A stretch of 64,000 nucleotides of DNA from Olleya namhaensis (lineage in GTDB: Bacteria; Bacteroidota; Bacteroidia; Flavobacteriales; Flavobacteriaceae): the NCBI RefSeq assembly GCF_900114005.1, contig NZ_FORM01000004.1:1-64000 (forward strand), read 5' to 3'. Under the pieces are notes generated by a model, which saw only the letters and a list, made by a program, of their open reading frames with translations, was not told where the DNA came from and searched no databases. Below are positions 1 through 64,000 of the stretch, one piece after another; the first letter of the stretch is position 1; each line of letters opens with the position of its first letter. A program made the position numbers and the translations under genes.

Positions 1-1821
1 GAAGTAATCACAGCAACAACAGATTGTGATATGGATGGATTAACTGATGCAGAAGAGATCAACGGACCAGATGGAGATCCAACAACAGATGACGGAACAG
101 ACCCAACAGATCCTGATACAGATGGAGATGGTGTGTTAGACGGAACAGAAGTTACAAACGGAACAAATCCAAATGATGCTTGTGAGTATAACGTAGCAGA
201 TATTACAGAAGTAATCACAGCAGCAATAGATTGTGATATGGATGGTTTATTAGATGTTGAAGAAGTTACAGGAGTAGATGATCCATCTACACCAGCTGAT
301 CCAGCAGGAAACACAACTGATCCTTCAGATCCTGATACAGATGGAGATGGAGTAACAGATGGACAAGAAGCTTTAGATGGAACAAATCCTAATGATGCAT
401 GTGACTATGTAGTAGCAAGTATTACATTGACTATTGATTCAGGAGCAGATTGTGATATGGACGGATTAACAGATGCGGAAGAGCTTACAGGAGTAGATGA
501 TCCATCTACACCGGCTGATCCAGCAGGAAACACAACTGACCCTATAGATCCAGATACAGACGGAGACGGAGTAACAGATGGACAAGAAGCTTTAGATGGA
601 ACAGATCCTAATGATGCATGTGACTATTTAGTAGCAAGTGTTACATTGACTATTGATTCTGGAGCAGATTGTGATATGGATGGTTTATTAGATGTTGAAG
701 AAGTTACAGGAGTAGATGATCCATCTACACCAGCTGATCCAGCAGGAAACACGACTGATCCTACAGATCCTGATACAGATGGAGATGGAGTAATTGACGG
801 ACAAGAAGCTTTAGACTTAACAGATCCTAATGATCCTTGTAATTATTTATTAGGAAGTATTACTTTAGCTCAAGATTCAGTATTCCTTGATGCGGATTGT
901 GATGGTGATGGAGTAAGTAATGGTCAAGAAGAAATAGACGGAACAGATGCATTAGATCCTTGTGATTACTTAGCAACAAGTCAAGATATTTCAATAGTAT
1001 CTGCAGCTTGGGAAGCAATTGATTGTGATGGAGATGGTGTAGTTAACGGAACAGAATTAGAAGATAGTACTGATCCTCAAAACCCATGTGACTTTATTAC
1101 ATCAAGTACTACAGTTCCTCAATCTATGGAATGGTTAGCTGGAGATTGTGATATGGATAACGTGTCTAACGGAGAAGAATTTCCTTTAGGAGATACAGAC
1201 GGAGATGGTATACCTAACTGGATGGATACTGATGATGATAATGATGGTGTAGATACTATTAACGAAGATTATGCTGATACTGATGATTCTGATGGTGATA
1301 TAGATCCTACGGGAGATGATGATCCAACTAACGATGATACAGACGGAGATGGTATTCCAGATTACTTAGATACGGATGATGATAATGATGGAATTTTAAC
1401 TCCAGATGAGTATCCAGACCCTAATGAAGATGGTATCGGATTCGGTGATGATGCAGTAGATAGTGATGGTGATGGTTTACCAGATTACTTAGATGTAAAC
1501 AACGCAGCGCCTTCTGAAGATGATCTTGAAATATTTAATGCGGTTACGCCTAACGGAGATGGTGAAAACGATGTGTTTATTATTAGAAACATTGAGCTTT
1601 ACCCTGAAAATACTGTTAAGATTTATAACAGATGGGGAGTTATTGTATATGAAACGTCAGGATACGCTCAAAACGGAAACTTCTTTAAAGGAGAGTCTAA
1701 TGGTAGAGTAAATGTTCAAGTTGATGAGCAATTACCAGTAGGAACTTACTTCTATACTATTGAGTATAATAAGTCAGGTGAAACTAAATCAAGAGCTGGA
1801 TACTTATATATCCAACGATAA
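1..1821 (+). CDS. SprB-like giant surface adhesin, C-terminal part (5' end outside window)
   Basis: The reading frame is already open at base 1, so only the last 606 residues are visible. The first ~380 residues are near-identical tandem modules rich in DxDxDG motifs (thrombospondin type 3-like calcium-binding repeats), each with a CDxDG Cys. Further DTDGDG repeats follow at ~390-500. Residues ~510-606 form a type-B T9SS sorting domain (TPNGDG, then VKIYNRWG and a GTYFY strand, ending YIQR), the family known from gliding-motility adhesins. Such proteins cross the outer membrane through the T9SS and are held at the cell surface. The next genes encode PorP/SprF and a PorE-like protein, the arrangement known for SprB/SprF, so this is probably the secreted partner of that PorP/SprF. 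The full protein could be several thousand residues long. Confidence 0.85.
   Translation, partial: EVITATTDCDMDGLTDAEEINGPDGDPTTDDGTDPTDPDTDGDGVLDGTEVTNGTNPNDACEYNVADITEVITAAIDCDMDGLLDVEEVTGVDDPSTPADPAGNTTDPSDPDTDGDGVTDGQEALDGTNPNDACDYVVASITLTIDSGADCDMDGLTDAEELTGVDDPSTPADPAGNTTDPIDPDTDGDGVTDGQEALDGTDPNDACDYLVASVTLTIDSGADCDMDGLLDVEEVTGVDDPSTPADPAGNTTDPTDPDTDGDGVIDGQEALDLTDPNDPCNYLLGSITLAQDSVFLDADCDGDGVSNGQEEIDGTDALDPCDYLATSQDISIVSAAWEAIDCDGDGVVNGTELEDSTDPQNPCDFITSSTTVPQSMEWLAGDCDMDNVSNGEEFPLGDTDGDGIPNWMDTDDDNDGVDTINEDYADTDDSDGDIDPTGDDDPTNDDTDGDGIPDYLDTDDDNDGILTPDEYPDPNEDGIGFGDDAVDSDGDGLPDYLDVNNAAPSEDDLEIFNAVTPNGDGENDVFIIRNIELYPENTVKIYNRWGVIVYETSGYAQNGNFFKGESNGRVNVQVDEQLPVGTYFYTIEYNKSGETKSRAGYLYIQR
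231..890 (+). repeat. 219-bp tandem coding repeats in the adhesin
   Basis: The segment starting TGTGATATGG recurs at 231, 450 and 669, an exact period of 219 bp (73 codons). The copies differ mostly at single bases. A diverged copy precedes them at 27 and shorter relatives follow at about 898. Each unit encodes a CDMDG...DPSTPADPAG...DPDTDGDG...DPNDACDY module. Confidence 0.9.
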
Positions 1822-1836
1822 TAATTAATAAAAAAA

Positions 1837-1864
1837 AGAGATAGCCTTTCAAATGGCTATCTCT
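1837..1864 (+). terminator. Hairpin after adhesin gene
   Basis: A perfect 10-bp stem (AGAGATAGCC / GGCTATCTCT) with an 8-nt loop starts 15 bases after the adhesin stop. There is an A-run before it but no T-run after it, so it may only partly stop + strand transcription and let some reach the PorP/SprF gene. Confidence 0.5.
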
Positions 1865-1893
1865 AATTAAAGAATAATTATACCCTATTTATA

Positions 1894-2829
1894 ATGAAAA
1901 ATAAAATTTTAATTTTAGTAACTCTTATAAGTGCTTTTAGCTTTATAGATGTTTCTGCCCAGCAAGATGCTCAGTTTACTCAGTATATGTATAACACTAT
2001 GAGTGTAAACCCGGCTTACGCAGGGTCTAGAGATGGTTTAAGTGCGTTATTGTTATACCGTACGCAATGGGTTGGATTAGACGGAGCGCCAGATACTGGT
2101 ACTTTCAATATCCATTCACCTATTGGAGGAGAAGATGGTAAAGTAGGTTTAGGTTTATCTGTTGTAAATGACAGAATAGGTCCAACACAGGAAACTTATG
2201 TTGATGTTGACTTTTCATATACTATTAATACATCGGATAAAGGAAGATTATCTTTAGGTTTAAAAGCCGGTGGTCACTTGTTAGATGTTAAGTATTCTGA
2301 ATTAAATCAATATAATGCTGGGGATCCATTATTACAAACGGATATCGAAAATAAATTTTCGCCAAATGTTGGTGCTGGTATATATTACCGTAGTGCAGAT
2401 AAGTGGTACTTAGGTTTATCTGTTCCTAATTTATTAGAAACAAAGCATTTTGATGAAGCGTCTTTATCTCAAGCGACAGAAAGAATGAATGCTTATTTAA
2501 TTGGAGGTTATGTATTTGATATTAATACAGATTTAAAATTAAAGCCAGCATTTTTAATGAAAGCTGTTACAGGAGCACCATTACAAGCAGATTTAACTGT
2601 AAACGCATTATATAAAGAAAAATTTACTGTTGGTTTAGCATACCGTTGGTCTGCTGCATTAAGTGGACTTTTAGGATACCAAGTTTCGGATAGTTTAATG
2701 CTAGGGTTTGGATATGATAGAGAGGTTACAGATTTAGGGCAAACACAATTTAATTCAGGTTCTTTTGAAGTGTTTTTAAGATTTGAACCAAGAGATCTTA
2801 CTAAGATTTTATCACCAAGATTCTTTTAA
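1894..2829 (+). CDS. PorP/SprF family type IX secretion system membrane protein
   Basis: A 311-residue outer-membrane beta-barrel protein. It begins with a signal peptide of ~22 residues ending SAQ. The mature start QDAQFTQYMYNTMSVNPAYAGS is the hallmark of the PorP/SprF family, followed by alternating strands and a C-terminal strand ending RFEPRDL. Family members sit in the outer membrane and are needed for secretion or attachment of the T9SS cargo encoded beside them (SprF for SprB). The gene lies 72 bases after the adhesin stop and 23 bases before the OmpA-like gene. The neighbours suggest it serves the upstream adhesin. It could instead be the core PorP, but the adhesin neighbour favours the SprF-like role. 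Confidence 0.9.
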   Translation: MKNKILILVTLISAFSFIDVSAQQDAQFTQYMYNTMSVNPAYAGSRDGLSALLLYRTQWVGLDGAPDTGTFNIHSPIGGEDGKVGLGLSVVNDRIGPTQETYVDVDFSYTINTSDKGRLSLGLKAGGHLLDVKYSELNQYNAGDPLLQTDIENKFSPNVGAGIYYRSADKWYLGLSVPNLLETKHFDEASLSQATERMNAYLIGGYVFDINTDLKLKPAFLMKAVTGAPLQADLTVNALYKEKFTVGLAYRWSAALSGLLGYQVSDSLMLGFGYDREVTDLGQTQFNSGSFEVFLRFEPRDLTKILSPRFF

Positions 2830-2852
2830 TATATATATAGACAATATAGATT

Positions 2853-4766
2853 ATGAAAAATAAATATATACTTTCTACTTTAATCATTCTACTAACATTT
2901 ACCTTTTCATTTGCACAAGATGATGGTATCTCTTCTAGTACAGATAAAAAGTACGATAAGCTTTCTTACATAGAAACAACTAAGGAATTGTTGAAACTAG
3001 TAGAGAAAGGAAATAAAACACCAGAAGTTTACAAAAAGTTAGCTAACTCTTATTATTTCAATACTCAGATGGAGGATGCCTCTAAATGGTACGGAGAGTT
3101 ATTTAAATTAGATGCAGTTGTAGAATATGAGTATTACTACAGATATGCAATGAGTTTAAAAGCAATTGGAGACTACGAGAATGCTAACGTTAACATGAGA
3201 AAGTTTGCTACGTATAAGCCAGAAGATTCTAGAGCAATATTATTTTCTAAATCACCTAATTATTTAGAAGCTATTGAAGCGCTTTCAGGAGATTTCGAAT
3301 TAGAAAATTTAGATATAAACTCTCGTTTTTCTGATTTTGGTACTTCTTTTTATAAAGATGGAATTGTTTTCGCTTCATCAAGAGGAGAAGGTAAATTATA
3401 CAAATGGAATGAACAACCATTTTTAGATTTGTATTATTCAGTTAACGAAACTGATGATGTAAAGGTTTTTTCTCCTAAGTTAAATACAAAGTTTCATGAG
3501 TCTTCTACGTCATTCACTCAAGATGGAAATACAATTTACTTTACAAGAAATAATTACTTTAAGGGTAAAGTTAAAAAGAGTGATGAAAAAGTTAATGGTT
3601 TAAAAATATTTAAAGCTGAATTTATTAATGGTGCATGGACTAATTTAGTTAGTATGCCTTTTAATAACAATCAATATAACGTTGCTCACCCAGCACTAAG
3701 TTTAGATGAGACTAAATTATATTTTGCTAGTGATATGCCTGGTACTCACGGTAAGTCTGATATCTATTATGTTGATATTTTAGAAGATGGTACTTATGGA
3801 GAGCCTGTTAATTTAGGTGGGGATATTAATACAGAGGGTAGAGAAAATTTTCCGTACATAAGTAATAATGGAACACTTTACTTTTCTTCTGATGGACACC
3901 AAGGTTTAGGAGGTTTAGATATTTTTATGACTAAGCTTGATGATGTTAATCATGAAGTAGTAAACTTAGGGAAGCCATTAAATAGTTCTAGAGATGATTT
4001 TGAGTTTATTATTGACGAGTTTTCTAACACAGGATACTTAACATCTAATAGATATAACGGAAAAGGTGATGATGATATTTACAAGTTTACTAGAACATTC
4101 TGTACGCAATTAATATCTGGTACGACAGTAAACAAATTGACTAACGTTATTATACCTTACGCAAGTGTTGTAGTTATAAACGAAAAAGGAGTTGAAGTAC
4201 AAAACTTAACTTCTGATCAAAATGGAGCATTTAGTTATGAAGGACCGTGTAACAAACAAAAGTATAATATCATAGCATCTAAAGATGGTTATATTCAAGC
4301 GGATCAAACATTCTTAGTTAATCCTAAGAAGAAAGAGGATGTGGTTTTAAAACTAAACTTAACACCTGAAACTACAAAACCTGCAGAAGTTGGTATGGAC
4401 TTAGTAGAAGTGTTAGATTTAAATCCAATATACTTTGATTTTGACAAGTCTAACATTAGACCAGATGCTGAAGTTGAATTATGGAAAGTAATTAATTACA
4501 TGAGAAAATATCCTTCAGTAAGAATCGATGTTCAGTCTCATACAGATTCAAGAGCAACAGATGATTACAACTGGGCATTATCTAACAGAAGAAACGTTTC
4601 AACTAAACAATACATAATCCAGGAAGGTGGTATTGCTGCTGATAGATTAGAAGGTAGAGGTTATGGAGAAACAATGTTAGTAAACAGATGTAGTAACGGT
4701 GTAAAATGTACCGAAGACGAACATGATTGGAATAGAAGAAGTAACTTTATTATTATCAACAGATAG
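2853..4766 (+). CDS. PorE-like OmpA family protein (TPR, PD40 propeller, CRD, OmpA domains)
   Basis: A 637-residue exported protein with an N-terminal signal peptide (cleavage near FAQ, residue ~21). Domains in order are TPR-like helices (~40-150), PD40/WD40-like propeller blades (~170-410, with repeated SSDGHQG/ASDMPGTHGKSDIYYVD-type motifs), a carboxypeptidase-regulatory-like beta-sandwich (~420-500), and an OmpA peptidoglycan-binding domain (~520-637, with NPIYFDFDKSNIRPDA and an SNRR segment). This order matches PorE, a protein linking the T9SS to peptidoglycan. Paralogues commonly sit beside PorP/SprF-adhesin pairs, as here, so this may be a locus-specific copy and not the core PorE. A strong terminator follows. 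Confidence 0.85.
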   Translation: MKNKYILSTLIILLTFTFSFAQDDGISSSTDKKYDKLSYIETTKELLKLVEKGNKTPEVYKKLANSYYFNTQMEDASKWYGELFKLDAVVEYEYYYRYAMSLKAIGDYENANVNMRKFATYKPEDSRAILFSKSPNYLEAIEALSGDFELENLDINSRFSDFGTSFYKDGIVFASSRGEGKLYKWNEQPFLDLYYSVNETDDVKVFSPKLNTKFHESSTSFTQDGNTIYFTRNNYFKGKVKKSDEKVNGLKIFKAEFINGAWTNLVSMPFNNNQYNVAHPALSLDETKLYFASDMPGTHGKSDIYYVDILEDGTYGEPVNLGGDINTEGRENFPYISNNGTLYFSSDGHQGLGGLDIFMTKLDDVNHEVVNLGKPLNSSRDDFEFIIDEFSNTGYLTSNRYNGKGDDDIYKFTRTFCTQLISGTTVNKLTNVIIPYASVVVINEKGVEVQNLTSDQNGAFSYEGPCNKQKYNIIASKDGYIQADQTFLVNPKKKEDVVLKLNLTPETTKPAEVGMDLVEVLDLNPIYFDFDKSNIRPDAEVELWKVINYMRKYPSVRIDVQSHTDSRATDDYNWALSNRRNVSTKQYIIQEGGIAADRLEGRGYGETMLVNRCSNGVKCTEDEHDWNRRSNFIIINR

Positions 4767-4790
4767 TATTTAAGTTTATTTATCATAGTA

Positions 4791-4823
4791 AAAAAAGCAC
4801 CTCTTTTAGAGGTGCTTTTTTTA
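4791..4823 (+). terminator. Intrinsic terminator after the adhesin locus
   Basis: A perfect 9-bp stem AGCACCTCT / AGAGGTGCT with a TTT loop is flanked by an A-run and a T-run. It ends the adhesin/PorP/PorE-like transcript. Confidence 0.9.
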
Positions 4824-4864
4824 TTAAATTCTACTTAAAATAAATTTTTCAATTATCTAAGTAT

Positions 4865-4872
4865 TAACTTTG
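4865..4872 (+). promoter_or_regulatory. Bacteroidota -7 box for idi-queD
   Basis: TAACTTTG matches the Bacteroidota TAnnTTTG element, 17 bases before the idi ATG. No clear TTG was found in the -33 position, so the site rests on the -7 box. Confidence 0.5.
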
Positions 4873-4889
4873 TGTATTAATTATAATTA

Positions 4890-5429
4890 ATGAAAGAAGA
4901 AAACGTAATTTTAGTAAATGAGTTTGATGAGCAAATAGGATTGATGCCTAAAATGGAAGCACATGAAAAAGCGCTGCTTCATAGAGCATTTTCAGTATTT
5001 GTATTTAATGATCAAAACGAATTAATGTTACAACAAAGAGCATTAAGTAAATACCACTCTCCAGGATTATGGACTAATACATGTTGCAGTCATCAAAGAG
5101 AAGGAGAAAGTAATATACAAGCTGGTACTAGACGCTTAATGGAAGAAATGGGGTTTGCAACCACTCTAGAAGAGAAAACATCTTTTATATACAAAGCACC
5201 CTTTGATAACGGTTTAACAGAGCACGAATTAGACCATATCATGGTTGGGTATTATCAAGAAGACCCAAACATTAATAAAGAAGAAGTAGAGGCTTGGAAA
5301 TGGATGCCATTAGAAGACGTTAAGTCAGATATTATTAATCAACCAGAATTATATACGGCTTGGTTTAAAATAATATTTGATAAGTTTTATGAATTTATAA
5401 ATATCAATCATGAGAGTAACAGTAAGTAG
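4890..5429 (+). CDS. idi: Isopentenyl-diphosphate delta-isomerase (type I)
   Basis: A 179-residue cytoplasmic Nudix-fold enzyme that interconverts isopentenyl and dimethylallyl diphosphate, the entry to isoprenoid (menaquinone, carotenoid, undecaprenol) synthesis. Visible family motifs are LHRAFSVFVF (~30), the Mg/Zn site and catalytic Cys in TNTCCSHQREGE (~62-73), the Nudix-like RRLMEEMGF (~81-89) and the catalytic Glu in NGLTEHELDH (~107-116). The length fits the type I family. It overlaps queD by 20 bp, so the two are co-transcribed, although the pathways are unrelated. Confidence 0.95.
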   Translation: MKEENVILVNEFDEQIGLMPKMEAHEKALLHRAFSVFVFNDQNELMLQQRALSKYHSPGLWTNTCCSHQREGESNIQAGTRRLMEEMGFATTLEEKTSFIYKAPFDNGLTEHELDHIMVGYYQEDPNINKEEVEAWKWMPLEDVKSDIINQPELYTAWFKIIFDKFYEFININHESNSK

Positions 5430-5820
5430 AAAAGCACATTTTAATTCAGCGCATAGATTGTATCGTAAAGATTGGTCGTTTGAAAAAAATAACGAGATCT
5501 TCGGGAAATGTAATAACCCAAACTATCATGGTCATAATTACGAATTGATAGCTAGTGTTACTGGTGCAATAGATCAAGAAACAGGGTTTGTTATAGATGT
5601 CAAGATTTTAAAGGATATTATTAAGGCTGAAGTCGAAGATGCTTTTGATCATAAAAATTTAAATCTAGATGTACCGGAGTTTAAAGATTTAAACCCAACA
5701 GCAGAAAATATAGCTGTGGTTATCTATAATAAAATAAAGGCAAAACTTAAATCTAACTTAGAGCTAGAGGTTACGTTGTACGAAACACCAAGAAACTTTG
5801 TTAGTTATTCTGGCAAATAA
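5410..5820 (+). CDS. queD: 6-carboxytetrahydropterin synthase (QueD/PTPS family)
   Basis: A 136-residue member of the 6-pyruvoyl-tetrahydropterin synthase family. In bacteria it usually makes 6-carboxy-5,6,7,8-tetrahydropterin for queuosine and other 7-deazapurines. Zinc ligands are H15 (FNSAH) and H40/H42 (NYHGHNY). The nucleophilic Cys is C34 in FGKCNNP, and a DHKNLN motif with a later Glu (ATLYE-type, here VTLYETPRN) completes the active site. The ATG lies inside the end of idi. Other queuosine genes are not in the window, so the pathway is inferred from the family. Confidence 0.9.
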   Translation: MRVTVSRKAHFNSAHRLYRKDWSFEKNNEIFGKCNNPNYHGHNYELIASVTGAIDQETGFVIDVKILKDIIKAEVEDAFDHKNLNLDVPEFKDLNPTAENIAVVIYNKIKAKLKSNLELEVTLYETPRNFVSYSGK

Positions 5821-5884
5821 TCTATCTAATATAAATAAAGGCTTTAAAATGCATATAAATAGTTTTAATTTCGAACTTTATATG

Positions 5885-5892
5885 TAGCTTTG
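5885..5892 (+). promoter_or_regulatory. Bacteroidota -7 box upstream of small ORF
   Basis: TAGCTTTG (TAnnTTTG) lies 22 bases before the ATG at 5915. The -33 region is AT-rich without a clear TTG. Confidence 0.45.
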
Positions 5893-5914
5893 CAGCTAAT
5901 TAAATTAAAAAGTT

Positions 5915-6184
5915 ATGGCAAATAAAAGAGACCTAAAAAAAGACATTAATTACGTTTTAGGAGATATTATTGAAGCAGTATACGTTTGGGAATATTCAAA
6001 CACTGATAAGGACAATTCTAAAAGTGAAGCAATTATAGATGACGCTATTGAGACATTTGACGATCTTATTTCTAAATTAAACACAAAAGTTGAAGAAAAT
6101 AAGAAGGCTCATTTTAACGCTATTAAGTCTGACCTTGAGGTTAAAGGACGTGCGTTGATTGAAAGAATAAATAAATTAGGATAA
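5915..6184 (+). CDS. Small conserved hypothetical protein
   Basis: An 89-residue, charged, probably all-helical cytoplasmic protein (many Lys/Glu/Asp, no signal peptide, no Cys). It begins MANKRDLKKDINYVLGDI and looks like two or three helices with heptad-like spacing. The family's function is not known to me. It has its own -7 box and stands 58 bases before tRNA-Thr with no terminator between, so read-through into the tRNA is possible. Coding is supported by the promoter, the compact spacing and a typical flavobacterial composition. Confidence 0.75.
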   Translation: MANKRDLKKDINYVLGDIIEAVYVWEYSNTDKDNSKSEAIIDDAIETFDDLISKLNTKVEENKKAHFNAIKSDLEVKGRALIERINKLG

Positions 6185-6201
6185 TTTATTTGAAAAAAAG
6201 T

Positions 6202-6231
6202 TTGCCAATGTAATAGTTAGTATTATATTTG
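6202..6231 (+). promoter_or_regulatory. tRNA promoter (TTG-19-TATATTTG)
   Basis: TTG at 6202-6204 and TATATTTG at 6224-6231 are separated by 19 bp, a full match to the Bacteroidota housekeeping promoter. The tRNA begins 12 bases after it. Confidence 0.75.
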
Positions 6232-6242
6232 CCAACTCTTTT

Positions 6243-6316
6243 GCCGATGTAGCTCAGCTGGCTAGAGCAGCTGATTTGTAATCAGCAGGTCGTGGGTTCG
6301 AGTCCCTCCATCGGCT
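6243..6316 (+). tRNA. tRNA-Thr (anticodon UGU)
   Basis: A 74-nt cloverleaf. The acceptor stem GCCGATG pairs with CATCGGC, with discriminator T. The D-arm is GCTC...GAGC. The anticodon stem GCTGA/TCAGC closes the loop TTTGTAA, whose central TGT reads ACA threonine codons. The T-arm contains GGTTCGAGTCC. No CCA is encoded; the CCA-adding-type enzyme at 54113 could supply it. Confidence 0.97.
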
Positions 6317-6318
6317 CT

Positions 6319-6351
6319 AAAAAGCTTCTCAATTTGAGAAGCTTTTTTTTT
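6319..6351 (+). terminator. tRNA terminator
   Basis: A 9-bp stem AGCTTCTCA / TGAGAAGCT with an ATT loop and a run of nine T lies directly after the tRNA. Confidence 0.9.
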
Positions 6352-6382
6352 GCCTATAATTGAAGCTTTAAGTCAAGGCATA

Positions 6383-6417
6383 AAAAAAACCATTTAATTT
6401 ATTAAATGGTTTTTTTA
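6383..6417 (-). terminator. Terminator of the DUF4369 gene (bidirectional)
   Basis: A 10-bp stem ACCATTTAAT / ATTAAATGGT has an A-run on one side and a T-run on the other. It sits just past the stop of the minus-strand gene at 6436. Confidence 0.8.
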
Positions 6418-6435
6418 TAAGTGTAAATTGGTAAT

Positions 6436-7134
6436 CTATTGTTCTGATTTTTTAATATCTAGGATGTATTGATTTAATTCTTTACCATACTTTGATGCTT
6501 TTACTTTAGGAGACAATACACTATTGATTGTATCTAAGTATTTGACATTAGCATCATATATTTCTGAAAGCGCTAAATAAGGTGCTACTTCACTATCACT
6601 ATGCGACACAGCAAAATTGGCAGTATATAAATATTTTCTTTTTGTAAAGGTTTTTAAAGCAGTTTCTGTCTTTTTAAGTGTAATAGTGTCATTATCCTTT
6701 GCAGCTTCAAACAACGCTTTAGTAAGGTCTAAATTTTTATCGTTAAACTTACTGATCATAGATAAGTATTCCTCTAAAGTTTCGTGTTGCTTTGAGCCTT
6801 TGATTTTAGCATCATAAGCAAAGTTGTCTAATGATGTTTGTATTGTAGTCAACCCTTTGTCTCCAAAAAACGAGATACGATCATCTTCTTTTGTGTTTTT
6901 ATTTAGGTATAAGTAAAACATTTCTGGCTCTGTAATGTCTGAAACTAGCTTAAAGTCTGAGGTACCATTTATTATTATGGAATCCATAGTAACTAAAACG
7001 GTATCTTGAACCTTCTTTAAATAGATTGTACCTTTTTTTAATCCTTTGACAGTTCCAGTTACGGTTAATTTGTCAGTGTCATTCCCACAAGAAAATATAG
7101 AAACTAATAGTAATAATGCAATAATTTTTTTCAT
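6436..7134 (-). CDS. DUF4369 domain lipoprotein
   Basis: A 232-residue predicted lipoprotein. The signal MKKIIALLLLVSIFSC ends in a lipobox Cys at 16. The following DUF4369 beta-rich segment is TGTVKGLKKGTIYLKKV...DSIIINGTSDFKL...PEMFYLYL (~25-115), then a helical C-terminal region. In many Bacteroidota proteins DUF4369 is the N-terminal part of a TlpA-like thiol:disulfide protein; here the thioredoxin domain with its CxxC is absent and the protein ends after the helical part. It is probably attached to the periplasmic face of a membrane. Function is unknown. It is a single gene between two terminator-bounded units. Confidence 0.8.
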   Translation of the reverse strand: MKKIIALLLLVSIFSCGNDTDKLTVTGTVKGLKKGTIYLKKVQDTVLVTMDSIIINGTSDFKLVSDITEPEMFYLYLNKNTKEDDRISFFGDKGLTTIQTSLDNFAYDAKIKGSKQHETLEEYLSMISKFNDKNLDLTKALFEAAKDNDTITLKKTETALKTFTKRKYLYTANFAVSHSDSEVAPYLALSEIYDANVKYLDTINSVLSPKVKASKYGKELNQYILDIKKSEQ

Positions 7135-7185
7135 CTAAAATTTGTTTTTAACGTTGGCAAATATCAATTAAAAAATACAATAATA

Positions 7186-8493
7186 CTAACCGCCCGAGGC
7201 TAATTGCATTAAAATTGTACAACCAATTGCGGCTAAAGTACCAACAGCGTATCCAAATACAGCTAACAATACGCCAACAGTGGCTAGTGATGGATGGAAG
7301 GCGGAAGCAACAATAGGAGCAGAGGCTGCACCACCAACATTAGCTTGACTACCTACTGCTAAAAAGAAATAAGGCGCTTTTATAAGTTTAGCAATACCTA
7401 TCAATAGTAAGGCATGGATAGTCATCCATACAAACCCAATAGCTATTAAGCCTACATTGTCAAATATAGAGCTGATGTCAATTTTCATTCCAATAGTAGC
7501 AACTAGTATGTAAATAAATACGCTTCCAAATTTACTTGCGCCTGCACCTTCGTAATTTTTAGCTTTTGTAAACGATAGTAAAATAGCAACAATTGTTGCT
7601 ATACTTATCATCCAGAAAAACGTACTATCTAAAAATGTAAATGTGTTTTTTATTGTTGTAGACTCGATCTCGGATATTATTCTTCCAAAAAAAGGAGCTA
7701 TGTTATCAGCACTAAAATGAGCAAAACTTACTGTTCCAAAAGCAATTGCGGCTAGTAACATAAGGTCGGTAACTGTTGGGTTGCGTTTTACACTTTCCGT
7801 AAACTTGGACATTTTTTCTTTTAAAGCTTCAATAGACGATGTGTCAGCTTTTAACCATTTGTTTATTTTAGCGCGTTTTCCTATTCCTATTAATAGTATG
7901 GCCATCCAAACATTAGCCACAACTATATCAACAAAAACCATTTTACCATACTCTGCTTGATTATAACCGTAAATTTCTAGCATTGCAGTTTGGTTAGCGC
8001 CACCACCAATCCAACTTCCGGCTAAAGTTGATAATCCTCTCCATACAGCATCAGGTCCTACGCCTCCAACAGTCTCTGGCGAAATGGCAGATATTAGCAA
8101 TATTGCTATTGGACCTCCTATAATAATACCTACAGTTCCTGTAAAAAACATAATCAGGGCTTTCCAACCTAAATTAAATACTGCTTTTAGATCAATACTT
8201 AGTGTCATAAGTACTAAAGCAGCAGGTAATAGGTAACGACTGGCAACAAAATATAAGTTTGTTTTATGCGCTACAACAGTACCGGTATTTGTAGTAGTTT
8301 CCCATTCTGGAGCTATTAAACCAATGGTAGTTAGTATGGCGGGTAGCATATAGGCCATAAATAGCCCTGGTACAATTTTATAAAATTTTTCCCAGAAGCC
8401 TCCTTTTAAAGATTCTGTGTAAAAAATCAAACCTAATGCTAGCATTAACACCCCGAAAACAACGGTGTCGTTTGTAAATAATGGTTCACTCAT
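7186..8493 (-). CDS. DUF819 family membrane protein (putative permease)
   Basis: A 435-residue integral inner-membrane protein with about eleven hydrophobic segments and glycine-rich loops such as GSWIGGGANQTAM (~158) and a Gln-Asn pair in SQANVGGAASAP (~380). These fit the DUF819 family (YjcL-like), which resembles bile-acid/sodium symporters and other inverted-repeat transporters. The substrate is unknown. It is monocistronic, transcribed away from the small RNA array that begins 68 bases upstream of its start. Confidence 0.85.
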   Translation of the reverse strand: MSEPLFTNDTVVFGVLMLALGLIFYTESLKGGFWEKFYKIVPGLFMAYMLPAILTTIGLIAPEWETTTNTGTVVAHKTNLYFVASRYLLPAALVLMTLSIDLKAVFNLGWKALIMFFTGTVGIIIGGPIAILLISAISPETVGGVGPDAVWRGLSTLAGSWIGGGANQTAMLEIYGYNQAEYGKMVFVDIVVANVWMAILLIGIGKRAKINKWLKADTSSIEALKEKMSKFTESVKRNPTVTDLMLLAAIAFGTVSFAHFSADNIAPFFGRIISEIESTTIKNTFTFLDSTFFWMISIATIVAILLSFTKAKNYEGAGASKFGSVFIYILVATIGMKIDISSIFDNVGLIAIGFVWMTIHALLLIGIAKLIKAPYFFLAVGSQANVGGAASAPIVASAFHPSLATVGVLLAVFGYAVGTLAAIGCTILMQLASGG

Positions 8494-8561
8494 AGTGTTG
8501 GTATATTATTAACGCAAAATAATCAAATAAAATGGTTATTTAAAGCTCATAAAATAAAGTT

Positions 8562-8577
8562 TGGCACAGCATTTGTA
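8562..8577 (+). promoter_or_regulatory. Sigma-54 promoter of sRNA unit 1
   Basis: TGGCAC, 5 bp, TTGTA matches the -24/-12 consensus (TGGCAC-N5-TTGCW) with exact spacing. The expected start, about 12 nt past the -12 element, falls at ~8588, the first base of the closing stem of the RNA. Confidence 0.75.
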
Positions 8578-8587
8578 TTATAGAAGT

Positions 8588-8702
8588 TGTAATCAAATAT
8601 GATGACTTTCTTACACTAGGTGTGGTTACCTAAACAGAAACGAGTAATGATTACATTGGTTGGTTAGTATGAAAAAGCACTCTTTTTAGAGTGCTTTTTC
8701 TA
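8588..8702 (+). ncRNA. Tandem sRNA unit 1
   Basis: A predicted RNA of ~115 nt. The 5' segment 8588-8595 (TGTAATCA) pairs with 8648-8655 (TGATTACA). Inside lies a conserved hairpin TAGGT-GTGGTT-ACCTA (8617-8632). A conserved stretch GGTTGGTTAGTATG follows, then the intrinsic terminator 8672-8699 (AGCACTCT/AGAGTGCT and a T-run). Unit 2 keeps both stems while changing the paired bases (C-G to T-A in the closing stem; different terminator stem), which supports an RNA product. No plausible protein is encoded. I do not recognise a named family. Confidence 0.75.
8672..8699 (+). terminator. Terminator of sRNA unit 1
   Basis: Stem AGCACTCT / AGAGTGCT with a TTTT loop, an A-run before and a T-run after. 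Confidence 0.85.
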
Positions 8703-8754
8703 TTTAATCATTTTAGTAAATCTTTAACAATCCTAAATGTTAGTTAGTTGTTAT

Positions 8755-8770
8755 TGGCACGACTGTTGTA
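8755..8770 (+). promoter_or_regulatory. Sigma-54 promoter of sRNA unit 2
   Basis: TGGCAC, GACTG, TTGTA: -24 and -12 elements with the exact 5-bp gap, 193 bp after the same site in unit 1. The expected start is ~8781, again the first base of the closing stem. Confidence 0.78.
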
Positions 8771-8780
8771 TTATTAGAGT

Positions 8781-8892
8781 TGTAATTATATATGTTGACT
8801 TTCATTAGGTGTGGTTACCTAGACAGAAACGAGTAATAATTACATTGGTTGGTTAGTATGAAAAAGCATCCTTTTTAGGATGCTTTTTCTAT
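8781..8892 (+). ncRNA. Tandem sRNA unit 2
   Basis: A predicted RNA of ~110 nt. The closing stem 8781-8788 (TGTAATTA) pairs with 8837-8844 (TAATTACA). The internal hairpin TAGGT-GTGGTT-ACCTA (8806-8821) and the segments GACTTTC, ACAGAAACGAGTAA and GGTTGGTTAGTATG are shared with unit 1. The terminator is at 8865-8888 (AGCATCCT/AGGATGCT). Sequence between units (about 50 bp before each promoter) is much less alike than the units, so conservation follows the transcript and its promoter. Confidence 0.75.
8865..8889 (+). terminator. Terminator of sRNA unit 2
   Basis: Stem AGCATCCT / AGGATGCT with a TTTT loop and T-run. Compared with unit 1 the stem bases have changed in pairs. Confidence 0.85.
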
Positions 8893-8943
8893 ATAATACA
8901 TTTAATAAAGCTTTAACAATACGTTGTTTGTTGTAACTAGAAA

Positions 8944-8959
8944 TGGCATGACAATTGCA
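8944..8959 (+). promoter_or_regulatory. Sigma-54 promoter of sRNA unit 3
   Basis: TGGCAT, GACAA, TTGCA: the -12 element is a perfect consensus and the -24 element has one change; spacing is exact. It lies 189 bp after the unit 2 site. The expected start is ~8970. Confidence 0.8.
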
Positions 8960-8969
8960 TTACTGTAAT

Positions 8970-9086
8970 AGTAATTATATATGTAGACTTTCACTTAGGT
9001 GTGGTTACCTAAACGAAACGAGTTGTAATTATCATATTTTTGGTTGGTTAGTATGAAAAAGCATCCTTTTAAGGATGCTTTTTCTA
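8970..9086 (+). ncRNA. Tandem sRNA unit 3
   Basis: A predicted RNA of ~115 nt and the most diverged copy. The closing stem 8971-8979 pairs with 9024-9032 (nine pairs, two of them G-U). The hairpin TTAGGT-GTGGTT-ACCTAA (8995-9012) is one pair longer than in the other units. GACTTTC, GAAACGAGT and TTGGTTGGTTAGTATG are kept, with an insertion of T residues before the last. The terminator at 9060-9083 is 18 bases from the stop of the convergent hydrolase gene and may serve both strands. Confidence 0.72.
9056..9084 (+). terminator. Terminator of sRNA unit 3 (bidirectional)
   Basis: Stem AGCATCCTT / AAGGATGCT with a TT loop, flanked by A5 and T5. It also lies just past the end of the minus-strand gene at 9104. 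Confidence 0.85.
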
Positions 9087-9103
9087 TTAGTACTAATTGT
9101 AAA

Positions 9104-10027
9104 TTAATGATTTATAAACGTAGTAATACAGTTTAGTAACTCTGGAGATAGAGCTCTTTGTGACTCGTTGTAAGATTTTGAATTTTCTAGATCACCACCA
9201 GATATAGTAACTAAAACGTGATTCATGTTTGGTATAATCTTCAATTCTGATGTAGGTGCAGCATCATGTAATAGTTTAGCTTCGGCTTCACTTACTTGTA
9301 AATCTTTTGTGCCATTTGTAATCAAAATAGGAATCTCCAAAGTACTTAAAATCTCTGTTGGATTGTATTGCATCCAATTCATAATAAAACGTTGCGTTTC
9401 GATATTAAAAATAGAAGATAGGGCAACAGGATAATCCGTTGTTGTTTTTCCTGCTTTTAAAAGTTTGAAAATTCTTTTGGTATCCGCCGTAAATTGCGGT
9501 GCTGTTTTTTCTACTTGTTCTGTAATAAGTTGATCAATACTTAAAGCTGTTCCTGCTATGGATATAAAACCATCGGCAGCATCTTTAGCGGCTAACATCC
9601 CAATTAAACTACCTTGGTCATGACCAATAATATAGATATGCTTATAATTATTTTTAGTCTTAAAGTAGGTCATTACGGCTGATGCATCTGCCACAAAGTC
9701 ATCAAACATAATATTATTAGCTACGGTCTTATTGCGTATTTGTTTAACAATCCTTTTGTCATATCTAAAGGTTGCAATATTTTGGTTTGCTAAATGTGTA
9801 GCAAGTTTTTTTATATTATTTGTTTTCTGAAAATTTTGATTACCATCTTTATCCGTTGGTCCTGATCCACCAATAATTATAGCCAGTGTACTAGCTGGTG
9901 TATTTGGCTTTAAAAGTGTCCCGTTAATATGCTGGTTTATAGCAATATCTTGACTAATAGGCGTGGCATCTTGTGCGTTAGCAAAAAATGAAGTTATTGC
10001 AAGTAGTATTAAGATGTGTAATTTCAT
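9104..10027 (-). CDS. Secreted alpha/beta hydrolase
   Basis: A 307-residue protein with a signal peptide (MKLHILILLAITSFFANAQ) and an alpha/beta-hydrolase core. An oxyanion-type GGSGPTDKDGN segment is at ~53-63. The nucleophile elbow is GHDQGSLIG (~139-147, Ser as nucleophile), with a candidate acidic residue in NGTKDLQVSEAEA (~238-250) and the catalytic His in PNMNHVL (~261-267). It is probably a periplasmic esterase or peptidase-like enzyme; the substrate is unknown. It is monocistronic and converges on the small RNA array. Confidence 0.85.
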   Translation of the reverse strand: MKLHILILLAITSFFANAQDATPISQDIAINQHINGTLLKPNTPASTLAIIIGGSGPTDKDGNQNFQKTNNIKKLATHLANQNIATFRYDKRIVKQIRNKTVANNIMFDDFVADASAVMTYFKTKNNYKHIYIIGHDQGSLIGMLAAKDAADGFISIAGTALSIDQLITEQVEKTAPQFTADTKRIFKLLKAGKTTTDYPVALSSIFNIETQRFIMNWMQYNPTEILSTLEIPILITNGTKDLQVSEAEAKLLHDAAPTSELKIIPNMNHVLVTISGGDLENSKSYNESQRALSPELLNCITTFINH

Positions 10028-10049
10028 ATAAAGCGTTTTGATCTACTAA

Positions 10050-10065
10050 GACAAATAAAATGCCA
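10050..10065 (-). promoter_or_regulatory. Possible sigma-54 promoter of the hydrolase gene
   Basis: On the minus strand TGGCAT, 5 bp, TTGTC resembles a -24/-12 pair, 23 bases before the start codon. The last base of the -12 element is off consensus, so this is weaker than the sRNA promoters. Confidence 0.35.
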
Positions 10066-10122
10066 TGCTCAAATTTACATCTAATTATTGGCATAAAAAA
10101 CCGAATGTTATTATTCTGAAAC

Positions 10123-10146
10123 GTGTTTTTAATCGATTAAAAACAC
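10123..10146. promoter_or_regulatory. 24-bp perfect palindrome, candidate operator
   Basis: GTGTTTTTAATC is followed directly by its exact reverse complement. Related ATCGAT-centred sites follow at ~10152-10158 and ~10183-10188. A similar set lies upstream of the 1605-residue surface protein near 41330-41390. The 10028-10427 stretch contains no convincing protein gene. Confidence 0.45.
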
Positions 10147-10240
10147 TAGTTAATCGGTAAATGTTAAAATTTAATGCGTTTCATCGATTTATATTGTTTT
10201 TAAACGTGAAATACGTGAATAAGTTTTATGTTTGTAGTGT

Positions 10241-10370
10241 ACTAGAAATTACATACTTTTTAGTTCAATGGATTAATTAATTATTATTTGCATTATTAAG
10301 TTTATTTTAAACTAATGTAAAATGTCAAATAGCAAAAAGCCAAGGTTGAGGGACCTTGGCTTTTTTGTTT
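10241..10370 (+). ncRNA. Possible small RNA
   Basis: TATGTTTG at 10227-10234 matches the Bacteroidota -7 box, and a strong intrinsic terminator lies 100 bases on (10334-10366), with no reading frame between. A promoter and terminator enclosing non-coding sequence suggest a ~125-nt RNA. No proper -33 TTG is seen, and the terminator may simply belong to the minus-strand alkB-like gene. Confidence 0.3.
10334..10366. terminator. Strong bidirectional terminator
   Basis: A 13-bp stem (AAAAAGCCAAGGT / ACCTTGGCTTTTT) with a TGAGGG loop. It lies 62 bases past the stop of the minus-strand AlkB-like gene. Confidence 0.88.
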
Positions 10371-10427
10371 TTAATAGTTATTTAAGCGTATTATAAAATT
10401 GAAAATTTAAATCTGTACTAAAGCAAT

Positions 10428-11021
10428 CTATTTTATAACTCTAAAGGTTAAATTGATTCTAGGTTTTATAACTCTTTTTGTTTTGGCAATTTGATGCAGC
10501 CAATGGTGTTGTGTTTCACCTTTCATAAGTAATAAGCTACCATGCTCTAGTAATACTTTGTGTTTTAATTTAGGGTTGTCTTTATGTTTTAAATTAAAAT
10601 AACGTGGTGCTCCTAAAGTTACAGAAGCTATAATCGGGTTAATCCCCAATTCTTTTTCGTTATCGGCATGCCAACCATTACTGTCTTGACCATCTCGATA
10701 TAAATTTGCTAAACATGTTGTAAAAACGGTTTCAGCTTGTTGCTCTATAAGTTTTTTTATTTCGCTTAAAGCGGAAGTAAAGCCGTACGGTTGCATGGTA
10801 ATATTTGAGTAACTATAGGGTTTGTTATTGCTAGCAAACAAGGCAGTAAGTCTAGGTTGTGGATGTGTTTTTCCAAAAACAGTAATATCATCTTGTTGCC
10901 AAGGAATAGTTTTTAAAAAACGATCAAAATAGTTGTCCGCATCTTGTAAATCTAAAAAACCAGGAAAGTAACTAATGTCAGCATCGGGCAAATTAAGTTT
11001 TATTTCTTCAGAAAATAACAT
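10428..11021 (-). CDS. AlkB-like 2-oxoglutarate/Fe(II) dioxygenase
   Basis: A 197-residue cytoplasmic protein of the AlkB family, which oxidatively demethylates alkylated bases. The Fe(II) ligands are the HxD of GWHADNEKELG (~117-127) and a distal His in the GETQHHWLHQI region (~168-178). The 2-oxoglutarate-binding RxNLTFR motif is at the C-terminus (PRINLTFRVIK). Length and the YSNITMQPYGFT substrate-loop region resemble the group close to eukaryotic ALKBH2/3. Only 3 bases separate it from the upstream DoxX-like gene, so they form an operon. Confidence 0.9.
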   Translation of the reverse strand: MLFSEEIKLNLPDADISYFPGFLDLQDADNYFDRFLKTIPWQQDDITVFGKTHPQPRLTALFASNNKPYSYSNITMQPYGFTSALSEIKKLIEQQAETVFTTCLANLYRDGQDSNGWHADNEKELGINPIIASVTLGAPRYFNLKHKDNPKLKHKVLLEHGSLLLMKGETQHHWLHQIAKTKRVIKPRINLTFRVIK

Positions 11022-11024
11022 AGA

Positions 11025-11384
11025 CTAAAATTTTAAGTATTGAAACGCCCAATACATTAATCCAAATTGTAAAGGAATACGAAGTAATAGCGCCCATTTT
11101 GGTATTCCAGCGGAAGCCTTTTTACTAGATAACATATAAAAATGAACCATTAAAAACACTGTAAGCATAGTAATTATACCATAAATAGAAATGGTTTTTA
11201 AGCTTGGAATACAAATGGTTATGGCTAGTAACACTTCTACTATTCCACTTAAATAAACTAGTAATTTATGGTTTGGTAAGTAGCTTGGCATAATACGCAT
11301 ATACATTTTGGGTTTAATAAAATGCATAATTCCGGCAAGTAAATACATTACAGACATTATATAAAGATGCCAAGGATAAGTCAT
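11025..11384 (-). CDS. DoxX-like small membrane protein
   Basis: A 119-residue protein with four hydrophobic segments (~7-24, 45-62, 66-85 and 98-115). The early pattern LYIMSVMYLLAGIMHFIKPKMY is typical of the DoxX/DoxD-like group, where a His and Pro follow the first helix. The function of such short members is not established. It is the first gene of the pair with the AlkB-like gene; the start codon is divergent from the VanX-type gene 44 bases away. Confidence 0.8.
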   Translation of the reverse strand: MTYPWHLYIMSVMYLLAGIMHFIKPKMYMRIMPSYLPNHKLLVYLSGIVEVLLAITICIPSLKTISIYGIITMLTVFLMVHFYMLSSKKASAGIPKWALLLRIPLQFGLMYWAFQYLKF

Positions 11385-11428
11385 AGTTAGTGTTTTATTT
11401 TATAAATTTAGCCTATAATTTAGATACC

Positions 11429-12094
11429 ATGAAGTTTACTCTAGCTCTTTTACTAACATTTTTTACAACTATTTGTGTTGCTCAACTCCGCGAAGGTTTT
11501 GTATATGCACAAAATCTTATTGATGATCTAGCGGTAGAATTAAGATACTGTAACGATGATAATTTTGTAGGACAACAAATAGATGGCTATAATAAAGAAG
11601 TTGTTATTATGACAGATTTGGCAGCTAAAGCACTGCGCAAAATTCAGGATACTCTTAAAACACAAGGATTAGGTATAAAAATTTATGATGCTTATAGACC
11701 ACAACGTGCGGTAAATCATTTTGTAAGATGGGCTAAACAAATTAACGATACATTACAAAAAGAAGCGTATTACCCAAATGTTAAAAAACGAAATTTATTT
11801 AGTCAAGGTTATATTGCCTCTAAATCTAGACATAGTAGCGGGAGTACTTTAGATTTGACTATTATTAATTTAGAAACAGGGGAAGAGCTTGATATGGGTA
11901 CGCCTTATGATTTTTTTGGCCCAGAATCTTGGGTTGTAAATAATAAGTTAACCAAAAAGCAACAAGATAATAGACAGTTGTTACAACATGTCATGTTGAC
12001 TAACGGTTTTAGGAATTATCCAAAAGAGTGGTGGCATTTTACCTTAAGAGGAGAACCTTACCGTAACCAGTATTTTGATTTTCCTGTAGAGTAA
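11429..12094 (+). CDS. D-alanyl-D-alanine dipeptidase (VanX/DdpX, M15 family)
   Basis: A 221-residue exported zinc peptidase. I chose the ATG at 11429 over one 39 bases upstream because it starts directly with a signal peptide (MKFTLALLLTFFTTICVAQ), and the upstream 13 codons overlap the likely promoter. Family motifs are ELRYCNDDNFVG, YDAYRPQRAV, the zinc site SRHSSGSTLDLT (His and Asp ligands) and EWWHF with the catalytic Glu and last His ligand. It cleaves D-Ala-D-Ala, probably for recycling of peptidoglycan peptides in the periplasm. Nothing suggests a glycopeptide-resistance cluster. Confidence 0.9.
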   Translation: MKFTLALLLTFFTTICVAQLREGFVYAQNLIDDLAVELRYCNDDNFVGQQIDGYNKEVVIMTDLAAKALRKIQDTLKTQGLGIKIYDAYRPQRAVNHFVRWAKQINDTLQKEAYYPNVKKRNLFSQGYIASKSRHSSGSTLDLTIINLETGEELDMGTPYDFFGPESWVVNNKLTKKQQDNRQLLQHVMLTNGFRNYPKEWWHFTLRGEPYRNQYFDFPVE

Positions 12095-12116
12095 TATCTA
12101 TACTGGTAATACCGCT

Positions 12117-12980
12117 TTATGCTGTTACAAATATCTTTTTAAAACCTTTAGGTAATTCATCCTTTATATACAGTGCTTCATTAGTAAAAGGATGTGTAAA
12201 TTTTAAAGAGTAAGCATGTAAAAACATGCCTTTTCCATTTAAAATTAATGGTGCTGTTCCATAGGTTTTATCTCCCAAAATTGGATTGCCAATACTAGCT
12301 AAATGTTTTCTTAGTTGATGTCTACGTCCGGTTTGAGGGTGAAGCTTTACTAAATTTAGTGTCGTAAATCTTTTGGAAGGTACTGTGTTATAAACCTTAA
12401 AATCTGAAGCAGCATATTTACCATCTACAGTATCATTAATGTTTCCGCTTTCAGGCATAGCACCGATTGCAATTGCGTAATAGGTTTTTGTAATGGCTCT
12501 GTTTTCAAATATTTTATTTAAAGCAGTAATGCTACTACTTGTTTTTCCTATTAATAAGATACCAGTAGTAGCGTAATCTAAGCGATGGACTGGTTGCGGT
12601 ATTGTGGCATCAGGTTGTGTGCTTTTTTGTAAGTTTTGTGTAAGCGCATTAGCAACAGTTTTAAAAGTGTTTCCGCTTACTAAAATCCCTGCTGGCTTGT
12701 GTACAATCGCCAAATAATCGTCTTCAAATAAAACCTTTAATTTAAAGATTAGTTTGGTTTTTGTTCCTTCGTTTTCCGAAGCAAATAATGTAATAGTTTC
12801 TCCTCCTTTTATAAAGGTTGCAGAAGTTGCTGTTATTCCATTAACAGTGATTAGCTCCTTTTTTAATGTTTTTTTTAATGCAGACTTAGAGGTAATGGTT
12901 TCAAATAGACCAACACCATAGTCTTGCAGTCTTATTGCATTAGATTGTAATGGTGCTATATGTGTTTGTATAGGTTTAAT
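12117..12980 (-). CDS. RluA family pseudouridine synthase (non-canonical start)
   Basis: The conserved catalytic part contains HKPAGILVSG, the RluA motif HRLDYATTG with the catalytic Asp, and TGRRHQLRKHL. The frame continues upstream without a stop to 12998 and encodes an S4-like RNA-binding domain (IRLQDYGVGLF...KKELITVNG). A TTG at 12713 would give only the catalytic part, so the true start must be further up. There is no ATG, GTG or TTG in frame there; ATT at 12978-12980, giving a 287-residue protein, is the best candidate. The enzyme isomerises uridines in rRNA or tRNA. A good promoter lies at 13022-13052. Confidence 0.8.
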   Translation of the reverse strand: MKPIQTHIAPLQSNAIRLQDYGVGLFETITSKSALKKTLKKELITVNGITATSATFIKGGETITLFASENEGTKTKLIFKLKVLFEDDYLAIVHKPAGILVSGNTFKTVANALTQNLQKSTQPDATIPQPVHRLDYATTGILLIGKTSSSITALNKIFENRAITKTYYAIAIGAMPESGNINDTVDGKYAASDFKVYNTVPSKRFTTLNLVKLHPQTGRRHQLRKHLASIGNPILGDKTYGTAPLILNGKGMFLHAYSLKFTHPFTNEALYIKDELPKGFKKIFVTA

Positions 12981-13021
12981 TTTAAAGTCTTTTGATAACT
13001 ATTAATATGATATTTTTTTTG

Positions 13022-13052
13022 CAAAGTTATTAGTATTACTTGACAACGTCAA
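13022..13052 (-). promoter_or_regulatory. Promoter of the RluA-family gene
   Basis: On the minus strand TTG (13052-13050), 20 bp, TAACTTTG (13029-13022). The start of transcription is expected near 13015, leaving a leader of ~35 nt before the proposed ATT start. An inverted repeat TTGAC-AAC-GTCAA (13040-13052) overlaps the -33 element and could be an operator. Confidence 0.65.
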
Positions 13053-13068
13053 ATTGACCGTATATCAA

Positions 13069-13096
13069 AAAAGCCACAACTTAAGTTGTGGCTTTT
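13069..13096 (-). terminator. Terminator of the yceI-like gene
   Basis: A perfect palindrome, AAAAGCCACAACTT followed by its complement, with a T-rich flank on both strands, 22 bases past the YceI stop. Confidence 0.88.
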
Positions 13097-13117
13097 AATA
13101 TAAATAATTAGTAAGTA

Positions 13118-13765
13118 TTATGCTTTTTTAGCCTTAACTACTATTTTGATTTCTACATCATCTTTAATCATTTTGTCTCCCAATGCAGCAGCATCTAAAG
13201 ATTTACCAGAGTTGTACATGATGTTCCATTCCGTTCTATCAATAGTAAATGTTTCACTTGAAATAGTTACATCGTCACCAGTTACAGTTACTGTTGCAGG
13301 AAATGTTACATTCTTTTTAATACCTTTCATAGTAAGGTTACCGCTTACGTTATCACCTTCTACTTTAGTAATTTCAAATGCAGCAGTAGCAAATTTTTCA
13401 ACGTCAAAAAAGTCAGCACCTTTTAAATGACCAACTAATTTACCGTTAGCTTCATCATCTGCAGGTATATCTGTACATGCAATAGTATTAATGTCAAACA
13501 TAAAAGTACCACCTACTAATTTGTCTCCTTCAAATTCGGCAACACCATTAGATACGTTTATTGTTCCTTCGTGTCCTCCAACAATTTTGTTTGCTTTCCA
13601 AACAATCATAGAAGTAGCAGCGTCAGCTTTAAATTTTGCAGCTTCAGTATTTTGTGCAACAGTTTGTGCTTCTCCTGTTTTTGCTTCCTTAACGTCACTT
13701 TTACATGCAACAACAGTTAATCCAACTATGGCAACAGCAAAAAGATTTAATACAATTTTTTTCAT
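13118..13765 (-). CDS. YceI family lipoprotein
   Basis: A 215-residue protein with a lipoprotein signal (MKKIVLNLFAVAIVGLTVVAC, Cys 21), a short Ala/Glu/Lys linker and a YceI lipocalin-like barrel from ~45. Typical family segments are IVWKANKIVGGHEGTI, FDINTI and the ending DRTEWNIMYNSG. YceI proteins bind isoprenoid-type lipids in the cell envelope; a specific ligand cannot be read from the sequence. It is a single gene with its own terminator. Confidence 0.9.
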   Translation of the reverse strand: MKKIVLNLFAVAIVGLTVVACKSDVKEAKTGEAQTVAQNTEAAKFKADAATSMIVWKANKIVGGHEGTINVSNGVAEFEGDKLVGGTFMFDINTIACTDIPADDEANGKLVGHLKGADFFDVEKFATAAFEITKVEGDNVSGNLTMKGIKKNVTFPATVTVTGDDVTISSETFTIDRTEWNIMYNSGKSLDAAALGDKMIKDDVEIKIVVKAKKA

Positions 13766-13881
13766 GATATAAGTTTTTAGTCTTTAGTGATTTATTATGC
13801 AAATATATAAATAATCTTCCATGGAAACTAATTAAATATTTGTTAAAATAAATAATGACATTTTGGCATTATTTATAGTAA

Positions 13882-13897
13882 TGGCAGTACTTTTGCC
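13882..13897 (+). promoter_or_regulatory. Sigma-54-like promoter of grpE-dnaJ
   Basis: TGGCAG, 5 bp, TTGCC has the exact -24/-12 spacing and sits 35 bases before the grpE ATG. A related pair TGACA...TGGCA lies just upstream (13856-13868) and could be an activator site. The same spacing as in the sRNA promoters suggests shared control. Confidence 0.55.
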
Positions 13898-13931
13898 ATC
13901 CCAATTACAGTATTTTAAATTAAGTACAACA

Positions 13932-14495
13932 ATGAGCAAGAAAACTAAAAGAGAAGCAGACATAGAAGAAGAAGTGAATACAACTTCTAATCAATCAGAT
14001 ACAACTACAACACCAGAAGAAGCGGAAGTGGTAGAGCAATTATCTGTAGAGGATCAATTAACGGTAGATTTACAACAAGAAAAAGATAAGTTTTTACGTC
14101 TTTTTGCAGAGTTTGAAAACTATAAAAAACGTACGTCTAGAGAGCGTGTGGAATTGTTTCAAACAGCAAGTAAAGATGTAATGGTGTCAATGTTGCCAAT
14201 TTTGGATGATTTTGAACGTGCTTTATTACATATTGATGAAGATAAAGAAGCTGAAGAGTTACGTAAAGGTGTTTTATTAATTTATAACAAATTATTAAAC
14301 GCATTACAACAAAAAGGTTTGGCTACAATTGAAGTTAGAGCAGGAGATACATTTAATGCAGATCATCATGAAGCTATAACACAGATACCTGCACCTACAG
14401 CAGATTTAAAAGGTAAGATTATAGACGTTATTGAAAAAGGATATAAACTAGGCGAGACTGTTATACGTTTTCCTAAAGTAATTATAGGACAATAA
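13932..14495 (+). CDS. grpE: Co-chaperone GrpE
   Basis: A 187-residue nucleotide-exchange factor for DnaK. The frame is open further upstream, but the ATG at 13932 (MSKKTKREADIEEE) gives the normal acidic start, and the earlier codons overlap the promoter. After an acidic tail (~1-40) comes the long coiled coil with DKFLRLFAEFENYKKRT. The C-terminal beta domain includes FNADHHEAIT and KGYKLGETVIRFPKVIIG. dnaJ follows 7 bases later and is co-transcribed. dnaK is not here, as in many Bacteroidota genomes. Confidence 0.95.
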   Translation: MSKKTKREADIEEEVNTTSNQSDTTTTPEEAEVVEQLSVEDQLTVDLQQEKDKFLRLFAEFENYKKRTSRERVELFQTASKDVMVSMLPILDDFERALLHIDEDKEAEELRKGVLLIYNKLLNALQQKGLATIEVRAGDTFNADHHEAITQIPAPTADLKGKIIDVIEKGYKLGETVIRFPKVIIGQ

Positions 14496-14502
14496 TATAA
14501 GT

Positions 14503-15627
14503 ATGGCTAAAAGAGATTTTTACGAAATATTAGGTATTAACAAATCAGCGACACAAGCTGAGATAAAAAAAGGGTACCGTAAAAAAGCAATCGAATTTCA
14601 TCCAGATAAAAATCCGGATGATAAAGACGCTGAGTCTAAATTTAAAGAAGCAGCTGAAGCTTATGAAATACTAAGTGACGAGAATAAAAAGGCACGTTAC
14701 GACCAATATGGACACCAAGCTTTTGAAGGAGGCGGTGGCGGTGGCTACAGCGGTGGTGGTATGAATATGGACGACATCTTTAGTCAGTTTGGAGATATCT
14801 TTGGAGGCGGAGGCTTCGGAGGAGGTGGTTTCTCTGGTTTTGGTGGCGGACAACAGCGTCGTGTTAAAGGAAGTAACTTACGTGTACGTTTAAAACTAAC
14901 ACTAGAAGAAATTGCTAATGGTGTTGAGAAAAAAATAAAAGTAAAACGTAAAGTTCAAGCACCAGGAACTACATATAAAACGTGTAGTACTTGTAATGGT
15001 TCTGGTCAAGTTACTAGAGTTACAAATACTATTTTAGGACGTATGCAAACGGCATCTCCTTGTACAACTTGTGGAGGAGCAGGTCAAACTATAGATAAAA
15101 AACCTAGTGAGGCAGATGCACAAGGTATGATAGCTAAAGAAGAAACTATTCCTGTAAATATTCCTGCAGGTGTAGTAGATGGTATGCAGCTTAAAGTTTC
15201 TGGTAAAGGTAACGAAGCACCAGGTAATGGCGTTTCTGGAGATTTATTAGTAGCTATAGAAGAAGAAGCGCATGAGTCTTTACAACGTGAAGGAGATAAT
15301 TTACATTATGATCTTTATGTAAGCTTACCAGATGCTATTTTAGGTAACTCTAAAGAGATTGATACAGTTACTGGAAAAGTGCGTATTAAGATTGAAGCAG
15401 GTATGCAATCAGGAAAAATATTACGCTTACGCGGAAAAGGTATTCCTAGCATAAACGGTTACGGAAAAGGAGATTTATTAGTACATGTTAATGTTTGGAC
15501 GCCAAAAACGTTAAACAAAAAACAAAAAGATTTCTTTGAAAGTATGCGTGAGGACGAACATTTTTCACCTAAGCCGGAACGCAGTGATAAGTCGTTTTTC
15601 GAGAAAGTAAAAGATATGTTTTCTTAA
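14503..15627 (+). CDS. dnaJ: Chaperone DnaJ with two zinc motifs
   Basis: A 374-residue Hsp40. The J-domain (1-70) has the HPD motif at 33-35 (EFHPDKNP). A Gly/Phe-rich linker runs ~74-125, then the Cys-rich region and the two C-terminal substrate domains (~120-350). Classical DnaJ carries four CxxCxGxG motifs; here only CSTCNGSG and CTTCGGAG are present, ~30 residues apart, so at most one zinc site can form in the usual way. The same layout is familiar in flavobacterial DnaJ. It stimulates DnaK ATPase in protein folding and stress survival. A terminator follows. Confidence 0.95.
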   Translation: MAKRDFYEILGINKSATQAEIKKGYRKKAIEFHPDKNPDDKDAESKFKEAAEAYEILSDENKKARYDQYGHQAFEGGGGGGYSGGGMNMDDIFSQFGDIFGGGGFGGGGFSGFGGGQQRRVKGSNLRVRLKLTLEEIANGVEKKIKVKRKVQAPGTTYKTCSTCNGSGQVTRVTNTILGRMQTASPCTTCGGAGQTIDKKPSEADAQGMIAKEETIPVNIPAGVVDGMQLKVSGKGNEAPGNGVSGDLLVAIEEEAHESLQREGDNLHYDLYVSLPDAILGNSKEIDTVTGKVRIKIEAGMQSGKILRLRGKGIPSINGYGKGDLLVHVNVWTPKTLNKKQKDFFESMREDEHFSPKPERSDKSFFEKVKDMFS

Positions 15628-15660
15628 TTTAAACAGTATCTTAGTTATATGATTAGTAAG

Positions 15661-15690
15661 AAAATCCGCTGTAAAAAGCGGATTTTTTTT
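15661..15690 (+). terminator. Terminator of grpE-dnaJ
   Basis: A 10-bp stem AAAATCCGCT / AGCGGATTTT with a GTAAAA loop and a T-run, 33 bases past the dnaJ stop. Confidence 0.9.
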
Positions 15691-15743
15691 GCCTTTTGTT
15701 TAACTATTTAAATCATTTAACATCTTAGTTTAATAAAAAATAT

Positions 15744-15751
15744 TATATTTG
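15744..15751 (+). promoter_or_regulatory. -7 box of possible sRNA
   Basis: TATATTTG matches TAnnTTTG; a start of transcription ~7 nt later falls on the first base of the 15758 hairpin. No clear -33 TTG. Confidence 0.45.
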
Positions 15752-15757
15752 ATATAT

Positions 15758-15841
15758 CGCTAGCCTAGCTAGTGATAATTTTTCTTTTTCATAGCAATTT
15801 TTTCCCATCCTTTATTTATTTAAAGGGTGGGTTTTGTTTTT
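15758..15841 (+). ncRNA. Possible ~84-nt small RNA
   Basis: A 7-bp hairpin (CGCTAGC-CTA-GCTAGTG, 15758-15774, one G-U) opens the transcript. A U-rich single-stranded stretch follows, then an 11-bp terminator-like hairpin (15804-15814 with 15821-15831, one G-U) and a T-run. No reading frame lies inside, and dnaJ has its own terminator upstream, so this looks like an independent RNA gene. I do not recognise the family. Confidence 0.45.
15804..15841 (+). terminator. Terminator of possible sRNA
   Basis: Stem CCCATCCTTTA / TAAAGGGTGGG with a 6-nt loop followed by TTTTGTTTTT. Confidence 0.7.
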
Positions 15842-15848
15842 AATAAGA

Positions 15849-16028
15849 CTTTTACTTTTGAAGCGCATAGCGCGAACAAAAATAAACTAGTCGAATTAAT
15901 CCCAACGCAGGTTGGGATCCAAGATGGTAATAGGGGGGCTTTTACTTTTGAAGCGCATAGCGCGAACAAAAGTAAATTAGTCGAATTAAACCCAACGCAG
16001 ATTGCAATGCAAGATGATAGCAGATTAA
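15849..16028 (+). repeat. 90-bp tandem repeat with palindromic core
   Basis: Two copies begin at 15849 and 15939 (both starting CTTTTACTTTTGAAGCG). Each holds GCGCATAGCGC and a CCCAACGCAG segment. In copy 1 the latter forms an 8-bp hairpin (ATCCCAAC-GCAG-GTTGGGAT); in copy 2 the right arm has decayed. The frame stays open through both copies (72 codons, a repeated FTFEAHSANK peptide), but there is no start context, so I read this as a dispersed non-coding repeat and not a gene. Confidence 0.65.
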
Positions 16029-16242
16029 CCTTTAATTTCTACTAAATACTTTTTCTAATTTTTGGATGCTAGTTATAGCTAAGGTGATACCTCTGGTGTA
16101 GTTGTCTTAAAGATTAAAGTGTTTATAATAAAATTGGTTACACCTAGTTAAAAATAAGTAAATCTATTACGTTACTATTTTAACATTTTCTATATTTACA
16201 AAGCGCGCTATAAGCAGTCGTACTAATCAATTTTAAAAATCT
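16029..16242. other. Leader region of the ABC exporter genes
   Basis: No protein or RNA gene is recognised. TATATTTA at 16191-16198 resembles a -7 box and would give a ~40-nt leader for the downstream ATPase gene. Confidence 0.35.
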
Positions 16243-17166
16243 ATGAGCAACCTTTTAGAGGTGCATCAAGTATCTAAGAATTTTGGAAACTTTACTGCAC
16301 TTAATAATGTGTCTATAACTGTGCCTAAAGGCAGTATTTTTGGTTTACTAGGACCGAATGGAGCAGGAAAAACAACTTTAATTAGAGTTATTAACCAAAT
16401 AACAATGCCAGATTCTGGACATGTTTTGTTAGATGGAGAAGCCCTTAAAAATCATCATGTTAGAGATATTGGCTATTTACCCGAGGAGCGTGGTTTATAT
16501 AAGTCTATGAAGGTTGGAGAGCAAGCGTTATACTTGGCACAACTAAAAGGAATGCAAAAGGCAGAGGCTAAAAAACGACTAAAAATGTGGTTTGAGCGTT
16601 TGGAGATTGGAGATTGGTGGAATAAAAAAATACAAGAGTTATCCAAAGGTATGGCTCAAAAAATTCAATTTGTTGTTACCGTTTTACACGAGCCTAAATT
16701 ATTAATCTTTGACGAGCCTTTCTCTGGATTTGATCCAATAAACGCTAATCTAATTAAAGATGAGATTTTAAGACTACGTGATAATGGAGCAACTGTTATT
16801 TTTTCTACACACCGTATGGAGTCTGTAGAAGAGTTGTGTGATCATATAGCATTAATACATAAATCTAATAAAGTATTAGACGGTAATTTAATGGATATTA
16901 AACGTCAGTTTAAAACTAATACATTTCAAATAGGTATTAATCCTAATAATAGTGGATTAGAACAAGAGTTAGCTAGCAAGTTTAGTGTTACGCCAGCCGA
17001 ATTTAAAACACTTGGTGACGATTTAAAACTTAATATTAAGTTGTCAGATAATGAATCTGCTAACGACTTATTAAGCTATTTAAATAATCAAGGACAAATT
17101 TCTCATTTCGTAGAAGTTATTCCTAGTGCTAACGATATTTTTATTCAAACTGTAAAGAATAACTAA
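16243..17166 (+). CDS. ABC transporter ATP-binding protein (NatA-like)
   Basis: A 307-residue ATPase. Walker A is GPNGAGKTT (~38-46), the signature is LSKGMAQKIQF (~130-140), Walker B is LLIFDEPFSGFDP (~152-164), and the switch His is in STHRMES (~186). A C-terminal DUF4162-type domain (~215-307) is typical of the NatA group. It pairs with the ABC-2 permease that starts 2 bases after its stop. NatAB exports sodium in Bacillus; other members export drugs or unknown substrates, so the substrate is not settled. Confidence 0.9.
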   Translation: MSNLLEVHQVSKNFGNFTALNNVSITVPKGSIFGLLGPNGAGKTTLIRVINQITMPDSGHVLLDGEALKNHHVRDIGYLPEERGLYKSMKVGEQALYLAQLKGMQKAEAKKRLKMWFERLEIGDWWNKKIQELSKGMAQKIQFVVTVLHEPKLLIFDEPFSGFDPINANLIKDEILRLRDNGATVIFSTHRMESVEELCDHIALIHKSNKVLDGNLMDIKRQFKTNTFQIGINPNNSGLEQELASKFSVTPAEFKTLGDDLKLNIKLSDNESANDLLSYLNNQGQISHFVEVIPSANDIFIQTVKNN

Positions 17167-17168
17167 TT

Positions 17169-18482
17169 ATGAATCATCTTCCACTTATTATACAACGCGA
17201 ATACTTAACCAAGGTTAAGAACAAATCATTTTTAATAATGACTGTACTTAGTCCGTTAATTATGATTGCGTTAATTACTGTTGTGATGTATTTATCACAA
17301 ATGAATAACAATAAGCAACGAACAATTTCTGTTTTAGACGATTCAGGTTTTTTAACTGAAGCGTTTATAGATACAGAAAACACAAAGTATAATGTGTTAA
17401 CGGGACTTACACTTGACAATGCTAAAAAGCTAGTCGAAGAACAGGGTAATTATGGATTGTTGCACGTTAATAAGATTCAGAATTTTGACAATGTAGGCAG
17501 TGCTGTTCAGTTTTATTCTGAAGAGTCTCCATCACTTTCTGTTATTTCTTCTTTAGAAAATAAAATAGAAAAGGAGCTTACTAATCAAAATATGGCTCAA
17601 AAAGGAATTGACTTAGCAACCATAAAAGCGTCTAAAATTAGTATTGATATTGCACAAGAAAACTTTACAGGTGTAAAGTCTTCTAAGATAGATAGTGTTG
17701 TTAAACTGGCATTTGGTGGTGCAGCAGGTTATCTGTTATTCATGTTTATTATTATTTACGGTAACATGATTATGAGAAGTGTTATTGAAGAAAAAACAAG
17801 TCGAATTATAGAGGTTATAATTTCTTCAGTAAAGCCAATACAATTAATGTTAGGTAAAATTATAGGAACGTCTTTAGCCGGAATTACTCAGTTTGTAATT
17901 TGGATTATTTTAGGAGGTGTTTTACTAACGGTTGTATCGGCTATTTTCGGGATAGACTTCGCGCAAGCGCAAACACCGCAGCAAGAGTTAATGCTTCAGG
18001 CTATGGATAATCCAGGTACGGGAGAAAAAGTACAAAGTTTATTTACAGCTTTTTATAATTTACCGTTAGCCAATTTGGTTATTGCTTTTCTACTGTTTTT
18101 TATTAGTGGGTACTTGTTATATGCCTCTTTATATGCAGCAATTGGTGCAGCAGTAGATAACGAAACAGATACACAACAATTTATGTTGCCTATTTTAATG
18201 CCATTAATTTTAGCAGTTTATGTAGGTATGTTTACAGTAATTGAGGATCCACATGGTACGGTAAGTACTATATTTTCGTTTATACCGTTTACATCTCCAG
18301 TTGTAATGTTAATGAGGATACCGTTTGGAGTGCCAATTTGGCAACAAATAGTGTCGTTGTTATTACTAATAGGGACATTTATGGGAACTGTATGGTTTGC
18401 AGCAAAAATTTATAGAGTTGGTATTTTAATGTACGGAAAAAAACCAACGTATAAAGAGTTGTTAAAGTGGATTAGATATTAA
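17169..18482 (+). CDS. ABC-2 type permease (NatB-like)
   Basis: A 437-residue inner-membrane protein. One transmembrane segment at ~20-44 is followed by a ~130-residue external domain, then five or six helices between ~180 and 420. The layout and the EEKTSRIIEVIISSVKP segment (~211-227) are typical of NatB/YhaP permeases. It forms the membrane half of the exporter with the preceding ATPase. The MscS gene follows 11 bases later. Confidence 0.88.
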   Translation: MNHLPLIIQREYLTKVKNKSFLIMTVLSPLIMIALITVVMYLSQMNNNKQRTISVLDDSGFLTEAFIDTENTKYNVLTGLTLDNAKKLVEEQGNYGLLHVNKIQNFDNVGSAVQFYSEESPSLSVISSLENKIEKELTNQNMAQKGIDLATIKASKISIDIAQENFTGVKSSKIDSVVKLAFGGAAGYLLFMFIIIYGNMIMRSVIEEKTSRIIEVIISSVKPIQLMLGKIIGTSLAGITQFVIWIILGGVLLTVVSAIFGIDFAQAQTPQQELMLQAMDNPGTGEKVQSLFTAFYNLPLANLVIAFLLFFISGYLLYASLYAAIGAAVDNETDTQQFMLPILMPLILAVYVGMFTVIEDPHGTVSTIFSFIPFTSPVVMLMRIPFGVPIWQQIVSLLLLIGTFMGTVWFAAKIYRVGILMYGKKPTYKELLKWIRY

Positions 18483-18493
18483 TAAATAATAGA

Positions 18494-19444
18494 ATGCAAG
18501 AGAGTAAAGTCGCAGACAAAATTGAGGAAGGTGTAGAGAAGATGGGGGATGCTATTGTTGATAGTTCTGCTTGGGAAAAGCTTGTCGAATTTTTAAATAT
18601 TAAGATCTATACATTTACAGATAATCAAGATCAGATCACAGGTATTTTAAAAGTAAAATATTTACTGCTTGTTATTCTTGTGTTATTGCTTACAACCTAT
18701 GTCTTACGCTGGGTAAGAAAGCTAGTAACTCAAAAATTACCAATAGAAGATAAAGCAAAGTTTGTAACTGTATTTTCGTTTGCGCGTTGGATTATCTACG
18801 GTATTGTTTTTTTAGTTGTAATAGACTCTTTAGGAATAGATATAACAGCAGTTTTTGCAGCTTCAGCAGCATTATTAATTGGTGTAGGTTTGGCTTTGCA
18901 AACATTATTTCAGGATATTATTTCTGGAGTGTTTATACTTGTTGATCAATCTGTACATGTTGGTGATATTATTGAAATAGATGGTAAGGTAGGACGTGTT
19001 GAAGAGATTAAATTGCGTACCACAAGAGCTGTAACTATTGATAATAAAGTATTGGTAATACCTAATCACTTGTACTTAACTAATAGTTTGTATAACTGGA
19101 CTCAAAACGGGTCGACTACTAGAGAGTCTGTAGATGTTGGTGTCGCTTATGGAAGTGATGTAAACTTGGTTAAAAAGTTGTTATTGGATGCAGCCAAGTC
19201 TAGTAAATTAGTTTTCAAGCAACCTGCACCGACAGTCTTATTTACAGATTTTGGAGATAGTGCATTAAATTTTAGAGTCGCTTTTACTATTGAGGATAGT
19301 TTTAATTCTAGAATTCCAAAAAGCGAAATCAGATTCGCAATTGACAAACTGTTTAGAGAGCATAATATTACCATACCATTTCCGCAAAGAGATGTCCATA
19401 TTATTCAAGATAATAATCAAAATAACTCAATATCAATCAAATAA
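18494..19444 (+). CDS. Mechanosensitive ion channel, MscS family
   Basis: A 316-residue channel protein. After a ~50-residue N-terminal part come three helices; the third is the pore helix with GVGLALQTLFQDIISG (~131-146). The beta domain follows (DIIEIDGKVGRVEEIKLRTT), with the conserved VIPNHL, and a C-terminal alpha/beta domain. It releases solutes on hypo-osmotic shock. Its place behind an ion-exporter-like ABC pair is compatible with a shared osmotic role, which is inference. Confidence 0.92.
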   Translation: MQESKVADKIEEGVEKMGDAIVDSSAWEKLVEFLNIKIYTFTDNQDQITGILKVKYLLLVILVLLLTTYVLRWVRKLVTQKLPIEDKAKFVTVFSFARWIIYGIVFLVVIDSLGIDITAVFAASAALLIGVGLALQTLFQDIISGVFILVDQSVHVGDIIEIDGKVGRVEEIKLRTTRAVTIDNKVLVIPNHLYLTNSLYNWTQNGSTTRESVDVGVAYGSDVNLVKKLLLDAAKSSKLVFKQPAPTVLFTDFGDSALNFRVAFTIEDSFNSRIPKSEIRFAIDKLFREHNITIPFPQRDVHIIQDNNQNNSISIK

Positions 19445-19455
19445 TTAGTCTGTTT

Positions 19456-20340
19456 ATGCAAAAGCATTTTAAATTTTTCTTGTTTGTCTTTGTCCTAATA
19501 AGTGCTGTTAATACTGCTAATGCTCAGTTAACAGATTTAGCACGTGTAGAGTATTCTTATATTCCAAAAAATAATTCTGAAGACAGTTTTGATAGGTTTA
19601 GGTTTCTATTAAATTACCCTATAAAAATGAGCGAAGATGCTTACCTTTTAATTGGTAGTGAGTATAGTAGAATTACATTAAACTTGGAAGATAGTTACCC
19701 ATTTCCAACTTCTAATTTAAGACGTTTGCATGTTTTAGATTTTAATTTAGGATACACTTTTAAAATGTCTGAAAATTGGAGATTTGGCGCAAAAATAACA
19801 CCAAGATTAGCTTCTACTTTACGACATAAGATCTCAGGAGACGATATTTTTTTAAACGGAGGGGTTTATGCTATTAACGATAGGACTAAAGATAAAACGG
19901 CTAGCAAACCTTATAGATTAGTTTTAGGGCTTACCTATAATACTACAACTGGTATACCATTACCACTACCTTTTGTTAGTTATTTTAGACGTGTTAACGA
20001 GAAATGGTCTTATAATTTAGGAGTGCCAAAAACTAATGTAAAATATTATATAAACGAAAATAATATTATCCAAACCTTTGTAGGGATTGATGGTTATTTT
20101 GCCAACACACAAGAGCGTTTTTCAATTGATGGTAAGGAAGCGGATAGCGTCTCATTATCATTAGTATTAGCAGGTATTGGATATGAGTATTGTTTTACGG
20201 ACCATTTAGTATGGTACGCTTATACAGGTTACACATTAAGTATGAGTAATAGGTTGAGAGACGAGAACAGAGAAGATGTATTTAAGCTTGACAACGTCAA
20301 TACATTTTATTTAAGAACAGGATTTAAATTTAAAATATAA
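19456..20340 (+). CDS. DUF6268-type outer-membrane beta-barrel protein
   Basis: A 294-residue protein with a signal peptide ending ANAQ (~24), followed by alternating amphipathic strands typical of a barrel (YLLIGSEYSRI, FRFGAKITPRL, LVLAGIGYEY) and a final strand ending FKFKI with a terminal hydrophobic residue. It best fits the DUF6268 group; function unknown. Its stop overlaps the start of the response-regulator gene by one base (TAATG), so translation is probably coupled. Confidence 0.75.
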   Translation: MQKHFKFFLFVFVLISAVNTANAQLTDLARVEYSYIPKNNSEDSFDRFRFLLNYPIKMSEDAYLLIGSEYSRITLNLEDSYPFPTSNLRRLHVLDFNLGYTFKMSENWRFGAKITPRLASTLRHKISGDDIFLNGGVYAINDRTKDKTASKPYRLVLGLTYNTTTGIPLPLPFVSYFRRVNEKWSYNLGVPKTNVKYYINENNIIQTFVGIDGYFANTQERFSIDGKEADSVSLSLVLAGIGYEYCFTDHLVWYAYTGYTLSMSNRLRDENREDVFKLDNVNTFYLRTGFKFKI

Positions 20341-21503
20341 TGCCAAAAATTTTAGTAATAGAGGACGAAGCAGCAATTAGGAGAGTATTAGTTAAAATCC
20401 TTTCGGAGGAAAACGATACCTATCAAGTAGAAGAAGCTGAGGATGGATTAGTTGGTATCAATAAAATTAAAAAAGAAGATTACGATTTAATTCTGTGTGA
20501 CATTAAAATGCCAAAAATGGATGGTGTTGAGGTGTTAGAAGCAGCAAAAAAGATTAAACCAGAAATACCAATGGTAATGATCTCTGGTCACGGAGATCTA
20601 GATACAGCTGTAAATACAATGCGTTTAGGGGCTTTTGATTATATCTCAAAGCCGCCAGATTTAAACCGTTTATTAAACACCGTACGTAACGCGCTAGACA
20701 GAAAAGAATTAGTTATAGAAAACAAAATTCTAAAAAGAAAAGTTAGCAAAAAGTATGAAATGATTGGTAATAGCGACGCTATTTCTCAAATCAAAGATAT
20801 TATAGATAAAGTGGCTCCAACGGATGCAAGAGTTTTAATAACTGGACCAAACGGAACAGGTAAAGAGCTTGTAGCACACTGGTTACACGAAAAAAGTACA
20901 CGTGCAAAAGCACCAATGATAGAGGTTAACTGTGCAGCAATACCGTCAGAGTTAATAGAAAGTGAGCTTTTTGGTCACGTAAAAGGGGCGTTTACAAGTG
21001 CAGCAAAAGACAGAGCTGGTAAATTTGAAGCGGCTAATGGCGGAACCATTTTTCTTGACGAAATTGGTGATATGAGCCTATCTGCTCAAGCAAAAGTATT
21101 ACGTGCTTTACAAGAAAGTCGCATCCAACGTGTTGGTAGCGATAAGGATATAAAAGTAAACGTACGTGTCGTTGCAGCAACCAATAAAAATTTAAAAAAG
21201 GAAATCGCAGATGGTAATTTCCGTGAGGATTTATACCACAGATTAGCAGTAATACTAGTTAAAGTGCCGGCTTTAAACGAGAGAAGAGAGGATATCCCGT
21301 TATTAATTAATCATTTTTCCGCAAAAATTGCAGAAGAGCAAGGTACTGCACATAAATCATTTTCGGCTAAAGCCATAAAATTATTACAAGATTACGACTG
21401 GACAGGTAACATTAGAGAGTTGCGTAATGTTGTAGAAAGATTAATAATATTAGGAGCAGCAGAGGTGAGTGAGCAAGACGTAAAATTATTTGCAAGTAAA
21501 TAA
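20340..21503 (+). CDS. NtrC-type response regulator without DNA-binding domain
   Basis: A 387-residue protein. The receiver (1-120) has the phospho-acceptor D54 (LCDIKMP), S82 and K104. The AAA+ domain (~140-380) has Walker A GPNGTGKE (169-176), Walker B IFLDE (237-241) and the arginine-finger region FREDLYHRL. The loop that contacts sigma-54 reads GAFTSA (216-221), where the consensus is GAFTGA. The protein stops right after the AAA+ domain (LFASK) with no Fis-type helix-turn-helix, as in a few activators that work from solution. It may activate sigma-54 promoters such as those of the small RNAs and grpE; no partner kinase lies adjacent. Confidence 0.9.
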   Translation: MPKILVIEDEAAIRRVLVKILSEENDTYQVEEAEDGLVGINKIKKEDYDLILCDIKMPKMDGVEVLEAAKKIKPEIPMVMISGHGDLDTAVNTMRLGAFDYISKPPDLNRLLNTVRNALDRKELVIENKILKRKVSKKYEMIGNSDAISQIKDIIDKVAPTDARVLITGPNGTGKELVAHWLHEKSTRAKAPMIEVNCAAIPSELIESELFGHVKGAFTSAAKDRAGKFEAANGGTIFLDEIGDMSLSAQAKVLRALQESRIQRVGSDKDIKVNVRVVAATNKNLKKEIADGNFREDLYHRLAVILVKVPALNERREDIPLLINHFSAKIAEEQGTAHKSFSAKAIKLLQDYDWTGNIRELRNVVERLIILGAAEVSEQDVKLFASK

Positions 21504-21509
21504 AACAGC

Positions 21510-22388
21510 ATGAAAGACATCCAAATTAAAGATCATAAAATCACTTCAAAAATTAAGCTTAGTGACCTGCCAAGTAAATTGGACTTAGAAGCAGACAAGG
21601 ACACTACAGAGGACGCTTTGCGCAAAGTAAGACGCCAACTAGGTAAACTGCAAGACACCATGTATGCACACGGTAAATATTCGGTTTTAGTATGCTTACA
21701 AGGTATGGACACGTCAGGAAAAGACAGTTTAATACGCGAAGTCTTTAAAGATTTTAATGCCAGAGGTGTTGAGGTAATGAGTTTTAAAGTTCCGACAGAA
21801 TTAGAGCTTAAACACGACTACCTTTGGAGGCACTATATAAAGCTTCCGGCACGTGGTAAATTTGGCGTTCATAACCGTACACATTATGAAAACGTTTTAG
21901 TAACACGCGTCCATCCTGAGTATATTTTAGGAGAAAAATTACCGTTTGTAAAAAGTATTGATGATGTAAACGAGGCCTTTTGGGACAAACGTTTTGAGCA
22001 AATCAATAATTTTGAAAAACACTTGACAGACAACGGAACACTGGTTTTTAAATTCTTCATGAATCTGTCAAAAGACGAGCAACGTAACAGATTACTGCGT
22101 CGTTTAGACAAGCAAGAAAAAAATTGGAAGTTCTCAGCAGGCGATCTAAAAGAACGTAAACTTTGGGACAAATACATGGATTGTTATCAGGATGCCATTA
22201 ACAGAACAAGTACAGACTATGCGCCTTGGTATAACATTCCTGCAGATGATAAACCTACAGCACGATTGGCTGTAGCGCAAATTTTATACGATACATTAAA
22301 GCAATACACAGATATAAAAGAGCCAGATTTGGACGATAAAACCAAAGCTAATTTACATTTGTACAGAGAGCAATTAAATAACGAATAG
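21510..22388 (+). CDS. ppk2: Polyphosphate kinase 2 family protein
   Basis: A 292-residue P-loop kinase. Walker A is in LQGMDTSGKDS (~67-77), a substrate-binding stretch is VPTELELKHDYLWR (~94-107), and the NRTHYENVL segment (~125-133) is the PPK2 counterpart of Walker B/lid motifs. The basic lid KDEQRNRLLRRLDKQEKNWKFS follows (~188-209). PPK2 enzymes transfer phosphate between polyphosphate and nucleotides, mostly making NTP or NDP. It sits 6 bases behind the response-regulator gene, so the two are probably co-transcribed. Nucleotide specificity cannot be told. Confidence 0.9.
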   Translation: MKDIQIKDHKITSKIKLSDLPSKLDLEADKDTTEDALRKVRRQLGKLQDTMYAHGKYSVLVCLQGMDTSGKDSLIREVFKDFNARGVEVMSFKVPTELELKHDYLWRHYIKLPARGKFGVHNRTHYENVLVTRVHPEYILGEKLPFVKSIDDVNEAFWDKRFEQINNFEKHLTDNGTLVFKFFMNLSKDEQRNRLLRRLDKQEKNWKFSAGDLKERKLWDKYMDCYQDAINRTSTDYAPWYNIPADDKPTARLAVAQILYDTLKQYTDIKEPDLDDKTKANLHLYREQLNNE

Positions 22389-22396
22389 TATAATTA

Positions 22397-22492
22397 GGGC
22401 GTTACCACAAGGGTCGCGCTTTCCATTATATCTTTTTTTGCCATTTGTGGCAGCAAAAAAAGGATGCCATTTCAATCGCTAACGCAAACCGC
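22397..22492. repeat. REP-like palindromic intergenic element
   Basis: It begins GGGCGTTACC with GGGTCGCGC, contains a long internal hairpin around GCCA-TTTG-TGGC flanked by T7 and A7, then CAATCGCTAACGC, whose AACGC pairs with the initial GCGTT. This layout resembles the dispersed GGGCGTT...AACGC elements common between Bacteroidota genes. Outer AACCGC (22487) and GCGGTT (22515) arms add a further inverted repeat. Confidence 0.55.
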
Positions 22493-22540
22493 ATGATCTT
22501 AAAAAACAACTAAAGCGGTTAATCAAAATAAAATAGGAGG

Positions 22541-22570
22541 CCTGATAGGATTAAATTTCTATCAGGTCTT
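22541..22570 (+). terminator. Terminator after ppk2
   Basis: An 8-bp stem CCTGATAG / CTATCAGG with a 10-nt loop and TCTTTT. It lies 150 bases past the ppk2 stop, beyond the REP-like element. Confidence 0.7.
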
Positions 22571-22610
22571 TTCATATATAAATACTATCTTTAAAGTAAA
22601 ATTACCAACC

Positions 22611-24008
22611 ATGAAAAAACTAGCAATTCTTTTTGCATTATTACTATCCATTACCGTCTCAGGACAATCGGATCAAGACGCATTAAAAACTATTTACAGC
22701 CAATCATTAACTAATGGTAAAGCTTACCAATGGTTAGACCATTTGTCTAATAAAATAGGAGGACGTTTGTCAGGATCTGCAAGTGCAGAAAAGGCAGTAC
22801 AATACACAAAATCTGAATTGGAGAAATTAGGACTAGACAAAGTATGGTTGCAAGAAGTAATGGTTCCAAAATGGGAGCGTGGCGCAAAAGAAGTCGCGCA
22901 CTTTACAACCAATAATACAACCTTAGATGTTAATATTTGTGCATTAGGAGGTTCTGTAGCAACGTCTACTTCAGGATTGGAAGCACAAGTAATAGAAGTT
23001 AAAAGCTTTGAAGAGCTAGCGGAACTTGGAGAAAAAGTAAAAGGAAAAATAGTGTTTTTTAATGGCGCTATGAATCCTGAATTAATACACACGTTTGAAG
23101 CTTACGGAGGGTGTTCTAAACAACGTTATGCAGGTGCTTATGAGGCTGGTAAACTAGGAGCAGTTGGTGTAATTGTCCGTTCGTTAAATTTACGTCAAGA
23201 CGATTTGCCACATACAGGAAGCATGGGGTACATGGATTTGCCAAATGAGCAACGTGTGCCATCTGCAGCAATAAGTACAAATGATGCTAATAAATTGTCA
23301 GAAGCTTTATTAAAAGACAATAATTTAAAATTCTATTTTAAACAAAGTTGTCAAGTATTTGAAGATGTTTTATCATACAATGTTATCGGAGAAATTACGG
23401 GAAGCGAATTTCCAGATGAGTTTATGGTTGTTGGAGGACATTTAGACTCGTGGGATTTAGGAGACGGATCTCATGACGATGGTGCAGGAGTAGTACAATC
23501 TATGGATGTTATCAGGTTATTAAAAGAAAGCGGTATCAAACCAAAACGTACTATCAGAGTCGTGTTATTCATGAATGAAGAAAACGGATTACGTGGTGGA
23601 AAAAAATATGCAGAAGAAGCGAAACGTAAAAATGAAAATCATGTCTTTGCTTTAGAGAGTGATTCTGGAGGGTTTTCTCCTCGTGGGTTTAGTTTTGATT
23701 GCAGTGAAGCAGCATTAAATAAAGTGTTAGGTTGGGAGTCTTTATTCAAACCTTATTTAATTCATTATTTTGAAAAAGGGTATAGCGGAGCAGACATTGG
23801 TCCATTAAAAAATGAAACAATTGTCATGGCTGGTTTACGTCCAGATTCTCAGCGTTATTTTGATCATCATCACGCAGCAAACGATACATTTGACGCAGTA
23901 AATAAACGTGAGTTGGAGCTTGGTGCAGCAACAATGACAAGTTTAGTGTATTTGTTTGATAAATACGGGACAAGTAATATCCCTCAGGTTAAGGAATTTA
24001 AAGATTAG
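22611..24008 (+). CDS. M28 family zinc metallopeptidase with PA domain
   Basis: A 465-residue exported peptidase with a signal peptide (MKKLAILFALLLSITVSGQ). A PA-like insert (~100-255) sits ahead of the dizinc catalytic core. Metal ligands are seen in VVGGHLDSWDLGDGSHDDGAG (His, then Asp), FMNEENGLRGG (catalytic and ligand Glu), ALESDSGGF (Asp) and DHHHAANDTFD (His). The overall organisation is like carboxypeptidase Q (PGCP), so it probably removes residues from peptides in the periplasm or outside. Confidence 0.9.
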   Translation: MKKLAILFALLLSITVSGQSDQDALKTIYSQSLTNGKAYQWLDHLSNKIGGRLSGSASAEKAVQYTKSELEKLGLDKVWLQEVMVPKWERGAKEVAHFTTNNTTLDVNICALGGSVATSTSGLEAQVIEVKSFEELAELGEKVKGKIVFFNGAMNPELIHTFEAYGGCSKQRYAGAYEAGKLGAVGVIVRSLNLRQDDLPHTGSMGYMDLPNEQRVPSAAISTNDANKLSEALLKDNNLKFYFKQSCQVFEDVLSYNVIGEITGSEFPDEFMVVGGHLDSWDLGDGSHDDGAGVVQSMDVIRLLKESGIKPKRTIRVVLFMNEENGLRGGKKYAEEAKRKNENHVFALESDSGGFSPRGFSFDCSEAALNKVLGWESLFKPYLIHYFEKGYSGADIGPLKNETIVMAGLRPDSQRYFDHHHAANDTFDAVNKRELELGAATMTSLVYLFDKYGTSNIPQVKEFKD

Positions 24009-24011
24009 GAA

Positions 24012-24479
24012 TTGGATTTTTTAACTTATTTATTAGAGAGTTTTTTAGAGATCTATCTGTTTTTTGCCGATTATAAATTTTGGAAAAAGAAAAAAGCACA
24101 ACGTAAATACGAAAAGGAACATGGGCTGCCCAAACAGCTTATGATTTATCCGTCAGACAAAATAATGTTAAGAATGTTGTTGTTGCTTGTAGTATTGATT
24201 ATTCCAGTTTGGTTTCTGTTTTCCATAAATAAAAACCAAAATGCAATGACTAAGCAGATGACGCAGATTCATGAATTGCTAAAGGCCGAAAAAAAACAAT
24301 TCAATACATACCCAAAACAGTTAAACACAATTATTAGAAACAACCCTCTACATAGAGACTTAACTTTAGATGTATGGGATAATGCGTTTTATTATGTTGT
24401 CACAGAAGATGGTTTAACTTATTCCTTAGTTTCAAAAGGACCTGATGGTATTCTAAATACAGAGGACGATGTGGAATAA
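24012..24479 (+). CDS. Membrane-anchored GspG-like C-terminal domain protein
   Basis: A 155-residue protein. The start is taken as TTG at 24012, preceded by AGGA; no ATG precedes the conserved part. One transmembrane helix lies at ~53-72 (LRMLLLLVVLIIPVWFLF). The part after it ends with the pattern of the type II pseudopilin GspG domain: YPKQLNTII, WDNAFYYVV, YSLVSKGPDG and a calcium-like NTEDDVE. It lacks the pilin prepilin-peptidase signal. The next gene overlaps its end by 11 bp. Function unknown; it could be a sensor or scaffold. Confidence 0.65.
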   Translation: MDFLTYLLESFLEIYLFFADYKFWKKKKAQRKYEKEHGLPKQLMIYPSDKIMLRMLLLLVVLIIPVWFLFSINKNQNAMTKQMTQIHELLKAEKKQFNTYPKQLNTIIRNNPLHRDLTLDVWDNAFYYVVTEDGLTYSLVSKGPDGILNTEDDVE

Positions 24480-25077
24480 CCATAAATTGCTGTTTTTATT
24501 TTGTGTGCTTTTTTTTCAATGTAAAAAAGAAAGAGAAGTTATGGTCGGTATTAAAAAGCAAAATATAACAGTAGATGCGCTAAAACTTAAAACAGTGGAG
24601 GTGGACACTTTTAAAGTGACTAATGGTTACGATTTTCCTGTAGGTAAACCAGATGCAAAACAGTATTACAATGCGCAAGGCTTTCAAGAGAATTATCATT
24701 TAGGAGATGATTGGAATGGTGTTGGAGGCGGTAATACGGATTTAGGAGATCCGATATATGCTATAGCAAATGGGTATGTGTCTTTTGCAGAAGATATAAA
24801 AGGTGGTTGGGGTAATGTGATTAGAATTGTACATTATAATCCTGATCAGTCTAAAATTGAATCGGTATATGCACATTGTCAATCCATATCAGTTGCAAAA
24901 GGCCAATACATTACAAAAGGAACTGTTATTGGGACGATTGGGACAGCGGATGGTGCATATTTAGCACATTTGCATTTAGAGGTAAGAGATGCTCTAAACA
25001 TGCCAATTGGTCCAGGGTATTCTTCTGACACAGAAGGGTATTTAGATCCAACAAATTATATTAATAATAATAGATAA
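24469..25077 (+). CDS. M23 family metallopeptidase (LytM-like lipoprotein)
   Basis: A 202-residue protein. The N-terminal hydrophobic stretch LLFLFCVLFFQC ends in Cys 18 followed by KK, a likely lipobox. The M23 domain (~75-195) shows the zinc ligands HLGDD and the HLH of LAHLHLEVRD, and the catalytic YAHC segment, all present, so it should be active on peptidoglycan cross-bridges. It is translationally linked to the upstream small membrane protein by an 11-bp overlap and followed 2 bases later by the DinB-like gene. Confidence 0.88.
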   Translation: MWNNHKLLFLFCVLFFQCKKEREVMVGIKKQNITVDALKLKTVEVDTFKVTNGYDFPVGKPDAKQYYNAQGFQENYHLGDDWNGVGGGNTDLGDPIYAIANGYVSFAEDIKGGWGNVIRIVHYNPDQSKIESVYAHCQSISVAKGQYITKGTVIGTIGTADGAYLAHLHLEVRDALNMPIGPGYSSDTEGYLDPTNYINNNR

Positions 25078-25079
25078 AA

Positions 25080-25646
25080 ATGAAAACAAAATTATTTTTT
25101 ATAACCTTAATTATAACAACTACAATGCTTTCGCAAACCAAAGAGTTACCCTATTATGAATTACCAGAAGCATCAAAAACGTTTACTGCTGGTACAGTAG
25201 CAGCAAGACAAGTAGATGCTTTAGGATTTCGATTTTATCATGCTACTGATGGATTAACGGAATCAGATTTAGTTTACAAGTCATCTGATTCTGTTAGGAC
25301 AACGGGAGAAACGGTAAAGCATATTTATGAGCTATCAATAATCGTTTTAAATTCGACGTTAAAACAAGAAAACGTTAAGGACACCACTGTGTTGGATTTT
25401 GAAGCACAACGTAGCGTAACGTTAAATAATTTAAAACAAGCAGCTGATATATTAAGAGCAAGTGAAGATATTTCAGAATTTGAAATCATATTTGGATCAA
25501 GTAAAATTCCGTTTTGGAATAATATTAATGGTCCAATAGCAGATTCTATATGGCATTGTGGCCAAATAGCATCATTTAGACGGATCACAGGAAACCCAAT
25601 CAGTCCAAAAGTGAATCATTTTTCGGGTAAAGTAAAACAAGATTAA
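25080..25646 (+). CDS. Secreted DinB-like protein
   Basis: A 188-residue protein with a signal peptide (MKTKLFFITLIITTTMLSQ). A four-helix DinB fold is suggested by TGETVKHIYELSIIVLNSTL (~79-98) and SIWHCGQIASFRR (~160-172), each placing a metal-binding His as in DinB/YfiT proteins. DinB proteins are often thiol S-transferases; an exported form is of unknown function. It is part of the tight gene series with the M23 and VOC genes. Confidence 0.75.
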   Translation: MKTKLFFITLIITTTMLSQTKELPYYELPEASKTFTAGTVAARQVDALGFRFYHATDGLTESDLVYKSSDSVRTTGETVKHIYELSIIVLNSTLKQENVKDTTVLDFEAQRSVTLNNLKQAADILRASEDISEFEIIFGSSKIPFWNNINGPIADSIWHCGQIASFRRITGNPISPKVNHFSGKVKQD

Positions 25647-25648
25647 GC

Positions 25649-26026
25649 ATGAATAGACCAATATTACATCAAATTCATCCCGTTTTACCGGTACAGAATG
25701 TGTTAGCTGCCTTATTTTTTTATACTCAAAAACTTGGGTTTGAAATCGCTTTTGCGGACGATCCAAAAGATCCAAAATACGCAGGTATTAAACGTGACCA
25801 TATAGAGATTCATTTACAATGGCGAGACGATAAGGATTGGGATTTTAATGTAGACAGACCAATGCTTCGTATTGTAACGCAATATGTAGATAGTTTATTT
25901 GAAGAGCTAAAGGATAAAGAGGTGTTTCATCCAGAAACAGCTGTAGTGAATACAGATTGGCAAACTAGAGAGTTTGCGTTTTACGATTTATATAAAAATG
26001 GATTAACCTTTTATCAAAATATTTAG
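25649..26026 (+). CDS. VOC family (glyoxalase/bleomycin resistance-like) protein
   Basis: A 125-residue cytoplasmic protein of the VOC fold. The segment ILHQIHPVLPVQNVLAALFFYTQKLGFEIAF is the typical first beta-alpha-beta unit; later comes HIEIHLQW and a C-terminal strand with REFAFYDLYKNGLTFYQ. Metal-binding and resistance roles vary in this family, so no substrate is named. Its last 4 bases overlap the convergent response regulator on the minus strand. Confidence 0.85.
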   Translation: MNRPILHQIHPVLPVQNVLAALFFYTQKLGFEIAFADDPKDPKYAGIKRDHIEIHLQWRDDKDWDFNVDRPMLRIVTQYVDSLFEELKDKEVFHPETAVVNTDWQTREFAFYDLYKNGLTFYQNI

Positions 26027-26421
26027 AGACATTTACGTTTTATTTCTTGTAAACTTTGATTATTAAGCGGTTTGCTAATATAACCGTTAACTAAAGTATT
26101 AGTTGTTGCTTTTCTAATATCTAGATTGTCCACAGAAGAGCTTGTTATAAAAATGGGAATGTCTTTATTAAAATTACTAATTTTAAATGCTTCTAAAAAT
26201 TCCCAACCATCCATGATAGGCATATTTATGTCTAATAGGATTACATCAGGCAAATTGTCTTTTTTATTTTGCATAGTAATTAGCCCATCTAATGCTTCTT
26301 TTCCGTTTTTAAATACAAGTTGATTATCCGAAAAATTATTTATTTTCAATAGTTTTCGGACAGCAAAAGTGTAAATAGGATCATCGTCGATGATACAAAT
26401 TAAGTCTAACGAATTATTCAT
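26023..26421 (-). CDS. Single-domain response regulator
   Basis: A 132-residue CheY-like receiver without an output domain. The phospho-acceptor Asp is in VILLDINMPIMDG (~62-74), Thr/Ser in IFITSSS (~91) and the Lys in GYISKPL (~116). It overlaps the histidine kinase gene by 8 bp and is its probable partner. It would act through protein contacts or a phosphorelay. Confidence 0.9.
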   Translation of the reverse strand: MNNSLDLICIIDDDPIYTFAVRKLLKINNFSDNQLVFKNGKEALDGLITMQNKKDNLPDVILLDINMPIMDGWEFLEAFKISNFNKDIPIFITSSSVDNLDIRKATTNTLVNGYISKPLNNQSLQEIKRKCL

Positions 26422-27913
26422 AATTAAAATAGATTATAAATTTAGTACCTTCTCCTACAGTACTTTCCACTTCCACTGTTCCGCCCAGTGCTTCAATCTG
26501 ATTTTTTACAATAAATAGCCCAAGTCCTCTTGCTTCTTTATGTTTATGAAACACGTTATACATTCCAAATAGTTTGGTGCTATGCTTTTCTAAATCAATA
26601 CCTAAACCGTTATCAGTGATAGAATACATAACATGAGATTCTGTTTGTAAGGCTTCAATTTCTATTTTAGGGTTTACACCAGGTCTTTTATATTTAATAG
26701 CATTGGTTAATAGATTTATAATAATGCTATCTAAATAAGCAGGTATGGCTTTAATTGTAATGTTTTTATCTACAGTAATGTCTAAGTCAACTTGGTTTGC
26801 GATTATAACACCATTAATAGTGCTTAGTGCATTATTGGTATACTGCAGTATATTTAGGGGCTCTAGTTTGTTGTTGTCTAATGAGTTATATATAGCAACA
26901 TCATTCAAGTTTTGAATGGTTTCGTTTAGGTTTTCAACAGCTTGCTCGATTAATGGAAAATATTCGTTAGTAATAACTTCAGGATATTCTTCTTTCTTTA
27001 ATTTTAAAAGCATGTCTAAATTACCACCATGTGATCTTAAATTATGAGATACAATATGGGCAAAATTTAATAACCTTTCGTTTTGCTTAGAGCTAACCGT
27101 TAATAGGTCCGTTATTTTATTTTTTCCTTTTTTAATTTCTGAGATATCATTAATATTCGCAATAAAATGTTTTGGTTTTCTATCGCTATCCCTTACTATT
27201 GTCAGTGACAAAATACAATGTACGCTAGAGCCATTTTTATGTAAATAACGTTTTTCAATTTGATAATTATCTAATTGGTCAGAAAGCATTAGTTTTAATT
27301 CTTTTTGTCCTTTTTTTTGATCGTCTAAATGGGTATGTTCTTTAAAATGTGTGTTTAAAAACTCCTGTTCTGAATAGCCTAACAGTTTGCATATACCATG
27401 ATTTACTTTTAACCAATGACCTTCTAGACTTAGTAATGCCATCCCAGTTAGAGAATAGTCAAAAAGCGATCTAAACTGTTTCTCTTTAATAACGGTTTTT
27501 TTTGTTTCTAAAGTTTTTTCTGTAATGTCTTGAAATATCCCTCTAATTCCGGTGCAAATATTATTTTCCCATTTAGGATGTCCTATTGCTCTGACCCATT
27601 TTTCGTTTCCTTTAGCTGTAACAATTATAAACTCGTCATCAAATTGTTGTCCAATTTCTAATGCAGCTTGAAATAGAAGCGTTATTTTTTCGCGATGTGA
27701 GCCTTCCTTATAAAAAAAGATAGCTTGACTAACTTCTGGAGTATAATCTGCTGCTACTTCGTGAATTTTTTTTGTGAAAGAGCTCCATTTTAAAGTATTA
27801 GAAGTTACATCAAGGTCCCAAGAGCCAATAGCTAATGAGTCTTCAATTGTAGATAAAAAATCTTTATCATGGATTTCGTCTGATAATATAGTAGGGGACG
27901 TATCAGTAGACAT
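26414..27913 (-). CDS. PAS-domain histidine kinase
   Basis: A 499-residue kinase with no transmembrane segment, so cytoplasmic. Two PAS/PAC units lie at ~30-130 and ~145-265, the second with a typical FDYSLTGMALLSLEGHWLKVN start. The histidine-kinase region has an H-box AHIVSHNLRSHGGNL (~281-295), N-box LTNAIKY (~394), G1 ITDNGLGID (~421) and G2 RGLGLFIVK (~447). The short receiver gene follows with an 8-bp overlap. The signal sensed is unknown. Confidence 0.9.
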   Translation of the reverse strand: MSTDTSPTILSDEIHDKDFLSTIEDSLAIGSWDLDVTSNTLKWSSFTKKIHEVAADYTPEVSQAIFFYKEGSHREKITLLFQAALEIGQQFDDEFIIVTAKGNEKWVRAIGHPKWENNICTGIRGIFQDITEKTLETKKTVIKEKQFRSLFDYSLTGMALLSLEGHWLKVNHGICKLLGYSEQEFLNTHFKEHTHLDDQKKGQKELKLMLSDQLDNYQIEKRYLHKNGSSVHCILSLTIVRDSDRKPKHFIANINDISEIKKGKNKITDLLTVSSKQNERLLNFAHIVSHNLRSHGGNLDMLLKLKKEEYPEVITNEYFPLIEQAVENLNETIQNLNDVAIYNSLDNNKLEPLNILQYTNNALSTINGVIIANQVDLDITVDKNITIKAIPAYLDSIIINLLTNAIKYKRPGVNPKIEIEALQTESHVMYSITDNGLGIDLEKHSTKLFGMYNVFHKHKEARGLGLFIVKNQIEALGGTVEVESTVGEGTKFIIYFNYE

Positions 27914-28037
27914 GTTTAAGGGATTAGGGATAATATTTTAAAAATTTAACAGTAATTGGCGGGGAAACACCATTAACTGCGAAACTAACACTTTTTTTAG
28001 ATTAAAAGCATTTTTATCGGTTAAAAAACACTGTATT

Positions 28038-28059
28038 AGGCTTTTAAAAGCCTTTTTTT
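28038..28059 (+). terminator. + strand terminator-like hairpin with no assigned gene
   Basis: AGGCTTTTAAAAGCCT (perfect 8-bp stem, no loop) followed by a T7 run. It is functional only on the + strand, but both neighbouring genes are on the minus strand. Outer arms ATCGGTTAAAAAA and TTTTTAAC...ACCGAT could form an alternative longer stem. Confidence 0.45.
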
Positions 28060-28136
28060 AACACTTCACCGATTATTGTTAAAAATAATTATTATTAAAT
28101 TTAGTTATAGTGCTCTGTAAATTAGTCTTTTATGTT

Positions 28137-28171
28137 AAAAAGCCATTTCTGTTTAGAAATGGCTTTTTTTT
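28137..28171 (-). terminator. Terminator of lysA (bidirectional)
   Basis: A 10-bp stem AGCCATTTCT / AGAAATGGCT with a GTTT loop, with A-run and T-run, 19 bases past the lysA stop. Confidence 0.88.
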
Positions 28172-28189
28172 AACTTAATAGATCAAGTA

Positions 28190-29401
28190 TTACTTTAAAT
28201 CAATCTCTATTTGATTATGTAATATGTCTTCAAAAGTTTCTCTTTTTCTTATTAAATGGGCTTCGCCATTATAAACTAATACTTCAGCAGGCCTGCAACG
28301 CGAATTGTAATTACTAGCCATAGAGTAGCAGTAGGCTCCAGCGTTACTAAAAGCTAAAATATCACCTTCATTTATTTCTGAAATACGTTTATTATTAGCA
28401 AACGTATCTGTTTCGCAGATGTAACCTACAACACTGTAAAAGCGTTCGCGTCCTTCTGGATTTGAAATATTTCTAATACCGTGTTGTGACCCATAAAGCA
28501 TTGGTCTGATTAGGTGATTAAAACCACTATCTACTTGAGCAAAAACAGTTGATGTCGTTTGTTTTACAACATTAACGTTAACTAAAAATTGACCAGCCTC
28601 ACTGACTAAAAATTTACCTGGTTCAAAAGCCAAGGTTAAAGGTTTACCATATTCTTCGCAAAAATCATTAAACCTTTTGCTTAGCTTTTCGCCAAACTCC
28701 TCAATATTTGTTTCAATATCTCCAGCGCTGTAGGGTACTTTAAATCCAGATCCAAAATCTATAAATTCTAGACTTTTAAAGTTTTTAGCAGTTTCAAATA
28801 GTATTTCACTTGCGTATAAAAACACATCAATATCTAAAATATCACTTCCAGTATGCATATGTATACCGTTAATATTCATTTTTGTGTTTTCTACAATTCG
28901 TAATATATGTGGTATTTGATGTATGGATATTCCAAACTTACTATCTATATGTCCCACAGATATATTAGTGTTTCCACCTGCCATCACATGCGGATTTATT
29001 CTAATACATACAGGTGTTTTAGGATGCTTAGTTCCAAATTGTTCTAAAATGGATAGATTATCAATATTAATTTGGCAACCTAATTCTGCAACCGTTTCTA
29101 TTTCCTGTAAAGAGACACCATTAGGGGTAAATATGATGTTTTCTGCATCAAAACCAGCAGCAAGTCCTAATTGTACTTCCTGTAAAGACACAGTGTCCAA
29201 ACCAGAACCTAGCTGTTTCATTAACTTTAAAACCGAAATATTTGATAATGCTTTAACAGCATAATTAATTTTTACTTGGTCTACGGATTTAAAAGCAGAC
29301 GTCAAACGTTGGTATTGTGACGTGATAATGTCTGCGTCGTAAATGTATACAGGACTCCCAAAGTCCGCTGCTATATCTAGTAATTGGCTGTTTTGCATCA
29401 T
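28190..29401 (-). CDS. lysA: Diaminopimelate decarboxylase
   Basis: A 403-residue PLP enzyme for the last step of lysine synthesis. I start it at ATG 29401 (MMQNSQLLDIAADFGSPVYIYD); a TTG at 29416 would overlap the -7 box. The PLP lysine is in INYAVKALSN (~50). HMHTGS and a glycine-rich DFGSGF loop are present, and the C-terminal beta-barrel carries the catalytic Cys in GYICETDTFA with a later Tyr in GAYCYSMASNYNSRCRP. Length fits LysA. It is a single gene ending in a strong terminator. Confidence 0.95.
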   Translation of the reverse strand: MMQNSQLLDIAADFGSPVYIYDADIITSQYQRLTSAFKSVDQVKINYAVKALSNISVLKLMKQLGSGLDTVSLQEVQLGLAAGFDAENIIFTPNGVSLQEIETVAELGCQINIDNLSILEQFGTKHPKTPVCIRINPHVMAGGNTNISVGHIDSKFGISIHQIPHILRIVENTKMNINGIHMHTGSDILDIDVFLYASEILFETAKNFKSLEFIDFGSGFKVPYSAGDIETNIEEFGEKLSKRFNDFCEEYGKPLTLAFEPGKFLVSEAGQFLVNVNVVKQTTSTVFAQVDSGFNHLIRPMLYGSQHGIRNISNPEGRERFYSVVGYICETDTFANNKRISEINEGDILAFSNAGAYCYSMASNYNSRCRPAEVLVYNGEAHLIRKRETFEDILHNQIEIDLK

Positions 29402-29413
29402 GTAATTTTTAGT

Positions 29414-29421
29414 CAAAGATA
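29414..29421 (-). promoter_or_regulatory. -7 box of lysA
   Basis: On the minus strand TATCTTTG. Transcription from it would start only a few bases before the ATG at 29401, so the leader would be very short. No clear -33 TTG. Confidence 0.45.
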
Positions 29422-29562
29422 TTTTTTTAAAGACATTAAAAAATTAAATTATAATAATATTACACATTTAAAACAAATTGTTAATTATTTAACAATTTAT
29501 AAATTCTTCATTTTGTTAACTTTTTTCATAATTAAATATTAGGGTAAGTAAATGTGATTATT

Positions 29563-29570
29563 TACTTTTG
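29563..29570 (+). promoter_or_regulatory. -7 box of sucC
   Basis: TACTTTTG (TAnnTTTG), 28 bases before the sucC ATG, with no strong -33 TTG. Confidence 0.45.
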
Positions 29571-29597
29571 TTATTCTAAAATTTTACTCTAAACAAG

Positions 29598-30788
29598 ATG
29601 AATTTACACGAATATCAAGGAAAAGAATTATTAAGCAGCTTTGGCGTACGTATCCAACGTGGTATTGTAGCACAAAATGCTGAGGAAGCGGTTGCTGCAG
29701 CTAAAAAATTAACTGAAGATACTGGAACAGGATGGCACGTTGTTAAAGCGCAAGTTCATGCTGGTGGACGTGGTAAAGGTGGTGGAGTTAAGTTGGCTAA
29801 AAACTTAGACGCAGTTAAAACTATCGCTGGAGAAATTATAGGAATGGATTTGGTAACACCTCAAACTTCAGCAGAAGGTAAGCGTGTGCACCAAGTATTA
29901 ATATGTGAAGACGTATACTATCCTGGAGATTCTGAGCCAGAAGAATATTATATGTCTGTATTATTAAATAGAGGTAATGGACGTAACATGATTATGTATT
30001 CTACAGAAGGTGGAATGGATATTGAAACTGTTGCTGAAGAAACACCACATTTAATTTTTACTGAAGAAATTGACCCTGCAACAGGAATCTTACCTTTTCA
30101 AGCACGTAAAATTGCTTTTAACTTAGGTTTATCAGGAGCAGCTTTTAAAGACATGACTAAATTTGTAACAGCATTATATACTGCTTACGATAAGTCAGAC
30201 TCTTCATTATTTGAAATCAACCCAGTTTTAAAAACTAGTGATGATAAAATAATGGCAGTTGATGCTAAAGTAACAATTGACGATAACGCTTTATTTAGAC
30301 ATAAAGATTTAGCAGCAATGCGCGATTTACGTGAAGAAAATGCTATTGAAGTAGAAGCAGGAGAACAAGGACTTAATTATGTAGACCTTGACGGAAACGT
30401 GGGTTGTATGGTAAATGGTGCTGGTTTAGCTATGGCAACTATGGATTTAATTAAGCAAGCAGGTGGAGAGCCAGCTAACTTTTTAGATGTTGGTGGTACT
30501 GCAGATGCAGCAAGAGTAGAAATTGCTTTCGAACTTATTTTAAGAGATCCAGCTGTTAAAGCAATTTTAATTAACATTTTTGGTGGTATCGTTCGTTGTG
30601 ATCGTGTTGCTCAAGGTGTAATTGATGCTTACAAAAACATGGGTAACATTAGTGTACCAATTATTGTACGTTTACAGGGTACTAATGCAGATATCGCTAA
30701 AAAATTAATTGACGATTCTGGATTAGATGTAATGAGTGCTACAGAATTCCAAGAAGCAGCAGATAAAGTACAAGCAGTATTAGCTTAA
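29598..30788 (+). CDS. sucC: Succinyl-CoA ligase, beta subunit
   Basis: A 396-residue ATP-grasp protein with the family start MNLHEYQGKELLSSFGV, the glycine-rich VHAGGRGKGGGVKLA and the C-terminal CoA-ligase segment (LDVGGTADAARVE, NIFGGIVRCD). With SucD it makes succinate and ATP or GTP in the citric acid cycle. sucD is not adjacent, as is usual in flavobacteria. The gene is monocistronic and ends in a bidirectional terminator. Confidence 0.96.
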   Translation: MNLHEYQGKELLSSFGVRIQRGIVAQNAEEAVAAAKKLTEDTGTGWHVVKAQVHAGGRGKGGGVKLAKNLDAVKTIAGEIIGMDLVTPQTSAEGKRVHQVLICEDVYYPGDSEPEEYYMSVLLNRGNGRNMIMYSTEGGMDIETVAEETPHLIFTEEIDPATGILPFQARKIAFNLGLSGAAFKDMTKFVTALYTAYDKSDSSLFEINPVLKTSDDKIMAVDAKVTIDDNALFRHKDLAAMRDLREENAIEVEAGEQGLNYVDLDGNVGCMVNGAGLAMATMDLIKQAGGEPANFLDVGGTADAARVEIAFELILRDPAVKAILINIFGGIVRCDRVAQGVIDAYKNMGNISVPIIVRLQGTNADIAKKLIDDSGLDVMSATEFQEAADKVQAVLA

Positions 30789-30806
30789 TACTTTAATGTA
30801 TATAAT

Positions 30807-30841
30807 AAAAAAAAGAGCAACTATTTAGTTGCTCTTTTTTT
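30807..30841. terminator. Bidirectional terminator of sucC and DUF1456 gene
   Basis: A 10-bp stem AGAGCAACTA / TAGTTGCTCT with a TT loop, an A-run and a T-run. Part of the hairpin is the end of the convergent DUF1456 coding sequence (stop at 30825). Confidence 0.85.
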
Positions 30842-31145
30842 GTGACTTATTGTACGTTTTATTTAAGTCTATTTTTTTAGGTTTCGCTTTCGCGGAATCA
30901 TCGCCAGATGGTTTCTCTCCTTTTTTAGGCATTGGTCCTCTTAAGTGAATCACTAAGCCATTTAAAAAGTTACGTAAAATCTGATCTCCACATTCTACAT
31001 AGTTAGGATGATCTTCTCTTCTAAAAAGCGCATTTAACTCTGATTTGGTAATCCTGAAATCTACTAAAGCTAAGATATCTACAATATCAGTATCTCTAAA
31101 CTTATGAGCTACTCTTAGTTTTTTTAAAATATCGTTGTTTGTCAT
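30825..31145 (-). CDS. DUF1456 family protein (YehS-like)
   Basis: A 106-residue cytoplasmic protein with a helical DUF1456 domain at ~1-70 (MTNNDILKKLRVAHKFRDTDIVDILAL...SELNALFRREDHPNY) and a basic, low-complexity tail rich in Lys (~75-106). E. coli YehS has two copies of this domain; here only one is present with the basic tail. The function is not established. The last codons form the left arm of the shared terminator. Confidence 0.85.
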   Translation of the reverse strand: MTNNDILKKLRVAHKFRDTDIVDILALVDFRITKSELNALFRREDHPNYVECGDQILRNFLNGLVIHLRGPMPKKGEKPSGDDSAKAKPKKIDLNKTYNKSQKKSN

Positions 31146-31620
31146 TATTTAAATTTAAAGTGTAAAAGTACAAACTTGTAAAGTTATAAGACCTAATTTA
31201 CGTTTAATTTTGCTTTTACAAAATAATTAGACTTCTAAATATATACTTTGTATGTTTTAGACTTTACCGTTTTTAATAGTAATAGAATATCACTTTTATA
31301 ATCAAATAGTCCGTTTCTAGCGTTTTGTGATTTAGTGGTCAATAGCGCTATGTTTTATTATTCGATTTTAAAGTAGAAAATATGTAGTGTAAAAGCTAAC
31401 TTATTTTTTAGCAGCAGATTGCGCCTTTTTAGTGAGGCTATAAAGCGTAGAAAAATAAGATTAAAATCTCACTAGTTTCTTTTTTAATAAATCTATTTAG
31501 GATAGAGGTAGCTAAAGTAACGTTGTATAACGCTCATTTTTTCGATAAGCGACTAATTTTCAACGATTATAAATTAGGTTTTATTCCTAACTTTATACAG
31601 TATTATTTATCCCCAGAGTT
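31146..31620. other. 475-bp non-coding gap
   Basis: No gene, tRNA or clear terminator is seen. TAGTGAG near 31430 and CTCACTA near 31466 could pair, but there is no promoter or T-run to make a case for an RNA. It may be the promoter region for the TerB-like gene. Confidence 0.3.
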
Positions 31621-32022
31621 ATGCCTAACAGAGTTGAAAAATTAAGCCTATTATCAGAGATGATCGCTTTTGCAAAAAGTGATGACAGATTAAAAATGGT
31701 AGAGTATACCTTTTTATTGTCAGTAGCGCAGCAATTAGATGTTTCAAGAGAAGATTTTGACTATTTAATTAACCATCCCGTAAATCGTAGACCACTTAAA
31801 TCTCATAGCGAGCGTATAGTACAATTCCATAGAATGGTATTGCTGATGCATGTGGATCAAGAACGTACCAAATCAGAATTAGCTAAGTTGTACAATTATG
31901 GACTTAGAATGGGATTAAGTCACGACTCCATAACTAGAGTGTTGTATTTAATGGAAGGTTTTCCTGATATGATGGTCCCTGCTGAGGTTTTGATAGATAT
32001 ATTTAAGGTACAGTATAATTAG
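31621..32022 (+). CDS. TerB-like small helical protein
   Basis: A 133-residue, all-helical cytoplasmic protein. The start KLSLLSEMIAFAKSDDRLKMVEYTFLLSVAQQLDVSREDFDYL resembles TerB-type domains, which have an acidic first helix followed by an amphipathic bundle. The rest (YNYGLRMGLSHDSITRVLYLME) is conserved-looking but unnamed. Function unknown. It converges on uvrB with a 4-bp overlap of the two stop regions. Confidence 0.7.
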   Translation: MPNRVEKLSLLSEMIAFAKSDDRLKMVEYTFLLSVAQQLDVSREDFDYLINHPVNRRPLKSHSERIVQFHRMVLLMHVDQERTKSELAKLYNYGLRMGLSHDSITRVLYLMEGFPDMMVPAEVLIDIFKVQYN

Positions 32023-34022
32023 ACTTTCAAGTCTTCTAATTTACCCTGATACATTTTTATTTCGTCACGCAATTTAGCCGCAATAATAAAGTCTAATGCT
32101 TTAGCAGCAGCCTCCATTGTTTTACGTTTTTCTCTAATTTTCTTTTCTAATTCACCTTTAGACAGATACTCGCTTTCAGGTTCTGCAGCTCTTGCAGCCT
32201 CTAATTCATAACTATAAGTACTTACAGAGTTTTTTCCTAATGCACTGTCTAAACTTTTATTTAAAGCTTTTGGAGCTTGGTTATTAGCGGTGTTGTAAGC
32301 TATTTGTTTTTCACGTCTATACTCAGTTTCATCAATAGTTTTTTGCATACTTTTAGTAATCTTATCAGCATACATAATTGCTTTTCCGTTTAGGTTACGT
32401 GCAGCACGACCTACTGTTTGAGTTAATGATCTTGCCGAACGTAGAAAACCTTCTTTATCCGCATCCAAAATAGCTACCAAAGAGACTTCAGGTAAATCTA
32501 AACCTTCACGAAGTAAGTTTACACCAACCAATACATCATAAATACCTTTACGTAAATCTTGCATGATTTGAACACGCTCTAAAGTATCTACATCACTGTG
32601 TATATAATTTACACGGATATTGATTCGGCTTAAATATTTAGTCAGCTCTTCTGCCATACGCTTGGTTAAGGTTGTTACCAAAGTACGTTCATCTTTTTCT
32701 ATGCGTTGTTGGATTTCTTCAATTAAATCATCAATTTGATTTAGACTAGGTCTTACTTCAATAATAGGATCTAATAAACCTGTAGGGCGTATTACTTGTT
32801 CTACATAAATACCATCTGTTTTTTGTAATTCGTAGTCAGCAGGTGTTGCACTAACATAAACTACTTGGTTTTGTAAGGCTTCAAACTCTTCAAATTTTAA
32901 CGGTCTGTTGTCCATGGCAGCAGGTAATCTAAAACCATAATCTACTAAGTTTTCTTTTCTGCTTCGGTCACCACCATACATGGCATGTACTTGGGATATG
33001 GTCACGTGACTCTCATCCACAACCATTAAATAGTCATCTGGAAAATAGTCTAACAAACAGAATGGTCTAGTTCCGGGATCACGACCATCAAGGTAACGCG
33101 AGTAATTTTCGATTCCAGAACAATAGCCTAATTCGCGTATCATTTCTAAATCAAATTCCGTACGTTCCTTTAGACGTTTTGCTTCTAAATGTTTACCAAT
33201 TTCTTTAAAATAATCATATTGTTTTACTAAATCGTCTTGGATAGATTTTATAGCATTTTGCAGAATGTCTGGAGAGGTTACAAACATATTTGCAGGATAG
33301 ATTGTTAGTCTATCATACTTTTCTACAATTTCGTTGGTTTGAATATTAAAAGATTCGATTTCTTCAATTTCATCTCCAAAAAAGTGTACTCTAAACGCAT
33401 CATCCGCATAACTAGGAAAAATATCTACTGTATCTCCTTTTATTCTGAAATTACCATGTTTAAAATCGGCTTCCGTACGGGAGTACAAACTTTGTACTAA
33501 TTGATGTAGTAATTTAGTACGGGAAATTTGTTGATCAACCTCAATAGAAATTACATTTTTCTGAAACTCGACAGGATTTCCAATACCATACAAACAAGAC
33601 ACGGACGCGATAACAATAACATCACGACGACCTGACAATAGGGAAGAGGTTGTGCTTAAACGCATTTTCTCGATCTCTTCGTTTATAGATAAATCTTTTT
33701 CTATATAAACTCCTGAGGTTGGTATGTAAGCTTCCGGTTGGTAGTAGTCATAGTAAGATACAAAATATTCAACCGCATTCTCTGGAAAAAACTGTTTAAA
33801 TTCAGAATACAATTGCGCAGCCAATGTTTTGTTGTGAGCCAATACCAGGGTTGGTCTTTGGGTCTCCTCAATAACATTAGCGACTGTAAATGTTTTACCA
33901 GAACCAGTAACACCTAATAAGGTTTGGTACTTGTCTTTATTGTCCAAACCAGCCACTAATTGCTTAATAGCTGAAGGCTGATCTCCGGTAGGTTTAAATT
34001 CTGAATGTATTTTGAATTTCAT
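32019..34022 (-). CDS. uvrB: UvrABC excinuclease subunit B
   Basis: A 667-residue DNA-damage recognition helicase. Walker A is in LLGVTGSGKTFT (~38-49), the beta-hairpin segment is YYDYYQPEAYIP (~91-102), the DEAD-type motif VVDESH is at ~337, helicase motifs V and VI include VGVNLLREGLDLPEV and QTVGRAARN, and the C-terminal UVR domain ends the protein (~625-665). UvrB loads with UvrA and recruits UvrC in nucleotide excision repair. A minus-strand TAATTTTG box lies a few bases upstream of the ATG. Confidence 0.97.
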   Translation of the reverse strand: MKFKIHSEFKPTGDQPSAIKQLVAGLDNKDKYQTLLGVTGSGKTFTVANVIEETQRPTLVLAHNKTLAAQLYSEFKQFFPENAVEYFVSYYDYYQPEAYIPTSGVYIEKDLSINEEIEKMRLSTTSSLLSGRRDVIVIASVSCLYGIGNPVEFQKNVISIEVDQQISRTKLLHQLVQSLYSRTEADFKHGNFRIKGDTVDIFPSYADDAFRVHFFGDEIEEIESFNIQTNEIVEKYDRLTIYPANMFVTSPDILQNAIKSIQDDLVKQYDYFKEIGKHLEAKRLKERTEFDLEMIRELGYCSGIENYSRYLDGRDPGTRPFCLLDYFPDDYLMVVDESHVTISQVHAMYGGDRSRKENLVDYGFRLPAAMDNRPLKFEEFEALQNQVVYVSATPADYELQKTDGIYVEQVIRPTGLLDPIIEVRPSLNQIDDLIEEIQQRIEKDERTLVTTLTKRMAEELTKYLSRINIRVNYIHSDVDTLERVQIMQDLRKGIYDVLVGVNLLREGLDLPEVSLVAILDADKEGFLRSARSLTQTVGRAARNLNGKAIMYADKITKSMQKTIDETEYRREKQIAYNTANNQAPKALNKSLDSALGKNSVSTYSYELEAARAAEPESEYLSKGELEKKIREKRKTMEAAAKALDFIIAAKLRDEIKMYQGKLEDLKV

Positions 34023-34077
34023 ATGACAAAATTACAGAATAATACGCAGTTATTTCTTTAAAGGAAGGTTAAAGGTT

Positions 34078-36408
34078 TTAGCGCTTTAAAGTAAAATGTC
34101 CTTTTACAACAACACCATCTTTAAGTTGTAATTGGTACCAATAATCACTTGTAGGCAAGGGTTGGCCATTTAGAGTACCATCCCAACCTTGAGCTTCCGG
34201 AGTTATTACATAAAGCAGCTTGCCATAACGGTCAAATATTTTAATGTCTAAATTGGCGTTAAAATCTGGAGTTATACCTACAGGTTTCCAATATTGGTTA
34301 TAAATGTCTCCATTTGGTGTGAAATATTTTGGAAACCCTAAAATAGCAATAGTTTGCTGTATCAATCCGCATCCATTTGATTCTCGAACATAAACAGTAT
34401 GTATTCCGGCAGGGATATTTAAAAATTGATTAGAATTTTGAAAACTAATAGTGTCTAAACTAAATTCAAAACTGCCCGTATTACTTAAGTTTACAGTAAT
34501 GGTATTGTTAGTTGTTTGTTCTGAAACGTCAATGTTTTCTATAATTGGTACTTGAGCGGTAGTTACAGTAATATCTCTTGTGTTTGAGCAACCATTTGGA
34601 TTTGAAATTACAACAGTATACGTCCCCGTTTGGTTGACGTTAATTGAAGCTGTATTAAGATTAATGTCTACTCCGTTTAGTAACCATTGATAGTTGTAAT
34701 TGTTAGGCGCGTCATTTAAAATACCCCCTTCTAAAGTGATGTTTTCAGGGTAATTATCCGGACAATAGCTTATGTTTTCATTAGCTAATATCATAGGTGT
34801 ATTTAAAACATCTAATTGGACTTCGGTTAGCGCATAGCAATCGTTAGTGTCTGTTTTTACACGTACAATAATGGTTTGCATGTCTTGTTGTGTGTTTTCA
34901 AAATTAATTGGCAACGGATTGCTTTCCGCGAAAGCGTTATCTAGAGTACTATAAAAAGTTATTGTCGCATTAGTTGGTACTTCTGTTTGTATTTGTGTAA
35001 CAATAGTGTTTAAATTGAATGTAGAGTAACCATCAATAACAGTATCATCACAAGTTTCAACCGTATATGTTGGTAGTGTGTTGTTAGCAGTGCTTAATGT
35101 TATTTCTGATAATGTTGTACAGCTAGACTGATTACTTGTGATAACTGCAAAAATGATTTGATTTGTAGTCGTATTTTGATAGTTGTCAGGATTAGTAATG
35201 GTATTAATTTGCTGTTCTGCATCTGTTTGAGACGTGTAATAACCATCTATAGACAAGCTGTTATCCCCATTTGTTATTGCAATATTGGCTTCTAGTAAAT
35301 TAAAATAGGTAATGCCATCAGGATCTAAATCACATTGTAAAAGCGTGGTGTTAGATACGTTTAAGGGGGCTTGCTGCTCTATAATAAGCTGACCGTAACT
35401 TATGCATCCGTTTTCTAAAGTAACTTCGACATTATACACGCCAGACTCTTGAGCGATTAGTGTTGCATTATTTTCTGAGGTTAATAGTACGTTGTCTTTA
35501 AACCAAGCGTAAGTATTATTTCCTGATTGAAACGCATCTAGTGTTACAGAACTGTTAGGGCATAATGCGTTATTAGTATCACTTAATAAGTTAGGGCCCA
35601 AATCTGTGGTTAGCTCAAAGCTACCGGCTTCTAAAAAAACAGCAGAATCATATCTGTAATTCTGTTCATCAGCGATCACTAATTTTACCTGATAGGTCGT
35701 GTTAGGCGTTGTGATAGCATTTGCGGATAGTACTTTTGTTTGACCATTAAAATTAATTGGAGAGGTGGTGTTATTCCAACTTCCAAAGTAAAATTGATTT
35801 TCGGCAGGACAACCACCAGGTATTGCAGGATGGACAGTGGTTACTTTTACAGGTGTTTGTGTTTCTGGTACTAACGCGATATTTTGATAGTCTAATTGTC
35901 CGCTTTCGCGAATTAAAAAACCAAATAAATCCGAATATTGACACGTGTTAGAATTACCTTCTTGATACTCTTCTGAAGCAAAAATATAGTTGAAGCTAAT
36001 TTGCGTGGTCGTTGCAGTAAACTGAAACTCTATAACGGTAGCATTAGTAGTATTATTCTCGTTTAAAGCGGTTTCTAAATCAGAATCACCTAACCAATTT
36101 GTGGCATTATCATCACTTAAAGTTGTGTTAGGACCGTTTACATTATTAAGACGTCCTGTACTTAATACAATCCCACTTTGAAAAGGAAACGTTGTACCCG
36201 AAGCATCAAAATATCCATAGCTTTTATCTGTACTTCCAAAATTACCACCGATAACATTAGTGACTTGTACATTGGTAATACAATTACTATCTATTAAAAT
36301 ATCCTCTATTAATTGCTGTGCAGAATACGTTTGAGAATCTGTGACAACATTTTGTGCAGACACAAAAGCTGTAGACAACATTAGAATAAAAATAATTACT
36401 TTTTGCAT
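34078..36408 (-). CDS. Choice-of-anchor L protein with T9SS type-B sorting domain (776 aa)
   Basis: A secreted surface protein. It has a signal peptide (ends SAQ, ~19), then a choice-of-anchor L domain (~25-275) with the family features NNVNGPNTTLSDDNATNW, FNYIFASEEYQEG and VKLVIADEQ. Ig-like and paralogue-type repeats follow (CDLDPDGITYFNL, CDDTVIDGYSTFNL and a CPDNYPENITL PKD-like unit). The C-terminus (~690-776) is the type-B sorting domain: KYFTPNGD, IKIFDRYGKLL, GWDGTLNG, GHFTLKR. It is the last gene of the series, with its own -7 box at 36428. A structural or adhesive role is likely. Confidence 0.88.
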   Translation of the reverse strand: MQKVIIFILMLSTAFVSAQNVVTDSQTYSAQQLIEDILIDSNCITNVQVTNVIGGNFGSTDKSYGYFDASGTTFPFQSGIVLSTGRLNNVNGPNTTLSDDNATNWLGDSDLETALNENNTTNATVIEFQFTATTTQISFNYIFASEEYQEGNSNTCQYSDLFGFLIRESGQLDYQNIALVPETQTPVKVTTVHPAIPGGCPAENQFYFGSWNNTTSPINFNGQTKVLSANAITTPNTTYQVKLVIADEQNYRYDSAVFLEAGSFELTTDLGPNLLSDTNNALCPNSSVTLDAFQSGNNTYAWFKDNVLLTSENNATLIAQESGVYNVEVTLENGCISYGQLIIEQQAPLNVSNTTLLQCDLDPDGITYFNLLEANIAITNGDNSLSIDGYYTSQTDAEQQINTITNPDNYQNTTTNQIIFAVITSNQSSCTTLSEITLSTANNTLPTYTVETCDDTVIDGYSTFNLNTIVTQIQTEVPTNATITFYSTLDNAFAESNPLPINFENTQQDMQTIIVRVKTDTNDCYALTEVQLDVLNTPMILANENISYCPDNYPENITLEGGILNDAPNNYNYQWLLNGVDINLNTASINVNQTGTYTVVISNPNGCSNTRDITVTTAQVPIIENIDVSEQTTNNTITVNLSNTGSFEFSLDTISFQNSNQFLNIPAGIHTVYVRESNGCGLIQQTIAILGFPKYFTPNGDIYNQYWKPVGITPDFNANLDIKIFDRYGKLLYVITPEAQGWDGTLNGQPLPTSDYWYQLQLKDGVVVKGHFTLKR

Positions 36409-36427
36409 ACCTGTTTTTAGTGGTTAG

Positions 36428-36435
36428 CAAAGGTA
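36428..36435 (-). promoter_or_regulatory. -7 box of the 776-residue surface protein gene
   Basis: On the minus strand TACCTTTG (TAnnTTTG), 20 bases before the start codon. It suggests separate transcription of the last gene of the array. Confidence 0.45.
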
Positions 36436-36469
36436 ATGAGAATGTCTTTTCTAATAAAGAGAATAACTG

Positions 36470-39400
36470 TTAAAGCCTTAATGAAAAATGACCTTTGACC
36501 TGAAACTCAATAGCTCCCTTTTTTACGTCTGCCACAAACCAATAGTCATTTGCAGGCATTAAATTACCGTTATATCTTCCATTCCAACCTTGAGAGTTGT
36601 GGGTTAGTGTTTTTAGTAATTTACCATAACGGTCGTAAATGTTTACTATCGTACCAGAAAGTTGATTAACTCCAGTTATATGCCAAGTATCAAAATATCC
36701 ATCGCCATTTGGTGTTACAAATTTAGGAGCGTCAATAATTACAATCTCTTTTGTGGTGGAGTTACATCCGTTTAAGTCTATAACTGTAATATTATGCGGA
36801 CCTAGTGGTACGTTGTTAAAAAAGTTAGATTCTTGTGGTTCTTCATTATCAAATTGATACAAGTAATTACCAATTCCTGAAATTTCTACGGTCACATTGT
36901 TAGGGTCAGAAAAGTCTACGGTTTCTGTAAAATCAATAGTCGCAGCTTCCGACTCTGATACTGTAAATGTCGTTGAGGTTGTACAACCTGATGCTGTTGT
37001 TACTGTTACGGAATAGGTTCCTGTTGTTGTTACTTCAATATAGCTATTAGTATTGTTAGTTGACCAAGAATAGGTATCTGTTGGCACATTAGTTTCTGCA
37101 GATACTAATAAAGGTAAATTGTCCAAACAAAGTACTTGGTTTGGAATGTCTAGTTCTGGTTTTCTGTTAACTATTGTAGAGAAACTTGCAGTATTATAGC
37201 AACCAACAGCGTTATTTTGTATTCTTACAAAATATGATGTATTATTCTCAGAGTCTACATTAAGATCACTAATCGCATTAGTATTATTGTCAGCATCATT
37301 TTGAGAGGTAAAATAAGATACTGTAAAATTAGTTGCGCTTTGACTACCTAAAACAGTACTAGTTTGCTGGCTTAAATCAAACATGGCAAACGTATCATAA
37401 TCATCGTCACAAGTTTCTAAGTCTTGTAAATTTCCAATAGTAGGTGTTGGGGTTGCAGTTAAAATAAATGAACCAATATTGTAACACGGGCTACTAGTGT
37501 AATTTGCTCTGATAAATAAGGTTTGACTACCAATAGTATAATTGTAATTAGTATCTAATTGATTTTGTTCCGTTTCTGCATCGATTTGCGAGGTGTAATA
37601 TCTAGCATCAATTGGTTGTGCTGTGTCAACTAATTCTGGTGTGATGTCATTTAAGTTACAAATTAATGTTGCGTTTTCACAGATGTCTACTGTCACATTT
37701 GGTGTAATAATTGGAGGTATGTCTACAATTAATTCTAAAGGAATTTCAGCATAACAATTAGAAATGGTATTTAATACTCTAATAAATACGATTTGTGGAT
37801 TTACAGTATTAGCAAAATTTGTTGGGTTACTTATTGGATTAATGCCTTGTTCTAAATCTTCCGAGGACATAAAGTAAGCCACCTCAGTATTATCTTGTCT
37901 TATGGAAAGGACTTCAATTTCTGAAAGTGTTAAGTCAAAGACAGAAAGTCCATCTGTATTATCATCACAAACATGCAACGCACTAGCGCTATTAGTTAAA
38001 GGGACTGCAATAACATCAAATTCAAAGCTGACAATACCTTTACAAAAAGTTCCGTTATCTACCGTTACAAAAACCTCTTGTGGGTTTACCGTTGTTGTAA
38101 AACTATCAGGTAGTGGATTGATTTGTGCTTCTGCATCTTCTAAAGATAAGTGATAAGTAACATTTAAAGATTCTGGAGACCCTTGTGTTATTTGGGTTGT
38201 TATTTCTGTTAAATCGAAAGTACTAAAGCCATCATTACTAACATCGTCACAAACATATACATCGGTTGGTGCATTATAGATTGGATTTGATCCCACTTCT
38301 ATTTGAAACGAAGCGGTGCCATAACAATCAATATCTGTTACATTTTGAACACGAACATATATAGTTTGAGGATTACTTGTGTTTTCATAAATAGCATCTT
38401 TATCTATTGGATTATCTCCTGAGTCAGCATCAGCTTGAGAAGTAAAATAAAGTACGTCTTTACCTAATTGACCATTTAATATTTCTGAATCTTTATCAGA
38501 AAAAAGGAATTCGCCAATTTGATTACCATCCGTTTCACAACTAATTAAAGTGCTAATATTAGTAAATACGGGTAATGTGTTGACGTAAATTATAAAGTTT
38601 TCTACAGAAAAACAGCCTGTAGTTGTGTTTTCTATTCTGCAAAATACTATTTGTGTATTAGCATCGTAGTTAGTAGGATTAGTTATTGGGTTAGTATTAT
38701 TATTTGCATCTGATTGAGAACTGTGAAACGTAAACGTTCTGTTAGTTGTATCAGTAACCATTAATGGGATTCTTGAAGTTAAATCAATAATTGTAAATCC
38801 ATCTTGATCCGTATCGCAAATAGTAATGTTTTCAGGGTTAGCGCTTTCTGGTGCAGGTAATACTTGAATTGTCAAAGCTGAGGTTGCAGCACAACCATTT
38901 TGATTTTGTACACGTGCATAAACCGTTACAGGATTAGTTGTATTGCTATAAAATGGTGGTAATGGGTTATTATTTGCATCGGCATCTGCTTGTGTTTCAA
39001 AATATGAAGTAGCACCATCTGTTATTCCTGTAGTGACATAATCATTAAAAGAATATAAATCTATACTTGTAAATCCATCGCTATTATTGTCACAGTAGTT
39101 TTGTGTGGTTAATGCCTGAATTTCGATACCATCATTTATAATTAATTGAATTGAAGAATTGTGTGAACACGAATCGCTATTTAATGCAATAAATAAGGTG
39201 TGAGGGGCATCATTTACAACATACTCTACATTCTGATTTATAGCATTGATGTTAGCAATTAAGTCTTCTTCAGTTTCATAAAAATCTAGTGTTACATTTT
39301 CTAAACCGTTAATTATGGCAATTGCCACTTGACGTAAATTAAAGTCTACAATACCGTCGTTTGGTACGACATCACACTCATAATAATCTGTAATTTGTGT

Positions 39401-41287
39401 CGCAGATTCTAATAAAAAGGTGTGTAATTCTAATGGAACTACAGAGGCACATCCTGTTGTGTCATCTTCTACACGTATGTAAACCGTTTGAATAAACTCT
39501 TGAGAGTTTGGAAAGTTAGTAGGATTAGTAATTGCATTTGTTCCGCTAAAAGCATCCTCTGGAGTTTCGTGATAAGTTACAGTAACGCCTGTAAGACCTT
39601 GTAAAACATCGTCAATATTAGTGGTTAAATCAAACGTGTCGTAACCCGTTCCTGCTTGCTCACAAGCATCTAATAATTGACGGTCTGGATTTATTGCGGG
39701 ATTAAAATTTATCTGAACATCCAAAGTTGTTGTTGTGCTGCAACCTGTTGTCATGTCCAAAACACTAACAAATAGTGTTTCTGCATTACTAGCAGGGACA
39801 TAAGGCGAGTCAATAGTGTTCTGTATATTTTGAGCATCCGTAAGATTGTAGTGGTAATTTACAGTGTAATTAGAATTAGCATTTGTTATTTCTTCATCTT
39901 TTACGGTTAAATTTACTCCAGAACTTCCGTTAGAACACACTTGTAAAAGTGTTGGGTCCGTTATGGTCAAAAAGGGATGTAATATTAAATCAAAAGCATC
40001 GATATAAACACAACCGCTAGCTGTGTTTTCTGCTCTGTAATATATGATTTGCTCAGGGTTAGAACTTACAAAAGTTGAAATTGCATTAGTGTTATCTTCA
40101 GCTTGTAATTGTGTAGTATGAAATGTTGTAGTGTACGTTGCATTTGGTAATGCTGATTCTATTTCTGAAACTTTCGGTGTTAAATCAAAAGTTGCTTGAC
40201 CATCATTTGAAGCGTCATCACAAATTTCAATATCTGTTATTGTTGGTCCATCTTGGATAGTGTTAAGTGCTATGGTAACTGCATCTTCAAAAGTACAGGT
40301 GTCCATGTTTAAAGGTACTGTAATTTCTACTTTATAATTCCCGTCTGTAGTTACTAATAGTGTGCTATTAGTTTGCCCAGTGATTATTGTATCGTTTAAA
40401 GACCAAACATAAGTAGCATCAGGATTATTTGTATTAGCATTTAAGGTTACAGAAGCATCACATGTATTTATATCTTCTCCAAGATTAACACTATCCGTAA
40501 AGCTATTACCTTCAATAAATACAGCAGAATCAAAATTACGGTCGGTTTGATCCGCAATAACTAATTTAATATGGTATTGTATATTAGGTGTAATACTTGC
40601 CGAAGCACTTAATACTGCGGTACGACCATTAAAATTAGTGTCTCCTACATTATAACCTTCAAAATATTGACTGTTTTCTTCTGGGCAAAAACCAACTATT
40701 TCATCATGTATTGTATTTGTGTTTACAGGTGTATTTGTTCCTGGAACAATTGCTATGTTTTGATATGGATTACCACTGCCAGCTTCGCGAATAAGAAATG
40801 CAAATCCGTCAGAGTACAAGCAAGGGTATTCAGCAAAATACTCTTCAGATGCTAGTATGTAATTAAATTGTACGGTACTAGAACTTGATATAAAATCAAA
40901 ATCAATAGAAGTTGCATTTAATGTATTTGTTATGCCTAAAGCTGCTTCTAAATCTGGATCTGTGGACCAATTTGTTGAGCCTTCATTTAAAGGATTTGTA
41001 TTTAAAGTATTACCTCCAGAATTTGCTTGTCCGGTAGATAACACGATTCCATTTTCAAAAGGGAAGTCAGAACTAGCGCTTTCAAAATAACCAAAGCTAG
41101 AAAAACCATCTACGGTTCCGTTTATGGTAGAAGTAATATTTGTAACTTCTACGCAGCCTTGTACTAAATTGTTTTCCACCAATTGTTGGGCAGAAAAAGA
41201 GTCGTTAATAGATACTTGCTGAGCATAACCAACCGTGGTTAGTAAGCCGATAATAGCAATAATCGGGTGTTTTAGGTTAAGTTTCAT
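36470..41287 (-). CDS. Large choice-of-anchor L, multi-repeat T9SS type-B surface protein (1605 aa)
   Basis: The biggest protein fully inside the window. ATG 41287 begins a signal peptide (MKLNLKHPIIAIIGLLTTVGYAQ); a GTG upstream gives no signal. A choice-of-anchor L domain (~25-260) has FNYILASEEYF and IKLVIADQTD. It is followed by about eleven repeats of ~100 residues, each starting near a CDD..DG..xFDLT motif and ending with a xFVRVxN-type strand (repeat Cys at start and end). One further Ig-like unit (VLCLDNLPLLVSA) and a type-B sorting domain end it (KFVTPNGDGYFDTWHI...IYDRYGKLLKTL...GHFSLRL). Surface location via T9SS is confident; the ligand is unknown. Confidence 0.9.
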   Translation of the reverse strand: MKLNLKHPIIAIIGLLTTVGYAQQVSINDSFSAQQLVENNLVQGCVEVTNITSTINGTVDGFSSFGYFESASSDFPFENGIVLSTGQANSGGNTLNTNPLNEGSTNWSTDPDLEAALGITNTLNATSIDFDFISSSSTVQFNYILASEEYFAEYPCLYSDGFAFLIREAGSGNPYQNIAIVPGTNTPVNTNTIHDEIVGFCPEENSQYFEGYNVGDTNFNGRTAVLSASASITPNIQYHIKLVIADQTDRNFDSAVFIEGNSFTDSVNLGEDINTCDASVTLNANTNNPDATYVWSLNDTIITGQTNSTLLVTTDGNYKVEITVPLNMDTCTFEDAVTIALNTIQDGPTITDIEICDDASNDGQATFDLTPKVSEIESALPNATYTTTFHTTQLQAEDNTNAISTFVSSNPEQIIYYRAENTASGCVYIDAFDLILHPFLTITDPTLLQVCSNGSSGVNLTVKDEEITNANSNYTVNYHYNLTDAQNIQNTIDSPYVPASNAETLFVSVLDMTTGCSTTTTLDVQINFNPAINPDRQLLDACEQAGTGYDTFDLTTNIDDVLQGLTGVTVTYHETPEDAFSGTNAITNPTNFPNSQEFIQTVYIRVEDDTTGCASVVPLELHTFLLESATQITDYYECDVVPNDGIVDFNLRQVAIAIINGLENVTLDFYETEEDLIANINAINQNVEYVVNDAPHTLFIALNSDSCSHNSSIQLIINDGIEIQALTTQNYCDNNSDGFTSIDLYSFNDYVTTGITDGATSYFETQADADANNNPLPPFYSNTTNPVTVYARVQNQNGCAATSALTIQVLPAPESANPENITICDTDQDGFTIIDLTSRIPLMVTDTTNRTFTFHSSQSDANNNTNPITNPTNYDANTQIVFCRIENTTTGCFSVENFIIYVNTLPVFTNISTLISCETDGNQIGEFLFSDKDSEILNGQLGKDVLYFTSQADADSGDNPIDKDAIYENTSNPQTIYVRVQNVTDIDCYGTASFQIEVGSNPIYNAPTDVYVCDDVSNDGFSTFDLTEITTQITQGSPESLNVTYHLSLEDAEAQINPLPDSFTTTVNPQEVFVTVDNGTFCKGIVSFEFDVIAVPLTNSASALHVCDDNTDGLSVFDLTLSEIEVLSIRQDNTEVAYFMSSEDLEQGINPISNPTNFANTVNPQIVFIRVLNTISNCYAEIPLELIVDIPPIITPNVTVDICENATLICNLNDITPELVDTAQPIDARYYTSQIDAETEQNQLDTNYNYTIGSQTLFIRANYTSSPCYNIGSFILTATPTPTIGNLQDLETCDDDYDTFAMFDLSQQTSTVLGSQSATNFTVSYFTSQNDADNNTNAISDLNVDSENNTSYFVRIQNNAVGCYNTASFSTIVNRKPELDIPNQVLCLDNLPLLVSAETNVPTDTYSWSTNNTNSYIEVTTTGTYSVTVTTASGCTTSTTFTVSESEAATIDFTETVDFSDPNNVTVEISGIGNYLYQFDNEEPQESNFFNNVPLGPHNITVIDLNGCNSTTKEIVIIDAPKFVTPNGDGYFDTWHITGVNQLSGTIVNIYDRYGKLLKTLTHNSQGWNGRYNGNLMPANDYWFVADVKKGAIEFQVKGHFSLRL

Positions 41288-41341
41288 CTGTTTTTCGGTT
41301 TTGGGAACCACGATAAACGTCGTATTTCATCGTTTAAAGTA

Positions 41342-41373
41342 CAAAACTAGACTATTTATCGATTAAATACAAA
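41342..41373 (-). promoter_or_regulatory. Promoter of the 1605-residue surface protein gene
   Basis: On the minus strand TTTG (41373-41370), 20 bp, TAGTTTTG (41349-41342). Two direct copies of ATCGATTAAA (+ strand, starting 41358 and 41378) lie exactly 20 bp apart across and above the -33 element and could bind a regulator. Confidence 0.65.
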
Positions 41374-41410
41374 TTATATCGATTAAAAGTTTTAACTAAA
41401 TTATTGTCTT

Positions 41411-43249
41411 TTAATAGTTTACGTAAACCCAGCCTGTTTTTGTAGGATAATTCGGGTCTTTGAGGTGAAGAACATAAAAATAAGTACCGACAGGAACGGT
41501 TTTTCCATGGTTAGTTAACCCTTGATTTATTTGACCATACCATTTGGTATTATCATTTCCTTTAAAAACTAAAGTACCATAACGATTGTAGATTAAAAGG
41601 TCGTGATTTTCAAATATGGAATACAAACCTTGAATATTAAAATAATCGTTTATTGAATCTTGATTAGGAGAAAATCCTTGAGGTATGTAAGGTGGACAGT
41701 TTTGGGTTACTAACTGAAACGTGTATATGTCAAAGCATTGGTCTGTTTCTGCTTTTATAAAAATGTTTTGCGGTGTAGTATTAGCTATGTAGTTATTTGG
41801 ATTGGTAATAGCGGTGTTACTTGTTATATCATCAAGCGTTTCGTAAAACAGAAAATTAGAATATTGACTTTGATTGATTTGTGATAACGCTTGCGTTAAA
41901 TCAAAAATGGCACTATTATAACCTTGATTACATTCTAAAAGAGAATCTATAATAATAGTTTCTGGAAATGCTATTAATGTTATGGCTTGATTAGTTGTAT
42001 TATTTTCCTCGTTAGTTTCAGTTATTATCCCTTCGTTGTTTCCGTTGTTATCTATTGCAAGTTGGATATTAAAATTATCCGGAACGTTATCCGGAATTTG
42101 GATTGTAATTTGACTGGTTTCATTACCATCAATTGGTATGTCATTAGTAGTTTGACTTTGTGCGACTAATAGGGTGTCAATAAAAAAAGCAATTGGAGTG
42201 TTAGCCGATAATATATCTGTACTATTAGTGTTAAAAACAGTGTAGTCTATAGTGACTAATCTACTTGCACAACTAACATTATAGGTATTGACCATTATGG
42301 TAGCATCGGGTAATTGACTATTTAGTACTGTAATTATATTATTTATAATTATTAAATCAGCTCTAAAGATTCCGTTAGTGTCCGTTGCTCCAGTTGTTAG
42401 GTTAATTGTTACTTCGGTATCGCCAATTTGAATATTGTTTTCAATGTTATAAACGTCTAAATCGACGTTATAAAAATCAGTAGCATTAGTAAAACTATTG
42501 GTGCCATTAAAGGCATTATCTGCTAAATTTAGTGGAGGATTAGATAAGGTGTTTCCGTTAATAGATAGGGATTCTCCATAATTTAAAGCATTATCGCCTT
42601 CCCAAGCTAAAAAACCTATTTTAGCATTATTATTGTCCAAAACGTTTATGTTTTCTAGCACTATTGTTTTGTCTTGTACGTCTCCATTTATAATTTCTAA
42701 ACCTAAAAAAAGATTGATTTGATTTAAAGGCAGCGTATCGTCTTGGTATATCACGTATAAACTCCAACCAGCATAATTTGTTCTGTTTTCACAATATCCA
42801 GGTGTGTTGGCTAATACATCAGCAATGTCTAAGTCGGAAAATACGTAAGTTCCATCACCTTCAGTAATAATTTGACCGGTAACATCGGCGTAACTAGCAA
42901 AATAAGTTAGTTGATTGGTTGTTCCTTCATTATAGTTTACAGTGTACGTGTCCTCTGCGACTATGGCAGTTGTGTTTAATGTAACCGTGGTATCTCCCGG
43001 TCCAGAACCAGACCAAAATAAATAGGCAGCAGTAATGCTAGTATTTGTGGGTAGGTTTAAGGTTGCTTGAGAGGAGGGAAGGATCTCGCAAAAACTTTGT
43101 GATAAGTTGTTTTCAGCTTGATTTAAAGTGTTCCCAATGGCGGTATAATCGTATCTACCATTAAATTGTTGAAACAGTGTAATATCTTGTGCATGTGCTT
43201 GTTTAAAGCAAAGTAGTAAACATAAAAAAGCAAAATACAATTGTTTCAT
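41411..43249 (-). CDS. T9SS type-B surface protein with CARDB-like domain (612 aa)
   Basis: An exported protein with a signal peptide (MKQLYFAFLCLLLCFKQAHAQ). An N-terminal beta-rich region (~22-310, with ITAAYLFWSGSGPGD and GWSLYVIYQDD) is typical of repeat-free flavobacterial surface proteins. A CARDB-like domain (~315-430: CASRLVTIDYTVFN, PIAFFIDTLLVAQS, NEENNTTNQ) follows, then one paralogue-type repeat (CNQGYNSAIFDLT), and the type-B sorting domain (IPQGFSPNQDSINDYFNI, LIYNRYGTLVF, GWVYVNY). It lies 32 bases after the preceding gene with no promoter, so co-transcribed with the next two upstream genes. It differs from the other four by lacking long repeat arrays. Confidence 0.85.
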   Translation of the reverse strand: MKQLYFAFLCLLLCFKQAHAQDITLFQQFNGRYDYTAIGNTLNQAENNLSQSFCEILPSSQATLNLPTNTSITAAYLFWSGSGPGDTTVTLNTTAIVAEDTYTVNYNEGTTNQLTYFASYADVTGQIITEGDGTYVFSDLDIADVLANTPGYCENRTNYAGWSLYVIYQDDTLPLNQINLFLGLEIINGDVQDKTIVLENINVLDNNNAKIGFLAWEGDNALNYGESLSINGNTLSNPPLNLADNAFNGTNSFTNATDFYNVDLDVYNIENNIQIGDTEVTINLTTGATDTNGIFRADLIIINNIITVLNSQLPDATIMVNTYNVSCASRLVTIDYTVFNTNSTDILSANTPIAFFIDTLLVAQSQTTNDIPIDGNETSQITIQIPDNVPDNFNIQLAIDNNGNNEGIITETNEENNTTNQAITLIAFPETIIIDSLLECNQGYNSAIFDLTQALSQINQSQYSNFLFYETLDDITSNTAITNPNNYIANTTPQNIFIKAETDQCFDIYTFQLVTQNCPPYIPQGFSPNQDSINDYFNIQGLYSIFENHDLLIYNRYGTLVFKGNDNTKWYGQINQGLTNHGKTVPVGTYFYVLHLKDPNYPTKTGWVYVNY

Positions 43250-43281
43250 TGGTCCTTGGGGTTCCTTAAAAATACAACATA

Positions 43282-45735
43282 TTATCGTTTTAAAGTAAAG
43301 TGGTTTTTATAAACTCGACCATCTTCTAGCTTAACAATAAACCAATAATCATTTGTCGGCATTGGCAAGCCATTAAAAGTACCGTCCCAACCTGTGTTTA
43401 ATGCAGTAAATTCTTTTAATAGTTTTCCATATCTATCAAAAATTTGAATGGTTGAATTTGGTTGAAACTGATTGGAGGCACCATAAATTTGCCAAAAATC
43501 ATTTTCGCCATCATTATTAGGTGTAAAAAATAAAGGAAAGCCAATTACGGATAGTTGTTGGTTAACAGTCCCACAATCGTTTTTTACATCTTTAACATTA
43601 ACGGTATAAAATCCTGGAGAGATATTATTAAATACATTACTGTCTTGGAAACCTGTGCTTTCTCCTAAAAAATCTATAAGTTCAAATTCATAGTCACCTT
43701 CTCCGGAGGTTAGCACCGTGACTTGGTTTTCATCTATAGTGCTATCAACAACCAAAATATCATTAATAGTAGCAATATTAGAAGGGGTTACGGTTATAGT
43801 TTTGACCTTGGAGCACCCTAAGCTATTAGTGACTGTAACAGTATAACTATCAATAGTATTTACATCTATACTAGTTGTTGTTTCGCTTGTATTCCAACTA
43901 TAGGTATAATTATTTAAAATATCATCAGTATTTCCTGCAGTTAAGTTTATAGTTTCAGGATAGTTATTTAAACAATAAAACAATGTTTGATCGTCTTCAA
44001 TTTGAGGTAATGGTATGATGGTTAAAGTAACTTGGTTTATCCCGTAACAAGCATTGTTGTCTTCAACTCTAACGTAAATAGTTTGATTATACGGCACTGT
44101 ATTAGTGTAGTTATTGGGTAGTTGGTTTTGTTCTAAAAGCGCATCGTTATAATTTTCGTAATAGTTAATGGTTAAATCTGCAGGGAGACCAATTAATATA
44201 TCTGCGGAAAAATCGCTTAAATTAAAGGTGTTTAAACCATCTTCAGAATCTGCGTCGTCACAAACAGGAGCTGCATCATAATTACTAATTGATGTTGTGC
44301 TGACTTCTAAAGTTAAGGTCGCAGTTGCAAAACAGTTGGTGTTTGGGTTAGTTACAACAGCGGTAATAGTTTGCGGATTGCTAATGTTGCTATACCCTAA
44401 GCTATTTATGGCATTTGTTTGGCTTAAAGCCGAAATTGCATCTGGGTAAAAAACAATGTTTCTATCAGTAAATCCTGCTGTTAGGTCATCAAATGCTTCG
44501 TCTAAATTAAAAATTGTAAACCCATCAATTGAACCATCTTCATCACATTGAAACAGAGAACTGTCATTGGTAATTATAGCTTCATTCACTATTAAATTTA
44601 ATGCTATTGTAGATACACAACCTGGATTTGATACGTTTTCTACTCTAACAAAAACGGTCTGTAAATCGGGAGTCGTATTATAATAGTTATCCGCTAAAAC
44701 ATTTGTGTTATTGGATGCATCTATAGTTGTTGGATGGTATGAAAAAGTAAAATCAGAAGTATTTGCACCACCAATTTCGGTATTTTTATTAGGTAAATAA
44801 AAAAAAGATTGACCATTGGTATTGCTACCGTCCGAAGCGTCATCGCAAACTTGATAATCTGAAGGTGCATTTATTGCGGGACCAGTGCCTATGATTAATT
44901 CAAACGGAACAATAGTATAGCAATTAGTTATTGTATTGGTTAATCTGCTATAGATGGTTTGAGGATTAGTCAAGTTGGTATATGGACTTAGTAATGCGTT
45001 TGTATTTATATTGGCATCACTTTCTGTTTCGTGATAAGTAATCGTTACATTATTTTGACCACCTATAATTGTAGGTGTGTTTTCTTCTAAATTAAATGAT
45101 GTAATACCGTCATCAAACGGACTTGTTAGGTCACAGTTTTCAATTGCAATTTGATTAGCGTTAAAAGCAGCGCTAGTTGGAGGTTCTGAAAATTGTGCAG
45201 TTCCAGTCCAATCAATACTAAATGGGCTGTTACCAACAGGTCTATCTATGACAATATAATAAGAGTCTCCTGCGCTAACATTAATGGCGCTTACAAAACT
45301 ATTACCATCTACTCCAGGACCTTCCGCTGTATCTGAAGCGGTAGCGCTTAATCCTGTTAAGTTATTGCCTTGATTGGCTGCTTGTGGGTTGGTGGTGGAG
45401 CATCTTATTGCTTGACCTATATTACCACAGGACACGTTTGGTCCAAAAATAAAAAAATCATAATCTTCTGTTATAGCATTACTGTCTGGTGTAAGTGTAA
45501 ATGCTAAAGTTCCACTATTTACTGTGGTTACTTTTAGCCATATACTATTGTTTTCTTGACTAGAGCAGGTGTTGCTTCCTGATAATTCTTGTGTACCAAT
45601 ACCGTTAACATCTAAGCTAACGTTAGAGTTTCCGCATACCGTGATGGCATCGATACAATCTGTTGGTTGTTGCGAGTATCCAAAAGAGTAGATAAATAAA
45701 CAAACAAGAAATAGGGTTTTATTAAGTGATTTCAA
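43282..45735 (-). CDS. Multi-repeat T9SS type-B surface protein (817 aa)
   Basis: Signal peptide (~21 residues, ends YSQ), then a ~170-residue beta domain with four or more Cys (AITVCGNSNV, SNTCSSQENNSIWLKVTT) resembling surface-attached carbohydrate-binding-like modules. Four ~100-residue repeats start at CDLTSPFDDGITSFNL, CDDASDGSNTNGQSFFYL, CDEDGSIDGFTIFNL and CDDADSEDGLNTFNL. An Ig-like unit (CLNNYPETINLTAG) precedes the sorting domain (FFTPNNDGENDFWQI, IQIFDRYGKLLKEF, FNGLPMPTNDYWF, HFTLKR). Its sequence after the first repeats is very close to that of the 1113-residue neighbour, which suggests gene duplication. A 1-bp gap to that gene implies one transcript. Confidence 0.88.
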   Translation of the reverse strand: MKSLNKTLFLVCLFIYSFGYSQQPTDCIDAITVCGNSNVSLDVNGIGTQELSGSNTCSSQENNSIWLKVTTVNSGTLAFTLTPDSNAITEDYDFFIFGPNVSCGNIGQAIRCSTTNPQAANQGNNLTGLSATASDTAEGPGVDGNSFVSAINVSAGDSYYIVIDRPVGNSPFSIDWTGTAQFSEPPTSAAFNANQIAIENCDLTSPFDDGITSFNLEENTPTIIGGQNNVTITYHETESDANINTNALLSPYTNLTNPQTIYSRLTNTITNCYTIVPFELIIGTGPAINAPSDYQVCDDASDGSNTNGQSFFYLPNKNTEIGGANTSDFTFSYHPTTIDASNNTNVLADNYYNTTPDLQTVFVRVENVSNPGCVSTIALNLIVNEAIITNDSSLFQCDEDGSIDGFTIFNLDEAFDDLTAGFTDRNIVFYPDAISALSQTNAINSLGYSNISNPQTITAVVTNPNTNCFATATLTLEVSTTSISNYDAAPVCDDADSEDGLNTFNLSDFSADILIGLPADLTINYYENYNDALLEQNQLPNNYTNTVPYNQTIYVRVEDNNACYGINQVTLTIIPLPQIEDDQTLFYCLNNYPETINLTAGNTDDILNNYTYSWNTSETTTSIDVNTIDSYTVTVTNSLGCSKVKTITVTPSNIATINDILVVDSTIDENQVTVLTSGEGDYEFELIDFLGESTGFQDSNVFNNISPGFYTVNVKDVKNDCGTVNQQLSVIGFPLFFTPNNDGENDFWQIYGASNQFQPNSTIQIFDRYGKLLKEFTALNTGWDGTFNGLPMPTNDYWFIVKLEDGRVYKNHFTLKR

Positions 45736-45736
45736 A

Positions 45737-48700
45737 TTATCTTTTTAAAGTAAAGTGGTTTTTGTAAAGCCTTCCGTCTTGAAGTTTTACAGTAAACCAA
45801 TAGTCATTTGTTGGTAAAGGTAGACCATTAAAAGTACCATCCCAACCTTTGCTACTAGGTGTAAACTGTTTTAGTAATTTACCATATCTATCAAAAATTT
45901 GAATGACAGAATTAGGCTGAAATTGACTTGAAACGCCATAGACTTGCCAATAATCGTTTTGACCATCGTTGTTTGGCGTAAAGAAAAGCGGAAAGCCTAC
46001 TACAGAAAATAGTTGGTCAATTGTTCCGCAGTTATTTTTTATATCTTTTACGTTTACTGAATAAATTCCAGGTTTAACATTACTGAATATATTACTAGAT
46101 TGAAAGCCTGACGATAGGTTTTCGGCATCTATTAATTCAAAAGTATAATCACCTTCTCCTGATGCAATAATAGTAACAACGTTATTGGTTATGTTACCAT
46201 CAATGACCTCAATGTTTTCAATGGTTGCTATGTTTGAAGCTTCTACTATAATCGTTTTTGTTTTTTCGCAGCCTTCTGCGGTACTTGCTGTTACGGTGTA
46301 TGTTCCTGCAGCATTTATTTCAATTGTTGCTGTAGTTTCATTTGTAGACCAATTATAACTATAGCTATTGTTGGTTGGGTTTGAAGCTGTTAATTCTATA
46401 GTCTCAGGAAATTCATTTAAACAATAAAAAACAGTTTCGTCTTCAGACAATTCAGGTAACGGGTTAATGGTTAATAGGACTTCATTAATACCGTAACAAG
46501 CATTATTGTTTTCTGCTCTGGCGTAAATAACTTGACTGTATGGTGTTGTATTGGTATATGTAATTGGTAGTGAATTAATTTCAATTAAAGCATCGTTATA
46601 TGTTTCGTAGTAATTAATTGTAAGATCATTAGGAAGCCCGTTTAATATTTCGGTTGAAAAGACGTCTAAATTAAACGTGTTAATACCATCTTCTGATTCT
46701 AGCTCATCACATACAGGTGGCGCTATAAAGTTATTAGTTTGTGTGACGCTAACATCTAAAGTTAATGTGGCAATAGACTTGCAATTAGTAGTGTTGTCTG
46801 TCACTACGGTATAAAGTGTTTGAGGACTTGAGTTGTTATTGTAAGCGCTTCCGTCTATGGCATTAGTTTCTGCTACAGCATCGGACATATTATTATAAAA
46901 AGCTGTTGAGGTATTTGAAGTGTTGTTGGTAATTTCAGGTATGCTTTCGTTAAGATTAAAGGTGGTTAATCCATCTGCAATACCATCTTGATCACATTGA
47001 AAAAGTATTACATCCAATGCAATAGGGACAGGATTGATTGTAATTTCAAAACTTCCTGTATTAAAACAGGTTGGATTGTCAATATTTTCTAGTCTAACAA
47101 AAAGCGTTTGATTTACTGGCGTTGTATTATAATAATTGTTTGGCAGAGGGTTATTATTTATATCGGCATCTGCCTGAGAAATATGATACGAAATAGCATA
47201 TGTTAATACGCTTTGATCATTATAGACCTGATCATTAAAATCTGCTAAATTTAGTGTGGTTTGACCGTTGCTGTCATCTCCATCAGTCATATCGTCACAA
47301 ATAATAAATGGTGCTAAGCTATCGATTTCAGGTTTATCCGATACTTTAATTATAAAACTTGTTGTGTCATAGCAATTAGGATTTCCGTTATTAAAGACTC
47401 TAGCAAAAATGGTTTCTTCAGGAGCAGTGTTAGTGTAAATACTACTTAGAGGGTTTTGATTTAAGTCAGCATCTATTTGAGATGAAAAATAATTTACGGT
47501 ATAAGTGTCTGAGGGTTGATCACCTAATATAGTTGCATCTTGGTCAAAAAGACTAAATGGAAATACTAATGCATTAGTATCATCACAAATAATCATGTCA
47601 TCAGGTTGCGTTGCTATCGGAATTTCAAAATAAGTAACAACTGCTTGACCTTCTTTTTTGTCGCAATCAATATTATTTATTTCTATTAAAACCTCATAAT
47701 TACCATTTTCTGAAATTAACAGTTCATTTACAATCGTGGGGGTTGGTATTTCTATTCCGTCTACGGTCCATGTGTAAACTGCTCCTGGGATATCTTCTGC
47801 AATTAAGGTGTAGTAATCACCTATGCATAGTGGTAAATCAATACTATTTGAAGCATCTGTTGGTATTATATCTATTTTTTCAGAGAAAAAAGAGGCTATA
47901 AAAGGCGGTAAACCTTGTCTAGAGCTTCGTCCATTTAAATCTATGGCTTGATGTTGGTAGTTTGGTGCGATGACACTATTAGGGTTATTTATAACACTTA
48001 AATAAGGTGTTCCTTGGTCATAAGTAGCACTCAAAGATCTGTATATTTTAAGATCGGGACCTAACTGTAATGCACTTCTGTACATAACTCTTTGGTCTAA
48101 AACTTGCTCTGTAAGACTTATGTTAGGTGCTGTTAAATTATACTGAAGTAATGCACCATATTGTGCGCTTGGGTTGGTGAAATCTTCTGACAGTGTTTCA
48201 AAATAAGTCGAAACATATAATATTTGATTATTAGGAGAAAACTCTATTCCGTATGGGGATTGAGGTTTATTGGTCGGTGAGAATTGGGTGTTAATTTGTT
48301 GTGGATTGCTAACTATTCCCGTTGCCTTATCAAAATCAAAAAGGTAAAGCCCATCCGCGACATTAGCACAAGCTAATTTAGTACCGTCAGGGGAAAACTT
48401 AAGGTAACCTCTTCTTTCTGAAATAGTAAATGGTAAAGTAGAAACTACAGGAGTTAAATTTACGCCCGATGCAGCACTGACTTCAAAAGCATAAAATGTA
48501 TTGTTATTATTGTCAACAGCATTTGCGTTTGTACGTGCATCATCATCAGCATAGGTAACAACCCATATGTTTTGAGATTGACAATCTTTTACTATGGCGC
48601 TTAATTTTTCTGAAGCTTTATTAAGTAAAAATTGATTTTTTAAGGTTACTGCGCCTAAACCGCCATTTAAGGACATATCTACAACAGAGTAGTTGAAACC

Positions 48701-49078
48701 ATTGTCAGGATTAGATTGGAAATTTGTATCCTGAGTAAAAATGTAAAAAATAGTCGTTGATTCCGGTTTTGGTACTATTATAGCAGATTGTGTGCTTGAT
48801 TGATTACCAAATAAACCTGTTCCATTTGGCATAATTGTATGCTGACTGGTATATACATTTTCACCGTTAGTATAAAACAACAAATTGCCATCACTATCTG
48901 ATATACTAGTACAGCCTTCCTCTGTAACTAATAACCCATCAGTTAATGCTGACACAGCATTGGTATTTGTATTAAAATTTATTCCTGCATTATTTCCAAA
49001 ATACCAGTTTGAAGCCTCATTTTGGGCTACAATGGTGTAACAAAAAAACAGGGAAAGGATTAATAATAGTTGCTTCAT
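45737..49078 (-). CDS. T9SS type-B surface protein with propeller-like N-terminus (1113 aa)
   Basis: Signal peptide (MKQLLLILSLFFCYTIVAQ). The N-terminal ~400 residues look like a beta-propeller (NWYFGNNAGINF, FYTNGENVYTSQ, YLKFSPDGTKLACAN, YGIEFSPNNQILYVST), a layout common in Bacteroidota surface proteins. An Ig-like unit (LPLCIGDYYTLIAED) and four paralogue-type repeats (CDDTNALVFPFSLF, CDDMTDGDDSNGQ, CDQDGIADGLTTFNL, CDELESEDGINTFNL) follow, then CLNEFPETIEL and the type-B sorting domain. First gene of a probable three-gene transcript with the 817- and 612-residue proteins. Confidence 0.88.
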   Translation of the reverse strand: MKQLLLILSLFFCYTIVAQNEASNWYFGNNAGINFNTNTNAVSALTDGLLVTEEGCTSISDSDGNLLFYTNGENVYTSQHTIMPNGTGLFGNQSSTQSAIIVPKPESTTIFYIFTQDTNFQSNPDNGFNYSVVDMSLNGGLGAVTLKNQFLLNKASEKLSAIVKDCQSQNIWVVTYADDDARTNANAVDNNNNTFYAFEVSAASGVNLTPVVSTLPFTISERRGYLKFSPDGTKLACANVADGLYLFDFDKATGIVSNPQQINTQFSPTNKPQSPYGIEFSPNNQILYVSTYFETLSEDFTNPSAQYGALLQYNLTAPNISLTEQVLDQRVMYRSALQLGPDLKIYRSLSATYDQGTPYLSVINNPNSVIAPNYQHQAIDLNGRSSRQGLPPFIASFFSEKIDIIPTDASNSIDLPLCIGDYYTLIAEDIPGAVYTWTVDGIEIPTPTIVNELLISENGNYEVLIEINNIDCDKKEGQAVVTYFEIPIATQPDDMIICDDTNALVFPFSLFDQDATILGDQPSDTYTVNYFSSQIDADLNQNPLSSIYTNTAPEETIFARVFNNGNPNCYDTTSFIIKVSDKPEIDSLAPFIICDDMTDGDDSNGQTTLNLADFNDQVYNDQSVLTYAISYHISQADADINNNPLPNNYYNTTPVNQTLFVRLENIDNPTCFNTGSFEITINPVPIALDVILFQCDQDGIADGLTTFNLNESIPEITNNTSNTSTAFYNNMSDAVAETNAIDGSAYNNNSSPQTLYTVVTDNTTNCKSIATLTLDVSVTQTNNFIAPPVCDELESEDGINTFNLDVFSTEILNGLPNDLTINYYETYNDALIEINSLPITYTNTTPYSQVIYARAENNNACYGINEVLLTINPLPELSEDETVFYCLNEFPETIELTASNPTNNSYSYNWSTNETTATIEINAAGTYTVTASTAEGCEKTKTIIVEASNIATIENIEVIDGNITNNVVTIIASGEGDYTFELIDAENLSSGFQSSNIFSNVKPGIYSVNVKDIKNNCGTIDQLFSVVGFPLFFTPNNDGQNDYWQVYGVSSQFQPNSVIQIFDRYGKLLKQFTPSSKGWDGTFNGLPLPTNDYWFTVKLQDGRLYKNHFTLKR

Positions 49079-49154
49079 ATTTTATGACTCTTGAAAGTAA
49101 AGATATTATAAAATATGTACTAATATAAAAGTTAGATGTTAAAAGGTATTCTGA

Positions 49155-49979
49155 CTATAGATCTCGTTTTTGTAATAGTTTGTATGACCCGTATATAAAT
49201 AGAGCAGTCCAAACCACAACAATCCCTATTTCATTCCAATGCACAGCATAGTCATAAAGGAGTTCTGTTTTTTCTGGCGACTTCATTAATACAATACGTC
49301 TAAAGGGCTCGTCTATTAATTTCCACATGGATTTTAATGGGAAATAATTTTGGATGTTAGTTGCTATGTCATCATCATAGTTTTTTGCTAGTATCGCATA
49401 TACAATCCATTCTAAAATAAAAAGGATAAACATAAAACCAAGCGCAAATGCTGATCGTTTGACTAATACGGCTAGAAAAAGACATAAACTAAAGAAGCCA
49501 ACAAGCTTAACAAAATAAGCTAATAAAAATATAATTTCGCTATGCATGTAATAGGCTTCCGTATCTCCGGAGTAATACAATCCAATACATAAAGTAATTA
49601 GTCCAATTAATAACGTGGATACCAAAGCAAAAAAGACAATAGCAATAAATTTGGAGAGTATAAATTCTTTCTTGCTTAAACCATCAATTAGGTTTTGCTT
49701 AATAGTTTTATTGCTATATTCATTACCAATCATACTTACTACAACAATAGCAAAAAACAGTTTGAATTGGGCTGTAAAAAAAGTTGTTATGTGCCAAATG
49801 TATGGAAAGTCAAAAATACCAACGCTTCCTAAATCTATCGTGAATAAGCCAAAAAAATTGATTTTAAATGACGATAATAATATTATAAAAAAGGGCAGTA
49901 TAAAAGAAAAAAAGATAAGTATTTTACTACTTCTGTTTTCTAGTAATTTTTGTAATTCTATGGATAATAGTCGAAACAT
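49155..49979 (-). CDS. ABC-2 type permease
   Basis: A 274-residue integral membrane protein with about six helices (first at ~20-42; others near 75-95, 110-135, 150-172, 178-198 and 245-265). It has the sequence style of ABC-2 permeases: FRLLSIELQKLLENRSSKILIFFSF and SMIGNEYSNKTIKQNLIDGLSKKEFILSKF. The adjacent ATPase gene (24 bases upstream) supplies the energy subunit. The substrate is unknown. Confidence 0.85.
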   Translation of the reverse strand: MFRLLSIELQKLLENRSSKILIFFSFILPFFIILLSSFKINFFGLFTIDLGSVGIFDFPYIWHITTFFTAQFKLFFAIVVVSMIGNEYSNKTIKQNLIDGLSKKEFILSKFIAIVFFALVSTLLIGLITLCIGLYYSGDTEAYYMHSEIIFLLAYFVKLVGFFSLCLFLAVLVKRSAFALGFMFILFILEWIVYAILAKNYDDDIATNIQNYFPLKSMWKLIDEPFRRIVLMKSPEKTELLYDYAVHWNEIGIVVVWTALFIYGSYKLLQKRDL

Positions 49980-50003
49980 GATTGCGGTTTGTTAAGGTAG
50001 TGG

Positions 50004-50912
50004 TTAGTTAGCGTCGTTTAGATCGTCTGTAAGTTGAAGGAATTGTTCTTCTAAACTTTCTTTTCTCAATACTAAGTGAGATAATAAAATGCCTTTTTCT
50101 AATAGCTCTTTGTTAAAAGCAGCAGCAGACATTGGTTGATCAATAAAAGCAGTTACTAAACCTTCCAGAATTTTGGTGCTTTTAACATTTGGATGCGCTT
50201 CTAGATAGTTAATTAAGTCATCAGTATTTTCGCTTTTTAATTCAAAAAAACCGTTGCTTGATATCATTTGATCTACAGGACCTTCATATAATTTTTCACC
50301 TTTTCTAAGTACGACAACATGAGAGCAAACTTTTTCTACTTCGTCCAATAAATGAGACGCTAATAAAATGGTAGTACCTTGACTGGCTATGTCTTGTATT
50401 ATTGCTCTAATTTGATGTATACCTTGGGGGTCTAAACCGTTTGTGGGCTCGTCTAAAATTAAAATTTCAGGATCGTTAAGTAAAGCGGATGCAATTGCTA
50501 GGCGCTGTTTCATCCCTAAAGAAAACGTTTTAAACTTACTGTCTTTTCGGTCTAAAAGACCTACTAATTCTAGTTTTTCGTTAATTTTATCTTCACTGAT
50601 TTCTTTAATTTTACATACTAATTTTAAGTTTTTGTATGCAGACATATAAGGGTAAAAGTTTGGACGCTCAATAATAGCTCCAACTCTTTTTAATGCTTGA
50701 TGTGTAGTGGTGTCTCCTCCAAACCAACTAAAGTTTCCGCTAGTAGCGTTGACAACATTTAAGGTAACACCCAAAGTGGTTGATTTTCCACTTCCGTTTG
50801 GTCCTAAAATACCATAAACGTTACCTTTTTGAATTGTAAAGGATAAATTATTGACAGCCGTTAAATTGCCATACTTTTTAGTAAGATTACTAATGCTAAG
50901 AATAGTTTCCAA
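50004..50912 (-). CDS. ABC transporter ATP-binding protein
   Basis: A 302-residue ATPase. Walker A is GPNGSGKST (~38-46), signature FSLGMKQRLAIA (~131-142), Walker B LILDEPTNGLDP (~154-165), switch His in ASHLLDE (~189). A C-terminal ~85-residue extension resembles that of CcmA/BcrA-type exporters. It forms one exporter with the permease that follows. Transcribed divergently from the kinase-like gene. Confidence 0.92.
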   Translation of the reverse strand: METILSISNLTKKYGNLTAVNNLSFTIQKGNVYGILGPNGSGKSTTLGVTLNVVNATSGNFSWFGGDTTTHQALKRVGAIIERPNFYPYMSAYKNLKLVCKIKEISEDKINEKLELVGLLDRKDSKFKTFSLGMKQRLAIASALLNDPEILILDEPTNGLDPQGIHQIRAIIQDIASQGTTILLASHLLDEVEKVCSHVVVLRKGEKLYEGPVDQMISSNGFFELKSENTDDLINYLEAHPNVKSTKILEGLVTAFIDQPMSAAAFNKELLEKGILLSHLVLRKESLEEQFLQLTDDLNDAN

Positions 50913-50987
50913 GATGTGTGGTTTTTTGATTGGTTTAATAGTAAGACGATAGATTGTTAAAAATGTTACAAATTAAAATATAGTTTA

Positions 50988-50995
50988 TAAATTTG
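50988..50995 (+). promoter_or_regulatory. -7 box for the 352-residue gene
   Basis: TAAATTTG lies 15 bases before the ATG at 51011. It overlaps the upstream TTG at 50993, ruling that codon out as start. Confidence 0.5.
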
Positions 50996-51010
50996 AGAAC
51001 AGATAAATTT

Positions 51011-52069
51011 ATGAAAGATTTAAAAATTTCGAAGAAAAAACCGTCTTACCCAATTAGCGATAGATTGAATAAGTATTTAACAGAGTACAATAGAAACTCT
51101 AAAATAACTATTCTATATGACGATTTATTGCGTTTTCAGGGTGCCATAACGGTTTATGATAAAGATGATATTGATACGCTTTGGGTACGTGTGTATTTTA
51201 GCGAATTTGATAGAGAAGAAATTGATCTTAGTTTAAAAAAGGTTTACAGTAGACTCCATTCTGATGGAAATGTTACTGCTAATGCTTATCTAAATATTGA
51301 TGCCATAGACTATTGTACTTTTGGAAATTCTAAACCTTTTAGAGTAAAAATCAGGAATATTATAAATGACAATTACACCTATTTTTATGTCAAAAAAGCC
51401 GATGCTTCCCGTATTTACGGCTTAGAGTTAGAACAGATGTTGTCTCCATATCAGTTAAACTTTATGGTGCACGGTAACACTTTAATAGAGGAGCATATTG
51501 CGGGAATACCTGGTGACGAGTTTATAAAAAATAATTTACCAGATTGTTCAGAACGTGAAAAATCTCAGATTGCAAAAGAGTTTGTTAAGTTTAACGAGCG
51601 TTGCATGATTAGATTACTAGGGGATATGCGTGCTTATAATTACGTAATTGTACCAACGCATGATTTTGATCACGTTGTGTTTAAAATTAGAGCTATTGAT
51701 TTTGACCAACAATGCTACGAAGGGAAGTTTAAGGTCTACCGACCTCAGTTTTTTAAGGAAAATTTAAAATTAGTACAACTAGTCGCTAAAAAGTTTACTC
51801 AAGAATCTATAGATCAATATAAAATTGAAGAGCGTTCTATAGTTGCAAAACGTATGATAAGTTATAACGACCGTATTGCCCAATTACTTGATTGCATGGT
51901 TAATGACGAAATATCAAATACAGGCAATATAGAACTTCTAAAGTCTAAAATATACGATCACACGTTAGATTTAGAATTTAAGAAAAGTAAAAATATGGGC
52001 GAAATTTTGAAAAACGCACTAAACTTTGTTAAACGTAATTATGAAGATATGAATACTCAGGATTTTTAA
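51011..52069 (+). CDS. Conserved hypothetical, possibly kinase-fold protein
   Basis: A 352-residue cytoplasmic protein with start ATG 51011 (MKDLKISKKKPSYPIS). I do not recognise a named family. Around residues 204-236, RLLGDMRAYNYVIV is followed by KIRAIDFDQQC; the spacing GDxxxxN then IDFDQ resembles the catalytic loop and metal-binding Asp of atypical kinases. An earlier stretch HGNTLIEEHIAGIPGDEFI (~155-173) could be hinge-like. Against that, no clear P-loop Lys is evident. Its stop overlaps the convergent neighbour by 4 bp. Confidence 0.6.
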   Translation: MKDLKISKKKPSYPISDRLNKYLTEYNRNSKITILYDDLLRFQGAITVYDKDDIDTLWVRVYFSEFDREEIDLSLKKVYSRLHSDGNVTANAYLNIDAIDYCTFGNSKPFRVKIRNIINDNYTYFYVKKADASRIYGLELEQMLSPYQLNFMVHGNTLIEEHIAGIPGDEFIKNNLPDCSEREKSQIAKEFVKFNERCMIRLLGDMRAYNYVIVPTHDFDHVVFKIRAIDFDQQCYEGKFKVYRPQFFKENLKLVQLVAKKFTQESIDQYKIEERSIVAKRMISYNDRIAQLLDCMVNDEISNTGNIELLKSKIYDHTLDLEFKKSKNMGEILKNALNFVKRNYEDMNTQDF

Positions 52070-52584
52070 TTCCAGTTTTCTTCAAAGTCTAAATTATCGT
52101 AATCGTCAATATTAAAATCATCGTCCTCTAATTCGTCTTCAAATTCATCTTTCTCTGCTTCAAACACTTTTTCAGGTGCTTCAGTAGGTACTTGACCTTG
52201 AACGTACATTAGGTTAGGATAGTCTACACCTTCGGCAACTTCAACAATTTCAGCTAATTCAACAAAAAAGGTCCACATACTCATAAAGTCGTAAACGTAA
52301 ATTAATTTTGTTTGTGCTTCGTGCACAGTATCAGATAAAGAGGTTTCATTCATTAATCTAACCTCGTTTAATCCATCACTCATGTCAAAAAGGCTAATTT
52401 CTTCACCTTGATTCCACTCGTCATCACTTAAATAAAAAGAAGCCATTTCATTACCTTCAAAGCCAAAACATTGTGTGATAACATTATGTAGGTCTTCCAT
52501 AGTATCGCTTTCGCGAATTTCAAAATCTCTGAAGATATCTTCTTTGGTATCGTTGTCTAATATAACTCTGAATCTGTAAATCAT
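52066..52584 (-). CDS. pRiA4b ORF-3-like (IS1096 passenger-type) domain protein
   Basis: A 172-residue acidic protein. The domain at ~1-120 (YRFRVILDNDTKEDIFRDFEI, MEDLHNVITQCFGFEGNEMASFYLSDDEW, KLIYVYDFMSMWTFFVELAEI) matches the pRiA4b ORF-3/TnpR-passenger family. The name comes from mobile elements, but no transposase or inverted repeats are near. A strongly acidic tail (EFEDELEDDDFNIDDYDNLDFEE) follows. Function unknown. It lies 39 bases downstream of the heme A synthase gene and may be the last gene of that operon. Confidence 0.8.
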   Translation of the reverse strand: MIYRFRVILDNDTKEDIFRDFEIRESDTMEDLHNVITQCFGFEGNEMASFYLSDDEWNQGEEISLFDMSDGLNEVRLMNETSLSDTVHEAQTKLIYVYDFMSMWTFFVELAEIVEVAEGVDYPNLMYVQGQVPTEAPEKVFEAEKDEFEDELEDDDFNIDDYDNLDFEENWN

Positions 52585-52623
52585 AATAAAAAAATAAGTG
52601 TGTAAAGATAGTGCTTTTAGCTG

Positions 52624-53640
52624 TTATTTACTAAAACGGTGTAACGTAAATGTCATTGCGGATAGCAATAAAAACGCACCTACTTGATGGGCAACACCTA
52701 ACCAAACAGGAACTTGTAATAATAATGTAAAAACCCCTAATGTAAATTGAAAAAACACGAGATACATTAATAAATTAAGCGCTTTACGTTGGTAGTTGGT
52801 TTCGATATATTTTTTTCCTTTAAAAAATATTAAAAGAATAAATAGTACTACAACATATGCTAAGCTTCTGTGTACAAATTGCACACCGCTTTTACCTTCT
52901 GTTAAATTAGCAAATAGAGTTTCTCTTTCTAAATATACACTTTCGTGAATTAATTTTCCTTCGCTCATCATTGGCCAATGGTTGTGTATCCATCCAGCAT
53001 CTAATCCTGCTACAAAAGCACCATAGATTATCTGAATAATTAACACTAACATACCTGCTTGCACTAATCTTTTAAACCTTGTATTTACAATTTTGTCAAA
53101 CGGGAATATCAAATCTAGTGCGACCCAAAAGGTGACAGCAAAGGTTATAAATGCAGTTGTTAAGTGCATGGCTAACCTATAATGGCTAACGTCTGGTCTG
53201 TCAACCAACCCGCTTTTAACCATGTACCAACCTAAAAAACCTTGCAAAGCACCTAGGCACATTAATCCTATCGATTTTTTTATGGTAGGTCCTGTTAGTT
53301 GCTTGGTAATTAAAAAATATAAAAACGGAAAGAAAAATACTAATCCAATAAAACGTCCAATAACACGATGGATCCATTCCCAGAAGTAAATGTCCTTAAA
53401 TTCTTCAATATTAAAATGATTGTTTAGTTTTTGGTATTCAGGAAACTGCTTGTATAAGTCAAAAGCCTCTTGCCATTCCACATCATTCATAGGAGGGATA
53501 GTCCCAGAGATAAGTTTGTAATTAGAAATGGCTAATCCTGAATGTGTTAATCGGGTGATACCACCAACAATGACCATTATAAAAATTAATAAACAACCCG
53601 TTAATAGCCAATAGATAACTTTGTTATTGTCCTTTTTCAT
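52624..53640 (-). CDS. ctaA: Heme A synthase (COX15/CtaA)
   Basis: A 338-residue inner-membrane enzyme with about eight helices, converting heme O to heme A for cytochrome oxidase. Family signs are GGITRLTHSGLAISNYKLISG (~26-46), conserved His residues in FWEWIHRVIGR (~86), HYRLAMHLTTAF (~152), FVHRSLAYVV (~255) and VAHQVGAF (~318), and an Asn-His loop HNHWPMMSEG. Its N-terminus carries two anchoring residues before the first helix. It forms an operon with GNAT, CCA-type and TsaC genes. Confidence 0.93.
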   Translation of the reverse strand: MKKDNNKVIYWLLTGCLLIFIMVIVGGITRLTHSGLAISNYKLISGTIPPMNDVEWQEAFDLYKQFPEYQKLNNHFNIEEFKDIYFWEWIHRVIGRFIGLVFFFPFLYFLITKQLTGPTIKKSIGLMCLGALQGFLGWYMVKSGLVDRPDVSHYRLAMHLTTAFITFAVTFWVALDLIFPFDKIVNTRFKRLVQAGMLVLIIQIIYGAFVAGLDAGWIHNHWPMMSEGKLIHESVYLERETLFANLTEGKSGVQFVHRSLAYVVVLFILLIFFKGKKYIETNYQRKALNLLMYLVFFQFTLGVFTLLLQVPVWLGVAHQVGAFLLLSAMTFTLHRFSK

Positions 53641-53657
53641 ATTGCTTTTTCTTTAAC

Positions 53658-54107
53658 TTACAATGCTTTTTTAAAGCATATACTTTCTTTTATACCTTTA
53701 TATTGACCGTAATTATCGATGATTTGATAATTGCATTTTTTATAAAAATTAACCGCTTCTATTTGTCGTATGCCTGTTTCTAGGATACTATGCGTGTAGT
53801 TTAATTGTTTAGCCCAAACTTCTAGTTGTTTTAAAATAGCGGATGCAACACCTTTGCCTCTTGCAGCTTCCGTGGTAAACATGCGTTTAATTTCGACAGT
53901 ATTGTTGTCAAAAGGTTTAAACGCTGCGCAACCAACAGGCGTTTTGTCATGGTAGGCAACTAATACGTGTTTTATGTTATCTAGACCGTTGTATTGATTG
54001 TAAAAATCGTGATCATCGCCATCTGTGATTTTAAGAAAGCGGTCTAGTTTTATAACTAGATTTTTAAAGTCGATGTTTTCAGAATTTGTTTTAATTAATT
54101 CTAACAT
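53658..54107 (-). CDS. GNAT family N-acetyltransferase
   Basis: A 149-residue acetyltransferase with the acetyl-CoA-binding R/QxxGxG/A motif AARGKGVASAILK (~97-109), the preceding strand VEIKRMFTT (~87), and the C-terminal YKKCNYQIIDNYGQY. The substrate is unknown. It is 17 bases before the heme A synthase gene and 5 bases after the CCA-type gene. Confidence 0.85.
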   Translation of the reverse strand: MLELIKTNSENIDFKNLVIKLDRFLKITDGDDHDFYNQYNGLDNIKHVLVAYHDKTPVGCAAFKPFDNNTVEIKRMFTTEAARGKGVASAILKQLEVWAKQLNYTHSILETGIRQIEAVNFYKKCNYQIIDNYGQYKGIKESICFKKAL

Positions 54108-54112
54108 GATTT

Positions 54113-55528
54113 TTAACTTTTAATTAATCCTAGAGCTTCCCCTTTTTTAATCATTAAATTGAAAGCAGCATCGTGCTCGTTTGGTATTTCTCCTTCAAGA
54201 ATGGCTTCTTTTATTGCTTCTTTAATGATACCAATTTCTTTTGAAGGCTTTAAATTAAACGTTTTCATAATTTCTTCTCCAGATACTGGAGGTTGAAAAT
54301 TACGAACATGATCTTTCTCTTCTACTTCTATAATTTTATCTCTAACAATTTTAAAATTGTTGTGATACTTTTCAAATCGTTTTGGGTTTTTGGTAGTAAT
54401 ATCAGCTTCGCAAAGCGTCATTAAATCTTCAACGTAATCTCCTGCATCAAAAACTAAGCGTCTAACAGCAGAGTCTGTTACTAAATCTTGCGCTAAAACA
54501 ATAGGTCTAGAGCTCATAAATACCATTTTTTGGACAAATTTCATTTTGTCATTTAATGGCATTTTTAAACGTTTAAATAAGTGATACACCATTTTTGAAC
54601 CTTCAAACTCATGGCCATGAAAAGTCCATCCCACTTTTTTACTAAAACGTTTTGTTGGTGCTTTCCCAATATCATGTAACAAAGCAGCCCAACGCAACCA
54701 CACATTGTCTGTGTTTTTAGAAATATTGTCTACTACTTCTAGCGTGTGATAAAAGTTGTCTTTATGAGTTTGACCTTCAACTTCATCAATACCCTTAAGA
54801 TTAGTTATCTCTGGTAAAAAATGTTTTAAAAGCTTAGTTTTTTCTAGAAGTAAAAAGCCTTTAGAAGGTATTTTACTTTCTATAATTTTATTTAGTTCAA
54901 CAATAATACGCTCTTTAGTAATGATATTTATGCGTTCGTTGTTTCTGGTAATTGCTTTTAACGATTCCTCTTCAATAATAAAATCTAATTGTGTAGCAAA
55001 TCTAACAGCACGCATCATACGTAAAGGATCATCACTATACGTTATATCAGGGTTTAAAGGTGTTTTTATTATTTTTCGTTCTAAGTCGGCTACACCATTA
55101 AATGGGTCTAAAAGATCTCCAAAATTAGATTCGGATAAGCTTAAAGCAAGTGCGTTTATTGTAAAGTCACGACGATTTTGGTCGTCTTGTAACGTACCAT
55201 TCTCTACAATTGGGTTTCTGCTATCTTCGTTGTAAGATTCTTTTCTAGCCCCAACAAATTCTATTTCTACGTCATTATAACGTAGCATGGCTGTACCGTA
55301 AGTTTTAAAAACTTGTACTTTAGGTTTGTTTGGTAGTAGTTTAGCAACTTCTCTAGCTAATTCTATTCCGCTTCCTACAGCAACAACATCAATATCTTTA
55401 GCGTCACCTCGTTTTAATATAAAATCACGTACAAATCCACCAATAACATAACTGTCTAAATTTAAGTTGTTAGAGGCTTCAGATATAAATTTAAATATTG
55501 GGTTTTGTAGGGCTTCTTTGTAATTCAT
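54113..55528 (-). CDS. CCA tRNA nucleotidyltransferase-type protein with HD domain
   Basis: A 471-residue enzyme. The head domain has [22 protein letters not shown] (~26-47: GG...RD and the DxD metal pair), RRDFTINAL (~118) and [12 protein letters not shown] (~167). An HD domain includes [12 protein letters not shown] (~283). It adds or repairs the 3' CCA of tRNAs, which is needed because the tRNA gene in this window does not encode CCA. The layout fits the bacterial type-II CCA/poly(A) polymerase family; the CCA role is favoured as the only candidate seen. Confidence 0.88.
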
Positions 55529-55536
55529 AAAACTAT

Positions 55537-56097
55537 TTACTCGCGGATAACTTTGACCTCTCCTCTATTACTTAGTTTTATAATAGTAGAAGGATTTCCT
55601 CCGTTTTTTTGTTGGTGCAAATTTACGACATAATCCACACCTTTTAAAACAGCTTCGCTAATTTCTTTAAAGGATTTTGGTGTTGGTTGACCACTTATAT
55701 TTGCAGAGGTGGATACAATTGGTTTTCCAAAATATTTTATCAATTTTTCGCAAAAATCATGATTCACTATTCTAATTGCTAATGTATTGTCTTTTGCTAC
55801 CAAATTTTCAGCAATACCAGCTGGGGCATCGTAGATTACAGTGGTTGGTTTGTCCGCAATATCTAAAATGGTGTATGCTATTTTTGGCACATTGTCTACA
55901 TGTCTTTCTAGCATACTATAATTATTAACTAAGCAGATTAAAGATTTATCATCCTGGCGTTGTTTTAGTTTGTATATTTTTTGGACAGCGTTAGCGTTAG
56001 TTGCATCACAACCAATTCCCCAAACGGTATCTGTTGGATAGAGTATAAGTCCGCCTTGTTTTAAGATTTCTATAGTTTCTTGTATTATCTCCTTCAT
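55537..56097 (-). CDS. L-threonylcarbamoyladenylate synthase (Sua5/YrdC/TsaC)
   Basis: A 186-residue protein of the YrdC fold, which makes threonylcarbamoyl-AMP for the t6A37 modification of tRNAs reading ANN codons. Motifs are [18 protein letters not shown] (~16-33), [10 protein letters not shown] (~43), [10 protein letters not shown] and [15 protein letters not shown] (~132-146). A single-domain TsaC-size form. Eight bases upstream of the CCA-type gene, so two tRNA-maturation genes are co-transcribed. Confidence 0.92.
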
Positions 56098-56141
56098 TAG
56101 TCTTAGTTTTAATTCTGTGTTTTATAAATATTATTAGAGGC

Positions 56142-57014
56142 TTACCTAATATTGAGTAAGTTCTTTAATAAACGATTTCTATGCTTTTTTGGAAGCTTTG
56201 TTTTTTTGTTTATTTTTTTTTGGTTTAATTGCCCATATTTTTCTGTAAAATCTGCAACAGAGTCACAAGCAATAAAACTCAATTTTTTCCACTCTTGCGG
56301 GTATATGGGGTGGAAATTGGTGTGCTTATGGAAATTAGTCTCATTTACTTTTCTCCAAAAATCAAAAAATATTTTTTGGTCAAAGTCATCTTTATGACTC
56401 CAATTGTTTACTTTTTGGTAGATTTCTTCCTCTTCTCTCGCCCAAGATTGGTGCACACAGTAAAAATTTGATTTTAATACAGTACAATCTATATCTCTAG
56501 CAAAATTATAACTTTCAACTTGATTAGTACCAAAACTAAAGGATTCGTCATTTTCAATGTAAAGAAATCCATTGTCCGTTTTTTTAAATAAAGTAATCCA
56601 TTTACCTCTTATTGTTAAAGGATACTTATCAGGTTGTTTTAAGTAAAATGAGTGTTGCTTTAAGAATCCAACTACTTTATCAAAGTTTAAAAAATATTCG
56701 TCAGCATCAATCTGTAATTGCCAACAATCGGGCCCCATAAATTTAGAAAGCATATTTCTTTCTCTAGTGTCATTCTCCATGGCACTTAGGGATTTGTCAT
56801 AAAAATTGTCGCTGTAAAATTTTATTTTTTTTAAGGGGTCAATTTCTTTAATCTCAGTAAAAAAAGTAGGGTCTATTTCAAACGTATTACCAGACCAGGT
56901 TTGCGAATTTTTGTCGTAAGCAAGTATTATTTCATCAGCATAATCATAAATATGTTTTATACATTCAAAAACAAATTTATAATCATATGAGATTAGTATT
57001 CCTATCTTAATCAT
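56142..57014 (-). CDS. GT-A-like glycosyltransferase (paralogue of the 60.5-kb gene)
   Basis: A 290-residue cytoplasmic protein. The start IKIGILISYDYKFVFECIKHIYDYADEIILAYD and the LQIDADEYFLNF segment (~98-109, a DxD-type metal site) suggest a GT-A-fold glycosyltransferase. ENDTRERN (~80-87) and SWAREEEE (~187-194) are shared with the 303-residue gene at 60535, which has the same order of motifs. The basic C-terminal tail (KKHRNRLLKNLL) may bind membrane. It is on the opposite strand from the main cluster, possibly the start of it. Acceptor and donor sugars unknown. Confidence 0.7.
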   Translation of the reverse strand: MIKIGILISYDYKFVFECIKHIYDYADEIILAYDKNSQTWSGNTFEIDPTFFTEIKEIDPLKKIKFYSDNFYDKSLSAMENDTRERNMLSKFMGPDCWQLQIDADEYFLNFDKVVGFLKQHSFYLKQPDKYPLTIRGKWITLFKKTDNGFLYIENDESFSFGTNQVESYNFARDIDCTVLKSNFYCVHQSWAREEEEIYQKVNNWSHKDDFDQKIFFDFWRKVNETNFHKHTNFHPIYPQEWKKLSFIACDSVADFTEKYGQLNQKKINKKTKLPKKHRNRLLKNLLNIR

Positions 57015-57133
57015 TCTAATTTAAATTAAAAGTAAATATAATATATTTTAAGGTTGAGTGACTTCTTTTTAAAATTTTAATAACTTTTATTAGTTATAAT
57101 TTTAACTGTTATATTTACGAAAAAAAAGAACCT

Positions 57134-58330
57134 TTGAAGTACAAAAAGACTTTAGAATACGATTTTCATGAAATGGCGTTTTTTACTAAAAACAAAATCC
57201 ATTTTACTGAGTGTTTACAGCCTAAATTGAGCATAATTATACCTGTTTATAATGAGTTGAAATACACGCTAAATTGTTTGCACTCTTTAATGAAAGAATG
57301 TAATGCTTTTGAAGTAGAAATTATTGTGATTAATGATAAAAGTACGGATGATACTAAGTCGTATTTAGAACAAGTTACCGGTGTTAGACTTGTTACTAAT
57401 GAAACTAATCTTGGGTTTCTTAAAAATATAAATAAGGGTTTAAAATTAGCTAAAGGTGAATTTGTTTTATTACTAAATAATGATGTGGTTGTTTTTGATA
57501 CTCTATTAAAGGAATTGTTTTGTGTTTTTGAAAACAATAAAAATGTAGGTGCAGTAGGTGCAATGGCTATTCACCCTAGTGGTATGGTTTTAGAAGCTGG
57601 TTGTACTATATTTAGTAATGGAGAAGCGCATAATAATGGGCGATTTTCAACGCCTGAAAATCCACATTATAATTATGTGAGAAAATCTGATTATTGTTCT
57701 GGTTATTGTCTATTATTAAAACGATTGTTGCCAAATAATGACCTTGTGCAATTAGATGAAGCGTTTTTACCAGCTTATTATGAAGAGACAGATTTGTGTA
57801 TGCAATTGAAGTATAATCACGGTCTAGATATTTATTATCAACCTTTTGCTAAATTGATTCATTTTGAAAGCATTAGTTATGGTCAAGAAAAAAATAGTAA
57901 AAAAGAAAAGTTAATATCTGCTAATAAAGTAAAGTTTAAGAATAAATGGATAGCAGCTTTAAAAGCAAATCATTTAGAGCAATCTAAAAGTTTTAAGGAT
58001 TTTAAGGATTTAAGATTGAAGTCGGATGCGATATTATTTTTGCAAGACACAATGGATGATGATGTTATTTCTAAAATTGAATCTGAGAATAACAATGGAA
58101 AGAAAATAACTGTTTTATTAAAGTCTAAGCTTAACTTTAGCCTTGAAAAAATAGAATTCTTGCAACGTCAAGGTATAGAGGTTTTGTATCCTTATTATAC
58201 ACGTAAAGGTAAGTATAGGTCTTATTTTAAGATTTTTAGAAGAATTTCAAATGGCTTTACCCAAATAGAAACTACAAATGTTTTCTTAAAGTCTTATTTT
58301 TTTATAATAAATAAATTGTTTAGCATCTAA
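57134..58330 (+). CDS. Family 2 glycosyltransferase with C-terminal extension
   Basis: A 398-residue protein. The start is TTG at 57134; an in-frame ATG at 57173 is the alternative and would still keep the whole GT core. GT2 motifs are PKLSIIIPVYNELKY (~29-43), IIVINDKST and LNNDVVVFD (~118-126, DD-type metal site), and AYYEETDLCMQLK (~209-221). The ~130-residue C-terminal extension is lysine-rich and of unknown function. First of two + strand genes followed by a GT4. Cytoplasmic, acts on polysaccharide or LPS building. Confidence 0.85.
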   Translation: MKYKKTLEYDFHEMAFFTKNKIHFTECLQPKLSIIIPVYNELKYTLNCLHSLMKECNAFEVEIIVINDKSTDDTKSYLEQVTGVRLVTNETNLGFLKNINKGLKLAKGEFVLLLNNDVVVFDTLLKELFCVFENNKNVGAVGAMAIHPSGMVLEAGCTIFSNGEAHNNGRFSTPENPHYNYVRKSDYCSGYCLLLKRLLPNNDLVQLDEAFLPAYYEETDLCMQLKYNHGLDIYYQPFAKLIHFESISYGQEKNSKKEKLISANKVKFKNKWIAALKANHLEQSKSFKDFKDLRLKSDAILFLQDTMDDDVISKIESENNNGKKITVLLKSKLNFSLEKIEFLQRQGIEVLYPYYTRKGKYRSYFKIFRRISNGFTQIETTNVFLKSYFFIINKLFSI

Positions 58331-58342
58331 ACTTAATATTTC

Positions 58343-59563
58343 ATGTTTAAATCTATAAAAAACAAGTACAAAATCTCTTTACTAACCAAAAGGTTAAAAA
58401 AAGAAAAGAAGACATTTGATATACATGATTTTACTTTTTCTAAAAAAAACGTTTTAATTATTGATGAGATTATTCCAGAATTTAATAAGGATTCTGGTTC
58501 TAGACGCTTAACCGAAATTATAAAATTACTCCTAAAAAATAACGTAGCAGTATTTTTGGTTGCAGACTTAAAACAGTACAAGTATAAGAGCGATTACCTT
58601 CAAAAGTTTATAGATTTGGGCGTTAATGTTTATCAACCTAGTGTAGATAGTCGTGGTAAGCTTGTTACAAAAGAAAGATTTATACAGTTTATTGCTCCAA
58701 AAACAACTATTGCGTGGTTGCACAGACCAATGATTTTCAACAAATTTCATGCGTTAATTAAAGCTGCTAACCCAAATGTAAGATTAGTGTTTGATATGGT
58801 GGATTTTCATTATGTTAGATTGTTAAGAGAGTATGAGTTAAGTGGTAATAAGGCTCTAAAGGTTGAAGCTGAAAAATTTCTTAAAATTGAATTAGAGAAT
58901 TGTAAGTTAGCAGATACTGTTATTGCTATCTCTAAAACAGATAAACAATTACTTAAACAACATTTTAATGCTAGTGAAAAAGTTGTGTTGATAAGTAATA
59001 TACATCAACATGTAGACAAGAATTCTGATTTTATAGGTTTTGAAAACAGAAAAGATATTTTGTTTGTTGGAAGTTTTAGACATGACCCCAATAATGATGC
59101 TGTCAAATATTTAAAGCAAAATATTATGCCCTTAGTTTGGCAAACTTTGCCAGAAGTAAAAGTTAATATTGTAGGTAGTTATATTACTGAAGATATAAAA
59201 TTATTGGCCTCGAATAGATTTAATCTTTTGGGTTTTGTGGATAATATTAATGTGACATTAAACTCTGCTAAGTTGTTTGTTGCTCCTTTACGTTTTGGGG
59301 CAGGTATTAAAGGTAAAATAGGACAAAGTTTAGAGCATAGTTTACCATTGGTAACTACAGATGTAGGTGCAGAAGGTTTTGATTTTGAAAATCAGCAAGA
59401 AATAATGATTGCAAATTCAGCAGAGGAAATAGCTCATAAAATAGTTGCTTTATACACAAAGAAAGTACTTTGGGATGCAGCTAGTGATAGTTGTCAAAGT
59501 ATTTTAAAACCATTTTCATTAGCAACCACAGAAGCGCAAATACTACAAATAGTTAACCCTTAA
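58343..59563 (+). CDS. Family 4 (GT-B) glycosyltransferase
   Basis: A 406-residue protein. N-terminal domain with VLIIDEIIPEFNKDSGSRRLTEI, then the C-terminal Rossmann domain (~230-390) with LFVGSFRHDPN, VKVNIVGSY, the loop LLGFVDNINVTLNSA, and the E-x7-E-like APLRFGAGIKGKIGQSLEHSLPLV. It uses a nucleotide sugar to extend a surface glycan. Its end overlaps the convergent GT2 gene by 11 bp. Confidence 0.88.
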   Translation: MFKSIKNKYKISLLTKRLKKEKKTFDIHDFTFSKKNVLIIDEIIPEFNKDSGSRRLTEIIKLLLKNNVAVFLVADLKQYKYKSDYLQKFIDLGVNVYQPSVDSRGKLVTKERFIQFIAPKTTIAWLHRPMIFNKFHALIKAANPNVRLVFDMVDFHYVRLLREYELSGNKALKVEAEKFLKIELENCKLADTVIAISKTDKQLLKQHFNASEKVVLISNIHQHVDKNSDFIGFENRKDILFVGSFRHDPNNDAVKYLKQNIMPLVWQTLPEVKVNIVGSYITEDIKLLASNRFNLLGFVDNINVTLNSAKLFVAPLRFGAGIKGKIGQSLEHSLPLVTTDVGAEGFDFENQQEIMIANSAEEIAHKIVALYTKKVLWDAASDSCQSILKPFSLATTEAQILQIVNP

Positions 59564-60443
59564 CTCTCATAGAAAAACGTAAAGGATCACCACCTTTTAA
59601 GACTATTTTAAAAGGAACTAAATGTTTTTTATGTTTAAAAATGCTTTTCACACCATATTTAAGCGTTAAAATAAAACGTAAAAATTGATAATAAGCTGTA
59701 CTGTAGTTTTTCTTTATTACGTACAGATAGGATACTGTAAATTCTCGTTTTAAAGCGATATTAACGCTGCTTTTTCCCATATAATGTATAAATGAGGCTT
59801 TAGGATAAAACTCTGTAGAATAACCTTGTTTTTTTAAACGAAGACAAATATCCATTTCTTCATAAAATAAAAATATTTTAGGATCAAAACCGCCACACTT
59901 TTCATATGCTTCTCTTTTAAAAAACATAAAAGCACCAGAAACTAAATCAACAGTAAAGGGTTCTGATAAATCTGATTTGTGTAATTTACTGTAATATTTT
60001 ACAGGTTTTTTCTGGTCAAATAAATGATACTTTAAATCTATAAACTGTCGGTAACTATATTTAAAAATTTTCCCGTTTTCGTCTACTTGTTTTAAGCCAA
60101 TACAACCTGTAGCGGGTTTTGATTGACTATAGGTTAGTAGTTGTAATAGAGCGTTTTCGGTTAGTTTTGCGTCGTTATTTACAAAAGCGATATGTTTACC
60201 TTTAGAGTGTTGGAAGCCCAAATGGTTTCCACCTCCAAACCCTAAGTTTTTTGTGCTTTTTATTAACGTAAAATCAATTTGTTTTAAGTGATTTTCTACT
60301 ACGTTTAAATCTTCTGTTTTCGAGTCGTTATCTACTACAATTATTTCAAAATTTAATCCTTTGGTATATTTGTATATGGAGTCAATACAACCAATCGTAT
60401 AGCTTGAAGAGTTGTAATTAATAATAATTATAGAAACGTCCAT
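59553..60443 (-). CDS. Family 2 glycosyltransferase (rhamnosyltransferase-like)
   Basis: A 296-residue protein starting MDVSIIIINYNSSSYTIGCIDSIYKY (ATG 60443; the frame is open 11 codons further up but the conserved domain starts at residue 3). Motifs FGGGNHLGFQHSKGKHIAFVNNDAKL (~70-95, NND metal site), SGAFMFFKREAYEKCGGFD and FLFYEEMDICLRLKKQGY are typical of the WbbL/rhamnosyltransferase group. The actual sugar cannot be read. Transcribed against the flanking + strand genes. Confidence 0.88.
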   Translation of the reverse strand: MDVSIIIINYNSSSYTIGCIDSIYKYTKGLNFEIIVVDNDSKTEDLNVVENHLKQIDFTLIKSTKNLGFGGGNHLGFQHSKGKHIAFVNNDAKLTENALLQLLTYSQSKPATGCIGLKQVDENGKIFKYSYRQFIDLKYHLFDQKKPVKYYSKLHKSDLSEPFTVDLVSGAFMFFKREAYEKCGGFDPKIFLFYEEMDICLRLKKQGYSTEFYPKASFIHYMGKSSVNIALKREFTVSYLYVIKKNYSTAYYQFLRFILTLKYGVKSIFKHKKHLVPFKIVLKGGDPLRFSMRVKG

Positions 60444-60534
60444 GTAGTAATTTTCGGTAAAAATAAATAAAACCAACAGATTGACTCACTTAAGTTTTTA
60501 TTATTTGTTAGATTTGTTTGACTAATAATTTATA

Positions 60535-61446
60535 ATGAAAAACATTGTTGTTGGCTTTTTGATGTCTTATGACTACGAAAAGTTAAAACTATCCATTCCT
60601 CCAGTTTATGATCAAGCGGATAAAATCTACCTTGCATTAGACCACAAACAGCGTACTTGGACAGGAATGTCCTTTGAGGTGGATCATAGTTTTTTTGAAT
60701 GGTTAACTAGTTTTGACAAGGATAATAAGATTGAAATTTATAGAGCTGATTTTTACATTCCAGAATTAAATGCTATCCAGAATGATACAAGAGAACGTCA
60801 TTTATTAGCATTAAAAATGGGAATTGGTAATTGGCTAATACAAGTGGATTCTGACGAGATTTTTATTGGTTTTGAAAAGTTTGTAAAAACATTAAGACAT
60901 CATGATAAGTACTTAGATAATCCAAAGGAAAACCCAATTCAGATAGCAGGATTTTTAATTAATATCTATAAATATTTGGAGGATGGATTGCTGTATGTTA
61001 AACAGCCTACAAAAGTGTTTTTGGCTACAAATTATCCTAATTACAAGACCGCTAGAAAAACTAAAGAACGCATTATTTACACCAACAATGTGCTTTTACA
61101 TGAATGTTTATCTAGAACAGAGGAAGAGCTGCGTTTTAAATTTAAAAATTGGGGGCATAGCCATCAATTTAATAATCAGTTTTTTGATAAGTGGAAAAAG
61201 GCAAATAAAAATAATTATAAAACAATAAAAAACACCTTTTATTTGGATCCTAAGCTTTGGAAGTCTTTAGGTTATTTTAATACTAAAGATTTAAAGAAAA
61301 TAGAGAAAATTATAAAAGCTAATCCTAGAATGTGTCACTCTAAATTTTATTTGTTTAAAAAAAATATAGGACAATATTTTAAACATTTGGGACTTTTTAA
61401 AAAGAAGAAGGACGTTAAATTTGAAGGCTATTTTAAAAATGACTAA
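60535..61446 (+). CDS. GT-A-like glycosyltransferase (paralogue of the 56.1-kb gene)
   Basis: A 303-residue protein. It shares with the 56142 gene the start VVGFLMSYDYEKLKLSI and a DxD-type LIQVDSDEIFIGF (~102-114), QNDTRERHLL (~82-91), and an acidic TEEELRFKFKNW. The two paralogues flank the cluster in opposite orientations. A basic C-terminal tail (KKKKDVKF). It overlaps the next gene by 8 bp when that gene is started at ATG 61439. Confidence 0.7.
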   Translation: MKNIVVGFLMSYDYEKLKLSIPPVYDQADKIYLALDHKQRTWTGMSFEVDHSFFEWLTSFDKDNKIEIYRADFYIPELNAIQNDTRERHLLALKMGIGNWLIQVDSDEIFIGFEKFVKTLRHHDKYLDNPKENPIQIAGFLINIYKYLEDGLLYVKQPTKVFLATNYPNYKTARKTKERIIYTNNVLLHECLSRTEEELRFKFKNWGHSHQFNNQFFDKWKKANKNNYKTIKNTFYLDPKLWKSLGYFNTKDLKKIEKIIKANPRMCHSKFYLFKKNIGQYFKHLGLFKKKKDVKFEGYFKND

Positions 61447-62236
61447 TACCTTAATTATATCAACATACAATTGGCCCGAAGCATTAAGTTTAGTTTTGAA
61501 AAGCGTTTTAAACCAGTCAAAACTTCCGGATCAAGTTATTATTGCGGATGATGGGTCTACTAAAACAACTAAAGTGGTTATAGATGCCTTTAAGTCTAAA
61601 ACAACAATTACGGTTCTTCATCTTTGGCAAGAAGATATAGGGTTTAGAAAAGCAAAAGTTTTAAATAGAGCCATAGTAGAATCTACAGGAGATTATATTT
61701 TACAGGTGGATGGAGATTGTATTTTGCATAGACATTTTGTTAAAGATCATTTGTCTTTAGCAAAACCAAGCCAGTATCTTTTTGGTAGTCGTGTTACCAT
61801 AAAAAAAACGTTTTTAGATTCATTGTTTAAGAGCAACGGAATTAATTTTTCATTTTTGTCTAAAGGAATTAAGAAACGCACTAGAGCGATTCATATTCCT
61901 TTTCTTAGCCATTTTTATAAATCTAGTCGAGAGTTTTCTAAAAAATATAGAGGATGTAATACGTCTTATTTTAAAACGGATGCTTTGGCTATTAATGGTT
62001 ATAACGAAGATTTTGAAGGTTGGGGTCGTGAGGATTCTGATTTCGCATTGCGATTATTGAATAATGGGGTTATTTCAAGACGAATAAGATACAAAGCGAT
62101 TGTTTTTCATATTTATCACTTTGAAAAACCTAAAAATAATTTAGAGAAAAATAATAGTATTGAGTTACAGACTATAAAAAACAATGTAACGTGGTGTGAC
62201 AATGGAATTAACAAAGATAAAAGTGAAAACAAATAG
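61439..62236 (+). CDS. Family 2 glycosyltransferase with C-terminal galactosyltransferase-like domain
   Basis: A 265-residue protein, ATG 61439 (MTNTLIISTYNWPEALSLVLKSV); a TTG 18 bases upstream is the other option. Motifs are IIADDGSTKTT (~35-45), QEDIGFRKAKVLNRAI (~66-81), LQVDGDCILH (~91-100, DxD) and the GT7-C-type GYNEDFEGWGREDSDFALRL (~184-203), together typical of chondroitin-synthase-like GT2 enzymes. The gene downstream starts inside its end. Confidence 0.88.
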   Translation: MTNTLIISTYNWPEALSLVLKSVLNQSKLPDQVIIADDGSTKTTKVVIDAFKSKTTITVLHLWQEDIGFRKAKVLNRAIVESTGDYILQVDGDCILHRHFVKDHLSLAKPSQYLFGSRVTIKKTFLDSLFKSNGINFSFLSKGIKKRTRAIHIPFLSHFYKSSREFSKKYRGCNTSYFKTDALAINGYNEDFEGWGREDSDFALRLLNNGVISRRIRYKAIVFHIYHFEKPKNNLEKNNSIELQTIKNNVTWCDNGINKDKSENK

Positions 62237-62987
62237 ACAAGTACATCCAGACTTTAAAATAAACGAATCAGTTTTAGATGACATTTTTGTTAATTTTGAA
62301 ACTAAAGGAACGCCTTTTGGCGATCAAGAACGAAATACTTTAAAAACGTTTGATTTGCAAGGTTATATTGTAAATGTAAAATCTTTTAGGATTCCTAATT
62401 TTATTAACCAAGTAGCGTATCGTTTTTTTAGAAAAAGTAAAGCACAGCGTTCGTTTATTTATGCTAATAAACTTAAAGCATTAAATATTGGAACACCACA
62501 ACCTGTTGCTTTTTATGAAGAAACGAGCACTTTTTTATTTAAAAAAAGCTGCTATGTTAGTCAACAATTAGATTGCGATTATACTTACCGAGATTTAACT
62601 AAAGATTTTAATATACCAGATTACGAAACTATTTTAAGAGCTTTTACTAGGTTTACATTTAACCTACACGAAAATAATATTTTGTTTTTAGATCATTCTC
62701 CAGGAAATACATTAATAAAAAAAGTAGGAGAGGACTATCAGTTTTATCTAGTCGATTTAAATAGAATGCAGTTTAAGGATTTAAGCCTTCATGTACGTAT
62801 TAAAAACTTTGCAAGATTAACCATTCATAAAAGTATGGTTGAAATTATGAGTGATGAGTACGCAAAATGTTCTGGTGCTGATTATGACAAGATTTTTAAT
62901 TTAATGTGGAAAGAGACTGAAACTTTCCAAGAAAAGTTTTATCGTAAGAAACGTTTAAAAAAGAAACTTAAATTTTGGAAACGTTAA
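62202..62987 (+). CDS. Lipopolysaccharide kinase (InaA/KdkA-like) family protein
   Basis: A 261-residue cytoplasmic protein kinase-fold enzyme, start ATG 62202 (a GTG two codons earlier is possible), overlapping the GT2 gene by 35 bp. The catalytic loop is LFLDHSPGNTLI (~163-174) and the metal-binding Asp is in YLVDLNRMQ (~184-192); ASN/K residues around KSFRIPNFINQVAYRF fit the InaA/Kdo kinase family. It probably phosphorylates an LPS-core sugar such as Kdo or heptose. Stop overlaps the convergent GT2 by 4 bp. Confidence 0.8.
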   Translation: MELTKIKVKTNRQVHPDFKINESVLDDIFVNFETKGTPFGDQERNTLKTFDLQGYIVNVKSFRIPNFINQVAYRFFRKSKAQRSFIYANKLKALNIGTPQPVAFYEETSTFLFKKSCYVSQQLDCDYTYRDLTKDFNIPDYETILRAFTRFTFNLHENNILFLDHSPGNTLIKKVGEDYQFYLVDLNRMQFKDLSLHVRIKNFARLTIHKSMVEIMSDEYAKCSGADYDKIFNLMWKETETFQEKFYRKKRLKKKLKFWKR

Positions 62988-63733
62988 TGATTTAATGTTT
63001 TTAGTGTTTTGTATCTAAAGTATACACCATAGGCACTTAAGTAGCATAGCGTAAAGCCTTCTTTACCATCTAAGAAACCTAGTCTAAATATATAATTGAC
63101 AATAAACTTGTATAATGGTCTAAAGTGTAAATTAAAGATATTGGTTGTCTTTCTTTTTTTGCTTAATTCTAATGCTTTAAGTTTAGCATAATGCTCCATT
63201 TTTGACTTGTAATGAGCTGCGCTATCAAAGCTATAATGTAGCATGTTGTTTTTTAAAAGTCCTGTCTCTCCTTCAATTTTTGGCATTTCATGCACTATTT
63301 TATCTTGAATATAAGTTACTTTATTTGTTTTGAATAAGCGATAGGTTGTATCCGTTTGAAATCCACTAAACCTAATGCGTTTATTTTTAAAGTAGAATAA
63401 ACGTTTTATCATGTAACCAGAAATAGAAGTGTCGCTATTGATAGTTGTAATTATTTCTTTTTGTAATGGTTTGGTTATCCTTTCGTCTGCATCAATAAAT
63501 AGTATCCAGTCTTGGGTAACCTGCTTTAAAGCAAAATTACGCTGTTCAGCAAAATTTTTAAATTTATGCTGTATTACTATTACATTACTAAATTTTGCTA
63601 TTTTTTCTAACGTAGCATCGGTACTAAAAGAATCTATCACAATAATTTGGTCTACAAATGAGATATTGTTAATCAATTCCTCAATATGTTTCTCTTCATT
63701 AAATGTTATAATTAGTCCAGCGATTGTTTTCAT
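62984..63733 (-). CDS. Family 2 glycosyltransferase (WaaE/KdtX-like)
   Basis: A 249-residue protein. Motifs IAGLIITFNEEKHIEELINNISFVDQIIVID, AEQRNFALKQVTQDWILFIDADERI (~64-89, DxD) and the later YRLFKTNKVTY match the WaaE/KdtX group, which adds sugars to the LPS inner core. C-terminal part hydrophobic, possibly membrane-attached (FIVNYIFRLGFLDG). It converges on the kinase gene with a 4-bp overlap. Confidence 0.87.
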   Translation of the reverse strand: MKTIAGLIITFNEEKHIEELINNISFVDQIIVIDSFSTDATLEKIAKFSNVIVIQHKFKNFAEQRNFALKQVTQDWILFIDADERITKPLQKEIITTINSDTSISGYMIKRLFYFKNKRIRFSGFQTDTTYRLFKTNKVTYIQDKIVHEMPKIEGETGLLKNNMLHYSFDSAAHYKSKMEHYAKLKALELSKKRKTTNIFNLHFRPLYKFIVNYIFRLGFLDGKEGFTLCYLSAYGVYFRYKTLKTLNH

Positions 63734-63772
63734 GGCAAGTATTAGATAGCTATTAAATTAAGTTTAATCAAA

Positions 63773-64000
63773 TTATTTAGCTATTGTGGGTGGTTTGTTA
63801 TAGCTTTTTAAAGTATAGTAATTTAGTTGTTTTCGTATTTTGTATTTTCTTATGATGTTAAAAGGTTTACGTTTTAAGTAACTTTTATCATCATGTAAAA
63901 ATGCGATTGTAGTATCAATTATGCGCATACTAGATTTTCCGTCAAAATAAGGATGGAGATCTTTTATGAAAACCTGTATGTTTTTGAGCAATTTTTCAGT
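63773..64000 (-). CDS. Partial gene at the window edge, probable polysaccharide biosynthesis protein
   Basis: The frame runs off the window's right end, so only the last 75 residues are seen. The tail segment LHPYFDGKSSMRIIDTTIAFLHDD is followed by a basic helix-forming end. The DGKSSMRIID run resembles the end of nucleotide-sugar epimerases or CDP-glycerol-type transferases, which would fit the cluster, but it is too short to name. Confidence 0.55.
   Translation of the reverse strand, partial: TEKLLKNIQVFIKDLHPYFDGKSSMRIIDTTIAFLHDDKSYLKRKPFNIIRKYKIRKQLNYYTLKSYNKPPTIAK

Follow-up and report, generated by a model that had tools for sequence, protein, structure and literature searches.

Three tandem genes for a predicted sigma-54-driven small RNA in Olleya namhaensis and their relatives in Flavobacteriaceae

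The window, i.e. the whole 64-kb stretch of Olleya namhaensis DNA that was analysed, contains at positions 8562-9086 a tandem array of three direct repeats. Their spacing of 193 and 189 bp, and their positions as given in the initial annotation, were confirmed when the sequence was checked. Each unit consists, from 5' to 3', of a TGGCAY-N5-TTGYA element, a folded 5' domain that begins about 11 bases past TTGTA or TTGCA, a single-stranded linker, TTGGTTGGTTAG, and an intrinsic terminator. The array is flanked by a divergent and a convergent gene, and the features are arranged as follows.

7186..8493, minus strand: gene for a DUF819 membrane protein, divergent, on the promoter-side flank; a type of gene often next to the sRNA in other genera
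8562..8577, plus strand: sigma-54 promoter of unit 1, TGGCAC-N5-TTGTA, by motif match
8588..8703, plus strand: predicted sRNA 1, about 115 nt, start inferred from the -24/-12 geometry; fold z-score -4.38
8617..8632, plus strand: inner hairpin TAGGTGTGGTTACCTA of unit 1
8656..8671, plus strand: single-stranded linker TTGGTTGGTTAGTATG of unit 1, putative seed
8671..8700, plus strand: intrinsic terminator of unit 1
8755..8770, plus strand: sigma-54 promoter of unit 2, TGGCAC-N5-TTGTA
8781..8892, plus strand: predicted sRNA 2; fold z-score -4.95
8845..8860, plus strand: linker of unit 2
8860..8889, plus strand: intrinsic terminator of unit 2
8944..8959, plus strand: sigma-54 promoter of unit 3, TGGCAT-N5-TTGCA
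8970..9086, plus strand: predicted sRNA 3; fold z-score -3.43
9040..9055, plus strand: linker of unit 3
9055..9084, plus strand: intrinsic terminator of unit 3
9104..10027, minus strand: alpha/beta hydrolase gene, convergent, on the terminator-side flank; commonest neighbour of the sRNA in other genera

The 16-base linker TTGGTTGGTTAGTATG occurs in three exact copies in the 3.52-Mb genome, all of them in these units, and a plasmid search gave no match. A short ATG frame at the linker was rejected as coding: the ATG that follows TTGGTTGGTTAG varies, and many other genera have TTAGTTAGT at this place, so that the frame is not conserved.

Relatives were searched for with a covariance model made from the three units (R1), which contains no promoter. 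Strong tandem copies were found in all ten Olleya genomes, with two to four in each (3, 2, 2, 3, 4, 4, 2, 2, 2 and 2 in G000 to G009, weak separate matches left out), and matches at E 0.001 were present in 18 of the 60 genomes searched. A promoter-blind scan of named bacterial and archaeal genomes with the pattern TTGGTTGGTTAGT-N(1-8)-AAAAAGCA, which covers the linker and the start of the terminator, yielded at least 126 units in at least 118 loci. Most of the listed loci come from genomes named as Flavobacteriaceae (Winogradskyella, Algibacter, Gelidibacter, Formosa, Bizionia, Lacinutrix, Kordia, Mangrovimonas and others); a few lie in metagenome-assembled genomes labelled only Bacteroidia or Bacteroidetes and one in such a genome of Clostridiaceae. 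The combination of promoter and linker, TTGGCAYN5TTG-N(50-80)-TTGGTTGGTTAG, was present in 100 of 397 Flavobacteriaceae genomes and in 70 of 237 genera, with a maximum of five matches per genome (G383); at least one match (G090) resembles coding DNA by eye. The reversed pattern did not occur among the matches listed for the same 397 genomes. A looser model (R3) gave matches in 299 of the 397 genomes, but some of these are weak and may be no more than terminators matched by chance, and the extent of the family was therefore taken from the count of promoter plus linker.

The predicted fold was then compared between units and relatives. The paired change in the outer stem from GTAATCA/TGATTAC in unit 1 to GTAATTA/TAATTAC in unit 2, which had been noticed from the sequence, is real, and so are the paired changes in the terminator stem, where two are compensatory. 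Two other observations of the initial annotation held in part. The transcript was said to start on the first base of the closing stem, but in the predicted fold of unit 3 the first base is unpaired and the stem runs from the next base. Among the elements described as constant and single-stranded, the linker core TTGGTTGGTTAG is indeed constant in relatives, themselves chosen by it, whereas the GAAA of GAAACGAGT is predicted to pair with UUUC in units 1 and 3 and varies in other genera. Covariation of the closing stem was found again in the relatives. In 30 non-redundant units the pairing of the predicted 5' end with the segment before the linker had a mean of -6.64 kcal/mol, against -3.80 (sd 0.31) when the partners were swapped. 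In a 66-row alignment (65 rows distinct) both sides had changed in 25 of 29 pairs compared with 16.0 in shuffles; this alignment leans towards the structure because it was fitted to R1. From an alignment that was not fitted to structure the closing stem was not predicted, only the terminator, in which four of 11 pairs had changed on both sides. A conserved structure with compensatory changes that ends in a terminator is what is expected of a sigma-54-dependent sRNA. Between genera there are strong differences in the 5' domain, its inner part included, and the linker is invariant, as judged in aligned relatives that had been selected with the linker.

The genomic surroundings were surveyed in 76 loci, to which the other Olleya genomes contributed only L075 and L084. 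Next to the promoter, the closest gene is an SPFH gene in divergent orientation in 39 of the 76 loci, a DUF819 gene in 20 and a presumably DUF4369-like gene in 14. On the terminator side the first gene encodes an alpha/beta hydrolase in 40 loci and what is taken to be an AlkB-like protein in 13. Because the same neighbours recur, the array is, on gene order, an old resident of one genomic slot rather than a mobile element. In six of the ten Olleya assemblies the contig starts about 8 kb before the sRNA. The window has at 31-4766 (plus strand) what is presumably a repeat-rich adhesin-like gene, followed by genes taken to be PorP/SprF-like and OmpA-like, and those contigs are perhaps broken at the repeat of this gene.

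The linker is probably a trans-acting element. Its complement CTAACCAACCAA, with one mismatch allowed, was used as a search word in the own genome, where it has 45 sites other than those in the sRNAs. Five of these lie on the sense strand at most 30 nt upstream of a start codon, a leader window that was picked after the sites had been seen. Two precede the genes for an ECF sigma factor and a LytTR regulator (Pfam), and the other three precede what are taken to be genes for an OmpA-type protein, an M16-type peptidase and a sensor kinase; a sixth site, which precedes an ATG inside a longer frame, was left out. When the 118 other loci and the window were analysed together, three of 211 matches of the real word were in such leaders (a total that includes the antisense of sRNA units) and three of 526 matches of shuffled words. 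Pairing with the linker at -16 kcal/mol or below was predicted for 1.1% of 823 leaders compared with 0-0.24% for six shuffled linkers, orthologues being counted repeatedly. The totals of the linker complement were near those of the control in most of the ten Olleya genomes (48 versus 42 in the own genome, sRNA units included), G008 being the exception with 76 versus 36.

The leader of the ECF sigma factor gene was followed in other genomes. Its pairing with the linker had a mean of -15.70 in nine Olleya genomes, -14.73 in 23 further genomes that have either the sRNA or a strong R3 match, and -12.19 in 26 genomes in which no sRNA was found; the difference between the latter two (P 0.014) is confounded by kinship. 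None of 150 shuffled linkers was as good, neither in the 23 genomes with the sRNA nor in the 26 without. In a first set of 26 distinct ECF sigma leaders the real linker likewise beat all 150 shuffled linkers, as it did for the LytTR and SPFH leaders. Since the ECF sigma leader is complementary also where the sRNA was not found, it is a lead and not an established target. On these pairing predictions the ECF sigma operon is the best candidate, be it not a decisive one. LytTR was rejected as a conserved target, as its leader site is present in only five of the nine Olleya genomes scored.

It could be argued that the RNA acts on a protein: the repeated GGUU/UAGUU of the linker would then titrate or recruit an RNA-binding protein, as CsrB-type RNAs do, and pairing with mRNA would be incidental. 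Both the repetitiveness of the linker, with its invariance in the aligned relatives (selected with it), and the scarce enrichment of complementary sites genome-wide would agree with such a role. It would also fit the Bacteroides protein RbpB, which in the available text of the study concerned is described as binding a multicopy sRNA family with a preference for single-stranded regions (PMC11697453). That as many as five of the 45 complementary sites are situated just upstream of start codons, far above what is seen with shuffled words, argues against protein binding as the main function, which is considered unlikely. Pairing of the linker with leaders is the reading preferred here.

The linker was also encountered outside the sRNA genes. 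In six loci (L032, L074, L110, L120, L133 and L136) the linker TTGGTTGGTTAG and the terminator start come after a ClpB gene, which was assigned by the end of its sequence and checked with Pfam in L110 only. In L032 and L133 linker and terminator start recur after the next gene, the L032 copy being one A shorter. Going by genome names, two of the six genomes also carry the sigma-54 sRNA (L110 with L081, L120 with L066). No -24/-12 element was found within 200 bp of the six clpB starts (the gene in L074 is cut). As the module is common to two unrelated transcripts, linker and terminator are argued to have a job of their own, and from its sequence the clpB linker-terminator is possibly a 3'-UTR RNA with the seed of the sRNA. 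The occurrence of the linker with the AAAAAGCA terminator start at the ends of clpB mRNAs and of a few further genes that have no sigma-54 promoter nearby might also be taken to mean that the linker is part of a terminator module and strengthens termination, in which case the RNA would owe its conserved function to the 5' domain, which is variable, or to the act of transcription. In Olleya, however, the confinement of the exact 16-base linker to the three units implies that it is no general terminator signal, and across genera it is the 5' domain that varies strongly and not the linker. A mere role in termination is thus improbable, and the linker is further regarded as the pairing element.

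For the promoter, the initial annotation had claimed -24/-12 elements at exact spacing in all three units, and these are present at 8562, 8755 and 8944. TGGCAYN5TTGYA has only these three sites in the 64-kb window, where 0.11 would be expected and none of 100 shuffles reached three. In eight loci of other genera that had been found with the promoter-less R1 (L015-L022), a strict -24/-12 element lies near the predicted place in six; TGGCAC-N5-TTGAA is visible in L021 and no -24/-12 element in L020. Seven of the 126 units listed by the promoter-blind scan were too close to the end of their locus, which left 119 scorable. TGGCAY-N5-TTG was present at most 135 bp upstream in 101 of these 119, among the matches listed, and TGGCAY and TTG separated by another spacer (2, 3, 4, 6, 7, 8 or 9) in none; as a control, TGGCAY-N5-TTG was found at 66 of 9440 random positions of the listed loci. 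With the stricter TGGYAY-N5-TTGYW, a first pass over the first 80 loci had found the element in 49 of their 80 scorable units. The 18 promoter-less units include two that are coding DNA by eye (L140 and L141), the Clostridiaceae match, the clpB 3' ends, one apparently degraded copy (L036) and a few others. Preservation of the promoter at the correct place and with exact spacing in relatives that were collected promoter-blind supports the sigma-54 reading. The looser TGGCAYN5TTGYW is not enriched in the own genome (14 sites versus 13 for its reverse), so that the motif alone proves nothing elsewhere. That the element is a chance match or a mimic of the Bacteroidetes sigma-A promoter (TAnnTTTG box), the units being driven by the housekeeping sigma, would accord with this lack of enrichment and with the 18 linker-bearing units without the motif, but is most improbable in view of 101 of 119 units having the N5 spacer and none any other from 2 to 9, against the 66 of 9440 random positions.

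Two further observations concern promoters. Linker-terminator units without a -24/-12 element follow another terminator-like stretch at L137:2376 and L139:5985 (both on the minus strand, reverse-strand offsets), and are possibly copies with a changed promoter type. In L147, from the Olleya genome, three tandem genes, presumably cold-shock-like, are each preceded by TGGCAY-N5-TTGTA; a sigma-54 reading of these sites is doubtful.

RpoN is encoded in one copy in the own genome. It is present in 394 of the 397 Flavobacteriaceae genomes, and its co-occurrence with the sRNA is for that reason uninformative. The sigma-54 activator domain has ten matching places in the own genome, four of them strong; the sigma-54-contacting loop reads GAFTGA or GSFTGA in three of the strong matches and GAFTSA in the fourth (window 20340-21503). 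The genome thus encodes both RpoN and canonical enhancer-binding activators, as is to be expected for a sigma-54-dependent sRNA. The NtrC-type activator at C18:277966-279291 is unlikely to be the sole activator, because no match to it at E 1e-130 exists in four Olleya genomes that have the array (G003, G006, G007 and G008, of which G006 is only 75% complete). The response regulator at 20340-21503 (plus strand) has a Sigma54_activat domain, but its GAFTSA loop, together with the fact that Pfam finds no DNA-binding domain in it, indicates that it is probably no longer a sigma-54 activator. The candidates left are one gene on C19, presumably adjoining MiaB-like and LptE-like genes, and a GAF/PAS hybrid on C18. 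By eye, no shared activator site was evident upstream of the promoters across loci; a GATATCA motif present upstream in many loci was rejected as common site, as it tracks the SPFH neighbour and is absent from loci without an SPFH gene.

The conserved promoter, the covarying stem, the kept slot and the absence of an Rfam match together suggest that the units very probably belong to an inherited, sigma-54-locked sRNA family, which extends over about 70 of the 237 sampled genera. That they specify a sigma-54-driven noncoding RNA is hardly to be doubted. In the explanation put forward here, one noncoding RNA of about 112-117 nt would be specified three times over by the array, every copy being its own transcription unit, read by the RpoN form of RNA polymerase once an enhancer-binding activator has been switched on; the redundant regulatory RNAs that the initial annotation envisaged would likewise be expressed when such an activator is on. 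A stem formed by the 5' end and the segment directly before the linker would close off a folded domain, leaving the UUGGUUGGUUAG linker single-stranded between two structured parts. As the working part, the linker would pair in trans with A/C-rich leaders of the CUAACCAACCAA type just upstream of start codons, and in these bacteria, which have no Shine-Dalgarno sequences, a group of mRNAs would thereby be translated less. The dose of the RNA would depend on the number of gene copies, which is 2-4 in Olleya and 1-5 elsewhere. This explanation of tandem, RpoN-driven sRNA genes whose linker lowers translation by pairing with leaders is, as a whole, quite probable, and for translational repression by pairing at leaders, taken by itself, the chances seem evenly balanced.

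In the part of the work on Flavobacterium psychrophilum that is available, this bacterium is described as having no Shine-Dalgarno sequences and its -24/-12 (SM4) promoters are tied to mapped 5' ends; the sigma-54 genes so defined comprise chaperones, envelope quality control, a gliding operon and one putative regulatory RNA, Rfp36 (PMC9723704). By analogy, the Olleya sRNAs may provide a stress regulon with its RNA arm. A joint reading, speculative and rather doubtful, would be that in Flavobacteriaceae the sRNAs are this arm of a sigma-54 stress regulon. The seed UUGGUUGGUUAG of the promoter-locked family would pair with A/C-rich CUAACCAACCAA before the AUG of mRNAs without a Shine-Dalgarno sequence and keep ribosomes off the mRNAs of certain signalling and envelope genes (the ECF sigma/DUF4252 operon and those for the putative OmpA-type protein and M16-type peptidase). 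The 3' end of the clpB mRNA would have acquired the seed-terminator module too, and the chaperone mRNA would in this way release a second RNA with the same seed.

The initial annotation recognised no named family in the units, in agreement with which no Rfam family reached its gathering score in them; the best of 29 sub-threshold matches had an E of 0.031. A published description of the family was not found in a search of open-access main texts. On sequence grounds the units very probably encode a real regulatory RNA, of a family for which no name was found. Flavo-1 (RF01705), an Rfam sRNA family with which comparison had been suggested, is also present in the window (22408-22488, minus strand, 59.5 bits), and the three units do not match it at the gathering score. 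This Flavo-1 RNA follows closely on an activator-like gene and a presumably PPK2-like one.

Sigma-54-driven stand-alone sRNAs are best known from Vibrio. Qrr is a short RNA with a conserved unpaired region and a terminator, and its family is in Rfam. The available texts describe sigma-54-dependent transcription of quorum regulatory RNA (PMC10162802) and five Qrr RNAs in V. harveyi (PMC8043402). The comparison with Qrr drawn in the initial annotation is apt as an analogy: the Olleya units share the dependence on sigma-54, in their case predicted, the multiple copies and the build of a short RNA with an unpaired conserved region and a terminator. They differ in belonging to another phylum, in their tandem arrangement in one slot and in linker and fold, and at the Rfam gathering score they are not Qrr RNAs; they would work like Qrr without being members. 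From the same bacterial family comes Rfp36 (THC0290_N_0510), in the accessible part of its report a putative regulatory RNA that follows an SM4 (sigma-54) promoter at a mapped 5' end. Compared by description and position of the transcription start only, it may be a member of the family; it differs from the tandem array in being one gene at one locus according to the table given (PMC9723704). In the same phylum, FopS is described, in the text available, as a multicopy Bacteroides sRNA family with 14 members that is bound by RbpB and represses SusC translation via a shared seed; it resembles the Olleya family in copy number and shared seed and differs in its sigma-ABfr promoters (PMC11697453). 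An sRNA from the glutamine synthetase 3'UTR of Enterobacteriaceae, called RpoN-dependent in the part available, is alike by description only, and differs in being released from an mRNA 3'UTR instead of having a stand-alone tandem gene (PMC9731577). Against this background, the present family is one in another phylum than Vibrio that keeps its sigma-54 promoter in about 70 Flavobacteriaceae genera and in a fixed slot, and it offers a handle on the role of sigma-54 in Flavobacteriaceae and on how sRNAs find their targets where mRNAs have no Shine-Dalgarno sequence.
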